A stretch of DNA of 55,954 bases from Acidisoma sp. L85 (lineage in GTDB: Bacteria; Pseudomonadota; Alphaproteobacteria; Acetobacterales; Acetobacteraceae), in the NCBI RefSeq assembly GCF_009765865.1, contig NZ_LMUQ01000047.1, positions 15,830 to 71,783 of the forward strand. The letters run 5' to 3'. Made by a program: the position numbers and the translations under genes. Position 1 is the stretch's first letter. Every line of letters begins with the position of its first letter. The notes below the pieces were generated by a model. That model searched no databases. It was given only the letters and a program-made list of their open reading frames with translations, and was not told the DNA's origin. Below are positions 1 to 55,954 of this stretch, in pieces.

Positions 1-1398
1 GTGATGCAGGCGAGCGTGCCCGCGCAGATCAGGCATATGATTGACCGAGCCGTCCGGATCGCCAGCGCGCGGCGCGTTGTCACCTGTTTGATCCTTCCGA
101 ATGACCTGCAGTTGATGCCGTATCAGGACCCTCCTATGGCCCATGGCGCGACCCATACGGGGGTTGGCTATGCTTTACCGGCGAAGCTGCCGGATGAGGG
201 CACGCTGCGGGAAGCAGCTTCTATTCTGAACAGCGGCAAGAAGGTCGCCATGCTGGTCGGTGCGGGCGCCTTGGGTGCGACCGACGAAGTCATCGCGGTC
301 GCCGACAAGTTGCAGGCGGGTTGCGCCAAGGCACTTCTCGGCAAGGCGGCTTTGCCGGACGACCTGCCGTGGGTGACGGGCTCCCTCGGCCTGCTCGGCA
401 CCAAGCCGTCCTGGGATCTGATGCAAGGCTGCGACACCTTCCTGATGGTCGGCTCGTCTTTCCCCTACAGCGAGTTCTTGCCCAAGCCCGGCAGTGCCCG
501 CGGCGTACAGATCGATATCGACGCCGCCAGTCTTAGTCTCCGCTACCCGATGGAGTTGAGCATGGTCGGTGATAGCGCGACGACGCTGCGCGCGCTGCTG
601 CCGCTGTTGGAGCAAAAGACGGACACGTCCTGGCGCGGGGGGATCGAGAAGGGTCTGCAATCCTGGTGGAAGCAGCTGGAGGAGCGGGCGATGCAAAGCG
701 CCGAACCGCTCAACCCGCAACGCGTCTTCTGGGAGCTGTCGCCCAGGCTGCCCGAGAACGCCATCATCACCGCCGATAGTGGATCCGTAGCCAATTGGTA
801 TGCCCGAGACCTGAAGATGCGGCGGGGTATGAAGGCTTCTCTATCCGGTGGTCTTGCCTCGCTGGGTGCCGGCACGCCCTATGCGATGGCCGCGAAGATG
901 GCCTATCCCGAACGCACGGTGATCGCTTGCATGGGAGACGGCGCTATGCAGATGAACGGCCTGAACGTGATGATCACCATCAGTAAATATTGGAGGCAGT
1001 GGTCCAACCCCAAACTGATCGTGCTCGTTCTCAACAACCGGGACCTCAATCAGGTCACCTGGGAGGAGCGAGTAACGCTAGGCGCCGGGAAGACTGAAAG
1101 CACGCAGAGCATTCCGGATTTTCCGTATCACAAATACGCCGAGTTGCTCGGCCTGAAGGGGATCTTCGTCGATCATCCCGACAAGGTCGGCGCTGCCTGG
1201 GATGAAGCCCTGTCGGCTGATCGGCCCGTGATACTGGAGGCTTACACTGATCCCAATGTTCCGCCGCTGCCGCCACATATTACGCTGAAGGATGCGCGCA
1301 ATTTCATGACGTCTTTGCTTGATGAGCCTGAGCGAGCCAGCGTCATCGTCAATAGCGCTAAGGAGATGCTCGCGAGCGTCCTGCCCGGAAAGGGTTGA
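1..1398 (+). CDS. Thiamine-pyrophosphate-dependent enzyme (acetolactate synthase/pyruvate oxidase superfamily), 5' end outside window
   Basis: The 465 visible residues cover the end of the N-terminal Pyr domain, a central Rossmann-like domain (about residues 65-205) and the C-terminal PP domain. The PP domain carries the TPP/Mg signature GDGAMQMNG near residue 312, followed by NN about 30 residues later. Family members run near 590-600 residues, so roughly 130 N-terminal residues lie upstream of base 1 and the apparent start is an edge artefact. The family cleaves or ligates 2-keto acids using TPP; the substrate cannot be read here. It is followed after 3 bases by an enolase-superfamily gene, which suggests the TPP enzyme acts on a 2-keto acid made by that dehydratase (inference). 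Confidence 0.88.
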   Translation: MMQASVPAQIRHMIDRAVRIASARRVVTCLILPNDLQLMPYQDPPMAHGATHTGVGYALPAKLPDEGTLREAASILNSGKKVAMLVGAGALGATDEVIAVADKLQAGCAKALLGKAALPDDLPWVTGSLGLLGTKPSWDLMQGCDTFLMVGSSFPYSEFLPKPGSARGVQIDIDAASLSLRYPMELSMVGDSATTLRALLPLLEQKTDTSWRGGIEKGLQSWWKQLEERAMQSAEPLNPQRVFWELSPRLPENAIITADSGSVANWYARDLKMRRGMKASLSGGLASLGAGTPYAMAAKMAYPERTVIACMGDGAMQMNGLNVMITISKYWRQWSNPKLIVLVLNNRDLNQVTWEERVTLGAGKTESTQSIPDFPYHKYAELLGLKGIFVDHPDKVGAAWDEALSADRPVILEAYTDPNVPPLPPHITLKDARNFMTSLLDEPERASVIVNSAKEMLASVLPGKG

Positions 1399-1401
1399 TC
1401 G

Positions 1402-2499
1402 GTGTGCCCCGATGCGGCGATTGGCCGGGTGACCGCGCGCGCCTACACGGTGCCGACTGACGCCCCGGAGGCCGATGGCACCTTCGCCTGGGACAGGACG
1501 ACACTTGTCGTTGTCGAGGTCGCGGCCGGTGGCGAGACAGGACTGGGCTACACCTATGCCGATGCCTGCCTTTTGCGCCTCATCGAGAAGACACTTGGCC
1601 CCGTTATCGCGGGGGCCAATGCGATGGACATGCGGGCGGCTTGGACGGCCATGCAGCACGCGGTGCGGAATCTTGGACGATCCGGCCTGGCGGCATGCGC
1701 TATCTCGGCGATCGATGTCGCGCTCTGGGACCTCAAGGCTAAATTGCTCGGCGTTCCCCTCGCCTCGCTGTTCGGCCAAGAGCGCGCGTCGGTGTCAATT
1801 TACGGCAGTGGCGGCTTCACCACTTACGATGACGCGCAGCTACGCGATCAGCTTGCAGGCTGGGTGGAGAGGGATGGCTGCCGGGCCGTCAAGATGAAGA
1901 TCGGCACGCATACCGATCAGGATCCCCGTCGCGTCGCCATTGCCAAGAAGGCCATTGGAGACGCGGCTCTGTTTGTCGACGCAAACGGGGCTTTCGGAGT
2001 GCGGGAAGCTCTCCGCTTCGCGCATGTCTTTGCTGACAGCGCGGGGATCCGTTGGTTTGAGGAACCTGTGTCCTCAGATGATCTTGAGGGCCTACGGCTC
2101 GTTAGAGAGGCGGCGCCAGCCGGGGTGGATATTGCCGCCGGCGAATATGTCTACACCCAGGACGATGCCCGGCTTATGCTAGGCAGCGGGGCGGTTGATG
2201 TGCAGCAGGCGGATGCCACGCGTTGTGGAGGGATAACGGGCTTCCTCGCCATCGCAGCACAGTGCGAGGCGCACCATATCGATCTCTCCGGGCATTGCGC
2301 CCCCGCTCTCCATCTCCATGCGGCCTGCGCCGCACCGGTTTTTCGCCATCTCGAATGGTTCCACGATCATGTGCGGATCGAGCACATGCTGTTCGATGGC
2401 GCCCCGGTTCCGAAAGGTGGCGCCATCCGTCCTGACCTCTCGCGCCCTGGCCTCGGCCTGACCTTCAAACATTCTGACGCCGAGAGATACCAAGTATGA
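1402..2499 (+). CDS. Mandelate racemase/muconate lactonizing enzyme family protein (enolase superfamily, likely sugar-acid dehydratase)
   Basis: A 365-residue protein of normal family length. The N-terminal capping domain (about 1-125) is followed by a TIM barrel. Visible active-site elements are the KMKIG strand with the catalytic lysines, metal-ligand motifs FVDANG, FEEP and AAGEY, a conserved ADATRCGGITG stretch, and the late SGHCAP histidine motif. Members abstract a proton alpha to a carboxylate, and many are acid-sugar dehydratases producing 2-keto-3-deoxy acids. The start is GTG, 3 bases after the upstream stop, and the end overlaps the next gene by 4 bases (ATGA), so the genes are translationally coupled. 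The sugar acid is unknown. Confidence 0.87.
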   Translation: MCPDAAIGRVTARAYTVPTDAPEADGTFAWDRTTLVVVEVAAGGETGLGYTYADACLLRLIEKTLGPVIAGANAMDMRAAWTAMQHAVRNLGRSGLAACAISAIDVALWDLKAKLLGVPLASLFGQERASVSIYGSGGFTTYDDAQLRDQLAGWVERDGCRAVKMKIGTHTDQDPRRVAIAKKAIGDAALFVDANGAFGVREALRFAHVFADSAGIRWFEEPVSSDDLEGLRLVREAAPAGVDIAAGEYVYTQDDARLMLGSGAVDVQQADATRCGGITGFLAIAAQCEAHHIDLSGHCAPALHLHAACAAPVFRHLEWFHDHVRIEHMLFDGAPVPKGGAIRPDLSRPGLGLTFKHSDAERYQV

Positions 2500-3437
2500 A
2501 TACAACGAGGCCGACAGGCGATGTGGCAACGGCCATCGCTCTGCTGAGCGGGGCAACGCTATTGGGTGGCGTCGCCTTGGCGTTGCGTCCGCCGAAGGCG
2601 CCGACCGACCCGCGTGAGACCACGCTGCGCGCCGCGCGCCGCCTCAACCGGGCCGCCGGCGCGCTCGCGGCTTCGGTGCTCGTCGATAGCGCCATCGAGC
2701 ACTATCGCGGTTCCTTCCACAACAAGGCGATGGTGACACCGCTTGTTACGGCATCCCTGTCCTTACTGGCGAGCCTTCACGGTACTGGCGATCGCCGCTA
2801 CGGCGCCCATGTGGTGCGGGACATCATCTATGCGGGCGCCGCGTTGACCGGCGTGATCGGGACGGGATTTCATCTCTACAACATCAGCAGAAAGCCCGGC
2901 GGGTTCGGATGGCAGAACCTTTTCTACTCGGCACCCCTCGGCGCCCCGGCTGCCATGTCCCTATCCGGGATGCTCGGCTTTCTGTCCGAGCGGCTGCGTG
3001 ACAACCTCCCCGGATCCAGGCCGACGATCCTCGGCATCCCCGCCGGCCGTGTCATCGGCGTCATGACGAGCCTCGGCCTGCTGGGCACGACGGGTGAGGC
3101 GGGGCTGCTCCATTTCCGTGGCGCCTATCACAACCCCGCGATGTACTTGCCCGTTACCATGCCGCCAATAACGGCCCTCCTGCTGGGCGCCAGTGCTATG
3201 GGCAGCCTCGGGAAACGGCGCAGACTGACCCGCTGGTGGCTGCGCTTGACGGCGCTTCTAGGCTTCTCGGGCAGCGGCTTTCATGCCGTCGGCGTGGCTC
3301 GCGGCATGGGCGGATGGCGGAATTGGAGCCAGAACCTGCTCAATGGGCCGCCAATCCCGGCCCCGCCCAGCTTTACGGGGCTCGCAATGGCCGGCCTTGC
3401 GGCGCTCGGGCTGATGGAGGATTACCCCGATGACTAA
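2496..3437 (+). CDS. Uncharacterised polytopic membrane protein with a tandem-duplicated histidine-containing module
   Basis: A 313-residue hydrophobic protein with about 8 predicted membrane segments; I do not recognise a named family. It consists of two copies of one unit. HYRGSFHNKAM (from residue 69) matches HFRGAYHNPAM (from 206), and GTGFHLYN (His126) matches GSGFHAVG (His263). Three histidine pairs (69/206, 75/212, 126/263) all sit exactly 137 residues apart. Conserved histidines inside or beside membrane helices suit heme or metal binding, or a quinone site. It lies in a tight operon (4-base overlap before, 8-base overlap after) next to a GMC dehydrogenase and its subunit 3, with no cytochrome c gene, so an electron-transfer or membrane-anchor role is my inference. 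Confidence 0.8.
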   Translation: MNTTRPTGDVATAIALLSGATLLGGVALALRPPKAPTDPRETTLRAARRLNRAAGALAASVLVDSAIEHYRGSFHNKAMVTPLVTASLSLLASLHGTGDRRYGAHVVRDIIYAGAALTGVIGTGFHLYNISRKPGGFGWQNLFYSAPLGAPAAMSLSGMLGFLSERLRDNLPGSRPTILGIPAGRVIGVMTSLGLLGTTGEAGLLHFRGAYHNPAMYLPVTMPPITALLLGASAMGSLGKRRRLTRWWLRLTALLGFSGSGFHAVGVARGMGGWRNWSQNLLNGPPIPAPPSFTGLAMAGLAALGLMEDYPDD

Positions 3438-4071
3438 CCTCTATCCAGGCTACGATGTGCTTGCCAAGCGCCGCACGCCGTCTTGGAATGAAAAGACGCG
3501 AGCGGTGATCGATCATCGCCTGGCGATTCCGCGTGAGCCGCGTTTCCTGTCACCAGAGCTGTTCGTCATCCTCGAAGCATTTTGCGCGCGCATTCTGCCG
3601 CAGCCCTCCGATCGACCGCCAGTGCCGCTTGCGGCGCTCGTCGACACGAAGCTGTTCACGAATCTTCAGGATGGATTCCGCTACAGCCAGATGCCGGACC
3701 AGGGCGAGGCGTGGCGGTGTGGTCTGATGGCACTGGATGAGGCCGCACGCGCGCATTACGACCGCGGGTTTACGGCCCTCAGCGGCGAACAGCAGGACGA
3801 CGTCCTACGCCGCATGGAGCGCGGTGAATTGTCAGGCGGAGCGCTAGGCGACATGCCCGCGGAGATGTTCTTCGAGCATCGTGCTGTGCTCGACATCGTC
3901 TCCTCCTACTATGCGCACCCAACGGCCTGGAGCGAGATGGGTTTTGGCGGTCCGGCAAGCCCGCGCGGCTATGTCCGTATGGGCCTCGATCGTCGCGACC
4001 CGTGGGAGGCGGCGGAGGCCAAGTCCGATGAGGAGGAGCACGCACGGCGGGAGAACCAAGGTGTCGGCTGA
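3430..4071 (+). CDS. Gluconate 2-dehydrogenase subunit 3 family protein
   Basis: A 213-residue soluble protein, partner type for GMC flavoprotein dehydrogenases. The family core is visible (LSPELFVILEAFCARILP, then the aromatic-rich FRYSQMPDQGEAWR and an HYDRGFTALS segment). Classical gluconate or fructose dehydrogenase small subunits often carry a Tat signal that co-exports the flavoprotein; none is present here, so the complex probably works on the cytoplasmic side. The gene overlaps its upstream neighbour by 8 bases and the downstream GMC gene by 11. The gene pair defines a dehydrogenase complex; the usual cytochrome c subunit is absent. Confidence 0.82.
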   Translation: MTNLYPGYDVLAKRRTPSWNEKTRAVIDHRLAIPREPRFLSPELFVILEAFCARILPQPSDRPPVPLAALVDTKLFTNLQDGFRYSQMPDQGEAWRCGLMALDEAARAHYDRGFTALSGEQQDDVLRRMERGELSGGALGDMPAEMFFEHRAVLDIVSSYYAHPTAWSEMGFGGPASPRGYVRMGLDRRDPWEAAEAKSDEEEHARRENQGVG

Positions 4072-5704
4072 TCCCTTCGCGGCGCCGCGCGCAATTGGCG
4101 GCCGGGCGCCGGATGTCTTCAAGCCCGGCGCCTGGGTGGAGATGCAGCAGTATGAGGAGGATGAGGCGGTCGATTTTGTCGTCATTGGCACAGGGGCCGG
4201 CGGCGGCCCGTTAATCGCCCGCCTGGCGGAGCAGGGTTTTTCGGTCGTCGGCTTTGATGCAGGTCCGTATTTCCGCCCGCTTGAGGACTTTGCGTCTGAC
4301 GAGATGGAGCAGCAAAAGCTCTATTGGCTTGATCAGCGCATCATCGACGGCGACAACCCGATCCGCATGGGTGGCAAGAACAGCGGCAAAGCCGTCGGCG
4401 GCAGCACGGTCCACTTTGCTATGGTCTCGCTACGGTTCCGGCCTGAATGGTTCAAATCCCGCAGCGTGCTCGGCTACGGCGCGGATTGGCCGCTCGATTG
4501 GCGCGAGATGTGGGATTACTACCGCCGCGCCGAGAAGGCGCTCAGCATTGCCGGCCCCGTCAGCTATCCATGGGGACCGAAACGGCCGCGCTACCCTTAC
4601 CGTCCGCACGAACTGAACGGCGCGGCCGAACTGCTGGCGCGCGGCGCCGAAGCTATGGGGTACAAATGGACTGCGACGCCACTCGCCACCGTTTCCGCGC
4701 CGCACGGTGATTCGCCGCCCTGCGTCTATCGCGGCTTCTGTCGCTTTGGTTGTTCAACCAATGCGAAGCAAAGCCAATTGGTGACGTTCATACCGCGCGC
4801 CATCGCGGCCGGCGCCGAAATCCGCGATTTGGCGATGGTCGGTCGGATCGAAACCGGGCCGGACGCGCGGGCGACCGGCGTGCATTATCATCGCGAAGGT
4901 CGCTGGCGATACCAGAAGGCTCGCAATGTTATCGTCGCGGGCTATGCGATTGAGACGCCACGCCTGCTGCTGGCCTCTGCCAATGATCGCTACCCTGAGG
5001 GCCTCGCCAACAGCTCCGGTCTTGTCGGCAAGAACCTCATGACCCAGTCTAACCAAGCGGTCTGGGGCGTCATGGATCAGGAGGTCAGGTGGAACAAAGG
5101 TCCTCCTTCGCTCAGCATCACCGAGCACTGGAATTATGACGACCGCAAGGACTTTCACGGCGGCTATTGCTGGATGGCGCAGGGGCCGTTGCCGATCGAG
5201 TGGGCAACCGTCGTTACCGGGTCGCGGAAGCTCTGGGGGACACCGCTGCGCGAGCAGATGATGCGCTACAATCATCAGGTTGGACTCAAGATGGTAGGCG
5301 AGATGTTACCCGACGAGCGCAACCGCGTTACGCTGACTGATGAAGTCGATCAATACGGCCTGCGTATCCCCCGTATCACCTATAGTTGGAGCGATAATGA
5401 CAAGGCATTGATCCAACATGCACTTGGCCAGATGCAGACGAGCCTAGAGATGGTCGGGGCCGAGGATATCTTCCGGCAGGAAGATGACACCAACCACCTA
5501 GCTGGCACCGCCCGCATGGGCACCGATCCGCGCAGCAGTGTCGTCAACTCGGATTGCCGAAGCTGGGATATTCCTAATCTCTGGATTTGTGACGGCTCGG
5601 TCTTCCCGACGACCGGCGGCGTCAATCCGTCTCTGACGATCACGGCCATCGCACTGCGCGTGGCCGACCGAATCAAGGCACTCGCCGCGCGGGGCGAGCT
5701 GTAG
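4061..5704 (+). CDS. GMC-family FAD-dependent dehydrogenase (gluconate 2-dehydrogenase large-subunit type)
   Basis: The GTG start at 4061 gives 547 residues and the usual N-terminus; a longer open frame to 3881 only shadows the upstream gene. The FAD dinucleotide fold is VVIGTGAGGG near residues 40-49. The C-terminal active-site signatures HLAGTARMG and GGVNPSLT are present. A four-cysteine-like stretch (PPCVYRGFCRFGCSTNA, near 225) is typical of the gluconate-dehydrogenase branch. It oxidises an alcohol group of a sugar, polyol or sugar acid and passes electrons on, probably to quinone. There is no signal peptide. It is the last gene of the operon; about 500 bases separate it from cyoA. Confidence 0.9.
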   Translation: MSADPFAAPRAIGGRAPDVFKPGAWVEMQQYEEDEAVDFVVIGTGAGGGPLIARLAEQGFSVVGFDAGPYFRPLEDFASDEMEQQKLYWLDQRIIDGDNPIRMGGKNSGKAVGGSTVHFAMVSLRFRPEWFKSRSVLGYGADWPLDWREMWDYYRRAEKALSIAGPVSYPWGPKRPRYPYRPHELNGAAELLARGAEAMGYKWTATPLATVSAPHGDSPPCVYRGFCRFGCSTNAKQSQLVTFIPRAIAAGAEIRDLAMVGRIETGPDARATGVHYHREGRWRYQKARNVIVAGYAIETPRLLLASANDRYPEGLANSSGLVGKNLMTQSNQAVWGVMDQEVRWNKGPPSLSITEHWNYDDRKDFHGGYCWMAQGPLPIEWATVVTGSRKLWGTPLREQMMRYNHQVGLKMVGEMLPDERNRVTLTDEVDQYGLRIPRITYSWSDNDKALIQHALGQMQTSLEMVGAEDIFRQEDDTNHLAGTARMGTDPRSSVVNSDCRSWDIPNLWICDGSVFPTTGGVNPSLTITAIALRVADRIKALAARGEL

Positions 5705-6204
5705 GGCGCTCGTGCGGTGGTAATGGCCTGTATCGAAGCGACGAAACGCCGACACTCGAGCAGGGCGCTGGATGCCGAGAATAGCTATTGTGACGGTAGC
5801 CGCCGGTGTTGGCCGCGCAACGGTTGGGGCGTGTTCAGCAGAGGTTATGACGTGATGCTTCCTAATACGGGAACAGTGCTGTCTCGGCAACGCAATTACC
5901 GAGATCAGAACATCTGGCGTGCAAAACGGCCGTCTTCTCGAGGGATGTCTCCGATGCCCCTGCAGTTGACAGCGCCGCCGAGGCTATCAAAGGCGAGCTT
6001 GTGCCCATCGATGTCCGGGTCATTGTATGTTCCCAAAGTCGAGGGCGCCATAGGAGATTTGAATCTCAACCGAAGTCCGGGGAATCGTCCGGATTAGTGC
6101 TCGTCAATCGGTGACCGCAATCGACATGACGCAAGGTTAAATGAAATGAATCGGACTCACACCATTCGATCCACCCCACTATGTCACTCGCTGTCTAATA
6201 CGTC
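5705..6204. other. Intergenic region upstream of cyoA, no supported gene
   Basis: About 500 bases between the GMC gene and cyoA. One open frame (5717-6097 +) has no recognisable protein character and I do not call it. The region must hold the cyo promoter, but I see no convincing -35/-10 pair or operator. The 100 bases before cyoA are the most AT-rich part. Confidence 0.5.
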
Positions 6205-7143
6205 ATGTCCAAGACCAGCACAGGCCTGATAACGCGCGCCGTGGGCAGTCCTATTCGTCGGCTGCGCAAGGGCGTGACAATGGGCCTAACGGTAATGGCG
6301 GCCGGTCTGCTTTCAGGCTGCTCGGTGCTTAGCCGCGGATTTCTGGGAGCGGCCGGCCCGGTCGCTGCGGCTGAGCGGCACGAATTCTACCTCGTTGGCG
6401 CCGTTATGCTGCTGGTGATCGGGCCAGTGCTACTACTGACACCACTCATTGCCTGGCACTATCGGCTGGCCAACACAAAAAGCGCCTTCCGTCCGCAATG
6501 GGGTTTCTCCTGGATCTTGGAAGGGCTGATCTGGATCCCGCCCACCATTATCGTCATTGTACTTGCGGTCTTCCTGGTGGATGACACAGTGCGGCTGGAT
6601 CCGTATCGGCCCCTTTCGCCTGGCCTGTCACCGCTGCAGGTGCAAGCCGTTTCGCTGGATTGGAAGTGGCTGTTCATCTATCCGGACCAGCACATCGCCT
6701 CCGTCAATCAGCTGATCCTACCTGCCGGACGGCCTGTGCATGTCAGTCTGACCAGCGGGACCGTAATGCAGTCGCTTCTGATGCCGCAACTCGCCGGACA
6801 GATCCTCGCCATGGCCGGAATGACCACGCAGCTGAACTTCGCGATTTCGCAGCCCGGAACGTATTGGGGAGAAAATGCCCAGTATAACGGCGCGGGTTTC
6901 GATAAGCAGAAGTTTCAGGTCCTGGGCGTAAATCCGGTTGATTTCAACCGCTGGGTTGCATCGTCTCGACAGACACCTCGCCTGCTCGATGACGCGGCCT
7001 ATCGTACCCTGTCGCGCGAATCCGTGCTGTCGCAGCCCGTGACCTTCGGTAGCGTTGAGCCCGGCCTCTTCGCCAAAATTGTTCATCAGGCCATCCGGCC
7101 CGGCTATCTGCGCCAGCACGAGGACGCCAACTCTCATGGGTGA
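6205..7143 (+). CDS. cyoA: Cytochrome bo3 ubiquinol oxidase subunit II
   Basis: A 312-residue lipoprotein. A basic N-terminus (PIRRLRKG) leads to the lipobox LLSGC with the acylated cysteine near residue 39. Two membrane helices follow (about 60-85 and 105-128), then a cupredoxin domain. In the region where cytochrome c oxidases hold CuA, this protein reads NAQYNGAGFDKQKF with no Cys/His/Met set, as expected for a quinol oxidase. The GTG at 6241 is an alternative start that would give a more usual signal length. It is followed by cyoB after 3 bases. Confidence 0.92.
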   Translation: MSKTSTGLITRAVGSPIRRLRKGVTMGLTVMAAGLLSGCSVLSRGFLGAAGPVAAAERHEFYLVGAVMLLVIGPVLLLTPLIAWHYRLANTKSAFRPQWGFSWILEGLIWIPPTIIVIVLAVFLVDDTVRLDPYRPLSPGLSPLQVQAVSLDWKWLFIYPDQHIASVNQLILPAGRPVHVSLTSGTVMQSLLMPQLAGQILAMAGMTTQLNFAISQPGTYWGENAQYNGAGFDKQKFQVLGVNPVDFNRWVASSRQTPRLLDDAAYRTLSRESVLSQPVTFGSVEPGLFAKIVHQAIRPGYLRQHEDANSHG

Positions 7144-7146
7144 CCG

Positions 7147-9225
7147 ATGACCTTCTGGCATATCCTGCTCGGACGGTTGACCTGGGACTCCCTCGTGTTC
7201 GTCGAGGCCTGGCGGAATCCGACGATCAGCGAAATCATCGGCGGTCTCGCGGGCGGCGTCGCGGTGCTGGGTGCAGCGCTTCTGTTTGGATTGATCACGA
7301 TCCTCGGCAGATGGCGATACCTCTGGACCGTGTGGCTGACGAGCCTCGATCACAAGAAGATCGGGATCATGTACATGGTCTTCGCCGTGATCATGCTGTG
7401 CCGAGCGCTCATCGAGGCAGTCCTCATGCGTACGCAACAGGCAATCGCTATCAATAATCCCGGTCTGGTCGCGCCCGATCATTTCGCGCAGCTTTTTTCA
7501 ACCCACGGGACGATCATGGTCTTCTTCGTGGGCATGCCGCTTCTTACCGGGCTCATGAACTTTGTGATGCCCCTGCAGATTGGCTCTCGCGATGTGGCCT
7601 TCCCGTATATGAACTCGATCAGCTTGTGGCTGACGGTCGGTGGCGGCATCATGATGATGGCTTCACTCGTTGTAGGAAAATTCTCAACCGGCGGCTGGAG
7701 CGGCTATCCGCCCTACACGGAACTCGCCTTCAACGGCGGCGTTGGACCCGACTACTGGATCTGGGCGGTTTCGCTCAGCTCGCTCGGCGCGATGATGACG
7801 GGCATCAACTTTGCGGTGACGGTCTATAAGTTCCGGTCGCCCGGCATGAGGTGGATGCGCTTGCCGCTCTTTACATGGACCACTCTCTGCACCGCCATCC
7901 TGATGATCTTCGCGATGCCTCCGCTAACAGTCGCGACCTTGCTCCTGGCCGCAGATCGATACCTCGGGATGCACTTCTTCACGAATGATCTCGGCGGCAA
8001 CGTGATGAACTTCGTCAACCTCTTTTGGCTTTTTGGCCATCCGGAGGTCTATATCCTCATCTTGCCGGCCTTCGGCGTCTACTCCGAGGTAGTTTCTGCC
8101 TTCTCGTCGAAGGAACTCTATGGCTATACCTCGCTGGTAATCGCCACTATGGTGATCGCGATCCTATCCTTTACGGTCTGGCTTCACCATTTTTTTACGA
8201 TGGGGCAAAGCGCCGGCGTCAACTCGTTTTTCGGCATCGCGACGATGCTGATCGGTATCCCTACCGGCGTGAAGATCTACGACTGGATCTGGACAATGTT
8301 CTGGGGAGAGGTGCGGTTCAGCACCTCAATGCTCTTCTCCATCGCCTTCATGATCACCTTCGTAATCGGCGGCATGACCGGGATCATTCTGGCAACTCCG
8401 CCTCTCGACTACTTGGTGCACAACACGCTCTTTCTCGTCGCCCATTTCCACAACATGCTGATCCCGGGCACGCTCTACGGCGTGATCGCCGGTTATTACT
8501 ATTGGTTCCCGAAGGCCTTTGGCTTCCGCCTCTCGGAGAAATGGGGGCGCATCGCTTTCGTCTGCTGGGTGCCCGGCTTCTATCTTGCCTTCATGCCGCT
8601 CTATGTAATGGGCGCGTCGGGAGTGGCGCGGCGCACGCAGGAGCTTTTTGATCCGGCACTTCGGCCCTGGGTTATCGCAGCCGAGATCGGTGCTTTGCTG
8701 CTCCTTGCGGGGCTCGCCAGCCTCTTCATCCAGCTCTATGTCAGCATTAGACAGCGTCACACTACGCGTGTGCCCGTCGGCGACCCTTGGGATGCCCGTG
8801 GACTGGAATGGTCAATGTCTGCGCCGCCGCCCGAATATAATTTCGCGGTGATCCCTCAGGTCAGCCGACGAGACCCGTTCCATTGGCAGAAGATCAACAA
8901 TGGCGCCTATAAGCCCGCCGACCACTACCGGGATATTGAAGTGCCTAAGAACAGCATGTGCGGCGTTTTGATCGGGCTTGGCATGACCGCCTGCTTCACA
9001 GGCCTCGTGTGGCATATGTGGTGGCTCGCCGTCTGCGGCTTTACCTTTTCACTCGGCACCGCCATCGCACGCAGCTTTATGCGCGATGTGCGGCGGACGA
9101 TCCCGGCGGCCGAGGTGGAAGCACAACACCGGCGGTGGTTGGAAACCACCGCCGCAGCTCTACCGATCCCTCGGCACCTGGAAATGACGCCGGAGAATGA
9201 GGGATTAGCCAAATGGCAAGGTTGA
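7147..9225 (+). CDS. cyoB: Cytochrome bo3 ubiquinol oxidase subunit I
   Basis: A 692-residue heme-copper oxidase core. The metal ligands are all visible: the low-spin heme histidine in FSTHGTIMVFF, the CuB histidine in GHPEVYILILPAFG, the paired CuB histidines in WLHHFFTMG, and the heme ligands in VAHFHNMLIPG. The YS residues of the K-channel follow GHPEVYI, as in A-type oxidases. It reduces O2 to water with quinol electrons and pumps protons in the inner membrane. The stop overlaps the cyoC start by 13 bases. Confidence 0.96.
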   Translation: MTFWHILLGRLTWDSLVFVEAWRNPTISEIIGGLAGGVAVLGAALLFGLITILGRWRYLWTVWLTSLDHKKIGIMYMVFAVIMLCRALIEAVLMRTQQAIAINNPGLVAPDHFAQLFSTHGTIMVFFVGMPLLTGLMNFVMPLQIGSRDVAFPYMNSISLWLTVGGGIMMMASLVVGKFSTGGWSGYPPYTELAFNGGVGPDYWIWAVSLSSLGAMMTGINFAVTVYKFRSPGMRWMRLPLFTWTTLCTAILMIFAMPPLTVATLLLAADRYLGMHFFTNDLGGNVMNFVNLFWLFGHPEVYILILPAFGVYSEVVSAFSSKELYGYTSLVIATMVIAILSFTVWLHHFFTMGQSAGVNSFFGIATMLIGIPTGVKIYDWIWTMFWGEVRFSTSMLFSIAFMITFVIGGMTGIILATPPLDYLVHNTLFLVAHFHNMLIPGTLYGVIAGYYYWFPKAFGFRLSEKWGRIAFVCWVPGFYLAFMPLYVMGASGVARRTQELFDPALRPWVIAAEIGALLLLAGLASLFIQLYVSIRQRHTTRVPVGDPWDARGLEWSMSAPPPEYNFAVIPQVSRRDPFHWQKINNGAYKPADHYRDIEVPKNSMCGVLIGLGMTACFTGLVWHMWWLAVCGFTFSLGTAIARSFMRDVRRTIPAAEVEAQHRRWLETTAAALPIPRHLEMTPENEGLAKWQG

Positions 9226-9851
9226 CGACCGAGCCGGAGCTACGCCATGCCGGTCTCAACCTCGCCGACGACCCGCGCGAGGTCCGCGAACAGGTAGAGA
9301 GCGACGTCTTCGGGTTTTGGGTCTTTCTGATGAGCGACGCAGTGATGTTCGCGTTGCTTTTCGCCGTTTACGGCACGATGCGCCATGCCACCGCCGGCGG
9401 ACCAGGGCCAGAACAGGAGTTCAAGTTCCATTCCGCCTTCTGGGAGACGGCGCTCCTTCTCACCAGCAGCTTCGCCTATGGCATGGTATCGCTTTCTATG
9501 AAGCATGCGCGCGGACAACTTTGGCTCGCTTTGTGGCTCGGCATCACCTTCTGTTTGGGCGCCGGCTTCTTGAAGATGGAGATCCATGACTTTTTAACGA
9601 TGTTCCATGACGGTGCAACGCCCGAAAGAAGCGGCTACCTCTCTTCCTTCTTCGTGCTCGTCGGTATGCACGGCTTTCATGTCTTGAGCGGCCTCACCTG
9701 GATCCTGCTGATGGGCGTGCAGCTCGCCGTCTTCGGTCCGGACGACCGTGTCAAGGTCAACCTCATCCGTCTCGGATTGTTCTGGCATTTTCTCGACCTG
9801 ATCTGGGTCGTGATTTTTTCGGTCGTCTATCTGGAAGGTCTCAGTCTATGA
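9213..9851 (+). CDS. cyoC: Cytochrome bo3 ubiquinol oxidase subunit III
   Basis: A 212-residue membrane protein with five hydrophobic segments. Typical features are the N-terminal ESDVFGFWVFLMSDAVMF helix and the late GMHGFHVLSGLTWI and FWHFLDLIWVVIF helices. It stabilises the oxidase and helps proton uptake. The ATG at 9213 lies 8 bases after a GAGGGA ribosome site inside cyoB. It overlaps cyoD by 4 bases (ATGA). Confidence 0.94.
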   Translation: MARLTTEPELRHAGLNLADDPREVREQVESDVFGFWVFLMSDAVMFALLFAVYGTMRHATAGGPGPEQEFKFHSAFWETALLLTSSFAYGMVSLSMKHARGQLWLALWLGITFCLGAGFLKMEIHDFLTMFHDGATPERSGYLSSFFVLVGMHGFHVLSGLTWILLMGVQLAVFGPDDRVKVNLIRLGLFWHFLDLIWVVIFSVVYLEGLSL

Positions 9852-10159
9852 GGAGCTCCTCATCCTTGCGCCGAGACTTCATAACCTATTGCTTCGGCTA
9901 TCTAGCCGCGCTTTCTTTGACCGGGATCGCCTTCGCCTGTGTCTTCTATCGGCTCCTACCGCCGGTCCAGACCTTTGCACTCGTACTCGTGCTGGCGCTC
10001 ATTCAGGTAATCGTACACATGCGATGTTTCCTGCATATATCGCTCAAGCGGTCGGCGCGGGCTGACCTGCAGCTGATACTCTTCTCAGCCATGATCATTC
10101 TGCTGATGGTCGGGGGCACGCTCGTGGTGCTCTTTAATCTGAGCGCACGCATGATGTAG
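9848..10159 (+). CDS. cyoD: Cytochrome bo3 ubiquinol oxidase subunit IV
   Basis: A 103-residue protein with three membrane helices, matching the CyoD subunit in length and in the motif IQVIVHMRCFLHI between helices two and three. It overlaps the cyoC stop by 4 bases and closes the cyoABCD unit. No cyoE (heme o synthase) follows, so heme o must be supplied from elsewhere in the genome. Confidence 0.92.
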   Translation: MRSSSSLRRDFITYCFGYLAALSLTGIAFACVFYRLLPPVQTFALVLVLALIQVIVHMRCFLHISLKRSARADLQLILFSAMIILLMVGGTLVVLFNLSARMM

Positions 10160-10201
10160 GCCCGCGATGCTCCGCTGCGGCCAAACGAAAGCTAACGCCT
10201 C

Positions 10202-11980
10202 ATGACAAGACGAATTGACGACTACGCCATGATCGGTGACGGCCAAACCGTGGCGCTGGTCGGACGGAACGGATCAATAGACTGGCTTTGCTGGCCGCGC
10301 TTTGACAGCGATGCCTGCTTTGCCGCCCTACTCGGCGAAGACGAGAACGGTTGCTGGGCCCTTGCGCCCGAAGGCCGTGAGATCAAACGCTCCCGTGCCT
10401 ATTGCGGCAACACACTGGTGCTGGAAACGGAGTTCACAACTGAAGCCGGAGCCGTGCGTGTGGTCGACTTTATGCCTATCCGCCACGGGGAAAGCTCCAC
10501 CATCGTCCGAATTGTCAGTGGCCTGGACGGCGTTGTCGATTTGCGTTCTGATATCCGGCTACGCTTCGACTACGGCAGCGTTGCGCCGTGGTTCCAGAAA
10601 GCAGAGGGCGCGATCATCGGAACGGTTGGACCGGACCTCATCGTGATCCGCAGCGACGTTCCGCTTGAGCGAGATGCGGAGACCATCAGTTCCCGCTTTG
10701 CGATACGCGCTGGACAGAGAGTGACCTTCACATTGCAGCATACGGCATCCACCGCTGCAGCGCCTGCGCAAGTTGATTCGGACAGGTTACTTGGCGAGAC
10801 GAAGACTTGGTGGCTCGACTGGATCGGCAAGTTCAGCCGGCAGACGGAGTGGCCGGACTTCGTCAAGCGGTCTCTCATCACTCTCAAGGCGCTGACCTAT
10901 TTTCCGACCGGTGGCGTGATTGCGGCGCCGACCACGAGCCTTCCCGAAAAGCCCGGCGGTAGTATGAATTGGGATTATCGCTATTGCTGGATACGAGATT
11001 CCACCTTCACGATGACGGCCTTTCTCAATGCCGGTTTGAAGGATGAAGCGTCGGCATGGTTGCGTTGGCTCCTTCGAGCCATCGGAAACAGTCCCGACAG
11101 CATCCGCATAGCCTACCGCGTGGATGGCGGGCGGCGGCTGGAGGAATGGACGGCGGGATGGCTAAGAGGCTTCGGCGGCGCGCGGCCGGTGCGGATTGGA
11201 AACAGTGCGGCGGGCCAGCGACAACTCGATATCTTCGGGGAGGTGCTGGATTCAGCCCATCTCGCGGAACGCGCCGCGCTCGACCGCAGTGACTGGGAGT
11301 TTGGGATCGAACACCGTCTCGTGCAACATGTTTCCGAAATCTGGCGGCAGCCTGACCAGGGCATGTGGGAATCCCGAGGCTCGCCCAAGCAGTATGTCTA
11401 CTCCAAGGTCATGGCTTGGGTCGCGGTCGACCGCTTTCTCAAGATGGGACGCGCGAAAGCCGAGCTTCCGCCGGCCACCTTCGAGAGATTCCATAAGCTG
11501 CGGGATGAGATGCACACCGAGATCTGCCAAAAGGGCTTCAACGAGAAATATAACACCTTCGGTGCGCAGTACTATTCTCATCAGCTCGATGCGAGCCTTC
11601 TCCTGCTTCCGCTCGTCGGCTTTCTGCCGATAGATGATTCGCGCATCGCGGGGACGATAGCCGCGATCGAATCTCAACTCATGGAGAGCGGACTGGTCCG
11701 TCGGCATAGGGCTCCTGCATTCGGAACTGAAGAAGGCGCCTTCATCGCCTGCTCTTGCTGGCTGGCGGACTGCATGGCTCTGCAGGGCCGACGCGATGAG
11801 GCTCGCGATCTTCTAGCGCGCGTCATCGCACTCGCCAATGACGTGGGTCTGCTGTCTGAGGAATATCATGTGCCCCAGAAACGCCTCGTCGGGAACGTAC
11901 CGCAGGCGCTCTGCCATCTTGCAGTTGTCAACAGTGTCCTCGGTCTATCCGGTCCGGTATTGCAGCGGGGCGGCGGATAG
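10202..11980 (+). CDS. Glycoside hydrolase family 15 protein (glucoamylase/trehalase-like)
   Basis: A 592-residue cytoplasmic protein; no signal peptide. An N-terminal trehalase-like beta domain (IDDYAMIGDGQTVALVG..GSIDWLCWPRFDS) leads into the (alpha/alpha)6 barrel. Substrate-site motifs GSMNWDYRYCWIRDSTF and the region around RIGNSAAGQRQLDIFGE match the GH15 core, as does the late FIACSCWLADCMALQGR. Members release glucose from alpha-glucans, and several actinobacterial and proteobacterial relatives are trehalases. It begins 42 bases after cyoD and may be co-transcribed. It ends 2 bases before the convergent AI-2E gene. Confidence 0.9.
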   Translation: MTRRIDDYAMIGDGQTVALVGRNGSIDWLCWPRFDSDACFAALLGEDENGCWALAPEGREIKRSRAYCGNTLVLETEFTTEAGAVRVVDFMPIRHGESSTIVRIVSGLDGVVDLRSDIRLRFDYGSVAPWFQKAEGAIIGTVGPDLIVIRSDVPLERDAETISSRFAIRAGQRVTFTLQHTASTAAAPAQVDSDRLLGETKTWWLDWIGKFSRQTEWPDFVKRSLITLKALTYFPTGGVIAAPTTSLPEKPGGSMNWDYRYCWIRDSTFTMTAFLNAGLKDEASAWLRWLLRAIGNSPDSIRIAYRVDGGRRLEEWTAGWLRGFGGARPVRIGNSAAGQRQLDIFGEVLDSAHLAERAALDRSDWEFGIEHRLVQHVSEIWRQPDQGMWESRGSPKQYVYSKVMAWVAVDRFLKMGRAKAELPPATFERFHKLRDEMHTEICQKGFNEKYNTFGAQYYSHQLDASLLLLPLVGFLPIDDSRIAGTIAAIESQLMESGLVRRHRAPAFGTEEGAFIACSCWLADCMALQGRRDEARDLLARVIALANDVGLLSEEYHVPQKRLVGNVPQALCHLAVVNSVLGLSGPVLQRGGG

Positions 11981-11982
11981 AA

Positions 11983-13065
11983 CTACCTGTCCGAGTATCG
12001 AGGATTGTTGGGAGCATCGGTGTTCTCGGCAGGCCCCCGGGCGCGCTCAATGTAGGCTTCTTGGACCACCACGAGCGCCACGGCTGCGATGGGCGTCGCC
12101 AACGCGACACCCGCGAGCCCATAGAATGAGCCCACGATAGACATTGATAGGAGAGTTACGGCCGGGGGCAGGTCGACGGTTCGGCGCTGCACGAGAGGCG
12201 CCAGAAGGTAGCCCTCGACGAGATGACAGAGCAAAAATAGGCAAACGGTCCAGATTGCCGTCTGCGTATTAACCGTGAGGGCCATCAGAATGGCCGGCAC
12301 TGACCCAATCCAAGCACCGAAATAGGGCACGAAAGTAAAAAGTCCCGCCAAAGTGCCGAGTGTATATGGCAACGGCACATGCAGGATCAGCAGACCCACG
12401 GTCGAAATCGTCGCGACAGCCAGCATGTCAATCGCTTGTCCGAGCATCCACCACTGCAGAGCGTGCCCGCAGTCTCGCATTATGCGGGAGACCTGAGCGC
12501 GCGTTTCCGGTGGAAACATCAGCACGACCCCGTGTAAATATCTGCGAGGTGCCGCGGCGATGTAGGTTGCTGCCAGCACCACCACAACAAGCGTGCTGAT
12601 CAGGCCAAAGCTGATCCCAAGCACAGAGACTGCGGGCCCCTCCAGACCCTTAGCCCCAGTGCGCAGATGCGATATCAGGTACTGGCCCCATGAAGTTGAA
12701 CCGTAACGTGCCTCCAGGCTGGCCACGGCCGGGCTTAGCTTTTCATAAAGGTCCTGCAGCTCGGCGATAAAATGCGGGCCGCGATAGTAAACACTGATTC
12801 CACTCAACAGCACTAACCCGAGGGTCACGATGGCAACCGCAAGGCTTATCGGAAGCCGCGGTATCTTGGCCAATAACTCCCCAAGTCCGCGCAGGAGCAA
12901 GCTCAGCATTGCGACGACAAACAGCTCAAGCACCAGGTCATTCAGCAGCCAAAGTATTAGTCCAACGCTCGCGACTATTGCCAAGACCCGCAAGGTGCGG
13001 GCAATCATTGCGAGCGATTGTTCAGCGGGCAAGTCGGCGCCGGTTCTCCGGCGGAAGATGCTCAT
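11983..13065 (-). CDS. AI-2E family transporter (PerM/TqsA superfamily)
   Basis: About 360 residues with a paired-helix N-terminal region and the diagnostic C-terminal stretch LAGLFTFVPYFGAWIGSVPA followed by PLVQRRTVDLPPAVTLLSM. The family exports or takes up small signals or ions; the substrate here is unknown. An ATG at 13065 is preferred over the TTG at 13074, although neither has a good ribosome site. A decayed piece of a second copy lies at 37295-37552. Confidence 0.88.
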   Translation of the reverse strand: MSIFRRRTGADLPAEQSLAMIARTLRVLAIVASVGLILWLLNDLVLELFVVAMLSLLLRGLGELLAKIPRLPISLAVAIVTLGLVLLSGISVYYRGPHFIAELQDLYEKLSPAVASLEARYGSTSWGQYLISHLRTGAKGLEGPAVSVLGISFGLISTLVVVVLAATYIAAAPRRYLHGVVLMFPPETRAQVSRIMRDCGHALQWWMLGQAIDMLAVATISTVGLLILHVPLPYTLGTLAGLFTFVPYFGAWIGSVPAILMALTVNTQTAIWTVCLFLLCHLVEGYLLAPLVQRRTVDLPPAVTLLSMSIVGSFYGLAGVALATPIAAVALVVVQEAYIERARGPAENTDAPNNPRYSDR

Positions 13066-13317
13066 TCCCGGCAAACCGGATGACCGTCAAGGGCCAGCGG
13101 CGGTTTCGACGTCCGGATTGCGTTATCCATGTTCGGATGCCCTGACCCGTGGCCGATTGCGTGCGTATCTTGCCAAGATCATTCAGAACGCACAACGGGA
13201 CGCGACCAAAAAGCGACTGGCTGAGCCGAAGGCAGGCAGGGTGAGAATAACGGAGCAAACCAATCACCTTCGACATCCTGGCTTGCCGGATAGCTAATGG
13301 AGGTCTGTGATTATTCG

Positions 13318-13341
13318 CGTGTGACTCGCACAAACGTGTGA
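13318..13341. promoter_or_regulatory. CGTGTGA direct repeat with embedded inverted repeat, upstream of MarR-like gene
   Basis: CGTGTGA occurs at 13318-13324 and again at 13335-13341, 17 bases start to start. TGTG-ACTCG-CACA forms a small inverted repeat across the first copy. Position 35-60 bases before the regulator start suggests an operator, perhaps autoregulatory. This is inference from position and symmetry. Confidence 0.35.
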
Positions 13342-13375
13342 GCACCGTCGTTCAGTTCGGCTAAAAGCGCTACAT

Positions 13376-13744
13376 GTGATGGTTTCAAGCCGGGAGGTGC
13401 TTCTATTGACGGCCGAACGGATTTGCTTTGAAGACGACGATCAGCTCTTGTTCTGGCTCAAGGGCAGTATTGCTCTAGTGCTGCGCGGCCGAATAAGTCG
13501 AGATCTAGGGATGCGACAGCTTGCTGTCTTGCTGATATGCCACACCTCTAGTCGCCGAGAGACGATGACGACGCTTAGCGAGAAGTTGGGTCTTCGTGCG
13601 CAAGCAGCCCATTACTCGATCAACCGACTGACGGGGGCAGCTCTAGTGCGACGTCTGCCACATCCATCTGACAAACGCGCATCTTTGATCCAGGTAACCC
13701 AAAACGGCAGAGCGCTTTGCCGGCGCCTGAGGCAAACGATCTAA
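13376..13744 (+). CDS. MarR-like winged-helix transcriptional regulator
   Basis: About 122 residues. The winged-helix core is visible: a recognition-helix region TTLSEKLGLRAQAAHYSINRL and the wing LVRRLPHPSDKRASLIQVT, the classic MarR DKR-x-L wing motif. The C-terminal dimerisation helices are short, so this is a compact member. It starts at GTG 13376 or ATG 13379; no strong ribosome site. No target gene is obvious, as the following 800 bases hold nothing intact. Confidence 0.7.
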   Translation: MMVSSREVLLLTAERICFEDDDQLLFWLKGSIALVLRGRISRDLGMRQLAVLLICHTSSRRETMTTLSEKLGLRAQAAHYSINRLTGAALVRRLPHPSDKRASLIQVTQNGRALCRRLRQTI

Positions 13745-14557
13745 CTCTCCGGATTTAATGAAAGATGCAACTGACATTCCGGAAATTGAAGTGGTTGGAC
13801 CGACATTAATAGTCGCTCGCACTAGCTATGGAATTGATGCCGTAGCGCTGACAAGGGGCGTTTTTGGTTATCCTCTCGACGATGAGTTGCGCCACCCTTG
13901 CAGCAGACGATGAGCCAGTATTCGGAAAAGGGCCTCTCTTTTGCGGACGGGGCAGTGCTTACTTTAGTGGGAGCCTTGGGCATTGGTGCGCCGCCTTGCC
14001 TGAGGTCAGGCGCGGGCGGTGGCGTCACCGCCGTCCGCGCCGCATTATCTGCGTTGCCCGGATCGCCCCAAGGCTTCATGTGATGCGCCTTACTAAAAGA
14101 GGAACCCAGGTTAAGGGATATCAGTGGGCAGAGAAGAGATGTTGCGTGTCCGCGGCTTCACTGTGCGGGTTGAGAAGGGACGGGGAGGCCTTCACCGGCC
14201 CAGCTTCGCTCTGGGATGGCATGCTTACCGTCTGGACCAAGAAAGGCAGCAAAACGAGCCCAGTCGGAATCCGGTCTGCAGCGGTTGTTGGAAAAATGCT
14301 GCTCGAAAGCAATTGTTGATTAGATCAAGTTGGTGCGTTCCAATGTTTGACAAGCTACTGCTTGCGGCCTCTGGTGCAGCGCCCTAGACGAACCGCCTAT
14401 GGGCACCTCCGGCGAGGCTGCACGGCGGCAACCCAGTCGGCGTTGGCAGCCCTCGCCTCGAGCCGAAATCGAGCCGTGCTCGAAGCGACCAATAAACTAT
14501 ATCACGCCGCTCGGGTGCTCAAATGAGCAAATATCGGGACGGATCCAGGGGTGATCA
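13745..14557. other. Gene-poor stretch
   Basis: About 800 bases. Short open frames exist on both strands (for example 13898-14083 +, 61 residues), but none has recognisable motifs or a convincing ribosome site. I see no RNA gene or insertion-sequence end here. Confidence 0.4.
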
Positions 14558-14841
14558 ATGTATGCACTGATGGCCAAGTTCCTCACCCTTCCGGAGACGC
14601 GTGACGAGTTTATTCAGATCGTCTCCGCCGGTGCAAAGGACATGGCCGGGTGTCTGAGCTATGTCATTGCCAAAATTCACTTTACAGGCTGACGTTTTGT
14701 GGGTCACAGAGATTTGGACCGACAGCGAGATCCACACGGCATCGCTCAAACTGCCTTCGGTCCGCGAGGGCCTGGCGAAGGGTAGGCCGTTGATTACCGG
14801 CATGGGGCCTAGAATTAACGGAGCCTGTAGCAGGCGTCTGA
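14558..14841 (+). pseudogene. Antibiotic biosynthesis monooxygenase (ABM)-family gene, broken by two frameshifts
   Basis: Frame one begins MYALMAKFLTLPETRDEF and reads to CLSYVIAK. An extra base in the AAAA run near 14672-14675 then shifts it. The second frame continues ADVLWVTEIWTDSEIHTASL to GRPLITGMG. A second shift near 14805-14812 restores the expected tail ELTEPVAGV and a stop at 14839-14841. The three pieces give about 95 residues, the usual length of a YgiN/ABM protein. Two independent shifts argue for true decay rather than one sequencing error. Confidence 0.75.
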
Positions 14842-15764
14842 TGAGACAGCTCGGCTTCGAGTTCAGTTCATCGACAATGCCTCACAAGCCTTCCTCGATC
14901 TCGCATCCATGATTGCGAGAAGGAGCGGCGTTCGCCAAGCACGGGTCGCGGCCATTGATTGACCAACTGCGGCATTGGCAACCTCCCCGTCCTCCTGACT
15001 TCAGGCCATCTAATACAATAGCGCATCGGTGCCGAGGAGCACAGTTTCCAAGGGGCTCAGGTCAGCCTCTTCGAATCCCCCGGCGAAGTGCTCATCCCGT
15101 TCGATGAAATTCAGGTCTTCATCCAGTGCTCGAAGTCTTGAGTCATGAGTAAAGGTCCTCGTGTCGTTCAAGCTGCCGTCGGTGATTATGTCGACGGTTT
15201 TCTTAACAAGCCACTCGCGCCAGGTGGCAATTCTCCAGGATGCCAATGTGGAGAGGGGGCCAGCGCTCCCGAAACGCCGATCCACTAGTCTAGTGTCTTT
15301 CCCTGGAGTGTCGGGCGGCTGAGCCTTCAGGCTGTGAAGGTTTCGCCTTGTCGGTGCTTGTGACCGAAGAGGGGCTTGACATTTTGTCGCATTGCTGTGC
15401 AGTGCAGGCGTTCGATCGTGGCAAGGCCATCATGCCCAGCGTAAAACCTGTCGAGACGACCATGCTCTCGGAAGCGAATACTACCGCGACAAAGTAAAGA
15501 AAAGCTGTGATGATTGGGACCTGCAGTTAAACCCACGGATCGTCGTCGGCAATAGCGGTCCGACAATCAGGAGATGATTGCCGCGATCCAGACGCCACTC
15601 AAGGCTCCGAGGGAGGAACGGGAGCACCCTGGGGAACCGCCCTGTTTTAAGCGGATATTAAGACCTATAGCGCGGAGGATAACGCGCACGAGCAAACCCG
15701 TTGCCGGTGCTACTTTGCGTTCCATCTACCTGAGACGCCGGCAGTTCCGGCAAGGAGACACAAG
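14842..15764. other. Gene-poor stretch with one doubtful minus-strand frame
   Basis: About 920 bases. The only frame with mildly protein-like composition is 15010-15285 on the minus strand (91 residues, containing LRALDEDLNFIERDEHFAGG); it matches nothing I know and I do not call it as a gene. Nothing else is supported. Confidence 0.35.
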
Positions 15765-16250
15765 ATGACGACGCCGGAGGATGGTTCGGGGCGCATTCCG
15801 ATGACGCTCATCAACGAGATGAAAACGGCCGAATTCGTGTCGCGGTTTAGTAGCCTCTGCGGCTGTGGTTGGCTTGCCCATAGGCTTGCCGCCCAGCGTC
15901 CCCTCGGCTCGCTGAGGGCTATGCTGAGTGCCATGACCACGTCTCTACACAACGCGCCCGAAGAGGACCAAATGGCGCTGTTGAACTCCTTCCCGGAGCA
16001 CGGCGATCAACCTGAAGGTGACGAACTCGATCGGCAGAGAGCTGACTATAAGCGGCGCTTTGGCTACCCCTTTATCATTGCAGTAAAGGGAAGATGCGAA
16101 AAGTCATCGGTTGAGGCCGCCTTGGCACACCGGCTGCAATCTTTTCAAACCACCGAGCGTGAGACGGCACTGGGTGAGGTGGTCAAGCTTGTCGCGCGCA
16201 GGCTTGCGCCTGTTATGGGCGATGGGCCGGGTGGAGCGCACGCTGAGTAG
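15765..16250 (+). CDS. OHCU-decarboxylase-like protein (UraD family), probably non-functional
   Basis: A 161-residue protein. The start (LINEMKTAEFVSRFS), the middle motif YKRRFGYPFIIAVKG and the C-terminal ERETALGEVVKLVARRL match 2-oxo-4-hydroxy-4-carboxy-5-ureidoimidazoline decarboxylase of urate breakdown. The family's catalytic HPDLAG segment and about 25 following residues are missing: here ALLNSFPEHGDQPEGD runs straight into the YKRRFG region. The N-terminal EHSPW motif is also absent. No other urate gene is nearby. It is either a decayed gene or a repurposed fold. A fragment of a second copy lies at 44495-44575. Confidence 0.65.
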   Translation: MTTPEDGSGRIPMTLINEMKTAEFVSRFSSLCGCGWLAHRLAAQRPLGSLRAMLSAMTTSLHNAPEEDQMALLNSFPEHGDQPEGDELDRQRADYKRRFGYPFIIAVKGRCEKSSVEAALAHRLQSFQTTERETALGEVVKLVARRLAPVMGDGPGGAHAE

Positions 16251-16381
16251 GAGCAGCTGTGAATGAATGTTGAGAAATTGCGCAGGTGTCCCTAGACCTG
16301 GGGGAATGCTCCCAGGGTGCTTGCGCTGAAGCATACCCTCAACACCCATTGAGGGTTGCCTGCGGCGGGAACATCGTTGTC

Positions 16382-16642
16382 TTAAGGCGGCGGCGCGTTA
16401 GCGTAGTGGCGGCTGGGCACGCAATTCGTCCGGCCCTGGAGGACGCAATCCTGAAGCGCGTCTACCCGCCGGAGAACGTGCACAATCTGGAGGCAAAGCA
16501 GAGCGAAGAGAAAAAGGAAGATGAGCGCAGCAAGAGCGTTGCGGCGGCTCTCGGGTTGGTCGTCCCCGTCGTCCCCTAGGTCGGACGATTCGATAAAAGC
16601 GTTGGCGACGAACCACAAGGCCTCACAAAATTTCAGACGCAC
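16382..16642 (-). CDS. Small single-pass membrane protein, unknown function
   Basis: An 86-residue frame. One strong membrane helix (ALAALIFLFLFALLCLQIV, about residues 36-54) is followed by RRVDALQDCVLQGRTNCVP with two cysteines outside the membrane. The cysteine-bearing tail resembles short uncharacterised proteobacterial membrane proteins. The first 35 residues are low quality and the true start may lie nearer the helix at an unusual codon. Plausible but unproven. Confidence 0.4.
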   Translation of the reverse strand: MRLKFCEALWFVANAFIESSDLGDDGDDQPESRRNALAALIFLFLFALLCLQIVHVLRRVDALQDCVLQGRTNCVPSRHYANAPPP

Positions 16643-17296
16643 TGCCCTCTCCAGCCCCGTCAGCGAAAGAACGTGTTTGGGCGGGATTTCAGCCGTGGGT
16701 TAATCACGAGTTGCTACAAAACGTAACCAGCCGGGGTTGGGATGCGTCAGCTGGGTACATCCAACGAGTGCCCACCTGCTTCCGCTGCAGGCCGGCTGTG
16801 GGCTAAGACGGCGGTCGGAAGATGCACCGCGGCTAGCGCGGGCGGATCGCCGGTGACGCTTGTGTCGAGCAGCATATCGTCTGATCTACTTGCACCGTTG
16901 ATGGCTACCAAGATATCCCAGTGTTGGTATCCAGCTGGGGGCAATCCGAACTCAGCTCGCTGGCTTGCCCGGGTCGATCCACAAAACCGCGCAAGGTCGT
17001 CACCCATCGATCCGTTCCGAAGAGAACCACACGGCTCCTCACCCGCTGCTCACGAAGGAGGCAGGGGTGCTTAGGAAGATGATGTTATTGCCAGCTATGC
17101 TGGTGCGTAGACCGGCCCCATGTTGCCGCCTTATGACGCTCGTGCCCGCCATCGCCGATGATAGACCTGAGACGCGCGACGAGTCTGTGACAAGGAAGCG
17201 ATGTCGCAGGCTTCATTGTCCGCGACCGTGGTCAGAAGAGCTGCCGGTTGGGGCGGTTGCCTGTTACTTTGCTTAGGTTGGATAGGGAGACATGCG
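16643..17296. other. Gene-poor stretch
   Basis: About 650 bases without a supported gene. A minus-strand frame at 16747-17007 (86 residues) lacks motifs and I do not call it. Confidence 0.4.
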
Positions 17297-17587
17297 ATGG
17301 GCAAGCCGGTCGTGACAGTGGTTCCAGTTGGTGTTGGTCGGTTTGCAATCCTGATGCTGGATCCGGCGGAGCAGGGGGAGCCCGGGACCCACTGCAGAAA
17401 CGATCCTCACGGTTATACAGAGGCCGAGCTGCGCGGCATACTCACCAATTGCTATAAGTTGTCTCGCGAAGAGATTGAGAGAAGCATACTCTCCGCGAGA
17501 GGTCAAAACGGTGGCGTTAGTTTGAAGGTCGCTGTATCAACATCGTCGCGCGCCGACAGGTTTGTCGGTGGGAAGAGCGAGACATGA
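17297..17587 (+). CDS. Hypothetical small protein
   Basis: The ATG at 17297 gives 96 residues with a preceding GGGAGA ribosome site. The protein has a beta-type start (KPVVTVVPVGVGRFAILML) and a helical EAELRGILTNCYKLSREEIE segment. I recognise no family. Composition looks coding rather than random. No operon partner. Confidence 0.4.
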   Translation: MGKPVVTVVPVGVGRFAILMLDPAEQGEPGTHCRNDPHGYTEAELRGILTNCYKLSREEIERSILSARGQNGGVSLKVAVSTSSRADRFVGGKSET

Positions 17588-17684
17588 CGAAGCGTCCCGG
17601 CGCTTTTACCCTGAGCAAGGTAAGCCCCGCGATCTATGCAGCCATGCCGCTTGAAAGTTCATCACCGGAGGCACGAGCCCACGG

Positions 17685-18359
17685 TTACATCTTTTCTTTG
17701 ATCCCCTGCCGAATAAGCCACCAGTTGACTGGATACGTTGTCGCGAAACCCGCAATCATTGCGATTTGCATGCTCAACCAATAAGTTTCGCCTGTAGGCT
17801 CAAGGTGGGGATAGACCCATGCCCGTGCGCCCATGACTATAAACATGCCGATTTCATATGCGAGCAGCGATATCGTATCGATCTTAACAGCGGCCTTCAC
17901 TCCCTCTCGAAGTCCGAGCTTCTGCATTGGCGCTATAGAGAAATATTGGAAGACGATGCCAAAAAAGTATGCGAGCAAGAAGGCAAGGACAAACTTTGCG
18001 CTCAGGAGCGAGCCAAAAAGCGCCAAGCCGCTCGCGAAGGCCAACCAGTCGCCAAGGAAATCGCCCAGTGCGCAGCCGGCGCCGCAATGCGTAGCGCCGC
18101 TGAAGGTCGCTTGCCACATGGGCTTCTCGTCGTGATGGTGTTGAGTCCGATCGGCAGCGGGGGCTCGGCCAAACCAACCATAGAAGATAAAGCCAAGCGG
18201 TCCCCAGTAGAGCATAGTGAGCGGCCACACGGCATTCATGATCGCCATCGGCTGGCGACGACCGAGGAAATAGATATCCCCAGCCACCAGCAGTCCTGAA
18301 ATAATCGATAGCGGGATGTAAACGGCCGCCACGTGCTGCAACCACTCAGGAGGCGTCAC
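17685..18359 (-). CDS. DUF4396 domain membrane protein
   Basis: A 224-residue polytopic membrane protein. It has the DUF4396 features: an early PMAIMNAVWPLTMLYWGPLG helix, a histidine-rich loop (RTQHHHDEK), the motif ATFSGATHCGAGCALGD with two cysteines, and a late FATTYPVNWWLI segment. The His/Cys content suggests metal handling, but function is not established. The GTG start at 18359 follows GGAAAGG by 8 bases. It stands alone. Confidence 0.8.
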   Translation of the reverse strand: MTPPEWLQHVAAVYIPLSIISGLLVAGDIYFLGRRQPMAIMNAVWPLTMLYWGPLGFIFYGWFGRAPAADRTQHHHDEKPMWQATFSGATHCGAGCALGDFLGDWLAFASGLALFGSLLSAKFVLAFLLAYFFGIVFQYFSIAPMQKLGLREGVKAAVKIDTISLLAYEIGMFIVMGARAWVYPHLEPTGETYWLSMQIAMIAGFATTYPVNWWLIRQGIKEKM

Positions 18360-19064
18360 CCGTTAGCCTTTCCAAAGTCAGCCTGTATGCTTCCCTCCGG
18401 GGCAGCGCCCGATAAGTGGATCTCCGAGTCTGCGCGCCAAACCCTCAAAACTGATCCTTAGATCAAGATATCGTGCGGACCTGCTTTGCTCGGGCCGGCA
18501 GACAGGGGCAGCTCTTGCTTAGCGGCGAGGCCGGCGGCCCGAAAGATCGGCTCGGGCGCCGCCGGTTCCGCGTGGACTTCCTTACCGTAGCCGCCATCGT
18601 GCTAAGCTGCCACGCTGACCGACGAATGAACTTTGTGTCGGAGGCGGAGCCGAAACCATCGCTCTCCTGGCTGGAATGTCGCCAGGTCGAGATCGCTGCT
18701 AGCCATGATCGGGTTGACTACTACGCCACTTCACGATCGGCACTTCTTGGAAGCTATAGTCCATCGCCCACCGGTTGGCAAAATCGCTGTATACGGTATG
18801 CGTCTAGATCGCCAACGATCGTATCCAGGATTCTCGGATATCGAATTTCGACTAGGCCTTTGCCGCTCAATCGCCGTTTAGGTTGGCCGCTCGCAATACT
18901 CGTGTCGCACGCCCGAACTCTTTCGCCAGTCGCCAAGGCGCGTTCATCGTCGGTACAGCGCTAACCTGCACGGAATTCAAACGCGTTTCTTCTATCCGGG
19001 CGCGTTTCATGAGTTCTCCCTTGTGCGCCGCTGCCGATCAGCGCAGTCGGCTATTCATTGCTTG
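18360..19064. other. Gene-poor stretch before the ctaG remnant
   Basis: About 700 bases. Frames on both strands (18473-18964 +, 18754-18936 -) have no recognised family. The last part may hold the unrecognisable 5' half of the decayed ctaG that becomes readable from about 19065. Confidence 0.4.
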
Positions 19065-19450
19065 ACTGGGCTCCCGGTTGAGCCGATTCTCGCTCTTTAT
19101 CCGTAACTCCATCCGTTCTAACGATCTGACGGATCGCATCATGGTCGCCGCTGGCAATTCAAGCTCTCCTTGCTGGACCCTCGCATTTCACCGTCTGCGC
19201 GTTCAACCTACGCCCGTGGGCCAATTGACAGGATAATCGGCACGTTCCCGCAAGGCTAGCTGAGCGCACCCATTGGATCGGCGGATCGCGTTCCACACCC
19301 ACCATCATCTCTCTAGGTCGCCCTCTATCCTTCAATCGGCGCGCTGCAGGACCAACATCTCGCGGCCCCGATCTTTTGATGAGTTCCATTGCCTTCATGC
19401 TCATCATGAGCAATATTCGGCTACGGCAGGACGGGCGTGAAACTGGAATG
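19065..19450 (+). pseudogene. Heavily decayed ctaG-like gene (C-terminal half)
   Basis: Reading across frames recovers the C-terminal half of the CtaG family in order: LDPRISPSARSTYA (intact copy LDPRPAPPARSAYA), IIGTFPQ (VILVIFPQ), PSIGALQDQHLA (PSVSALHDQHLG) and MSSIAFMLIMSNIRL (MMSSITFLLIMNNVRL). The pieces lie in different frames with stops between them, so it is dead. It ends about 50 bases before the IS630 element. The closest intact relative in the window is the gene at 38446-39432. Confidence 0.78.
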
Positions 19451-19584
19451 CACACGTTGATATTGTCGCCGGCAATTCCGCCGTCTCGTTGCCCACTTAT
19501 ACCGAATCTCGTTATGGATGACTCGTGGGGGGATTCCCGAATCGGCTTTAGTGTGATTCAAGATGGCGAACCTCGGAGTTTGCC

Positions 19585-20633
19585 ATGCCGGTCCCGCTTC
19601 GAATGGACTTTACCGCGGCGCAGGTGCGTGCTGCCGCGAAGAAAACCAAAGACGGCCCGCAGGCGCGCCGTTTGCTGGCATTAGCGGCGATCTACGATGG
19701 CGGCACGCGGAGTGACGCCGCCAAGATCGGCGGCGTGACCTTGCAGATCGTGCGAGATTGGGTGCTGAGGTTCAACGCGGAGGGCGCCATGGGCCTGCTC
19801 GACCGCAAGGCGCCTGGTCAACCGGCTAGGCTTTTAGCGGCACAGCGCGCCGCCCTTGCCGCACAGGTCGAGAGTGGCCCTATTCCAGCGATCCATGGCG
19901 TTGTGCGCTGGCGTATCATCGACCTATGTCAGTGGCTGTTCGAGGAACACAAGGTAAGCATCTCCAAGCAGACGCTCAGCCGTGAATTGCGCAAGATGGG
20001 ATACCGCAAGCTGTCTGCGCGACCACGCCACCATGCCCAGGCTGAGGGCGCGATCGAGACTTTTAAAAAAACCTCCCAACCCGTCTGGACGAAATCGCGC
20101 GCGAAAAGGGAATTGAACGTAGCGACGTAGAGGTTTGGTTCGCTGATGAAGCTAGAATCGGACAGAAGAACAAGATCACTCGGCGATGGGCAAGACGAGG
20201 CACTCGACCCTCTGCCCCGCATGACCAGCGCACGGCCTGGACCTACATTTTCGGCGCTATCTGCCCGAAGAAAGGAACCGCGGCAGCGCTTGTTCTACCT
20301 TGGTGCGACACTGAAGCCATGGACCTGCATCTGAAGGTCATTTCGGAAAGCGTCACACCAGGCCGGCACGCCGCCCTCCTACTTGATCAGGCCGGCTGGC
20401 ATATGTCGCCCAGGCTGAATGTCCCGGAGAACATCACGATCGTGCCGCTGCCACCGAAATGCCCCGAGCTGAACCCGCAAGAGAACATTTGGCAGTTCAT
20501 GCGCGACAACTGGCTATCCAATCGCGTGTTTTCTTCAAACGAGAACATCGTCGACCATTGCTGCTACGCCTGGAACAAACTCGCCGATCAACCCTGGACG
20601 ATCATCTCAATCGGATCCCGGGACTGGGCATAG
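19585..20633 (+). CDS. IS630-family transposase made by -1 frameshift (orfA/orfB)
   Basis: The first frame (19585-20130) gives a helix-turn-helix region: RSDAAKIGGVTLQIVRDW and SKQTLSRELRKMGYRKLS. At an A7 run (20065-20071) a -1 shift continues as KKNLPTRLDEIAREKG and into the catalytic domain: first Asp in WFADEARIGQK, second Asp in LLDQAGWH, Glu in ELNPQENIWQFMR. All three DDE residues are present, so the joined product should be active. Without the shift the first frame stops at 20130. Confidence 0.85.
20062..20072 (+). promoter_or_regulatory. A7 slippery site for -1 translational frameshifting in the IS630 transposase
   Basis: TTT AAA AAA A reads as codons in the first frame. Slipping back one base on the A run joins it to the catalytic frame. 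Frameshifting on A-runs is known in several IS families. The alternative is a simple one-base loss that inactivated the element. Confidence 0.6.
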
Positions 20634-20765
20634 CGGCCATGATCAACGAGACTTGGTATAACACCGTCTTTCATTGAGATCTTTTCACTGCTTCAATGGC
20701 GTTGGAGACACCAATCGGCGCACACTTCAGGATGAACACTCATGATGGACGTATCTAGCAGTGAT

Positions 20766-21350
20766 CTATCCAATGGATTGAGGCGACGACAGTTCGCCGC
20801 TGTTGGGATTCATGATTGAGGCCCGCAAGTGGAGCCCAATGACGCTCTGGATGTAATACTGTGGAATTCCACCGAGCTCCTCGACGCCGAGAGAGATGAC
20901 GTGGCCGCCGATAGCCTTTTCCACTCGTTCCGCAGCCTGCTCGATTTTGATCTTTGCTGAGCGAGCAACGTCGACATCCCGAAGAGCACCTTCGGTCAGT
21001 TTCGACAGTCCGACGTCGCGTTTATGATTGACTGTGACAACGCTGGTGGTCGCATCAACGCGTGCGTACCGCAATTGGTGGCCCAACGAAACGATCGCTG
21101 AGTAGTAACGGCTCCGGTCGCGGACCACAAATCCTATCTCCAGCACGGTACCCCCAGTCGACCGTCCAACGCATGATATCGCTTGAATAATCGATATGCG
21201 GACTAACGCGAATCGACGAGTATCCATAGACTCTTCATCTGGTGCATTTAGGCCGACGTATCTCACGGTCGACGGTCCTGCCCTGACGGAGGGACTGCAG
21301 AAAGAAGTGATTATGAAGATTAGGCTGACTGAGAAGAGAATGGCTTTCAT
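20766..21350 (-). CDS. Secreted PepSY-like domain protein
   Basis: The ATG at 21350 gives 194 residues with a Sec signal peptide (KAILFSVSLIFIITSF, cleavage after VRA). Two segments resemble PepSY units: GGTVLEIGFVVRDRSRYYSA ending in RYARVDATTSVV, and a second from AAERVEKAIGGHVISLG ending in MNPNSGEL. PepSY modules inhibit proteases or act in periplasmic and envelope roles. The upstream ATG at 21374 would add 8 residues but spoils the signal. No operon partner. Confidence 0.6.
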   Translation of the reverse strand: MKAILFSVSLIFIITSFCSPSVRAGPSTVRYVGLNAPDEESMDTRRFALVRISIIQAISCVGRSTGGTVLEIGFVVRDRSRYYSAIVSLGHQLRYARVDATTSVVTVNHKRDVGLSKLTEGALRDVDVARSAKIKIEQAAERVEKAIGGHVISLGVEELGGIPQYYIQSVIGLHLRASIMNPNSGELSSPQSIG

Positions 21351-21374
21351 TCGAAGATGGCTCCCAATGTGCAT

Positions 21375-22020
21375 CGCGCTCTTATAGATCGTTCCCTATG
21401 GCGCCGTGAACCCACAGGAGAGGTTCTACCATCTACCTCGTGCGGTCAGCCATGGTGGCCCAGCTGAGACCGACGCCCCGCCACAACGGCGGTAGACGGG
21501 CAGGAGCCGCACCAGGTGATCAAAATTCTTTGGGCGTCCGATAGACACCTACGACGGACGCTAACAGGTGTAAGTGCGATCATCTGCGCTAATCTTTGGG
21601 CAGCGAATGTCCATGAGAGACTCGCCGAAGCTGAGTCGCTTGGCCCTAATCCGGCCGAGATGAGAGTACATTGTCACAGGCCTTTTGCCTACCGATGCTG
21701 ATGGTAAACATGTACGACTTGTTTTGGACGGATGCTATCATTCTCGATCAATCTTCAAGTTGGCGAAGCGGGTGTGGTCCAAACACGGCTCGGAGCGGCG
21801 ACCGCCTTGGTAGCGTTGAGACCAAATCAGATAGCGAAGGATAGGCGAACGGCGAAGACCAATTGAAATTCAACAGCGGGCGCGGTTAAGTTCAATTGCC
21901 GCGTCCATTTGGTCGTGGAGCCGCTCCTTATCCAGTCAATCTGGATGATGTAAGAGCTATAAAAAGGGTCTTCTTGCGGCAAGATGCGTAAAGCAAACAA
22001 ACCGCCGTCTGTCTGCATCG
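21375..22020. other. Gene-poor stretch
   Basis: About 640 bases. Short frames at 21516-21701 (+) and 21827-22018 (-) have no recognisable features. Nothing else seen. Confidence 0.4.
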
Positions 22021-22415
22021 CTATGTGAATGCGCCCGCGGCCTGACCCGGAGAAACGACGGAGTGGCTGCTCACGCCGAGCATGGCGCCGACCAGCTCAG
22101 AGCGAGACTGATCCGCCGAAAAGTCGAGCGTGACCGGAGCGACCACCGCGCCATCTTGATGCCCGATGTGGCGCAGAGTGATCAGGACCTTCGACAGCAT
22201 CCCGAAGAGAAAGGGCATGTCTCGCACACCGAGCGCCCCTTGGCGGAGGTCCACCGCCGACTTGCCGCGCTGGGCGAGTTCCGTGAAGTCAGGGAGACTG
22301 GAGACTGACGCAGTTGGCCGAAGCCACGAAACTTTGATGACCGAGCGCATAGCATCGAAAGAGGTCGCGGCAGGTAGCGCGACGGGAGGCGTCGGCTGAG
22401 CGAAAGGGTGGCCAT
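22021..22415 (-). pseudogene. Possible N-terminal remnant of a Do/HtrA-like protease
   Basis: One frame starts MATLSLSRRLPSRYLPRPL. After a shift, SLPDFTELAQRGKSAV appears, which is the form seen just after the signal peptide of Do-like serine proteases. The rest (to GQAAGAF) has no catalytic domain, so only a fragment remains. The match is short and the call is tentative. Confidence 0.3.
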
Positions 22416-22515
22416 GAGAGTTCCTGTGTGAATGACGGCAAGGGATCGTGATGCGTCCGGCAGGTATATTTGAGAAGTAGTGCCTGAAACTCGGGCGTGC
22501 GATTGCCCAATCAGG

Positions 22516-22692
22516 TCACTGGAAGACGCCTCGCACGGTAAATATCGTCAGTGCGGCGGAGGCGAGGAACATCCCGGCAGCGACAAAGAACATCACCCTG
22601 GCGGATCTGGCGGCAGCAGAAACGTAACCCGAAAAGCCAACCAGACCCGTCGCAATAGAGATCATCAGAAACATCAGTGTCCATCTGAGCAT
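22516..22692 (-). CDS. DUF1328 family small membrane protein
   Basis: A 58-residue protein starting MLRWTLMFLMISIATGL, then FSGYVSAAARSARVMFFVAA and a second helix ending in VRGVFQ. This is the two-helix DUF1328 (YtjA) layout, with the typical MLRW start and glycine/alanine-rich turn. A GGGAG ribosome site lies 8 bases upstream. The family is often induced in stress or late growth. It lies downstream of YfdX on the same strand, 75 bases away, and may share its transcript. Confidence 0.8.
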   Translation of the reverse strand: MLRWTLMFLMISIATGLVGFSGYVSAAARSARVMFFVAAGMFLASAALTIFTVRGVFQ

Positions 22693-22767
22693 GGATGGCT
22701 ACTCCCATGGCATTGAGGACACCTTCGGTCGCTGCGCCTTCCGGGGCCCGGCGCGCATTGTAGATGT

Positions 22768-23511
22768 CTAATTCGTCTTAGGAGCTGGCTTCGATATCTG
22801 ATCCGCGGGGTCTGCGGATGCCACCTTGTTCGTGTGACCAGAGGGTGGCACGCCGGTCATCTCTTGAACGTGGAAGCGAATACCATCTTGGACGTCCTTT
22901 AGAGTTTGATTTGCCTGGAAGTATTGGTTGGCGGTCGCGAGTGTTTCCGCCTTTTCGACGCCCGCGATGGACTTATTGAGTGGCGCGACTTCAACGTCGA
23001 AACTGACGTTGATTGCGGCAAGCTTCAGTGTGTCGATGGCGCGGGCGTGGTCACCGGCTTTCAACTGCGCATTTGCCTTCGCGACAGTCGCCGCCTTCGC
23101 GGGGGTGGCGACATAGTCTTCACCGAGGGTCATCGCGCTATCGATGGGAAGCCACTTCACCGCCGTCGTACTTGGACGCGTGTTATTGGTGGCCGCTTGA
23201 CTGATACCTGCGGGCGGCTTGAGATCCGCTTCCGCGTTAATATAGACCAAATCGTCAGTCCTAGCCCTGCTGAGCGCGGCCACGGCTGCGTTTATTTCGT
23301 CTTTAGCGTTTTTTGTGTTGCCGTTGAAGATGGCGAGGCGGGCGAGACGGATGTCGGCAAACGCTTCGTGGCCATCGACCGAGAACTTCCCGAAGTCCTT
23401 GTAGGCCGCCTGCTGCGCGGGATCGGCGGCCTTTGAGGCGGGTTGCGCTGCCAGTGCTGGGGCCGCGACGGCCAGCGACAAGGCGGCGGCGGCGAATGAA
23501 CGAAAATGCAT
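22768..23511 (-). CDS. YfdX family periplasmic protein
   Basis: A 247-residue protein with a clear Sec signal peptide (MHFRSFAAAALSLAVAAPAL, cut after ALA). The mature part is helical with the YfdX core: DGHEAFADIRLARLAIFNGN near residue 46, then VKWLPIDSAMTLGEDYV and a tail FHVQEMTGVPPSG. In E. coli yfdX is a major target of the EvgA response regulator and is linked to acid and drug tolerance. Here too it sits beside a LuxR/NarL-type two-component system, transcribed away from the kinase. AGGAAGGA lies 8 bases before the ATG. Confidence 0.88.
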   Translation of the reverse strand: MHFRSFAAAALSLAVAAPALAAQPASKAADPAQQAAYKDFGKFSVDGHEAFADIRLARLAIFNGNTKNAKDEINAAVAALSRARTDDLVYINAEADLKPPAGISQAATNNTRPSTTAVKWLPIDSAMTLGEDYVATPAKAATVAKANAQLKAGDHARAIDTLKLAAINVSFDVEVAPLNKSIAGVEKAETLATANQYFQANQTLKDVQDGIRFHVQEMTGVPPSGHTNKVASADPADQISKPAPKTN

Positions 23512-23660
23512 AGCGATGATTCCTTCCTCTTAGACTGAGCGACGGAATTGTCGTGTCAGCCGGGATTCTTGGGAGGAGACCCAAGGTGACTGCGGACTTG
23601 CCGCCTATCCAATGTCGCTCTGCTCCCCTATCCTCGATAGTCAGGCGTCGCCGAACCCCC

Positions 23661-23679
23661 TGTCAGTCAAAACCTGACA
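23661..23679. promoter_or_regulatory. Inverted repeat TGTCAG-N7-CTGACA in the yfdX/kinase intergenic region
   Basis: Perfect 6-base arms with a 7-base spacer, 53 bases before the kinase start and 150 bases before the yfdX start. An identical pair of arms occurs at 26478-26496, also followed by AC and preceded by CCC. The symmetry suits a dimeric LuxR-type response regulator such as the one encoded by the next genes. Assignment to that regulator is inference. Confidence 0.65.
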
Positions 23680-23731
23680 CCGATCGTGATCTGCTTTGTG
23701 CGAGCATTACTTTAACGCTGAGCAGGGAGGT

Positions 23732-25807
23732 ATGATGCGTGTGGTCCTTCGGCATAGTCGGCCGATCGAAAACGATCAGGTCCGATCGACTACGGCTACG
23801 GCCGGCTTTAATCACTGGGTCACCGGAGCGGGGCGCACCTGGGTTCTGCTGGTGACGGCGGCCATATTGCCGTTGCTTCTGTTCGGCGGCTTGGCGGCGT
23901 CGTTTTCCGCCGAACATACGCGCGCGGCCACACGCGCTCTGGCAAGCGGCACGGCCGAGCAGGTCGCGGCGCGGATCTCGGCCGAGCTCGCGGCCCAGAT
24001 TACGCTCGCTCAGGCTTTGGCAGTGTCCACCGCGCTCGATAATCATGATGTCCGGGCGTTTCGCATCGAAGCGGAGCGGCTCAAAGCGTTGCATCCGCTC
24101 TGGCGTGAGATCGACCTCTTGACGCCCTCAGGGAGCAAGCTGAGGGCGTCAACCAATGTGGTGAGCTTCGCGGGTGACCTCGACAGCTTCCGACGTGCCG
24201 TACTCAGCCAAAGACCCACGGTTGGCGGCATAGCGCCAACCGGCGCTGTGTCTGCAAGCCCAGTGGTGGCGCTTCGGGTGCCGGTCATGCGTCAGGGCAC
24301 ACTTAACTACATACTGTCGGTGGCCATGGCCCCCGATAGTATTGGAATGATCCTGAATACAGCTGGGGCTCCACACAACTGGATTGGTGTAGTAGCCGAT
24401 GCCTCGGGCCATATCCTGGCGCGGACAAGTACGGAGGAGGAAAAGCTTGGACAACTGGCCAGCTTCACCCCCAAACGTGCCCTCGCTCAGCGGTCAACCG
24501 ACTTCCATACAGGCTACACACTGGAGGGTTTGCGGGTCGAGACGGTGACCCGCATCCTGCCGAACACGGGCGGCTGGACCGTGGCATTCGGCATTCCGAC
24601 GACCGCTCTTCAGCAACCGGTGCTGCGAGCCCTCCTTGTCCTTGCTGCCGCGTGCCTTGCAAGTCTGATGCTGTCTGCGCTCCTGGCGTCCCTGGTAACG
24701 CGAGATATGACCCAACGGCGCGTTGATGAGCGCGCTCGGGCCGAACGAGCGCTCCGGGTCAGCGAGGAAAGGCGGGTGATGGCGATCGATGCGGCGCAGC
24801 TGGGTACTTGGAGATGGGATATCACGGCGGACCACTTCGATGGCTCAGAACGCTGCCGTGCCATGCTGGAGATAAAGCATTTGGGCGCGCCCTCGCACGG
24901 CGGCTGTTGGCAGGCGGCCTTGGCGGCCGTCCATCCCGATGATCGCCCCACGCTGGACGACGCCGTCCAAAGGTGCCTGACCGATAGCGGCAACTTGTCA
25001 ACCGAGTTTCGCGTTCGACGGCAGGATGGCGGCCACCGATGGATCCGGGCGACCGGGCGCATACTGTATGGCGACGATGACCAGTCGCGCAGCCTGCAGG
25101 GTGTCATCGACGACATAACTGCTCGCAAGCGTGCGGAAACGGACCGCCGTGAGCTGCTGCGTCGATTGATACTGGCTCAGGAAGATGAGCGACGCCGCAT
25201 ATCGCGAGACCTACATGATCAGGTAGGCCAAACTGTCACCGGCCTTTCGCTTGGCCTCAAGACGCTGGAGCGACAAGGGGGCGGCCCACTCGCGAGCATT
25301 CGCCTGCTGCAAGAACTGACAGCCGCGATCGGTCGTGACATACACCGAGTGGCCACGGACCTTCGGCCGTCCGCTCTTGACGACCTAGGATTGAGCCGGG
25401 CTTTGCAGACCTTGGCTGCCAATAGTGCGGACACATCTGGCATCAGGATTGATGTGCAGCCGCTCGGGGAGGAGGGTCGCCTATCCCCCGAAATCGAAAT
25501 CGTGATTTATCGGTCGGTCCAGGAGGCCCTGACCAACATCCTCAAGCACGCCGATGCCCGGGCCGTTAGCGTGCTGCTGAATTGCAGCGCCGATCACCTT
25601 CGCGTCATCGTCGAGGATGATGGCGTTGGTTTCAAAGCCGAGATAGATGCGGAGGGGGGCCATGCGCCTCATCTTGGACTTGCAGGCATGCGTGAGCGAC
25701 TGGCTTTGGTTGGTGGTAGCATGACGATTGAATCAGAAGAAGGAATAGGCACGACGCTCTTCATCCAAGTGCCAATCCTTCGGCTGCGACAAGAATTATC
25801 TGCGTGA
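23732..25807 (+). CDS. Membrane sensor histidine kinase (NarL-partner type, HisKA_3) with Cache-like sensor and PAS domain
   Basis: The ATG at 23732, one base after GGGAGGT, gives 691 residues. One helix near 36-58 precedes a periplasmic Cache-like domain (about 60-295, with AQALAVSTALDNHDVRAF and LLTPSGSKLRAS). A second helix lies near 300-328. A PAS-type domain follows (350-460, GTWRWDITADHF to GVIDDITARKRAE), then the dimerisation/phosphoacceptor helix EDERRRISRDLHDQVGQ (His near 500) and an HATPase domain (VEDDGVGFKAE, LGLAGMRERLALVGG). It shares a GTGA overlap with the response regulator. Confidence 0.93.
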   Translation: MMRVVLRHSRPIENDQVRSTTATAGFNHWVTGAGRTWVLLVTAAILPLLLFGGLAASFSAEHTRAATRALASGTAEQVAARISAELAAQITLAQALAVSTALDNHDVRAFRIEAERLKALHPLWREIDLLTPSGSKLRASTNVVSFAGDLDSFRRAVLSQRPTVGGIAPTGAVSASPVVALRVPVMRQGTLNYILSVAMAPDSIGMILNTAGAPHNWIGVVADASGHILARTSTEEEKLGQLASFTPKRALAQRSTDFHTGYTLEGLRVETVTRILPNTGGWTVAFGIPTTALQQPVLRALLVLAAACLASLMLSALLASLVTRDMTQRRVDERARAERALRVSEERRVMAIDAAQLGTWRWDITADHFDGSERCRAMLEIKHLGAPSHGGCWQAALAAVHPDDRPTLDDAVQRCLTDSGNLSTEFRVRRQDGGHRWIRATGRILYGDDDQSRSLQGVIDDITARKRAETDRRELLRRLILAQEDERRRISRDLHDQVGQTVTGLSLGLKTLERQGGGPLASIRLLQELTAAIGRDIHRVATDLRPSALDDLGLSRALQTLAANSADTSGIRIDVQPLGEEGRLSPEIEIVIYRSVQEALTNILKHADARAVSVLLNCSADHLRVIVEDDGVGFKAEIDAEGGHAPHLGLAGMRERLALVGGSMTIESEEGIGTTLFIQVPILRLRQELSA

Positions 25808-26451
25808 CAAAGGTCAGGGTTGTCTTGGTAGACGATCACCCCGTCGTGCTGGCCGGGATCAAGTCGCTTCTGATGACCGCACCCGAGGTCACCGTGGTGG
25901 GCGAAGGCGCGACTGGACATGCCGCCCTCCGCTTAATCTTGGACACCTCACCCGACGTCGCAGTCATCGACATCTCCTTGCCCGACATCAGCGGCATCGA
26001 GTTAGCGGGGCGCTTGGCTGAAGCCTGCCCCGACGTCAGTCTACTAGCGCTATCGGTGCATGAGGATCGGGCATACGTGCAGCAGCTGCTGCAGGCTGGC
26101 GCCAGAGGATACCTGCTAAAAAGATCGGCCGCGGAGGAGCTTGTTCGCGCCATACGGGCAATTGCGGCCGGCGGCATGTATCTCGATCCCGCTGTAGTCA
26201 GCAAAGCTATGTCTGACGTGCATGCGGGGGGGAGCGCAATGGGAGAACATGATAGCCTGAGTCCCCGGGAGCAGGATGTGCTTCGTTTGATCGCTCAAGG
26301 GTTCGCCAACAAGGAAATTGCCGCACGTTTGCAGATCAGCACTAAAACGGTGGAGACCTATAAGGCGCGGGCCGCGGAGAAGTTGAGCCTGCGCACCCGG
26401 GCCGACATCGTCAAATACGGTGCCGCTCAAGGCTGGCTCGAGACACTGTGA
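25804..26451 (+). CDS. NarL/FixJ-type response regulator (LuxR-type HTH)
   Basis: A 215-residue protein with a receiver domain (VVLVDDHPVVLAGI, phosphoacceptor Asp in AVIDISLPDISG near residue 58, lysine in YLLKRSAAEE). The C-terminal GerE/LuxR helix-turn-helix is LSPREQDVLRLIAQGFANKE and AARLQISTKTVETYKARA. It starts at GTG 25804, overlapping the kinase stop. It is the likely user of the TGTCAG-N7-CTGACA sites at 23661 and 26478. Confidence 0.94.
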   Translation: MTKVRVVLVDDHPVVLAGIKSLLMTAPEVTVVGEGATGHAALRLILDTSPDVAVIDISLPDISGIELAGRLAEACPDVSLLALSVHEDRAYVQQLLQAGARGYLLKRSAAEELVRAIRAIAAGGMYLDPAVVSKAMSDVHAGGSAMGEHDSLSPREQDVLRLIAQGFANKEIAARLQISTKTVETYKARAAEKLSLRTRADIVKYGAAQGWLETL

Positions 26452-26477
26452 CGATCAGAGGCACCCCGATCGCTCCC

Positions 26478-26496
26478 TGTCAGGCTTTACCTGACA
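26478..26496. promoter_or_regulatory. Second TGTCAG-N7-CTGACA inverted repeat, upstream of the SEL1 gene
   Basis: The arms are identical to the site at 23661-23679, with the same CCC before and AC after but a different spacer. It lies 26 bases after the response-regulator stop and 78 bases before the SEL1-repeat gene, so it probably controls that gene. Confidence 0.65.
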
Positions 26497-26573
26497 CGAG
26501 ATCGAAAAGCCCTGACTGTGAATGCAAGGGAGGAAGAGAGAAAAGACTTCGATCATAACGTAAGGTCAGCCTT

Positions 26574-27272
26574 ATGGCCCGACAGCCGCACTCGATGCTT
26601 CAGACCAAACCACCTGCACCAATCTTCTGGTTCGCTATAGCGTTCTCCGTGGCTGCCGGGACCTTCTTGAGCAGCTACTACGTCGACCGGCGGCACGTAG
26701 CAATTCCTGGAACAACTCTGCAGATGGAGATCAAAGCGGTTCGGTCGGGCCACGATGCGGACGCGTTATCCATATTCAAGCCCATCGCGGAGAAAGGCGA
26801 TCCAAAAGCACAATATTGGATGGCGGACATTTATGAGAACGGGCTAGGCGTTAAGCGCGACATGCCGACGTCACTGAAATGGTTGACCAAGTCGGCTTCG
26901 CAGGGGTTCATGCCTGCGCAGCGTCACCTTGGCGGCCTTTACCTTCGAGGCGACAAGACGCTTCAGGACTTCGGATTGGCGCAAACCTGGCTGAGTAAAG
27001 CGGCGTTTGCAGGCGACAATGGATCGCAACGCGAGCTTGGCAGAATCTATGGCTCAGGTTTAGGAGTGCCCGTGGACGTGCCCAAAGCCTATGCCTGGCT
27101 GGAAAATGCGGCCCTGGGCGGAGATGATCTGGCCCAATCAATGCGGAACAAGATATTGGTCGGCATGTCCGAGGCAGCGGCCGCGGAGGAACAGGCAAAA
27201 CAGATTTCTTCACAAATCCAGTATGGCGCAATTCAGCCGGCATCGAAACGGGAGACAGGTCTCTCCGCGTGA
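26574..27272 (+). CDS. SEL1-repeat (TPR-like) membrane-anchored protein
   Basis: A 232-residue protein. An N-terminal anchor (PIFWFAIAFSVAAGTFLSSYY) is followed by SEL1-type repeats: AEKGDPKAQYWMADIYENGLGV, ASQGFMPAQRHLGGLYLRGD, AAFAGDNGSQRELGRIYGSG and ALGGDDLAQSM. These fold as protein-binding helical pairs, in the periplasm given the anchor orientation. A shared operator links it to the two-component/YfdX block. The partner is unknown. Confidence 0.82.
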   Translation: MARQPHSMLQTKPPAPIFWFAIAFSVAAGTFLSSYYVDRRHVAIPGTTLQMEIKAVRSGHDADALSIFKPIAEKGDPKAQYWMADIYENGLGVKRDMPTSLKWLTKSASQGFMPAQRHLGGLYLRGDKTLQDFGLAQTWLSKAAFAGDNGSQRELGRIYGSGLGVPVDVPKAYAWLENAALGGDDLAQSMRNKILVGMSEAAAAEEQAKQISSQIQYGAIQPASKRETGLSA

Positions 27273-27283
27273 CGACGGTAGTT

Positions 27284-27332
27284 GACACCCAAACGGTATA
27301 GGCGGTCAGAATCAATACAGACCGCGGGTGTC
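27284..27332 (+). terminator. Nested inverted repeat after the SEL1 gene, possible terminator or RNA element
   Basis: GACACCC (27284-27290) pairs with GGGTGTC (27326-27332), and GCGGTC (27302-27307) pairs with GACCGC (27320-27325). The right side is continuous while the left side has an 11-base bulge. It starts 11 bases after the stop codon. There is no T-run, so a simple intrinsic terminator is doubtful. Confidence 0.35.
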
Positions 27333-27543
27333 CGAGGCCTGCTGGCTGCCCACCCAGGAACATCCCACCAGCAGCTTTCAGCCGGTCTAGACCAAAAAAC
27401 GGCCACGCTTAAGCAGATTGCGTGGATATTCACACACGAGAAGGCGCATACCACCGGGCGTCGCGGGCTCTCACACGAAATCGGCTGCGGCCGACGAGGC
27501 ATGCAGGGGCCCAAGCGGCCCGGTCAAGAAAAGGGACGGGCAA

Positions 27544-28284
27544 GTGATATTCGCATCAAGAAGGCTCAAGGGCTTTAAGGTAGAGATGATAGACGGCGGC
27601 CGTGGAACGCTAGCTGACGTCCTCTTTGAAGATGGGGGATGGAAGGTCCGCTGGTTCGTTGTTGCAATCAAAGACTCCTTGGGTGCGCGGAAAGTCCTCA
27701 TTCCTCCATCGGTGGTCGAAAGGGTCGACACCGAGAGTCGAGTGATTCAGGTGACGCTTACGACAGCAAAGGTCCAAGGAAGCCCAGGAATTTTTCACGA
27801 TCAGCCAGTTTCTTTGCAGAAGGAGCTGGATCTTTGGAGGTATTTTGGAATGGACCCACTCTCGGGCTATGGCGAACACCTGAGACAGATCGCTGCGGCC
27901 CGAGCGAGTGGGGCGTTCGCCGCCAAAGGCATCTCGCCAATGCGGGCCACCGATCTCGACGGTGGTGAGAATGTCGTTTCTCAGCTTCGCAGCATTTCCG
28001 CCGTAACCGGCTACCACATCCAGGCAAAGGATGGCGCGATCGGGCACGTTCAACAGCTGTTGCTCGATGATATTGATTGGTCGGTCAGCTATGTCGTAGT
28101 CGATACGAGAAACTGGTGGTTTGGAAAGCAAGTGGTTTTGCCTCCAATCACAGTCGCTAAAATAAACTGGGACAGCAGGACGTTTTATTTGGCCATGACA
28201 CGTGCGGACGTTCGCTCTAGTCCGGCTTGGAAGCCGAAGAATATGCGTGCCCGCGCCTACGAGGAGAGGTTGCAGCTAAACTGA
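27544..28284 (+). CDS. PRC-barrel domain protein (two barrels)
   Basis: The GTG at 27544, after AGGGACGGG, gives 246 residues. The first PRC barrel is LKGFKVEMIDGGRGTLADVL with KVRWFVVAIKDSL; the second is ITGYHIQAKDGAIGHVQQLL with WSVSYVVVDTRNWWFGKQVV near residue 190. PRC barrels bind proteins or RNA and are common in alphaproteobacterial stress gene sets. A longer upstream frame to 27418 lacks family character. Confidence 0.82.
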   Translation: MIFASRRLKGFKVEMIDGGRGTLADVLFEDGGWKVRWFVVAIKDSLGARKVLIPPSVVERVDTESRVIQVTLTTAKVQGSPGIFHDQPVSLQKELDLWRYFGMDPLSGYGEHLRQIAAARASGAFAAKGISPMRATDLDGGENVVSQLRSISAVTGYHIQAKDGAIGHVQQLLLDDIDWSVSYVVVDTRNWWFGKQVVLPPITVAKINWDSRTFYLAMTRADVRSSPAWKPKNMRARAYEERLQLN

Positions 28285-28495
28285 GAGGGTATGAAAGGTT
28301 TGACGTTGAACCGTTGAGAGCAAGCCGCGGCCAGATATCACATCGAAATAGGCGCTCTCGCAGCGGTGACCCGATGCACGGCTAGTTTGACGAAGAGCAG
28401 TGGACTTCCGAAAAAAGAGCTCCACTCGAATAAGGCAAGGCGTTGCTGGGCGAAAGAACTTCATTTGTTCGCGAGCGAGAATCCGACTGCCGAAC

Positions 28496-31160
28496 TTATC
28501 CGGGCCGCGGTTGCAGCAGCAACGCAACAGTGGCGCTCCAGCCGGTCTGGTGGGAAGCTCCGACACCACGGCCGCTGTCACCGTGATAATATTCGTGAAA
28601 AAGCAAAAGGTCCCGGCTCTCGAGGTCACCCTGAAGTTGTGGGTAGGCTGCCATAACCGGCCACCTACCGTCAGTTCCGACGGTAGAGGTTTTAACCAAG
28701 CGTTGGCTCAGCAACGTCGCAACTTGATGAAGCGATAGCATGGCGCCCGAACCCGAGGGGTATTCGACCATGAAACGATCGCCGTAGTAACGATGGAACT
28801 CGAATAGCGCTTCGATCAGGCGGTAGTTGATCGGCATCCAAATCGGTCCGCGCCAGTTGGAGTTCCCGCCAAAAAGGCGCGAGTCCGACTCCCCGGGCAA
28901 GTAGCGGACCTCCGCATGATGACCGACATGATCAAATACATATGGGTTCTTCTCGTGGAACTTTGAAACCGCCCGAATGCCATAGGTCGAAAGGAATTCC
29001 GCCTCGTCTAGCATCCGTTTCAACAGGGATTTCATCCGATGGCCGCGCAACAGGGCGAGCAGGCGCGTTTCACCTTCTCCAGTGGCGCTCCAGTTGGAGA
29101 TAAGACGAGCAAGATCGGGTCGGTTCACAAGAAACCAGTCGAGCCGCTCAGCAAAGATTGGGAGAGAACGAATCACCTCTGGCTCTAGCACCTGAACCGC
29201 GATGAGAGGGATCAATCTAACGAGGGAGCGCACCCGTAACGGCATCGTTTCTCCACTTGGCAGGCAGAGGGCATCGTAGAAAAACGAGTCTTGCTCATCC
29301 CAAAGGCCGGAACCATGGCCCGCTTGGCTCATCGCTTCAGCGATATACAGGAAATGCTCGAAAAACTTGGTGGCGACGTCCTGGTACGCCACGTTAGCGC
29401 ACGCGAGCTCCAGAGAGATGCGCATCATGTGTAGTGCATAGCTTGCCATCCAGGCGGTGCCATCGGCCTGATCCAAGTTGCCTCCAGTGGGGAGAGGGGC
29501 AGAGCGGTTAAAGATCTCGATATTGTCCAAGCCGAGGAAGCCGCCCTGAAAGAGGTTGCGGCCTCCAGCATCTTCACGATTCACCCACCATCCGAAATTG
29601 AGAAGCAGCTTATGGAGAACACGCTCAAGAAAGGCATGGTCGGCGCGACCCGTCAGCGCTTTATCCATTTCGAAGACCCGCCAGGCGGCCCATGCGTGCA
29701 CCGGCGGGTTAGCGTCACCGAAGGCCCAATAATAAGCGGGGTTCTGGCCATTGGGATGCATGTAGCGGTCGAGGAGCAAGAGCAGAATTTGAGATTTCGC
29801 GAATTCTGGGTCGACGAGGGCGAAGCTAACGGCCTGGAAACCTAAATCCCAGGATGCGTACCATGGGTATTCCCACTTGTCAGGCATCGAGACGATATGG
29901 GCGTTGCTCAAGTGCTGCCATTCGGAATTGCGTCCCTGACGTCGTGCGGATGGGGGCGGTGGCTGCGTCGGATCACCCTCTAGCCAGCGTCGGACATCGA
30001 AATAGTAGAATTGTTTGGACCAAATCAGGCTAGCAAGTGCCTGGCCCTGTACGAGGCAGCTGTCGGCATCCTCGATCCCGCGCTGAAGCGCCTTGTAGAA
30101 CTCGTCGGCCTCCTCCTTCCGTTCTGAGAAGATCGTGTCGAAGTCAATGAAGGATACTGTAACAGTGTCTGCAAGCCGGAACCGAAGCTTGACAGTGCTG
30201 CTGCCAAATGGCGCAAGTTCGATTTGAACATGGGCGGCACATTTGGTTCCGCAATCTTTGCGGACAGCCTCCACATCCGACTCTATGAGAAAATCATTGA
30301 TGCCGTCCTTAAAAGGGCCGGGCGTATCGACGCTATAGAGGCGGCGGACGTTGGTCTCATTTTCGCAGAAGAGCCATGTGACCGGTTGGTCGGCTGCCAA
30401 GCGCATCGGTGGCAGCTCCGGGTGTTGGGCTAAAACAAAGTCGCCTTGGAGTTCTAGTCGTGGCTTTGCCACTCCTTGGTCCCACGACCATGTATTGCGC
30501 GCCCAAAGATGCGGGAGAACATGAAGTGAGGCCGATTGGCTCGATCGGGTCCGTACCGTAATGAGCATGAGCAGGTCGTCGGGATCCGATTTCGCATATT
30601 CAACCATCACGTCACAAAGTATGCGTCGCCCTCGAACACACCGGTGTCGAGGATCTCAAACTCTGGTTGGCTTTGGTCGCGTCGCCTATTTTCCTCTAGC
30701 ATCTGCGCATAGGGGAATGCTTGATGGGGATACTTGTAGAGCATTCGCATGTAGGAATGCGTCGGCGTTGCATCGAGATAGAAATAGAGCTCTCTGACGT
30801 CTTCACCATGGTTTCCTTCGGCGTGGTCAAACCGAACAACCGCTCTTTGAGAATCGGATCGTGACCGTTCCACAAGGAAAGCCCTAGACACCACAGCAGT
30901 CGCTCGTCGCCAAAGCCGGCTATCGCGTCTTCTCCCCATCGGTAGGCGCGACTTCGCGCATGATCGTGCGGGAAATACTCCCAGGGATTGCCCTCCTCGC
31001 TGTAGTCTTCCCGCACTGTCCCCCATTGTCTGTCGCTCGGGTAGGGCCCCCAGCGACGCCAGCCAGCCGAGTCTGCTTCAGCGAGGCGCCGACCCTCGGC
31101 AGTCTCTAGTAGACCAGCAGGTAGCGGTGGGGCCGTGAGCGGAGCGCCGGAGTTCGTCAC
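28496..31160 (-). pseudogene. MGH1-like/GH63-type glycoside hydrolase, split by two frameshifts
   Basis: The reading starts at GTG 31160. The N-terminal frame ([20 protein letters not shown] to ERLFGLT) is lost near 30824, where one base appears missing. The next frame supplies [20 protein letters not shown] to [12 protein letters not shown] second shift near 30608-30618 leads into the 704-residue frame (MVEYAKSDPDDLLML to TVALLLQPRPG) holding the barrel. Joined, about 885 residues resemble the large glucosidase family often annotated MGH1-like. If real, the gene is inactive; two sequencing errors are the alternative. Confidence 0.8.
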
Positions 31161-31569
31161 GATGAGTGATCTTTCTCAGGGTTTGAAGTAGATATCACGA
31201 ACGACCTTCGGGCGCGGAGCAGCTGGGCGCCAATCAGGCCCGAAACCGGCACCCGACGCTAACGCCAGGGGCATTGTCTTAACAATTTTTTGCGTGGCGC
31301 GCGTCAGGCCGCCCTGCAGGGACGGCAAATAGATGCCCAATCATTGTTCGCGCGGCTAATATTGCTGCCCAGCGGCGGGAAACTGTTGCACGAAGTCCAT
31401 TGCAAAATCTGCACTTTCCCCAGGCCTTCTCGCGTTCGCGGCTGGCAAAATGCCGCACTGGTGCTAAGTGGCTAGCACACGGCCGGGTTTTGAAGAAGGC
31501 GCTCAGTTGGATTGGTCGAGCTGGTAGGCGGTATTGACCATGCCGCGCAGAATTCACAGCTTGTGCACC
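31161..31569. other. Intergenic region between two glycosidase genes
   Basis: About 400 bases. No frame with family character; 31279-31557 (-) looks like chance. Nothing else seen. Confidence 0.45.
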
Positions 31570-33735
31570 TCAGTCGATAATGACTTCGACGCCCTTTTCA
31601 TTGGCGATAACGGCCGCGGATGAACCATCTGCATGCCGTGTGAACCGCAACGACACGGTGGCATCTCCGATGCTGACCCGGTGCAGCACCAGCGTGTCGA
31701 CGCCGTCCGGTAATAGCGGGCGGCGTACGTGCAGGCGCCTGGCGAACCCGTCTGCGTCCAAGCCAAGCAACTCGCTTACCATGAACGGCATCGCGGCCGC
31801 CGACCAGGCTTGCAGCGGGTCGGCCCGGGGCGTGTGGGTGGGCGCGTCGCCCGGCAGGCGCTGCACGCCCGCGATGAACTCCGGCAGCCGGCCGTTGCGG
31901 AACCCGCGTGCTGCGTCCAGGGTCGCGGCGGTGATGCGCAGAGCCGCCGCATCTTCGCCATACCTGCGCAAGCCGGACACGATCAGCGCGTTGTCGAACG
32001 GCCAGACACTCCCTTGCTGATAGGCGAGCGGATCGAAGGCAGCATGGTCCGCTGAGAGCGTGCGGATGCCCCAGCCGGAGAACATGTCCGGCCGCATCAC
32101 GCGCTCCGTCGTTTTGCGAGCGTGGTCTGCCGTCGCGATGCCAGTCCATAGCACCTGAGCCGCGTTAGACGTAACCGATGTGATCTGGCGGCCATCCTGC
32201 TCGAGACCGAGGCAGTAGCAACCTTCGCCATCCATCCAGAACTCGCGCAGGAACCGCTCCTGTAGCTTAGCTGCCGCAAATTCGAGTGCGTCGGCCCTTC
32301 CATCATCGCCGGCGCGCCGCAACACGGCCGCGATCAGTAGGCGGGCCTGGTAGGCGTAGCCCTGCACCTCGACCAGGGCCAAAGGCGGCCGCGGATAGCT
32401 CCCGTCCGAACGCAACACGCCTGTCCCGGAGTCACGCCAGCTTTGGTTGACCGGTTGGCCGCAGTCGGCGAGGCCGTCATAGGTGACGTATCCCGCCGCG
32501 TTCTCGGCTGTCTTTCGATCCAGCCAGGACAGGGCGCGATCGACGTTGGAGCGAAGCGCGGTGAAGATCTGCAGGTCGCCGGTCCAGCGAACGTGCTTGG
32601 CAACCGCGATCAGGAACAAGAGCGTCGCATCGACCGACGCGTAACTCGGCGTTTGCGACACCTCGTGCAAATGGGCCAATTCCCCAACCCGCAGTTCGTG
32701 CAAGATCTTGCCGGGTTCCTCCCGGGTGAAGGGGTGGTCCCTGGTGCCTTGCCAAAGGGCAAGCGCCTTCGCCGTGCGAGCCCCTAGGGAGGGGTTGTAG
32801 GCGAGGCATTGGATGGTCGGCAGTAGGCTGTCGCGACCGAACAGGCCGACGAACCAGGGCATCCCGGCCGTGGTGAACCTGCTCTCGCCTCGCCTGACCT
32901 CCAGCAAGGCAATGTCCGTGAGCGAACGCGCCAGCACCTCGCCCAAGCCCTGGTTCGCGGTTTCGATCCCGGCGTAGCCGTCCAGCAGCGCTGCGGACGC
33001 CGTGGCTTGCGCCGCGCGCATTGCCGAAACACTACGCGGGGCGCCGGCAGACAGGAGCGTTTCGCTGCCGACTGGCCGTTCATCGACGCGGCAAGTCACC
33101 ATGAGCTCCTCCGTCGCCATTGGCGCGAGGTCGAGCTGAAAGTGGGCGATGCCCTGCTCGGTCGTTTTCGGTGCCAAGACCGGCGTCAGGGAGAACTCGA
33201 CCAGCAGCGTACGCAGAATATCGTCCGCACCGTGATAGGCGAACCGCAATGCGGTTCCGTCCCAGCGTGGAATTTGAAGTTGGCCTCGCTTCCCTACGGG
33301 TGAGCCACGCAGCACGAACATGCTCTCGAAGGTGGTCGCGAACTCCAGTGACAAAGGGAGTGTCACGTTGTCGGTGGAGAAATTACGCACGCTGATCGTA
33401 TCGATGAACACGGGACCGTCGGCCAGAACCAGAAATGTCCGCCGTAGGCTAAGTTTGTGATCGGCGATCACCCGTCCTTTCGCGGTGGAGAGATGGCTGT
33501 TCGTGAGGTTCATCTGCGCCGCTATACCCTCTCCGTCAGATGACATGAGTAGCAGCGGCGCCGTCCCATGGAGGCGGAGCGCATAGAACGCGAGATAACA
33601 GGTGTCCCGATAGAACAGGCCAAAACCCGGGATTAGCTGCGGGATCTCACCGTCTTCCCGCGTCAGCAGGACAAGGTCGTTCGCCTTCAGCATCAGCGGA
33701 TGGCGGATGTCGATCGAGAGGGGGCGATCTGCCAT
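31570..33735 (-). CDS. Amylo-alpha-1,6-glucosidase / glycogen debranching-type protein
   Basis: The ATG at 33735, with AGGAA upstream, gives 721 residues. An N-terminal beta domain carries the hallmark GFGLFYRDTCYLAFYALRL. The (alpha/alpha)6 catalytic barrel carries GMPWFVGLFGRDSLLPTIQC and, later, QGSVWPFDNALIVSGLRRYG and PEFIAGVQR. Members act on alpha-1,6 branches or other alpha-glucosides in the cytoplasm. It lies directly upstream of the broken MGH1-like gene on the same strand. Together with the GH15 gene it makes three (alpha/alpha)6 glucosidases in the window. Confidence 0.85.
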   Translation of the reverse strand: MADRPLSIDIRHPLMLKANDLVLLTREDGEIPQLIPGFGLFYRDTCYLAFYALRLHGTAPLLLMSSDGEGIAAQMNLTNSHLSTAKGRVIADHKLSLRRTFLVLADGPVFIDTISVRNFSTDNVTLPLSLEFATTFESMFVLRGSPVGKRGQLQIPRWDGTALRFAYHGADDILRTLLVEFSLTPVLAPKTTEQGIAHFQLDLAPMATEELMVTCRVDERPVGSETLLSAGAPRSVSAMRAAQATASAALLDGYAGIETANQGLGEVLARSLTDIALLEVRRGESRFTTAGMPWFVGLFGRDSLLPTIQCLAYNPSLGARTAKALALWQGTRDHPFTREEPGKILHELRVGELAHLHEVSQTPSYASVDATLLFLIAVAKHVRWTGDLQIFTALRSNVDRALSWLDRKTAENAAGYVTYDGLADCGQPVNQSWRDSGTGVLRSDGSYPRPPLALVEVQGYAYQARLLIAAVLRRAGDDGRADALEFAAAKLQERFLREFWMDGEGCYCLGLEQDGRQITSVTSNAAQVLWTGIATADHARKTTERVMRPDMFSGWGIRTLSADHAAFDPLAYQQGSVWPFDNALIVSGLRRYGEDAAALRITAATLDAARGFRNGRLPEFIAGVQRLPGDAPTHTPRADPLQAWSAAAMPFMVSELLGLDADGFARRLHVRRPLLPDGVDTLVLHRVSIGDATVSLRFTRHADGSSAAVIANEKGVEVIID

Positions 33736-34531
33736 GAAAATTCCTATCGAGTAGGCCGGATCGCCGGTCCGGTTGCATCGGTCGATGGTATCTTCCAGGT
33801 GACCCGGGCTGCCCACTCGTTCACCGGTGAGCGTAGCCTGTCCAAACCACCGAGGTCACGCTCGAAAGCCGAAAGGACTGCGGCGAGCCCGTTACGGTGA
33901 CCGTGCAGTTTTCGACGGCAGCCAGGCAAGTTCGGCGAAGCGGGGCCTGCTCGCCGGGAGGCACCAAGCAGTTCCGCGCTAAAGTGGTCGGATTGCTATT
34001 AGCCTGCGTGTGATCGCGCCGATTGTGGATGGGAGGACCAGGACCTTGCGGCTGGTGATCTCAGCCTGTGGGATGAGCGACGTAGCGCTGACATCGACAC
34101 CTACTATGGCACCAGTCCCGGCATCGGTCCCGCGCCAGGCCTGGGTGACGCTGGACTGGGAGTAGGTGGGGCTGTCCGTTAAAACAGCTCGAGTGGCAGT
34201 GGCGTTCGGCGGCGACGTCGGGCGCCACTGCACCGACCCGTCACCGTGACTAGACGACCTCATGAACCGCCGCCCACTCGTCTGGAAGCCATGGCACACC
34301 GCCCCAACCCCTGCCGACAACGCAGAAGCGTAGTAACGCCGCCTTCAGGGCGCGGCGCAGGGCGAATGACCGGGCCGCGTGTTCAGCGTTCTGAAGATGG
34401 TCGAGCGATGAGCCGTCATCAACGCAATGAAGGACTCTGTCGTTCACCGGGGTGACATTTGCCATCGCGGGCAAGTGAGTTGTCCGTCCCGGCGCTTCCG
34501 CTCACTGTGCAGGGATGACAACAAAAAGCCC
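33736..34531. other. Intergenic region with one weak minus-strand frame
   Basis: About 800 bases. The frame 34250-34465 (-) reads MANVTPVNDRVLHCVDDGSS and AARSFALRRALKAALLRFC and could be a 72-residue gene divergent from 34532, but no family is recognised. A longer frame at 33979-34320 (-) is less likely. Otherwise empty. Confidence 0.35.
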
Positions 34532-34762
34532 ATGAACGTCGCGCTGGCTCCCAAGTGGTGCCTGAAACTGCTCGCGTCCGACGGGGAACACGAGGCAGAA
34601 CGGCTGTTCTACGATCTCAGGGCTTTACTCGGCGCCGCACGCCAACTTCGCGAGGAGCGCCCGGAGCTCCGTCTTGTTGTGACAGTTCCATCTGAGGCTT
34701 CCGAGGAAGATCGAAGCCTTCTCAAACAGATCGCCAGTCGCATCCCCTTAGACTCCGATTAG
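34532..34762 (+). CDS. Hypothetical small protein
   Basis: 76 residues from ATG 34532, mostly helical and charged (DGEHEAERLFYDLRALLGAA, RQLREERPELRLVVTVP). It looks coding, but no family is recognised. A further in-frame extension to 34427 has poor composition. Confidence 0.4.
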   Translation: MNVALAPKWCLKLLASDGEHEAERLFYDLRALLGAARQLREERPELRLVVTVPSEASEEDRSLLKQIASRIPLDSD

Positions 34763-34868
34763 CTAATCGCGGCCACAAGCACTGAAGAAGCGCCCGCTTG
34801 TTTAAGACTGGCTGGCTCGACACCTTGGACCGCAGCACCGACAGCATCGCCTCAGCTCTGCCTGGCGA

Positions 34869-35074
34869 TCAGCGGCGTTCGGATGGATAGCGGGCGCGGA
34901 TCATAAGCTCGAAGTATCGACCTTTGGAGCCAGCAGTTAGCAGATTCTCGTATACCGTCGCCGGCACGTTCTGGTAGGTGCTGTGCTCCGCGCTGTCCCG
35001 GAACCACAACTGCAGCTGGCCGGTTTGATAGTCGTATTCAGCCTGCGAAATGGAGAGTCCGGGAATTCGGGCAT
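34869..35074 (-). pseudogene. KTSC-domain gene with single-base frameshift
   Basis: The start reads MPEFP. If one G is restored near 35059-35062 the frame continues GLSISQAEYDYQTGQLQLW, TYQNVPATVYENLL and SKGRYFELMIRARY, the KTSC layout (an RNA-synthetase-associated fold) including its diagnostic SKGRYF. The length is 206 bases, not a multiple of three. It ends at TGA 34869-34871. About 68 residues when repaired. Confidence 0.72.
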
Positions 35075-35132
35075 GATCTCGAACTTGGGCGTGGTCGACG
35101 TGTCACAACTCAACCTGTCGCGACTAATGCGT

Positions 35133-35332
35133 TCAAAGGCGGAAAGTGAAGAACCGCACCAGTCAATCCACTCCATAGATGGCGGCAGCCAGCAGCGCCC
35201 AGTTTACGAAGGCGGTCCAAGTCTGCGTGATCGTGCCACCCAATGCCGCGAAGACCATGTTGCCGACAATCACGAGCACAACGGACGCAACCAGGCAAGC
35301 CAGTAGATGACGTTGCCGACCCGCTCAGGCAT
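35133..35332 (-). pseudogene. Small two-helix membrane protein gene, inactivated
   Basis: It begins MPERVGNVIYWLA. A one-base shift then gives LVASVVLVIVGNMVF and WTAFVNWALLAAAIYGVD, an in-frame TGA, then LVRFFTFRL. The two intact relatives have GW before L-x-R-(F/Y), so GGT TGG has probably become GAT TGA. It is paralogous in layout to 38150-38347 and 45744-45974. Confidence 0.62.
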
Positions 35333-35545
35333 CTCGCTGGTTCGAAGCTCCATAGTAGCTGCGGAGTATCCCGGGCCCCGAGTCTAGCTAGAGGGAGATT
35401 GCCTAGGCGTGAAGGGCTGCGAACTTCCGCTCATGAAGCTTGACGAGCCGTCCATTGGGTCATCCTATCCTGGCAGAGGCCGCCGTCATATGGCGCAGAA
35501 GTCGGGCGGACGAACCAACGCGCATCTACCAAGAGGACCGCGGCT

Positions 35546-35806
35546 TTGAGGGAACCGACGACACCAGACGAGATTACGCCCGACTATCTCATGGGCTGTA
35601 TAAGGGCCCTCGCAACCGTGATCGCCACGGCAGTTAAGACGCTGCCCTCGGATCAGCAGGAGTCGATCGTCAACGACATTTCGCAGGTCCATGTCGCTTT
35701 TGAGGCGAGATGGAAGAATGTCTACCCTGATGAAAAGGGAACGCGCGTGCAGGAAGTCGGCACCAGCGACACCTACGGGTTATTTGTGGCTAAGGTTCTC
35801 GATTAG
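35546..35806 (+). CDS. Hypothetical small protein
   Basis: 86 residues from TTG 35546, with AAGAGGA upstream. The protein is acidic at the start (REPTTPDEITPDYLMGCI), with a helix around ALATVIATAVKTLPSDQQES and a tail TYGLFVAKVLD. Composition looks coding; no family recognised. Confidence 0.45.
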   Translation: MREPTTPDEITPDYLMGCIRALATVIATAVKTLPSDQQESIVNDISQVHVAFEARWKNVYPDEKGTRVQEVGTSDTYGLFVAKVLD

Positions 35807-36521
35807 CATTCGCACCCGATTTCGCGAATAACATCCCGTCCTGCCCAGTCGTGGCCCGACCGCGGCCCGAGGCCGAGAGTAGGGATCATTCGGTGTAGGT
35901 TAGCAGTCCAGCTGGTAATCGCTTGAGGGTGAGACAAAGCGGAACGTCCTGCCATGATCCAGCATCCCCAGCATCTCGCTGTTCTCCTGGAGAGTTATGA
36001 TGAACTTCTCGCCGGGAACCGGCTTCTCTCCGACAGCAACATCAATCTGCGCGATGTTTGGCATTCTATGAGCCCTTCAGGGTGTTCGGAATGCCTGGAA
36101 TTATGTCGCCTGCGCCGACCGGCAAGTCATCTCTCCGTTCCCTCATCACCGAGCTCGCCTCAAACTGTGATGAGGCCGCGGGACTATCATCCCCAACTGT
36201 CCCGTGAGGGCGGTCTCAGCGGCAATGACGGTCGGAGGACATCTTGATGGCTGAGCACGAGGATTCTGGTTCCGACACCGATGAGGCCTTAAAAATCCGG
36301 TCCGCTGGCAGACAGGCCCGGGACGCGGGAAGCCCGTGACGGCTTGTCCTTAACCGGCCAACACTCAGGCTAACTATCAATGGGTCAGCTGTTGGACGCA
36401 GCCTCCGGCGATTGCCCCGGAGGACGCTAGATCCCACGGGACGGGTGCGGCCGAACGGCAGGCGGCACGGACAGGGGTTCCAGCCACCCGTCCGTGCCTC
36501 GCCCCTGGAAGGTCTCGCAAC
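35807..36521. other. Gene-poor stretch
   Basis: About 700 bases. A frame at 35954-36247 (+) starts plausibly (IQHPQHLAVLLESYDELLAG) but loses protein character after 40 residues, possibly another decayed gene. Nothing else is supported. Confidence 0.35.
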
Positions 36522-37219
36522 ATGCCAGCGGCTGGCGGGGAGGCTACACCTATCGGCCGCGATGCTTGGCTCATATCCCTGTGTGGTGAGCCCATGCAGA
36601 TCGAGAACGAGATGGATCGGTTGTCTGAGGCCGCTGGGGACGGCATACCGGGCTCTCCCGAACTGGCCACCAGTGTGCGTTTCGACCAGCAGGTTAGAGA
36701 TCGGCGCAACGAACTGATTTCATCGATCTACGCGACATCAGTAACGACGCTAGGGGGGCTCGCCGCGAAAGCCGCAGTCGCCCTCAGGCTGGTCAGAACG
36801 ACCCTAGCAATCAGCCAGCATACGAGTATCAGGCTGGTCACTCGCTCGCGACCTACATCCTGGCGCAAGCCGCCAAGGTCCAGGAGCCGTACAGCGAACT
36901 GGTGGAAGTCGCGTCCGACTTCCACCGCATGCGCGGCGAGGACAAAGCTTTCTGAAGGCGATCAAGGACAATCCCGGGAACAATCACGCGGACGCCTCTA
37001 ATGCGCCAGACGGCCTTTGGACCCGCATTGGCGTCGTCATCCAGCGAGTGTCGAATTTAATCGCTGCGACACCCGAGGGATTGCGGGCGAAAGCAAGCGT
37101 TCTCGAGGAGATCATCCGCCAAGAACACAGGCGACAACTCGAGGAGGGCTGCGAAAACAAGGAAATCAAGGTCGCACTGTCGCTTGTCCGCGACCTGCTT
37201 GGGAGGGCAGGCGTATGAG
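36522..37219 (+). pseudogene. Degenerate hypothetical genes
   Basis: Fragments in several frames: DAWLISLCGEPMQIENEMDR with RRNELISSIYATSVTTLGG, then AYEYQAGHSLATYILAQAAK in another frame, then ATPEGLRAKASVLEEIIRQE and ALSLVRDLLGRAGV (ending 37219). The first and last resemble short uncharacterised alphaproteobacterial proteins carrying an EG-x-x-AKA motif and a SLVRDL-type tail. Frames break between them, so the set looks decayed. Confidence 0.4.
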
Positions 37220-37294
37220 CGCCCGGCCGTTGCAACGGCCGGGGTTGTCGCGGATCTCAGTGCCTGGGTCGATGTGGTGATGGCCACACTCTCA

Positions 37295-37552
37295 CGTTAC
37301 TTCGGCGCTTCACAATAAGCGCCAATAGGTAGATCTGCGACGAAATGGTAGAGCAGAAATAGGCAAGCGGTCGGATTAACGTCTACGTATTGACCGGAAG
37401 GGCACCAACACGGCGGGCGTCGATCCACAAAGCAAGCGCTGAAACGGAGAACGTCCTGCCAAGGTGTCCAGGTTGTGCAGCAATGGTATATGAAGGATCA
37501 GCAGGCTCACGGCGGAGATTGTTACGATGGCCAGCATGTCGGTCGTCTGTCA
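37295..37552 (-). pseudogene. Decayed fragment of a second AI-2E family transporter gene
   Basis: The nucleotide sequence aligns, with small gaps and no frame, to the intact gene around 12170-12446: shared blocks include TTCGGCGCT, GCAGAAATAGGCAA, AGGATCAGCAG and GATGGCCAGCATGTC. Only the middle of the gene survives. This shows a past duplicate or related import, now inert. Confidence 0.72.
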
Positions 37553-37636
37553 ATTACGAACTAGTCGTACTGCGCGGCTTGCGAATTGCGGTCAGGGGTG
37601 GCGATACTGCATCCGACGACGGTGTGGAGGAACCTG

Positions 37637-38056
37637 ATGCGGCGGTGGCTGCCTCCTCAGATAGTTCTGGCGATCGCAACACTTTTCGGTGCTCTCACAG
37701 TTGGGCGCCGCTGGAGCGGCGCAGAGGCTACCCATCAGGGACGATCGAGCGCACATCTCACGGGGCATTTCCTCACCAGTCTGAGGTGCGCGTCGAGGGC
37801 CAAGGTGGTTCGGGCCATGCAAGTGTCCGGCCGCACCAGCTACGATGGTGGTCTCAGCTTTATGAGCAGCTACGGGAGCGGCTACGGCGCGCGGTCAGGG
37901 ACGGTTATCTTCCATTTCGACATGACCGGGCGGGTGTCTAGCATTCATGCCGTGGTGGTTCGCTCGCTCGGGCCAAACATCCAATTCATTTGGAACGCCA
38001 AGCTTGGAGGATGTTCGGACTTTCCTGGGAGCAAACAGCGCTGCAAGGCGAGCTAG
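37637..38056 (+). CDS. Hypothetical protein, doubtful
   Basis: The ATG at 37637 gives 139 residues with a hydrophobic start (RRWLPPQIVLAIATLFGALT) and a tail GTVIFHFDMTGRVSSIHAVV with two late cysteines. It could be a secreted protein, but the middle has biased composition and no family is recognised. A broken gene is equally possible. Confidence 0.28.
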   Translation: MRRWLPPQIVLAIATLFGALTVGRRWSGAEATHQGRSSAHLTGHFLTSLRCASRAKVVRAMQVSGRTSYDGGLSFMSSYGSGYGARSGTVIFHFDMTGRVSSIHAVVVRSLGPNIQFIWNAKLGGCSDFPGSKQRCKAS

Positions 38057-38149
38057 GTGGGCTAACTTTCGACGCGTCGTCTTGCACCAAGGTGCCGCAA
38101 CCGCCTGCTCCCGGTCCTAAGCCGGCCGCAGCCCTTGGAGGGAATGGTC

Positions 38150-38347
38150 ATGTTGAGCCGGATTGCTGTCATCGTCTATTGGGCCTGCGTCGCCGCTGCG
38201 TTTGCACTGCTCTTCATCGGCATCTCGAAGGTGTTCAAGGAGAATATGTGGTTTATGAGCAATGGGTTCGTGATCTTCGCCGGGGCGCTCTGGATTGTCG
38301 CAGGCTATGTGTTCGGCTGGCTCATTCGGTTCTCGTTTTGGATCTAG
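38150..38347 (+). CDS. Small two-helix membrane protein
   Basis: The ATG at 38150, preceded by GGAGGGA, gives 65 residues: MLSRIAVIVYWACVAAAFAL, a loop, then ALWIVAGYVFGWLIRFSFWI. The YW in helix one and GWLIR after helix two recur in 45744-45974 (VYWLS, CGWLFRY). Function unknown. It ends about 100 bases from the convergent CtaG-like gene. Confidence 0.62.
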   Translation: MLSRIAVIVYWACVAAAFALLFIGISKVFKENMWFMSNGFVIFAGALWIVAGYVFGWLIRFSFWI

Positions 38348-38445
38348 AGCGGAATCGCATAACTCTGGATCGTAGCCTGCGGCGATGAAGTGGTTTGGTC
38401 CAACCCCGGGGATCAGATCAACAGCAAGCTGCGGAGCCACATCCC

Positions 38446-39432
38446 TCAGCGTCCCGTCCAGCTGCTCGAGGAGACAACGATGCCATCGCCGGCAGCTATA
38501 TCGTCTTGTCCGTTTCCACCACAGGCCTTGTCCTCCTGCAGGCGAACGTTGTTCATGATCAGCAGAAAGGTGATGGAGCTCATCATCGATGAGGGGATCC
38601 AAACGATAAGGCCGCCGAGATGCTGGTCGTGCAGGGCGCTCACCGACGGGAAAAGACGTCCGCACAAATCATAGTAATTATAGAGCGCGGTGCCGCCGAA
38701 GGTAATCCGCGCCCCGATCAGGATCTGTGGAAATATTACCAAGATGACGGTGAGGAGGCGGACGGCATAGGCGGATCGGGCCGGCGGCGCTGGACGGGGA
38801 TCAAGCGCGAAGAACCAGAAGAGCAATCCATCGATCACCATGCTCCAATTCATGATGTCGTATAGAACCGGCGAGACCATGGCGTGGAAGTGGATAGAGG
38901 GCTGGAGCCAGAGGGATATGAGTCCGACGAATAGCACGCCTGCTACGACTGGATTTTGGACGACGTGGAGTGGCGTCTTCACTAATCGGCTCTGCAGCTT
39001 GAGGCGGATCGCCGCCGGCATGCCACGGCCAATCGTGTCACCGGGCCATGATAGCGCGATGAGGAAGGGAGCGAGATGATGCATCGCGAGATGCTGCACT
39101 CGGTTCAGAAAGAACATGTGCTGCGACATATAGACAAAATGGGTCTGCAGCACCGTATAGATCATCGCAACGCCGCTGATGAAGGCGAGCTGTCGTGCGA
39201 GGTTTGGGCGCTCCTGTTGCGGCGAACGGACAAGACCCCGCAAATACCAGAACAGCGGCAGCAGCGTGCCCAGAAACTCGAGAAGGGAGAAATCCCAGGG
39301 AGCGATGACTGGCAATTCCGCTGGGTAACGTCGGGAGGCCCACCAGAGGACGAGGCCGCCAACGATCAGCGCACCGGAACCGAAGTCGGTCTCATGCCAC
39401 GTCGTGCGATAGACGCTCTTCGCTGCAGTCAT
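38446..39432 (-). CDS. Cytochrome c oxidase assembly protein, CtaG (caa3-type) family
   Basis: About 328 residues with seven or so membrane helices. Family motifs: THFVYMSQHMFFLNRVQHL with conserved histidines, MHHLAPFLIALSWP, DIMNWSMVIDGLLFWF, LDPRPAPPARSAYA and the tail MMSSITFLLIMNNVRLQED. CtaG proteins take part in copper insertion into the CuB centre of heme-copper oxidases. An ATG at 39432 is preferred; GTG 39444 is possible. Nearby PCuAC and SCO genes fit a copper-delivery set; the only oxidase in the window is cyoABCD, 30 kb away. Confidence 0.86.
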   Translation of the reverse strand: MTAAKSVYRTTWHETDFGSGALIVGGLVLWWASRRYPAELPVIAPWDFSLLEFLGTLLPLFWYLRGLVRSPQQERPNLARQLAFISGVAMIYTVLQTHFVYMSQHMFFLNRVQHLAMHHLAPFLIALSWPGDTIGRGMPAAIRLKLQSRLVKTPLHVVQNPVVAGVLFVGLISLWLQPSIHFHAMVSPVLYDIMNWSMVIDGLLFWFFALDPRPAPPARSAYAVRLLTVILVIFPQILIGARITFGGTALYNYYDLCGRLFPSVSALHDQHLGGLIVWIPSSMMSSITFLLIMNNVRLQEDKACGGNGQDDIAAGDGIVVSSSSWTGR

Positions 39433-39702
39433 GCTGTCCGGCACGATCCCATATCGTCCCGGTGCGCCCGCAAAGCGCTTTCTGCAAGTTACAGAATCTT
39501 CATTTCCTAGCTATCCGCATTCTCGCGGACAAGCCGAAATGAAGGAAATGTGCCGCACACTGGGTGGTCCCTCCCGATGGGTTCGTCGACATCGGGTTGC
39601 TCGCTCGCGTGCTTGGTGCGAGTGTCAAGTGACACGACAACTGCGCCTCATGACCCGCGGATCTCCTTCATCCCACGCCTCGCAACAATCCACTGGAGAG
39701 CT

Positions 39703-40950
39703 ATGACCGCAGACGGCAAATCATCGATGCGACCTCGCAGGGACGTAGCTGAGGAGACAAACCGAAGCCGAAGGCCGCGCATGAGTCTGGTTGAGCGCCG
39801 CATTAGCGTGACCCTGGCGTCGATCTACGGCGTCAGGATGCTTGGCCTCTTCCTGATTCTTCCCGTCTTTGCGATCTATGCGAGAAGTCTTCCAGGCGGA
39901 GACCGACATAGCCTCGTCGGCTTGGCCCTAGGCATCTACGGCCTAACGCAGGCGGTGCTGCAGATCCCGTGGGGCATGGCGAGCGATCGCTTCGGGCGTA
40001 AGCCGATCATGCTTGCGGGTCTGTCCGTCTTCGCAGTTGGATCGATCTTCGCCGGCTTCTCGCACACCCTGCCGATGATCATCTTGGGGCGCGCGATCCA
40101 AGGGGCAGGGGCCATCTCGGCTGCGATTTCAGCGATGATCGCAGACGGTACGCATGAGGAGAATCGCACTAAGGCTATGGCGATGGTCGGCATGATGATC
40201 GGGATCAGCTTCATCATCTCGCTCGTCGCCGGCCCTGTTCTCTATCGCCTCGTCAGCGTACCGGGAATGTTCTTTCTAACCGCCCTGCTGGCCTTCATTG
40301 CCATGGGCCTTGTAGTATTTGTGGTGCCCGACGTGCCGATGGCACCGGCAGCCCAAGCAACGGCTCTAGAACCGCTGCGCACTATCTTGACGCCGACGTT
40401 GATGCGCCTGCATTTTTCGATCTTTGCACTTAACTTCATGCAGGTGACGCTCTTCCTGGTCGTGCCTTTGGCTCTGGTGACCCATGCCGGCATCGCGGTC
40501 CAGGATCACTGGCTTGTCTATCTGCCGACGACCATTGGGTCCTTCATCATCGCCGTTCCCGGCATCATTTGGGCGGAGAGCCGAGGCTTGATGCGGCCGG
40601 TGCTGATTGGCGCCGTCACGCTGCTGACGCTGGCCATGCTCGCCTTCGCCATTGGCTATGACAGAGCGTCCGTTCTCGTTGGTGCCCTGTTCCTCTTCTT
40701 CGTCGCCTTCAACCTTCTCGAGGCGTTGCTCCCTTCCCTGGCATCGCGCAGCGCGCCAGCGGCGCGCAAAGGCCTAGCTCTCGGTGTCTACAATACAGCC
40801 CAGTCGGCCGGGCTTTTCGTCGGGGGCGCCTTGGGCGGACTTGCCTCGCAGTACGGCGGTCCTGCCGCCGCCTTCTGCATGTGCGTCGCGCTCGGTGTGG
40901 TCTGGATGGCTGTCGCCGCCTTCATCCAGCCGCCGCGGAAGTCTGTTTGA
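39703..40950 (+). CDS. MFS transporter
   Basis: The ATG at 39703, with GGAGAG upstream, gives 415 residues and twelve membrane helices. The MFS signature between helices 2 and 3 is GMASDRFGRKPIMLAG; helix 4 has LGRAIQGAGAISAAISA, and GPVLYRLVSVPGMFF follows helix 5. This pattern resembles drug-efflux type transporters. A frame extension back to 39550 has no family character. Its last 177 bases overlap the end of the convergent CtaG-like gene. Confidence 0.88.
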   Translation: MTADGKSSMRPRRDVAEETNRSRRPRMSLVERRISVTLASIYGVRMLGLFLILPVFAIYARSLPGGDRHSLVGLALGIYGLTQAVLQIPWGMASDRFGRKPIMLAGLSVFAVGSIFAGFSHTLPMIILGRAIQGAGAISAAISAMIADGTHEENRTKAMAMVGMMIGISFIISLVAGPVLYRLVSVPGMFFLTALLAFIAMGLVVFVVPDVPMAPAAQATALEPLRTILTPTLMRLHFSIFALNFMQVTLFLVVPLALVTHAGIAVQDHWLVYLPTTIGSFIIAVPGIIWAESRGLMRPVLIGAVTLLTLAMLAFAIGYDRASVLVGALFLFFVAFNLLEALLPSLASRSAPAARKGLALGVYNTAQSAGLFVGGALGGLASQYGGPAAAFCMCVALGVVWMAVAAFIQPPRKSV

Positions 40951-41934
40951 AATTGTCTCTTCGACCGCTGGCGGCGTCGCTTCCCAGCTGCATCCGCCTT
41001 CCGTAGAGGCGGCCTCCTCAGCATGCCGCTGTTGCTCGTCCCGCCACATCCTCTCGAGAATAAAGAAGGCCGCGACAGCACTCATCATGCCGCCGCCGAA
41101 GCAGACGATCGAGCCGCCGATCTCCTGGTCGAGCTGAGCCCCGATCGCCGGGAACAAGCGTCCGCAAAGGTCGTAATAGGCGTAGAGGTCTCCGTTCGTG
41201 AAGAGAATGACTCCGCCGGCGATAATCTGTGGCAGCTGCACCCCAAAGACCAGCAGCAGCCGGACAGCGTAAGAAAGGGGCACGATGGGCTGCGGTCTCG
41301 GATCCAGGACCAGAAACCAGAAGAAAAGGCCATCGAGCACCATGCTCCAGTTCATGATTGCGTAGAGGCGTGGACTGATCATCGCCCGGAAATGGATGGA
41401 GGGCACGAGCCAGAGCAGAATAAGACCGGCGAAGAGAAAGGAGGCAAGCACCGGATGCTGGACGGCACGGATCGCCCCGCTGAGCCAGCGGTTCCGCGTC
41501 AGGCGCAGAACGTGCTGCGGGGCGCCTTTCCCCAGTGTCGCGCCGGGCCAGCTTGCCGCGATGAGAAAAGGGCCGATGTGGTGCATCACCAGGTGCTGTA
41601 ATCGATTGAGAAAGAAAACATGCTGCGCGAAGTAAAGGAAATGTGTCTGCAAAACGGCATAGACAGATAGCACCCCAACGCCAAAGCATACCTGCCGCAA
41701 AATCGAGGGTCGGGCCTTGGATGGCGTGCGGATCAGTCCTTGCCCATAGCACCACAATCCGCCGGAGCAGCAGAGGAAGGTAGGCCAGGAGAATTCAGTC
41801 GGCGCCCAGACCGGCAGGCGCGACGGGTAGGTTTGACAGAGCCACGCCACCATGAGACCGGCGAACAGGCAAAGCATATAGCCGCAGGCATCCCGCCCGG
41901 GTGGCGAATGGGCATGTGATCGGGCGGAGCTCAA
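40774..41934 (-). CDS. Second CtaG-family cytochrome c oxidase assembly protein, with extended tail
   Basis: A 386-residue frame. The CtaG core runs to about residue 300: THFLYFAQHVFFLNRLQHLV, MHHIGPFLIAASWP, AIMNWSMVLDGLFFWFLVL and YYDLCGRLFPAIGAQLDQ. After the last helix comes about 80 hydrophilic residues with no family match, of which some 59 are antisense to the end of the MFS gene, so the original stop may have been lost. The start is TTG 41934 or ATG 41877. It is divergent enough from the other copy to be an old paralogue. Confidence 0.8.
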   Translation of the reverse strand: MSSARSHAHSPPGRDACGYMLCLFAGLMVAWLCQTYPSRLPVWAPTEFSWPTFLCCSGGLWCYGQGLIRTPSKARPSILRQVCFGVGVLSVYAVLQTHFLYFAQHVFFLNRLQHLVMHHIGPFLIAASWPGATLGKGAPQHVLRLTRNRWLSGAIRAVQHPVLASFLFAGLILLWLVPSIHFRAMISPRLYAIMNWSMVLDGLFFWFLVLDPRPQPIVPLSYAVRLLLVFGVQLPQIIAGGVILFTNGDLYAYYDLCGRLFPAIGAQLDQEIGGSIVCFGGGMMSAVAAFFILERMWRDEQQRHAEEAASTEGGCSWEATPPAVEETISNRLPRRLDEGGDSHPDHTERDAHAEGGGRTAVLRGKSAQGAPDEKPGRLGCIVDTES

Positions 41935-42611
41935 CGCTCTTTCCAGATACTAGGCTGACGTATCCGTTCGACTAGAATTCAAGAGGCCGCCGAACTCCCG
42001 GACGGGACCATCCAAATAATGTTGCGATCACCTTCAAGCTCCACAATTGACGAACGGCTAATGCGGCCAAAGTACGCGACCTCGTCCAACACCACCTCTA
42101 GCTCATGGTCTGCGTTGATGGACTGATCGAGATTGTTCCGCCCGACAGTTTGGATGGGTCCTCTTTCGGCCCCGTTTCCACCAGTTCGGTCGGCCATGAA
42201 GCTCAGGTGCTGGAACAGGCATTGCCAACCCTTACGCCATGTTGTTTTCGATCGACATCATCCGGAATAAATCTCGACGCTACGTGTGATTGTGTCGGCG
42301 GGAACTAGGATGGCCGAAGGTCCCCAGGCTTGGCGAGGTGCGCGGGCGCGCACGGTAAGCGAAAGCGAAGTGTTCCAGGAACAGAATGTTGTGAACAAGG
42401 CCAATTAGTCTCGAAACATGACCGCGCCGGCACCTACGATAACGCGGACAACGAGGGCGAGGAGGTGGCAGAAGGCTGATCTGATAGAGCGGTCGCCGAG
42501 ACGGTCGATCTGACATCTCAAGCAGGCGCATGCCGATTAGCCGTGGATCTCCTCACGCCGTGTCGTTAGTTATTCGATCTTTCTTGCCGTGGTCCGGCTT
42601 TCCGACATCTG
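41935..42611. other. Gene-poor stretch between CtaG-like and cytochrome c genes
   Basis: About 680 bases. The frame 41979-42197 (-) reads HELEVVLDEVAYFGRISRSS and might be a 72-residue gene, but no family is recognised. The remainder shows nothing supported. Confidence 0.35.
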
Positions 42612-42965
42612 TTACTCAGCGGCAGGGAGACCGCTGACATAGCGCGCGACCGCACTCCGCTCCCGCGCGGTGAGCTTGCCGGCGATGATCCGCATGATCG
42701 CATTGCCTTTGCCGCTCGCGAAGAATGTGAGGCGCTCTTCCAGCAACGCCACCGGCCGCCCGGCCAGAGCCGGTGCCTCCATGCCAGGACGTCCTCGGGC
42801 TTGCAGGCCATGGCAGGCCGCGCAGGGTGCGGCACCCTCAGGCGACCCATGCATGTAGATGTTCTGGCCACTCACATCATCGGAGGCTGTTGCCGCGTTG
42901 AACGGCACGGCGACCGCTAGAGCCAAGCACAAAACGGTGGTCAGAAGAGTCAGGCGTCGGTTCAT
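42612..42965 (-). CDS. Small secreted c-type cytochrome
   Basis: 117 residues with a Sec signal (LTLLTTVLCLALAVAVPF). Single heme site CAACHG near residue 47; the RPGMEAPALAGRP loop and the MRIIAGKLTARERSAVARY helix follow the class I cytochrome c pattern. It ends the PCuAC-SCO-cytochrome c unit and overlaps the SCO gene by 4 bases (ATGA). Likely a periplasmic electron carrier or a redox partner in copper-site assembly. Confidence 0.88.
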   Translation of the reverse strand: MNRRLTLLTTVLCLALAVAVPFNAATASDDVSGQNIYMHGSPEGAAPCAACHGLQARGRPGMEAPALAGRPVALLEERLTFFASGKGNAIMRIIAGKLTARERSAVARYVSGLPAAE

Positions 42966-43621
42966 ACAAGAGCTTCGAGTTTACCTAGCCAGGTCGGATG
43001 GGAACGAGTGAGCCGCTGGAGGTCTTCCGCAAGCCCGTCAATGTCTGGCGTCTGGGATGCCATGGAGGGAACTAGAAGTTTCGCCGCACCGCTTTGGTCG
43101 AAGACATAGATCACCGCACTATGGATAACCTCGTACCCGTGTCCGTTCCCCGGCGGAGTTACTGAGTAGGCAACCCGGTATCGCTGTGCGAGCCGCGCAA
43201 GCTGGTCCGGCGTCCCACGCAGACCTACAAAGTTCGGTCCGAAGAGACTCATGTATTGGCCAAGAACGTTCAGCGAATCACGATTAGGGTCGACGGTCAC
43301 GAATAGGAAGCGAATCTCAGACGCAGCAGGCCCCAGCCGTGTCAGCGCCTGGTTGACATTTTGCAGGGTCAGCGGACACACGTCCGGGCAGAAGGTGTAG
43401 CCGAAATAGAGCATCACGATCTTGCCGCGCATATCAGCTTGCGTAACTAGCTTGCCGTCCGGGGCACGCCGCAACGTGAACGAGAGCGATGGCGATGTGC
43501 CACTTACATCGATATCGTGCCACGGCGGAGCTTGGTCGCAGGCGACAAGCGGAGCCGCCAGCGCCATACTTGGAACGAGTGCCAATACATCGCGACGATA
43601 AAGGCTCTCTGTTGCCCTCAC
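42962..43621 (-). CDS. SCO1/SenC family copper-site assembly protein
   Basis: The GTG at 43621 overlaps the upstream stop (GTGA) and gives 219 residues; the longer frame shadows the PCuAC gene. The N-terminus looks like a lipoprotein signal (ALVPSMALAAPLVAC, Cys near 28). The thioredoxin fold bears the copper motif TFCPDVCPLT and the distal histidine in VIHSAVIYVFD; all three copper ligands are present. SCO proteins deliver copper to, or reduce thiols in, cytochrome oxidase. Middle gene of a three-gene operon. Confidence 0.92.
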   Translation of the reverse strand: MRATESLYRRDVLALVPSMALAAPLVACDQAPPWHDIDVSGTSPSLSFTLRRAPDGKLVTQADMRGKIVMLYFGYTFCPDVCPLTLQNVNQALTRLGPAASEIRFLFVTVDPNRDSLNVLGQYMSLFGPNFVGLRGTPDQLARLAQRYRVAYSVTPPGNGHGYEVIHSAVIYVFDQSGAAKLLVPSMASQTPDIDGLAEDLQRLTRSHPTWLGKLEALV

Positions 43622-44133
43622 GGTCGTGCCCCCCGCACTTGGAAACTCGCGGAGAGGTGCCCGCCGTCGGCGAAGTGAAGAATGGCTGTCGTCATCCCGC
43701 CAATCCGCAGAACCTGGGGATCCGGCCCCATGCACATCAGATGATAGCCGCCGGGCGCGAAGCGAATTGTGCCGTGGGAAGAAATCGACACTGACGAGAC
43801 CATTCCCATCGCTTCGCTCCCGCCGCTATTCGTGGAACGGTGCAACATGACCGAGCTACAGCCTTTTATCTCAGCTCCAACTAGGACGAGAGACGTGGCA
43901 CCAAAATTACTTAGGGTGAAGTAACCAGCGGCGGGTCGCGAAGGAAGCAAGAGTCGGAGCCAACCATCCGTCAATTTTGCATCGGGCGTGGCCGCGGAGG
44001 CCGATGGGAGCGTCGATAACAGACTTCCTATCACGAGGAAGACTACCCATTTGAGATAGTTGGCGTTACCGACGAGCTGCCTGAGCACTCGGGCGAGCGG
44101 CAATAGCCCACGTTGCAATATTATTGTGTCCAT
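43618..44133 (-). CDS. Periplasmic copper chaperone PCu(A)C family
   Basis: A 171-residue protein with a membrane-anchoring or long signal segment (YLKWVVFLVIGSLLSTLP) followed by a cupredoxin-like domain. The Cu(I)-binding pattern is visible: His in VMLHRST, Met in EAMGMVSSV, and HLM in APGGYHLMCMG. PCuAC works with SCO in building oxidase copper centres, which fits the next gene. A ctaG tail lies directly upstream on the same strand. Confidence 0.88.
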   Translation of the reverse strand: MDTIILQRGLLPLARVLRQLVGNANYLKWVVFLVIGSLLSTLPSASAATPDAKLTDGWLRLLLPSRPAAGYFTLSNFGATSLVLVGAEIKGCSSVMLHRSTNSGGSEAMGMVSSVSISSHGTIRFAPGGYHLMCMGPDPQVLRIGGMTTAILHFADGGHLSASFQVRGARP

Positions 44134-44225
44134 CCCGATCGCCTACTCCTCCTGCAGCCGGATATTGCTCATGATGAGCATGGAAGGCAATGGAGTCGGC
44201 AATCAGCGAATTTCACGTGAGATGA
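44134..44225 (-). pseudogene. Tail end of a decayed third ctaG
   Basis: On the minus strand the region reads IAHDPHLT, stop, NSLIADSIAF, then in a shifted frame MLIMSNIRLQEE and a stop (TAG at 44145-44147). This equals the CtaG C-terminus (ALHDQHLGG..LLIMNNVRLQED). It sits immediately before the PCuAC start, so an ancestral ctaG-PCuAC-SCO-cytochrome c operon probably existed. Confidence 0.72.
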
Positions 44226-44494
44226 GGGTCGTGAGCGATGCTAGTTATGCAGGCGCGACTCAATATGGAAGTAACCGCAGAATCATGGCGGGCGGTGAGG
44301 GCGACCGCGCCGGAACGTGATCCAACTCAATAATTCCGCTTGAACGTGACGATTCACACGCCCACTGCCAACGGTTTAGGATGAATGCCTGGAGGCGAAA
44401 TACCAGACCCTGGATGAAAGCAGGATAGTCAACATCTGTGCGGCGGGGCTCAAAGAAAAGATGTAATGACGGATCCTAACTCAAAACGGGGGCA

Positions 44495-44575
44495 TTTCAG
44501 GGGGCAGGGTCAAGTGCTATGACTGCCTCCCTCCACAATGCCCCTGGATAGAACCAAGTGGCGCTCTTGAACTCA
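44495..44575 (+). pseudogene. Fragment of a second OHCU-decarboxylase-like gene
   Basis: The sequence reads SAMTASLHNAPG, stop, NQVALLNSELSSDRF, matching SAMTTSLHNAPEEDQMALLN of the gene at 15765-16250 at protein and base level (GTGCTATGACTGCC against GTGCCATGACCACG). It lacks HPDL in the same place as the longer copy. The fragment is short. Confidence 0.58.
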
Positions 44576-44638
44576 GAGCTTTCCTCCGATCGATTCACCG
44601 AAGGCCGATACAACCCGGCTCTTCAGTTCAAAAGGGGA

Positions 44639-45085
44639 TCATTGAGGCTGCTCTGCGAGGCTGACAGAGTTTTTTGTGTCTTCGTGAAAGCCACAGGCGA
44701 TCCGCATACCTGCGCCACTCGCGACCTCCCGCCAATTGTCCATGGCGTAGCTCAAACCGACCAGTTTGCCGCCCGCCATGTGGCCCGAATACATTTCATA
44801 ATACAGACCGCGTCGCAGCTGTGCATTGCAGTCATACTCGACTTGATATCGGATCGAGCGAATCCTCTTCCCTCCGACTGTCACGCGGTCTCTGAAATCC
44901 TGCAGCCTCCAAAGTATCACGTCTTCGCCGCTTCGCACAATGTTGGTGTCGTCCACGTACCGAGCTATCGGTCCCGTTACGTCGAGGCCCTGCCACCCAC
45001 CTTGCCGCGCCGATGCCGCGTGCGCATGGCACGCAGGCCCGAGAGCAAGCAACGGCAGCAAAATTGAAGCAGCATGAGGCTTCAT
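44639..45085 (-). CDS. Secreted surface-adhesin E-like small protein
   Basis: The ATG at 45085, with CTGGAG upstream, gives 148 residues with a signal peptide (ASILLPLLALGPACHAHA). The mature part has the pattern ARYVDDTNIVRSGEDVILW, SIRYQVEYDCNAQLRRGLY and a late Cys (RIACGFHE), as in the surface-adhesin E family: two cysteines probably form a disulfide. Function in this setting is unknown. A TGTAAC-N5-GTTACA palindrome lies about 150 bases upstream. Confidence 0.68.
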   Translation of the reverse strand: MKPHAASILLPLLALGPACHAHAASARQGGWQGLDVTGPIARYVDDTNIVRSGEDVILWRLQDFRDRVTVGGKRIRSIRYQVEYDCNAQLRRGLYYEMYSGHMAGGKLVGLSYAMDNWREVASGAGMRIACGFHEDTKNSVSLAEQPQ

Positions 45086-45743
45086 GTGAGACTCCAGGTA
45101 TCTAAAGCGTGGCTTCTGTGCGAACAACGTCGAAAGAGTTTACCGCTAGCGACGCGGTCTGGCTGCTCAAACCGTAGTCGGCCACTGCTAACGCTGTCAG
45201 CGCTACACCAGTTTGAAGGGCTCAAGTACTGATTCTGTGTAACGAACAGTTACACGATGAAGCTTTAACTAACGGATCCATCGAGAGCACTTCGAAGCTA
45301 TGGAACGCACTTCGAGATGCCGTCGACGCTGTTCAATTTGGGGCACCGTCCACGGCGACGGATCGGCACCCCGACAGCCGGCCAGAGTGGCATTATTGGG
45401 CGTCAAGATCCAATCTTTCAACAGGTCCCGCGACTGATGGATCCCCCCCAGAGGAAGCGTCTGTTGCAAAAGACTGCTGTACACGCGCCTCAATCTTGAC
45501 GGCTCGCACCCTCGACGAGCAGCTCGGTCTCTGGCCCACAGCGAGGCGGCGCAGCTTAACCCGCATCGGGAAAGATGAAGTGATCATCGGTTTCTGAGGA
45601 ACTCGGGTTGCGACAGAGGTACAGAGGTGGGCGTCGTACCAGCTCCTTACCTGAGGAGCGGTAACAAAATGAAATCGATTTCCGGGTGTCACGAGGTGGG
45701 GACGCGAGCATGATCGCTGCGAAACTAGGGCCACGGAGGCTTC
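45086..45743. other. Intergenic region
   Basis: About 650 bases with a palindrome at 45237-45255 (listed separately). The long minus-strand frame 45393-46292 looks like a shadow: it is antisense to the small membrane gene and rich in Arg/Pro/Ser. Nothing else is supported. Confidence 0.45.
45237..45255. promoter_or_regulatory. Palindrome GTGTAAC-N5-GTTACAC upstream of the surface-adhesin-like gene
   Basis: Perfect 7-base arms. The core TGTAAC-N5-GTTACA recurs at 47186-47202 before another small secreted protein. Distance to the 45085 start is about 150 bases. Likely an operator for a dimeric regulator not encoded in the window (inference). Confidence 0.55.
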
Positions 45744-45974
45744 ATGCTCATTCGCCTGTCTGTCGCTGTCTATTGGCTGAGCGTGGGGGCGGCCATTGCC
45801 GCGCTCGCGATCGGCGGAAGCGACCTTTCTGTGAATGGCCGCGCCCTTATGGACGGCTGGTTTGATGCTTTGTGTTGGGTGGCACTTGCTGCCGCGATCT
45901 ACGCCTGTGGGTGGTTGTTCCGCTACTTGTTCGGACCCCAGACGCCGTCTTTGAATGTCGACCGCGATCTCTGA
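45744..45974 (+). CDS. Small two-helix membrane protein
   Basis: The ATG at 45744, with GGAGG 5 bases upstream, gives 76 residues: MLIRLSVAVYWLSVGAAIAA, a loop, ALCWVALAAAIYACGWLFRY and a polar tail. It shares layout and key positions (YW, GWL-x-R) with 38150-38347 and with the broken 35133-35332 gene. No known function. Confidence 0.65.
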   Translation: MLIRLSVAVYWLSVGAAIAALAIGGSDLSVNGRALMDGWFDALCWVALAAAIYACGWLFRYLFGPQTPSLNVDRDL

Positions 45975-46264
45975 GCGAGGCCTTCCGTCACGCCGCGGAA
46001 CACCATTTGCGGACTGATGGATGTAAGCGTCGGCCGACTTGACGGGCGACTTGACCGGTGCAGGCAGCTTCACCTCGGCCAATGACTTGGTCCGTCTCAT
46101 AGCCGACCCTCCTGGAGCAGGCGAAGCATCTCGGTCCCACCTACGGACATGTTCCCGCCGTCGACAGCGAGGAGGGAGATGACGCCGATCTTTGACCTCG
46201 CTATTCATACGGCAAAGACGGGCCGCGCGCGGGCAATCGGTCGGTACATGAAATCGACGGCACT

Positions 46265-46640
46265 TTCCCAGGGGTAGCCTGCAAGTCGGCACTGCCGACT
46301 GGGTGTATGATACACTTTACTGCGCACGTGGCCAGGCCGAGAACCTGATTAAGATGCACAAGGGCCAACTTGCCCCCGACCGAACGTCATATCGCTCCCC
46401 GATGGCCAACCAGATGCGCCTGATCCTGCATACCGCCGCCTATTGGCAGCTGCTGACCCTGCGCGATGCGCTCTCGGCACCACAGGTCTTGCACGCGCGG
46501 AATTGGCGCTCTCCGCTTGCGCCTGCTCAGTATCGCGGCACGGGTCACCGAACGGCCTGCCATGTCCGTATCGCCTTCGCCGCCGCCTGCGCCGAAGCTG
46601 CATCGTTCCGCGGCGTGGCAAATGCGCTCACCCTGTGACC
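46265..46640 (+). mobile_element. IS1380-family transposase, C-terminal remnant
   Basis: The frame starting ADWVYDTLYCARGQAENLIK with DRTSYRSPMANQMRL and HTAAYWQLLTLRDAL is the conserved C-terminal part of IS1380 transposases, which holds the Y-x-x-RG-x-x-E catalytic region. It then shifts frame (RLRLLSIAARVTERP). The 5' two thirds are missing and no terminal repeats were found. Confidence 0.8.
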
Positions 46641-46809
46641 GATCGGGCGCAGACACCACCGGCCCGTCCCGCAAACCAAAAAAACGCCCGCATAGCTCGG
46701 CCAGCGTCAGAAACAGGGGAGCCCCGGGCGGTCTAGTGAATAAGTGATGCCCAGTTATTGTTGAAGGTTTCTAAGACATTATCCCAACATCGTCTATTAC
46801 TCAAGGGTG

Positions 46810-47076
46810 CTATTTAGTCGAGGTAACCTTGCCGGTCTTATTGTTAATCAAGTAGGTCCCCTTCGTGGCATTCTCACCCACCCAGTTGCAGTCCTTGTCC
46901 TGCATAATGTTATTGGCCGGTTCGTACCCTGCAGCATCAGCAGCATATCGGGCTTGAGGTTCGGTGAGACCGCCTTTGCAATTCTTATTCGTCGCCATTT
47001 CCATCGACGGTGTAACTTGTGCGAACGCGATACCGGCGCTGCCAAATAACAATACGGCCGCTAAAGCGAGTTTCAT
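46810..47076 (-). CDS. Small secreted hypothetical protein
   Basis: The ATG at 47076 with GGGGAG upstream gives 88 residues. Sec signal KLALAAVLLFGSAGIAFA, then a mature domain of about 68 residues with two cysteines (NKNCKGGL and KDCNWVG) and a basic tail TGKVTSTK. It looks like a periplasmic disulfide-stabilised protein of unknown role. A TGTAAC-N5-GTTACA palindrome lies 110 bases upstream. Confidence 0.6.
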   Translation of the reverse strand: MKLALAAVLLFGSAGIAFAQVTPSMEMATNKNCKGGLTEPQARYAADAAGYEPANNIMQDKDCNWVGENATKGTYLINNKTGKVTSTK

Positions 47077-47184
47077 ACTACGTCTCCCCTTCATGCACGG
47101 CGCTATTAAAGGCCGCGCCAAGATCGCTCTGCGCAGCCAACATATGTACTATGCCATGAGTGAACGGAATTCCGAAGATGGAAA

Positions 47185-47203
47185 CTGTAACGCAGAGTTA
47201 CAG
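47185..47203. promoter_or_regulatory. Palindrome CTGTAAC-N5-GTTACAG upstream of the small secreted protein
   Basis: Perfect 7-base arms; core identical to the site at 45237-45255. Both precede minus-strand genes for small exported proteins, which suggests one regulon. Confidence 0.55.
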
Positions 47204-47300
47204 CGTTCCAGTAGAAGTGCTATGGTAAATAGCGGTCGGGCCGGTGGAAGATGGTGGTCAATCTCGGCCGTAGCCCCGAGGCAGCTCGTATCGTTGCCCC

Positions 47301-48190
47301 TCAGTTTCCGGACAGTGGGACCTCACCGGTTGAAGTTGCTTTGAGAGCGATGAACTCCCGAAGGGACCGATAGCCAAGCGAGCGGTGGGGATGCAACGCA
47401 TTATAATGGTCGATCCAGGCGGCGAGCGATTGGATGACGGTCACGGCGTCGAGCCTTGGGATTGAACGCCACATAGTCGCGTTTGAACGTTCGCACGAAG
47501 GCTTCTGCCATGCCGTTGGACTGCGGGCTTTCAATTGGCGTTCGCAGAGGAAGGAAGCCGATATTGCGCGCATACCGCCGCGTGTCGGCCGCTGTGTAGC
47601 ACGAGCTGTTTCGGTCAGCTATTCAAAATATCGGGCAACCGGTTGAGACGGCCGAAGTGCTGCTCGACAGCCGTGACCATCAGATCGCGAATATCCTCGC
47701 CCTTGATGCCCGCCGCTGTCGCAATATAGCTCATGGCCTCGCGGTCGCAGCAGTCGAGCGCAAAGGTGACGCGAACACGTTCGGCATTGTCGCAGGCAAT
47801 TTCAAAACCATCGGAACACCAGCGGAGATGGATTGCTCTACAGCCATGCGGCCATCATTCAGACGTTCTGCCTGACCAACTGCATGTTTCTGCAGGAGAA
47901 GGCGGCGTTTCTTAATGAGCCGGGTATACACGCTTGCGGTTCGCGGGTGGATCGCCTCGGGCCTTGGATCGGCGGCGAAGCACCGCCCATACCCGCGGAT
48001 AGCCGTAGGACGGCATCTCAGAGATCACTGCCATGATCTCGCTCAGCAACGGCTCATCGGGCAGAGGTGGACGCACCCTGCGTTTAGAAGGCTCCTGCGC
48101 GACGCGGCGCGCGATATTCGACCGCGCCACCCCGAGCGTCTCGCAGACGGCTGTCATCTGCCCCTTCCATGGAGAGCTTCCAGAGTGGTC
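47301..48190 (-). mobile_element. IS3-family transposase (orfB), multiply frameshifted remnant
   Basis: On the minus strand the start MTAVCETLGVARSNIARR with EMPSYGYPRVWAVLRRR is followed in other frames by RLIKKRRLLLQKHAV, then QSNGMAEAFVRTFKRDYVAF with the catalytic Glu, and the end DAVTVIQSLAAWIDHYN and PHRSLGYRSLREF. At least three frame changes; the element is dead. It abuts an IS110 fragment at about 48170. Confidence 0.78.
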
Positions 48191-48498
48191 GTGACTTTGC
48201 CGCATGGCTCGGCCTCCTTCCCCGGCAGTTTTCATCCAGTGGCAAGGAGCGGCTCGGACGGGTCTCAAAAGCGGGACAAGCTGATATCCGACGGCTGTTG
48301 ATTGTGGGCGCGATGGCGCGGGTGGGTTGGACCAGCCGCAAGCCTCCCGCGCCCGGCACCTGGCTGGCGCGGATGCTGGCCCGGAAGCCTCGCATGCTGG
48401 TGGCGATCGCGCTGGCCAACAAGATGGCGCGGGCGATCTGGGCCATGCTGACGAAGCAGGAGAGTTATCGGGATCCGGTTCTGTTCGCGACGGCTTGA
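48169..48498 (+). mobile_element. IS110-family transposase, C-terminal fragment
   Basis: ESFQSGRDFAAWLGLLPRQ, GKERLGRVSKAGQADIRRLL and ALANKMARAIWAMLTKQESY match the IS116/IS110/IS902 C-terminal domain. The N-terminal DEDD part is absent. The fragment overlaps the IS3 orfB start region by about 20 bases, so one element has cut the other. Confidence 0.82.
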
Positions 48499-49359
48499 GT
48501 TGATCTCAGCTGCATCTGAACAGAACCGGTAGGGGTGTGAGAAGGCGATGACCCATATGGGCGCATGATCGAGCCGATCCGGATCAGGGAAACCAGCACA
48601 GGTCTGGGTGCTTCGAGTACGTTTATGAGATTGGGACCCGATCCGCAGATCACTATATCGGCCAGCGGCTTTTGAAAACGCCGCATTCAAAGGCCTCAAA
48701 GACCGCAGTCGATCACTGGTTCAGTGAATCAGAAACTTCTTGCACCACGGACGGCAACCACAGAAGACCTGTGCGCGGCACGCTTTCTGCTAGAACGACG
48801 ACGTTGAATCCGGCGCCGCGCATGTCGAGGCGCAAACGCCCGTTCTCTTGTTGTGCGGCTCATGTTTGCCCACCTATGTCTGTTTCTCAAACACCGCGTA
48901 GCCTCATTATCGTCGCGGTTCGCTTGAGATTGTAGACGATGACTGTCGGTTTGACTTGAAGGCTGGCTTTCGGCAGGCTGCGCCGTCTGCTTCGTATCCG
49001 TCCGCATCTCGGGATCAGCCACCGCATCGCCTTTGCCTCAGCAGTATAACCCCCACGTCTCGTAACGGCTTTGCCGGGCGCACTTCAGGTCTTCCGGAAG
49101 CCTGGGCCCGTGCTCCGCACCCCTGCAGCAGGCAGCGGCCGTCTAGCATCCAAGGCTGGTGGCAAGGGCTCCCAGCCGTCCCCTCCCCACATATCGAACC
49201 CGCATCGTGCGGGACTGGTGGACGGAGTTTAACCCTTAGGAACGCACGAGAGGTTTCCGCTCACATCGCGGGCGCAGGGCGGCAGGTCGATCCATAAGTT
49301 GACACTTAAGCTCCACTGCCGCCGCACCCAAGAAAGGTTTCCGGTGGGTGCGTTAAACG
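48499..49359. other. Gene-poor stretch after the IS cluster
   Basis: About 860 bases, possibly IS110 trailing sequence and further debris. Frames at 48729-49022 (-) and 48956-49297 (+) have no family character. Confidence 0.4.
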
Positions 49360-49602
49360 GTGGTTTTCTTGATTGACTGGCCGATGCCGATTCCTATCGT
49401 GAAAGCGGGTAATCTCTGGCATTTTGATTCGAGGTTTGGCCCGCAAGAAATTGTGGACCGCAGGATTGGCGGAACGAGGTCGCTACCCGACTTCTTCGGA
49501 CCAGACGCTCGCCAGTCGCTACGCTGCCGCACTCTAAGACTTTGCGCAGGCGTCGGACACCCACGATGGCACCAGAGGGTCGTGCAGATGCTGCTCAAGT
49601 AG
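49360..49602 (+). pseudogene. DUF2950-family remnant
   Basis: DWPMPIPIVKAGNLWHFDSR and FGPQEIVDRRIG match the central block of DUF2950 proteins. A shift of frame then gives NEVATRLL where the family has NE-x-x-x. Only this block is left; N- and C-terminal parts are missing. Confidence 0.62.
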
Positions 49603-49841
49603 CGTGCGGAACTGAAAAGCACGACTGCATCAACACGCGATAATCATCGTTCTCGCGTGTTAGTAATTTGGGAGAGATGGCCAGCAAGGCTTGCTCCTCA
49701 GCCCTGAAGCGCTATCGACACGGGTCTTTTACCGCCGACCCGTCCGCCATCCGTGAAGCTTCCCATGTTAACTACAGAAATAAGATCGCGAGTAAACATC
49801 GACGGCTTTGGGCGCTCTGCGGGCCGGGGTACCCCGCCGGA

Positions 49842-52280
49842 TCAAGTCTCTGCTGGCTTCCTCTCGTTGTGCCTTGCTAGCAGTGCCTCCGCCCGCGCCA
49901 GCACGGACGTGGGTAAGCCTGCCATGGCAGCGGCCCTCAAGCCATATGATTGTCCAGCTCTGCCGAACGCGACCTTGAATGTAAACACGTCCCCGTGGCG
50001 GCCAGCCGAGGCGTCCATCGCCATGCAGGCCGCGTGCTGCATGGCGTCCGCGGCATCGGCGAGCTCGTGAAAATGGGTCGCGAACAGGGTCCGGCAGCCC
50101 ACCACGTCGTGCAGGTGCTCCATTGTGGCCTGCGCGATAGCCAGCCCGTCCTGCGTCGACGTGCCGCGTCCCACCTCGTCCAGGATCACCAATGAGCGCT
50201 CCGTCGCCTGATGGAGGATCGCAGCCGTTTCCACCATCTCGACGAGGAACGTCGAGCGTCCCGCCGCCAAGTCATCGGAGGCTCCGATGCGGCTGAACAG
50301 CTTATCCACCACTCCTACCCGCGCCCGCTCGGCCGGTACGAACGAGCCCACCTGCGCCATGAGCACAATGAGTGCGACTTGCCGCAGAAAGGTCGACTTG
50401 CCCGCCATATTTGGGCCGGTGAGGAGCCATATGCGGCTGCCTTCGCCCATGCCACAGTCGTTCGCCACGAAGCTTCGGCCCTGCGCCTCCAGCAGCCGTT
50501 CAGCCACGGGGTGGCGGCCGCCCTCAATATGCAAGACGGCGCCCTCGACCAGCTCCGGCTCAGTCCATAGTCCCTCCGCAGCGGCCTGGGCTAGACCGGC
50601 GACGAGGTCCAGCGCGGCCGCGGCGTGGGCCACCCGGGTTAGCTCATCGCGGACGTCGAGCACCGCGTAGGACAGCCCAGTGAACACGGCCTGCTCCTCC
50701 CTTGCGGCCCGAGCAGTGGTCTCCTCCAGCTGCGTCGCGAGCGCATCCAGCTCGGCGGTGCGGAAGCGAGCGGACGACGCGAGCCCCTGGCGCAGGGTGA
50801 AGTCCTTGCTCAGCGCCCCGGCCTGCCCTGACGGCACCTCCACGTGGTAACCCACCAGCGTATTGACCCGGATCCGCAGCGCCTTGATCCCGGTTTCGGC
50901 TATGTAACGCGCCTGAAGCCGGTCGACCGCCTCTCGGGTTCGGTTTGCTTCCAGGCGCGCTTCGTCGAGGCGTACGGCGTAGCCTTTTGCCACGTAGCCC
51001 GGCTCCTTGGCGGTTGCAGGTAGTTGGCCGGTGAGCGCCCGGCCTAGGCTGCGGCTGGCGGCGGCGCAGGTCCCCTGCGCAGCCGTGGCGAGTTCCCGGG
51101 CGACAGACGCAAGCCCTGGCGGCAGGTCTCCGGTGCCACTTAGCCGGGCCGACATGGCAGAAGCCCGTTCCAACGCGTCGCGGACGGCCGCAAGGTCCCG
51201 CGGACCGCCTTTGCCGAGCGAGAGACGACCGCAGGCGCGCAGCACATCCGGCATGGCGCCGAGATCATCGCGGCAATCGGCCCTAACCTGAGAACTGGCC
51301 ACCAAAAAGCGCACCATGGCCAGCCGCCGCCCGATCTGTTGCGGGTTGGTCAGTGGCGCCGCGAGCTGGCGCGCAAGCAGCCGCGCCCCTGCTGCGGTCA
51401 TGGTCCGGTCGAGGACGGACAACAGCGACCCTTCCCGCCCGGACCCGGAGGTGAGTACCTCGAGGCCACGCAGCGTCGGCGCGTCCACCTGGACGGTATC
51501 GCTCGTCAGCGTCCGCCGCGGTGACGGTAGCCCGCGCGGCAGCTCACCCAGCGTGGCGCGCACGTAGTCGAGCAGGACCGCCAGAACGGACATCTCCGAC
51601 TGCGAGAAGCCGCGCAGCTGGTCCCGCCACCCCTCCCCGTAAGCTTGCCCTAGCATGGCGCCGGGATCGGCCTGCAGTTCACCTGCTTCCTGCAAGTCGG
51701 AGAAGGGCGCGCCGGAGCTGCGGACGGCGACGGCGAGCGCCTCAGAATGTTCCGGCCAGCGTGCCACCAGGATTTCGGAAGGCGCGACGCGTGCCAGAGC
51801 GGGGCCGCAGCCCTCAAGGGAGGCGGTGGTCGCGCCGGATTCCCCGGTGGACAGGTCCATCCAGGCAAAGGTGACGGAGAAGTCGTCCGCAAGCGCCACG
51901 GTTAAATTGTTATTCCGGTCCATCGGGACGACGTCGGCGTCCACTGACGTTGCGGGCGTGAGGCGTCTCAGCAGTCGCTCGCCTCCGTTTTCCGCGGGCT
52001 GCTCCGAGATGGCGACCTTGTGCCCGCCCCCCAGCAGCCGGGCAACAGCCTGTACCGATGAGCCGGCGGGAATCCCGCACATTGGGACATCATCGGCGTC
52101 CTTCTGGCGTCGGCGGGTTAGCTGCAGGCCGAGCGCGCGGGACACGGTGGCGGCATCCTGGCCCAGCACCTCGTAGAACTCGCCCACCCGATAGAGCACG
52201 AGGTAGCCTGGCGCGGCGGTCTGCGCCGCCGCGTAGGCGAGCATCATCGGACTCGTGCCGAGTATCGCAGAAGTGTCCAT
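49842..52280 (-). CDS. mutS: DNA mismatch repair protein MutS
   Basis: An 812-residue MutS1-type protein. The mismatch-reading motif is GEFYEVLGQDA near residue 33 (Phe-x-Glu intact); connector, lever and clamp domains follow. The ATPase has Walker A TGPNMAGKSTFLRQ, the ASDDLAAGRSTFLVEM signature and Walker B SLVILDEVGRGTSTQDG, then the HFHELAD switch. It ends soon after the helix-turn-helix (RAEALLARHNERK), 40-100 residues shorter than usual alphaproteobacterial MutS, so the tetramerisation/clamp-binding tail is reduced. No mutL neighbour. It is the only large intact gene between decayed regions and may be an extra copy. Confidence 0.92.
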   Translation of the reverse strand: MDTSAILGTSPMMLAYAAAQTAAPGYLVLYRVGEFYEVLGQDAATVSRALGLQLTRRRQKDADDVPMCGIPAGSSVQAVARLLGGGHKVAISEQPAENGGERLLRRLTPATSVDADVVPMDRNNNLTVALADDFSVTFAWMDLSTGESGATTASLEGCGPALARVAPSEILVARWPEHSEALAVAVRSSGAPFSDLQEAGELQADPGAMLGQAYGEGWRDQLRGFSQSEMSVLAVLLDYVRATLGELPRGLPSPRRTLTSDTVQVDAPTLRGLEVLTSGSGREGSLLSVLDRTMTAAGARLLARQLAAPLTNPQQIGRRLAMVRFLVASSQVRADCRDDLGAMPDVLRACGRLSLGKGGPRDLAAVRDALERASAMSARLSGTGDLPPGLASVARELATAAQGTCAAASRSLGRALTGQLPATAKEPGYVAKGYAVRLDEARLEANRTREAVDRLQARYIAETGIKALRIRVNTLVGYHVEVPSGQAGALSKDFTLRQGLASSARFRTAELDALATQLEETTARAAREEQAVFTGLSYAVLDVRDELTRVAHAAAALDLVAGLAQAAAEGLWTEPELVEGAVLHIEGGRHPVAERLLEAQGRSFVANDCGMGEGSRIWLLTGPNMAGKSTFLRQVALIVLMAQVGSFVPAERARVGVVDKLFSRIGASDDLAAGRSTFLVEMVETAAILHQATERSLVILDEVGRGTSTQDGLAIAQATMEHLHDVVGCRTLFATHFHELADAADAMQHAACMAMDASAGRHGDVFTFKVAFGRAGQSYGLRAAAMAGLPTSVLARAEALLARHNERKPAET

Positions 52281-52437
52281 GCTATTATTCTAGAGCGCGT
52301 CTACCTGAATTTGGAAATTCGCTACGTGTTCATGGCGCGTCTCCTTCGCTACTAAGGAGCGCGTGGGACGAAGAGGCCCGAGGCACTGAAACCCCTGGTC
52401 GATGCCTCGAAGAGGCTTGTGCAGGTGTCCATGGCGA

Positions 52438-52810
52438 TTACGCGGCTGATGCGGGGTTCGCGTGCGCTGCGCGGATGAGCAGGCCACCGCCGAGGGAGAG
52501 TTCCAGTAGGGTAAATTCGGTCAGGGCGAAGTAGTCCAGGATGGCGGCAACCGGCAGGTGCCAGTCTGGGGTCATCGGAATGCCCGCGTCTAGCGCCGTG
52601 CCCTGGCGCGGGCCGTCGGATATCACGGTGTCCAGGCCTGCGTCGCGGAGGGCGAGCGCCGCAGGCAGCCATTCCATGATGTAGCTGTCGTAGTCGCCGA
52701 AGACGACGATCGTCCCGCGCGGCTGCGCCGGGGTGAACCGGTAGCCGACAGATGCGTCTGCTGGTAGGTAACCAAGTGGTGGTCATCCCAACGAACACAT
52801 CGCTCGCGTA
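52438..52810 (-). pseudogene. Alpha/beta hydrolase fragment
   Basis: The reading runs PADASVGYRFTPAQPRG, IVVFGDYDSYIMEWLPAALA, DTVISDGPRQGTALD, PMTPDWHLPVAAILDYF and the nucleophile elbow LELSLGGG, then stops after AAHANPASAA. No start codon is visible at the 5' end, and the protein ends soon after the nucleophile, so the Asp and His of the triad are missing. The elbow has Glu where Gly is usual. Confidence 0.6.
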
Positions 52811-53427
52811 GTTCCTGGCTATGAGTCTCGACCCTCCTAGTCACGAGGTTCTCGAACCACTGCGAACCTCGCTGCCGCTGATGCGGTCTTGCATCTTAGC
52901 AAGCGCTCTAACCAAGCCCCTGGCGTGATGTCACTGCGTTGGACAGCCTTGTCAGCAAGTTGAGTTTTCTTGTCGAGCAGTCCCATGAAACCTTTGGAAA
53001 ACTGTTGCGCAGCTTTCTTATTTGATCTCTCCTTTCGCGGTGATCAATCGGGCCGAGCCGCTACCAGCGGAGGAAGTGAAGCTTGGTCGAAACTGTCGGT
53101 CGGTATGAAGTTGAAGCTCATGGGCCGGGGAGCAACGCGTTCGGTGGGCCGAGCATCATGAAACTGACTGTCTGAAGTCAGCCCGCTAAATTGGAGAGGC
53201 CTGAAACTCTAGCTTGGTTCCGAGGTGGAAGAGGGTCCCCGAACCACAACTCAAATGTCGGGATGTCGACCTCCAGGCGCGAACTGAGAAGCAAACCGGG
53301 GGAGCCAACCCGACATACGTTCTCGTGGCAACACCATGTTTTCCTCGAAACCCGATCGCAAGGCTCCATATCGCAGCGGGAGCACGCCGGTCCCCATTTA
53401 CTGCTGCTCCCTTCAGGAGGCTGCCCT
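52811..53427. other. Intergenic region upstream of the SDR gene
   Basis: About 600 bases with no supported gene. A long frame fused in front of the SDR (from 53191) has no family character and is rejected as its N-terminus. Confidence 0.45.
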
Positions 53428-54441
53428 ATGGCAATTAGCGACGACAAGGCGATTTCGCGGCGCAACGTGGTCGGTGGAGCTGGCATAGGACTGGCCGCTG
53501 TCGCGGCGGCCGTGACGCCGGCTCTCGGTCAACAGACGTCGTCACCGCCGTCGCCGTCGCGGCCGTTGCAAGACCCGACCCACAAATACCCACGACCGCC
53601 TTTTAAGAAGCAGTTGCAAGCCTGGCCGGGTTTGGCCAGCAAAATGGACCCCCGCCCTGACCATGGCGAGCAGAGCTACCGGGGATCAGGTCGACTCGCT
53701 GGACGCAAGGCTCTCATCACCGGAGGTGATTCCGGGATGGGCCGCGCTGCTGCTATTGCCTACGCGCGCGAAGGAGTGGATGTCGCAATCAATTACCTTC
53801 CGGCCGAAGAACCTGATGCCCGTGAAGTCATCGCACTCATCAAGGCAGAAGGGCGGGTCGCGGTTGCAATCCCAGGCGATATCCGCGACGAGGCCTTCTG
53901 CCAGAAGCTTGTTGCTGATGCAGTCGCCGGTCTCGGCGGTTTAGATATCCTGGTGAGTAACGCCGGTCGTCAGCGGGCACATAACTCGATCTTGGACATT
54001 TCGACCGAGCAGTTCGACTGGACGATGAAGACAAACATCTACGCGCCGTTTTGGATTATCAAGGCAGCGCTGCCACACATGCCGCCCGGTTCCGCCATCA
54101 TCGCGACGACGTCGGAGCAAGCATACGATCCCACGCCCGATCTTTACGACTATGCGCAGACAAAGGCCGCGACGATGAATTTTGTCAAATCTCTAGCCAA
54201 GCAGCTTGGCCCAAAGGGTATTCGTGTAAACGGCGTGGCACCCGGGCCCGTTTGGACGGCGCTTCAGGTGACAGGCGGAGCGTCACAGGAGAAGCTCGAG
54301 AAGTTTGGAAGCATGACACCGCTTGGTCGTCCCGGTCAGCCCGCGGAGCTGGGCTCGATCTATGTTCAGTTGGCAGCTGCGGATGCTAGTTTTGCGACTG
54401 GGCAAGTCTACGGCGCGGCGGGAGGCAGCGGTCAGCCGTAG
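53428..54441 (+). CDS. SDR family oxidoreductase with twin-arginine signal
   Basis: The ATG at 53428, 8 bases after AGGAGG, gives 337 residues. The N-terminus carries a Tat signal (SRRNVVGGAGIGLAAVAAAV, cut after ALG) and a proline-rich linker. The SDR core has the cofactor motif TGGDSGMGRAAA, the NAG motif in LVSNAGRQ, active-site Ser in TTSEQAY and YAQTK (Tyr, Lys), and the APGPVWTAL loop. Export of an NAD(P)-dependent fold through Tat implies folding with cofactor before export. The substrate is unknown. No operon partner. Confidence 0.88.
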   Translation: MAISDDKAISRRNVVGGAGIGLAAVAAAVTPALGQQTSSPPSPSRPLQDPTHKYPRPPFKKQLQAWPGLASKMDPRPDHGEQSYRGSGRLAGRKALITGGDSGMGRAAAIAYAREGVDVAINYLPAEEPDAREVIALIKAEGRVAVAIPGDIRDEAFCQKLVADAVAGLGGLDILVSNAGRQRAHNSILDISTEQFDWTMKTNIYAPFWIIKAALPHMPPGSAIIATTSEQAYDPTPDLYDYAQTKAATMNFVKSLAKQLGPKGIRVNGVAPGPVWTALQVTGGASQEKLEKFGSMTPLGRPGQPAELGSIYVQLAAADASFATGQVYGAAGGSGQP

Positions 54442-54659
54442 GAATTCTGTTCGACGCAATAGGCGCCGCGGTCGCTGTCGATACGGGGACCGTTCTTGTT
54501 TTTCCTTCGACCGAGTCGACGGGACGATATTCGCCGGCGGGATGTCCAGCGGCAATCCACAACGCCACTGTAAACCAATGAGCGCGCACTCGCAGCCTCG
54601 ACCTGTCAGCATATTTGGGGATCACCTTTGCAACGATAGAGACTTCGTCAGCGGCGGCA

Positions 54660-55292
54660 ATTGCCGGTTTCCGAGCGCAACCGTCACCGTCGGTGGTCTG
54701 CGGCTGCACTGCTAAGTCAGCGATCTGGGCGGCCAGCCGGTAATCCTTTTGCATGGCTTTCTCTCAACGGGATACGCATGCCGAAAAGCGGCGCCTGCGC
54801 TGGCCGAGGCGGGACTGGCCGCGCTGATCCCCGACATGCGTGGCTACGGCGACAGACGATAAGGTGGACGACACGAAGGGCTACGTCGCCCGCGCTCTTG
54901 CCGAGGAAGGGCATTCCTTGGTCGCCGAGCTTGGTTTCGGTCATGGCAAGCCGATCATCCATGCGGCGCATGACATGGGAGCTGCTGCACTGCTCTGGAG
55001 CGCCGACCACCCGAGCGAGGTGGCCGGCCTGCTCCATATCGAAGCGCCCGTGGTCCGCCAGTCCGTGGCGCGAAAGACCCTCGACATTGGTCTAGCGCAT
55101 TACGGCCGCGGCGACCTTGAGGCGGTGCAAAACCGCGGTGAGATGCTGCACATCAACGTGCTGGGCTTGGCCACCGTCGCCCGAGACGTCACGCCCGAGT
55201 TGGCCCGCGCGACCATCGCCTCGGTGACGGTCTTGGGTGCGCTCCATGCCAGTGCCGAGGTCAAGGCCGCGTTGGCGGACCGAACGAACTAA
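54660..55292 (+). pseudogene. Epoxide-hydrolase-like alpha/beta hydrolase pseudogene fused to an unrelated tail
   Basis: The first frame reads ATVTVGGLRLHC, an in-frame TAA (54713-54715), then DLGGQPVILLHGF, PALAEAGLAALIPDMRGYGD and a stop. A shift near 54855 leads to DDTKGYVARALAEEGHSLVA, GKPIIHAAHDMGAAALLWSA and AGLLHIEAP. Here the nucleophile Asp lies in HDMG, as in epoxide hydrolases. After about 55070 the protein changes to GRGDLEAVQNRGEMLHINVL and VTPELARATIASVTVLGALH, not part of that fold, so a deletion has joined two genes. Confidence 0.65.
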
Positions 55293-55411
55293 ATCAACGC
55301 TGACGGGCCAAGCGTCGCCCGTCAAAACGACGACGATCCACTATCGACGGAAGCCGATATCGGTTCCGCACGGGATGCCTGATGGGGTCCCAAAACACGA
55401 AAGTCACAGCC

Positions 55412-55954
55412 ATGAAGAATCACCTGCCTGACGGGCTGCTACAGGCGACACGTTTGACAACGGGAGGCCGTCTTGCGGAGGCCACCGCCGCTTTGCAGAA
55501 CATGCTTGCCGGCCGACCAGCGAGATCAAACGCCGATGTGATCCCGCAACTGAACCCTCTTACGATCGAAGGCGTGGTCGAACCGGCAAGATCGGCAAGG
55601 GGCGACCACGCACCACAAACATGGGCTAGGTTCGGTAAAGCCGGCGGCGGCAGGACCTTTGCCTCCGGGCAGTTCAATTTGAAGCCGGCGGTCTCTCATC
55701 CGTCATGCAATTTCTTTGGGCAAGGCACCTACGGCAATTTCGAGTTGCCGGTCGGTGGTCTAACTCCACTGTCTCCGAACCGGGCCCCAGTCATTGTGCC
55801 GGATGGTGCGCGGTTTCTTGCCAAGACCTTCAGCAACCAGGCCGGCAGCCGCCCTTATAAGCTTTATGTGCCCAGCGGCTACCATGGACAAGCCGTGCCA
55901 CTGATCGTGATGCTGCACGGCTGCACACAGTCGCCGGATGATTTCGCCGTCGGC
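55412..55954 (+). CDS. PHB-depolymerase-family esterase, 3' end outside window
   Basis: The ATG at 55412 opens a frame that runs to the window end (181 residues seen). An N-terminal MKNHLPDGLLQATRLTTGGR and RLAEATAALQNML is the usual start of this cytoplasmic or secreted esterase family. Then a linker and the catalytic domain entry YKLYVPSGYHGQAVPLIVML with HGCTQSPDDFAVG, the oxyanion region. The nucleophile serine lies beyond the edge. Likely acts on polyhydroxyalkanoate or other esters. Confidence 0.82.
   Translation, partial: MKNHLPDGLLQATRLTTGGRLAEATAALQNMLAGRPARSNADVIPQLNPLTIEGVVEPARSARGDHAPQTWARFGKAGGGRTFASGQFNLKPAVSHPSCNFFGQGTYGNFELPVGGLTPLSPNRAPVIVPDGARFLAKTFSNQAGSRPYKLYVPSGYHGQAVPLIVMLHGCTQSPDDFAVG

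Follow-up and report, generated by a model that had tools for sequence, protein, structure and literature searches.

Burkholderia FAD-GDH (BcGDH), fructose dehydrogenase and gluconate 2-dehydrogenase are bacterial FAD-dependent dehydrogenase complexes, and they are the known systems closest to the cluster described here; they combine a GMC catalytic subunit with an adjoining small subunit of the PF13618 family. According to the consulted part of PMC6719666, which also compares BcGDH with fumarate reductase, Cys212, Cys218 and Cys222 of the BcGDH alpha subunit bind a 3Fe-4S cluster. The gene cluster of Acidisoma sp. L85 described here encodes the same pair of proteins, namely a GMC flavoprotein homologous to the BcGDH alpha subunit, with the 3Fe-4S cysteines, and, next to it, a PF13618 small subunit. 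It differs from BcGDH-type complexes in the absence of a triheme cytochrome c gene and of a recognisable Tat signal, and in the presence of an unrelated eight-helix membrane protein (referred to below as MEM); moreover, the enzyme itself is predicted to be cytosolic. The following features were defined in the window, i.e. the whole stretch of 55,954 nucleotides that was analysed:

1..1398, + strand: TPP-dependent enzyme; the 5' part lies outside the window and is apparently disrupted there
1402..2499, + strand: enolase-superfamily (MR/MLE) enzyme, probably a sugar-acid dehydratase (PF13378, E 6.8e-59)
2496..3437, + strand: MEM, a 313-aa membrane protein of two tandem four-helix units plus a non-conserved N-terminal helix
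2610..2999, + strand: repeat unit 1 of MEM (helices 39-70, 77-98, 106-132 and 149-168; invariant H69, G119, G122 and H126)
3042..3422, + strand: repeat unit 2 of MEM (helices 183-210, 214-235, 243-270 and 292-309; invariant E201, H206, G256, G259 and H263)
3430..4071, + strand: gluconate 2-dehydrogenase subunit 3 family protein (PF13618, E 5.8e-19), without Tat or hydrophobic signal
4061..5704, + strand: GMC flavoprotein, with a likely GTG start at 4061 and a C-x5-C-x3-C motif matching the 3Fe-4S cysteines of the BcGDH alpha subunit
6205..10159, + strand: cyoABCD-type quinol oxidase genes, near the cluster; not conserved neighbours

The open reading frame of MEM is present where the original prediction placed it, and it overlaps the preceding gene by four bases and the subunit 3 gene by eight. 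The subunit 3 and GMC genes both follow MEM and overlap each other, and reading of both N-termini revealed no export signal, which agrees with what had been claimed for the two dehydrogenase subunits. At least 277 relatives of MEM were found in genome contigs; the best 80 of these were used as loci and, together with the window protein, form an alignment of 81 sequences (A2), in which the relatives are 50-80% identical to the window MEM. When the window GMC protein was compared with PDB sequences, the best match was the BcGDH alpha subunit (6a2u, E 2.4e-60), whose Cys212, Cys218 and Cys222 align with cysteines of the query. The C-x5-C-x3-C motif occurs in 73 of the 75 GMC open frames of MEM loci (it is missing from L046 and L060), and the retention of the 3Fe-4S cysteines, by way of which BcGDH hands its electrons on, indicates that the flavoprotein probably still has an electron exit.

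The substrate of the GMC/subunit 3 enzyme is probably a sugar or sugar acid, since enolase and GH15/SDR genes adjoin the cluster. The top NCBIfam match of the enolase-superfamily product (1402..2499) is talarate/galactarate dehydratase, below the cut-off, and a Komagataeibacter homologue of the TPP enzyme corresponds to NCBIfam PRK08273, with pyruvate oxidase as the second-best match. A GH15-like gene is located at positions 10202-11980 of the window, and GH15 and SDR genes recur around MEM clusters in many hosts. In the 5' part of the TPP gene, to the left of window position 1 (about 7052-7850 of L140, the 7.8 kb before the window), stretches are repeated in different frames, which may reflect decay or an assembly fault. 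Because this gene looks disrupted, the operon of the window may not be fully working; the MEM, subunit 3 and GMC frames are open. Upstream of the TPP genes, EcfG-like sites (GGAAC-N16-18-CGTT) were found in 7 of 75 cases (L037, L043, L090, L096, L104, L020 and L026) as against 1 of 296 control stretches, the TPP starts being approximated as 595 codons before the stop. L140 contains one looser match, about 3.5 kb before the window edge. These sites give a hint of general stress control in some hosts.

MEM had been called undescribed, and database searches bear this out. It gave no match at E<=1 in Pfam and NCBIfam; as a single sequence it produced one chance match among PDB sequences (E 0.84), and its profile retrieved nothing from them up to E 10. 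The 81 family members showed scattered weak matches to 23 Pfam families at E<=1 (the best, E 0.0056, for one member), and none of these 23 is a membrane b-type cytochrome family. In plasmid records the protein appears as hypothetical, once as a putative membrane protein, or is left unannotated. A literature search (open-licence papers, judged from listings) found no paper on the MEM cluster; PMC12542648, in its consulted part, lists single genes unrelated to it.

Comparison of MEM with itself gave a top offset of 137 residues with a score of 78, which exceeds the maximum of 53 obtained in 200 shuffles (mean 32.4), and the tandem repeat is therefore real. The histidine pairs 69/206, 75/212 and 126/263 are all spaced by exactly 137 residues, and the motifs reported around them (HYRG..HN / HFRG..HN and GFH / GFH) are found in MEM. 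The internal duplication itself, said to be exact, proved otherwise: the repeats are identical at 34 of 176 positions without gaps and are 23% identical when aligned, so MEM represents an old, diverged duplication in which the spacing alone is exact. Conservation of all three histidine pairs was likewise not upheld. H69, H126, H206 and H263 are invariant (81/81 in A2), whereas H75 is present in 25/81 and H212 in 50/81 sequences, and this variation rules out a set of six ligands provided by three pairs. No homologue without these four histidines, which would have counted against the original prediction, is present among the 81, and the glycines G119, G122, G256 and G259 are also kept in 81/81. 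The genome of the window carries a second MEM-subunit 3-GMC set at a contig edge (L139, G000:C10:1-2871), whose MEM is 86% identical to that of the window over residues 113-313. In another genome (L138, G366:C1:775796-777049) the cluster is present in decayed form, its MEM, subunit 3 and GMC sequences being broken up among several frames.

More distant relatives of MEM reside on plasmids of Deinococcus, Granulicella and Frondihabitans, and some of these consist of a single unit, i.e. the proteins of Deinococcus sp. D7000 (157 aa), AJ005 (154 aa) and Frondihabitans (156 aa). Each of the three precedes subunit 3/GMC genes; in Deinococcus sp. D7000 subunit 3 and GMC form one protein, and in AJ005 the subunit 3 reading is visible in translation, though unannotated. 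We compared 23 units from four phyla, 20 of them being the paired halves of 10 proteins out of the 16 in alignment A1, and the other three the single-unit proteins. All 23 keep the same two histidines, no other histidine being invariant, as well as the third-helix G-x2-G-x3-H motif, one alanine and a number of further glycines and prolines. In a tree of the units, the first repeats form one clade (98/97) and the second repeats another (99/98); both Granulicella repeats are nearer the one-unit forms (93/86). Long branches meet in this tree, and for this reason an independent duplication is not claimed. Two open frames of Deinococcus plasmids were considered as separate MEM halves and this was rejected, as the frame of 132 aa that comes first resembles VKOR (E 4e-5, below the Pfam cut-off) and only the second is a MEM unit. 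Two Deinococcus plasmids have a small gene immediately ahead of the one-unit MEM (L022:5496-5894 and L025:5505-5894), the L022 copy being the weakly VKOR-like one. A fusion of MEM to another protein in G043/G045 was also discarded; the long open frames there are upstream read-through.

In accordance with the original prediction, the list of open reading frames of the window shows no gene for a cytochrome c in the interval from MEM to cyoA. As controls we used 20 hand-picked, non-random PF13618 places without MEM from the same family, of which 18 are strong (mid-contig, with scores above 100 bits) and 2 weak. Of the strong controls, 17 of 18 have a cluster ORF with three CxxCH motifs (L128 is without it); in the 80 MEM loci, the stretch from the TPP gene to the GMC gene contains no ORF with three or more. 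Seven of the 80 have such an ORF outside the cluster, at its closest 3.4 kb away from the start of MEM, and in 26 further loci ORFs of at least 90 aa that carry one or two CxxCH lie within 6 kb (counted collectively). The small subunits differ in a parallel manner. An RR pair precedes the subunit 3 domain in 18/18 strong controls, and a single rule applied to both sets (RR followed by a hydrophobic stretch) is passed by 17/18 strong and 0/2 weak controls and by 5 of 78 MEM-linked subunits 3. In the strong control that fails, RR lies further upstream, and the five MEM-linked passes appear by eye to be due to chance, arising from an RRLA-type stretch running into the domain or from sequence upstream of the start. 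The Tat signal on the small subunit, which is a membership feature of BcGDH-type complexes, was thus not found on the MEM-linked proteins.

The two weak controls (L132 and L133) encode a subunit 3/GMC pair with neither cytochrome c, Tat signal nor MEM, and their GMC proteins, at 383 and 357 bits, are closer to that of the window than the GMC proteins of the 18 strong controls, which score 100-169 bits; a similar enzyme type can therefore exist without MEM. These pairs (L132, 1335-3496; L133, 1405-4025) have four clustered cysteines. The proposal that MEM replaces the cytochrome c subunit is supported by the contrast in triheme ORFs between MEM-less and MEM loci; L132 and L133, which have neither, count against it. 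Such a replacement is the best reading of the comparison. Our preferred view of its role, in which we place somewhat less than even confidence on the grounds of sequence comparison, is that MEM acts as the membrane electron-transfer subunit of a cytosolic GMC/subunit 3 dehydrogenase complex, with substrate electrons passing from FAD through the 3Fe-4S cluster and MEM, by way of heme-b sites, to quinone.

The usual gene order is TPP enzyme, enolase, MEM, subunit 3, GMC. Subunit 3 is encoded within 4 kb downstream of MEM in 78/80 loci (within 500 bases in 72/80), and GMC not more than 5.5 kb downstream in 75/80; four of the five loci lacking a GMC match have just 41-2203 bases of contig remaining, and the fifth is L061. 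Frequent occurrence of MEM away from these genes, which the original prediction had regarded as damaging, was accordingly not observed. The enolase gene is close upstream in 56/80 loci and the TPP gene in 61/80, and in several other loci the TPP gene is placed between MEM and subunit 3. All 14 plasmid stretches inspected have MEM before subunit 3/GMC. Among 200 genomes of the family, PF13618 was found within 3.5 kb downstream at 30 of 34 MEM places (derived from 36 rows of matches, three rows of one broken copy being taken as one, and from 35 PF13618 rows, taken because they lie near MEM places, plus a few more). Four places are exceptions: in G045 subunit 3/GMC are located on a different contig, the G398 copy contains a stop, G052 is at a contig end and G392 is a remnant. 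Among 240 genomes of the class, 4/4 MEM places adjoin PF13618, out of 30 PF13618 places (compared by eye). The distribution is patchy: MEM occurs in 31/200 family, 3/240 class and 2/299 phylum genomes (with the unit profile for the phylum), each count including the window's own genome. On plasmids the family is found in Pseudomonadota, Deinococcota, Acidobacteriota and Actinomycetota. MEM is a real, unnamed membrane protein family, widespread but patchy, and tied to the GMC/subunit 3 dehydrogenase.

This context bears on another possible function, namely transport of a substrate or product of the pathway, in which the histidines together with D64 and E201 would relay protons or bind the substrate. 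Such a pathway could well use a permease, since the other conserved proteins of the cluster look cytosolic; D64 (80/81 in A2) and E201 (81/81) lie five residues before histidines, and the one-unit forms resemble small dimeric carriers. However, the closest linkage of MEM is to subunit 3 and GMC, the enolase and TPP genes being less regularly close upstream, and MEM occupies the genomic slot of a cytochrome. Matches to transporter families are at chance level (UAA, E 0.19; PTS_EIIC_2, E 0.36; one member each of 81), and we consider a transporter quite unlikely.

The small subunit itself carries a signature of the MEM clusters. The motif P-x-YDV-xx-[KR] (PGYDVLAKR at the N-terminus of the window protein) is present in 72 of 78 MEM-linked subunits 3 and in none of the 20 control loci; of the six proteins missing the strict motif, five are near variants by eye and one is truncated. 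Such a peptide would fit docking to the membrane protein, and it might be that docking is all that MEM provides: a cofactor-free anchor or platform, in which case 3Fe-4S would reduce quinone directly at the surface of the membrane, and the docking surface or a quinone pocket would be made of the invariant residues. The cysteines kept in GMC, and the many invariant non-histidine residues (HYRG, GG, PxxAP) on loops of one face of MEM, are in keeping with this explanation. What simple anchoring leaves unexplained is the persistence of two histidines and their flanking glycines in 23/23 units across phyla, and we judge it unlikely, though it deserves consideration.

The AlphaFold2 model of MEM (built from A2) consists of two four-helix units (pLDDT 88.9, pTM 0.86), and the second unit modelled alone gave similar values (pLDDT 87.5, pTM 0.82); helix 8-30 is of low confidence and is missing from some homologues. 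Foldseek searches against PDB with the whole model (best E 0.37) and with the half (best E 0.35) gave no match at E<=0.001. The top row for one unit was synaptogyrin (E 0.35), and several weak, non-significant matches were copper storage proteins (E 0.56 to 2.1). These matches, along with the two histidines and one acidic residue of each unit, would suit sites binding a metal ion (iron, copper or zinc) in place of heme, e.g. a quinone-interacting or cofactor-assembly site. The glycines found without exception four and seven residues before the histidine of the third helix would better suit a flat, bulky group, and a metal site appears distinctly improbable.

Judging from the helix order of the model, the two helices of a unit that carry invariant histidines would run in the same direction, with the histidines near the same end of both. 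Lysines and arginines in the loops are fewer on the histidine side (mean 7.7) than on the opposite side (14.8), and this holds for 81/81 sequences, so the positive-inside rule predicts a periplasmic histidine face; the net loop charges lie closer together (about +5.6 and +7.4). Histidines facing the periplasm, when the enzyme looks cytosolic, would be a difficulty for the electron-transfer reading that the original prediction did not foresee, as they leave a gap to the enzyme unless the topology is inverted or the electrons cross in another way.

If MEM is nevertheless an electron carrier, each of its units would hold one b-type heme, with one invariant histidine from the first helix and one from the third as its ligands, and the G-x2-G-x3-H face of the third helix leaving room for it. 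The presence of heme b is plausible; no sequence or fold match of MEM to any b-type cytochrome was obtained in Pfam, PDB sequences or Foldseek searches. The two sites would lie side by side in the tandem protein, and the one-unit homologues would reach an equivalent arrangement by forming homodimers. Docking of the enzyme would be the task of the [YF]PGYDV peptide, which is conserved at the N-terminus of subunit 3 where relatives have the Tat signal, and the complex would be arranged like fumarate reductase, from unrelated parts.

Should this role hold, the path from flavoprotein through Fe-S to a histidine-ligated membrane heme and quinone would resemble that of FrdC/SdhCD. MEM shows no sequence or fold match to these proteins, and their hemes are stacked across the membrane, in contrast to the invariant histidines of MEM, which are all on one face of two side-by-side units. 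In the cytochrome b of bc1/b6f complexes, a four-helix unit has its histidines on every second helix, these helices running in the same direction, with conserved glycines close by. A MEM unit shares this layout, but has one histidine pair per bundle and no family match to that protein. Taken as a whole, the proposition that MEM is a new membrane cytochrome b family of one or two four-helix bis-histidine units, through which a periplasmic FAD/3Fe-4S dehydrogenase linked to cytochrome c became a cytosolic enzyme that reduces quinone, in convergence with fumarate reductase, is tentative and rather doubtful.

With regard to the terminal oxidase, cyoA starts at 6205 and the ORFs at 6205-10159 fit cyoABCD (B, C and D named from sequence), so the genes proposed as the downstream quinol oxidase do exist. 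They are not a specific partner of MEM: a clear CyoB (69-70%) was found in just 2 of the 80 loci, which rules out cyoABCD as a generally dedicated oxidase. There is a partial match of 50% in L047, and the remainder, at 34-38%, are probably other heme-copper oxidases. In the 80 MEM loci, whose flanks reach 7 kb at most and less where contigs are shorter, no cydAB-like match passed E<=1e-10; cydAB is present on one Burkholderia plasmid.

That forms of one unit and of two units share a gene context makes this family a clear case of the growth of a membrane protein by duplication. The four invariant histidines make the role of MEM directly testable. If the proposed role is true, MEM would be a membrane electron carrier so far missing from the list of respiratory components, and would represent a second way of wiring GMC/3Fe-4S dehydrogenases, the class of enzymes used in glucose sensors.
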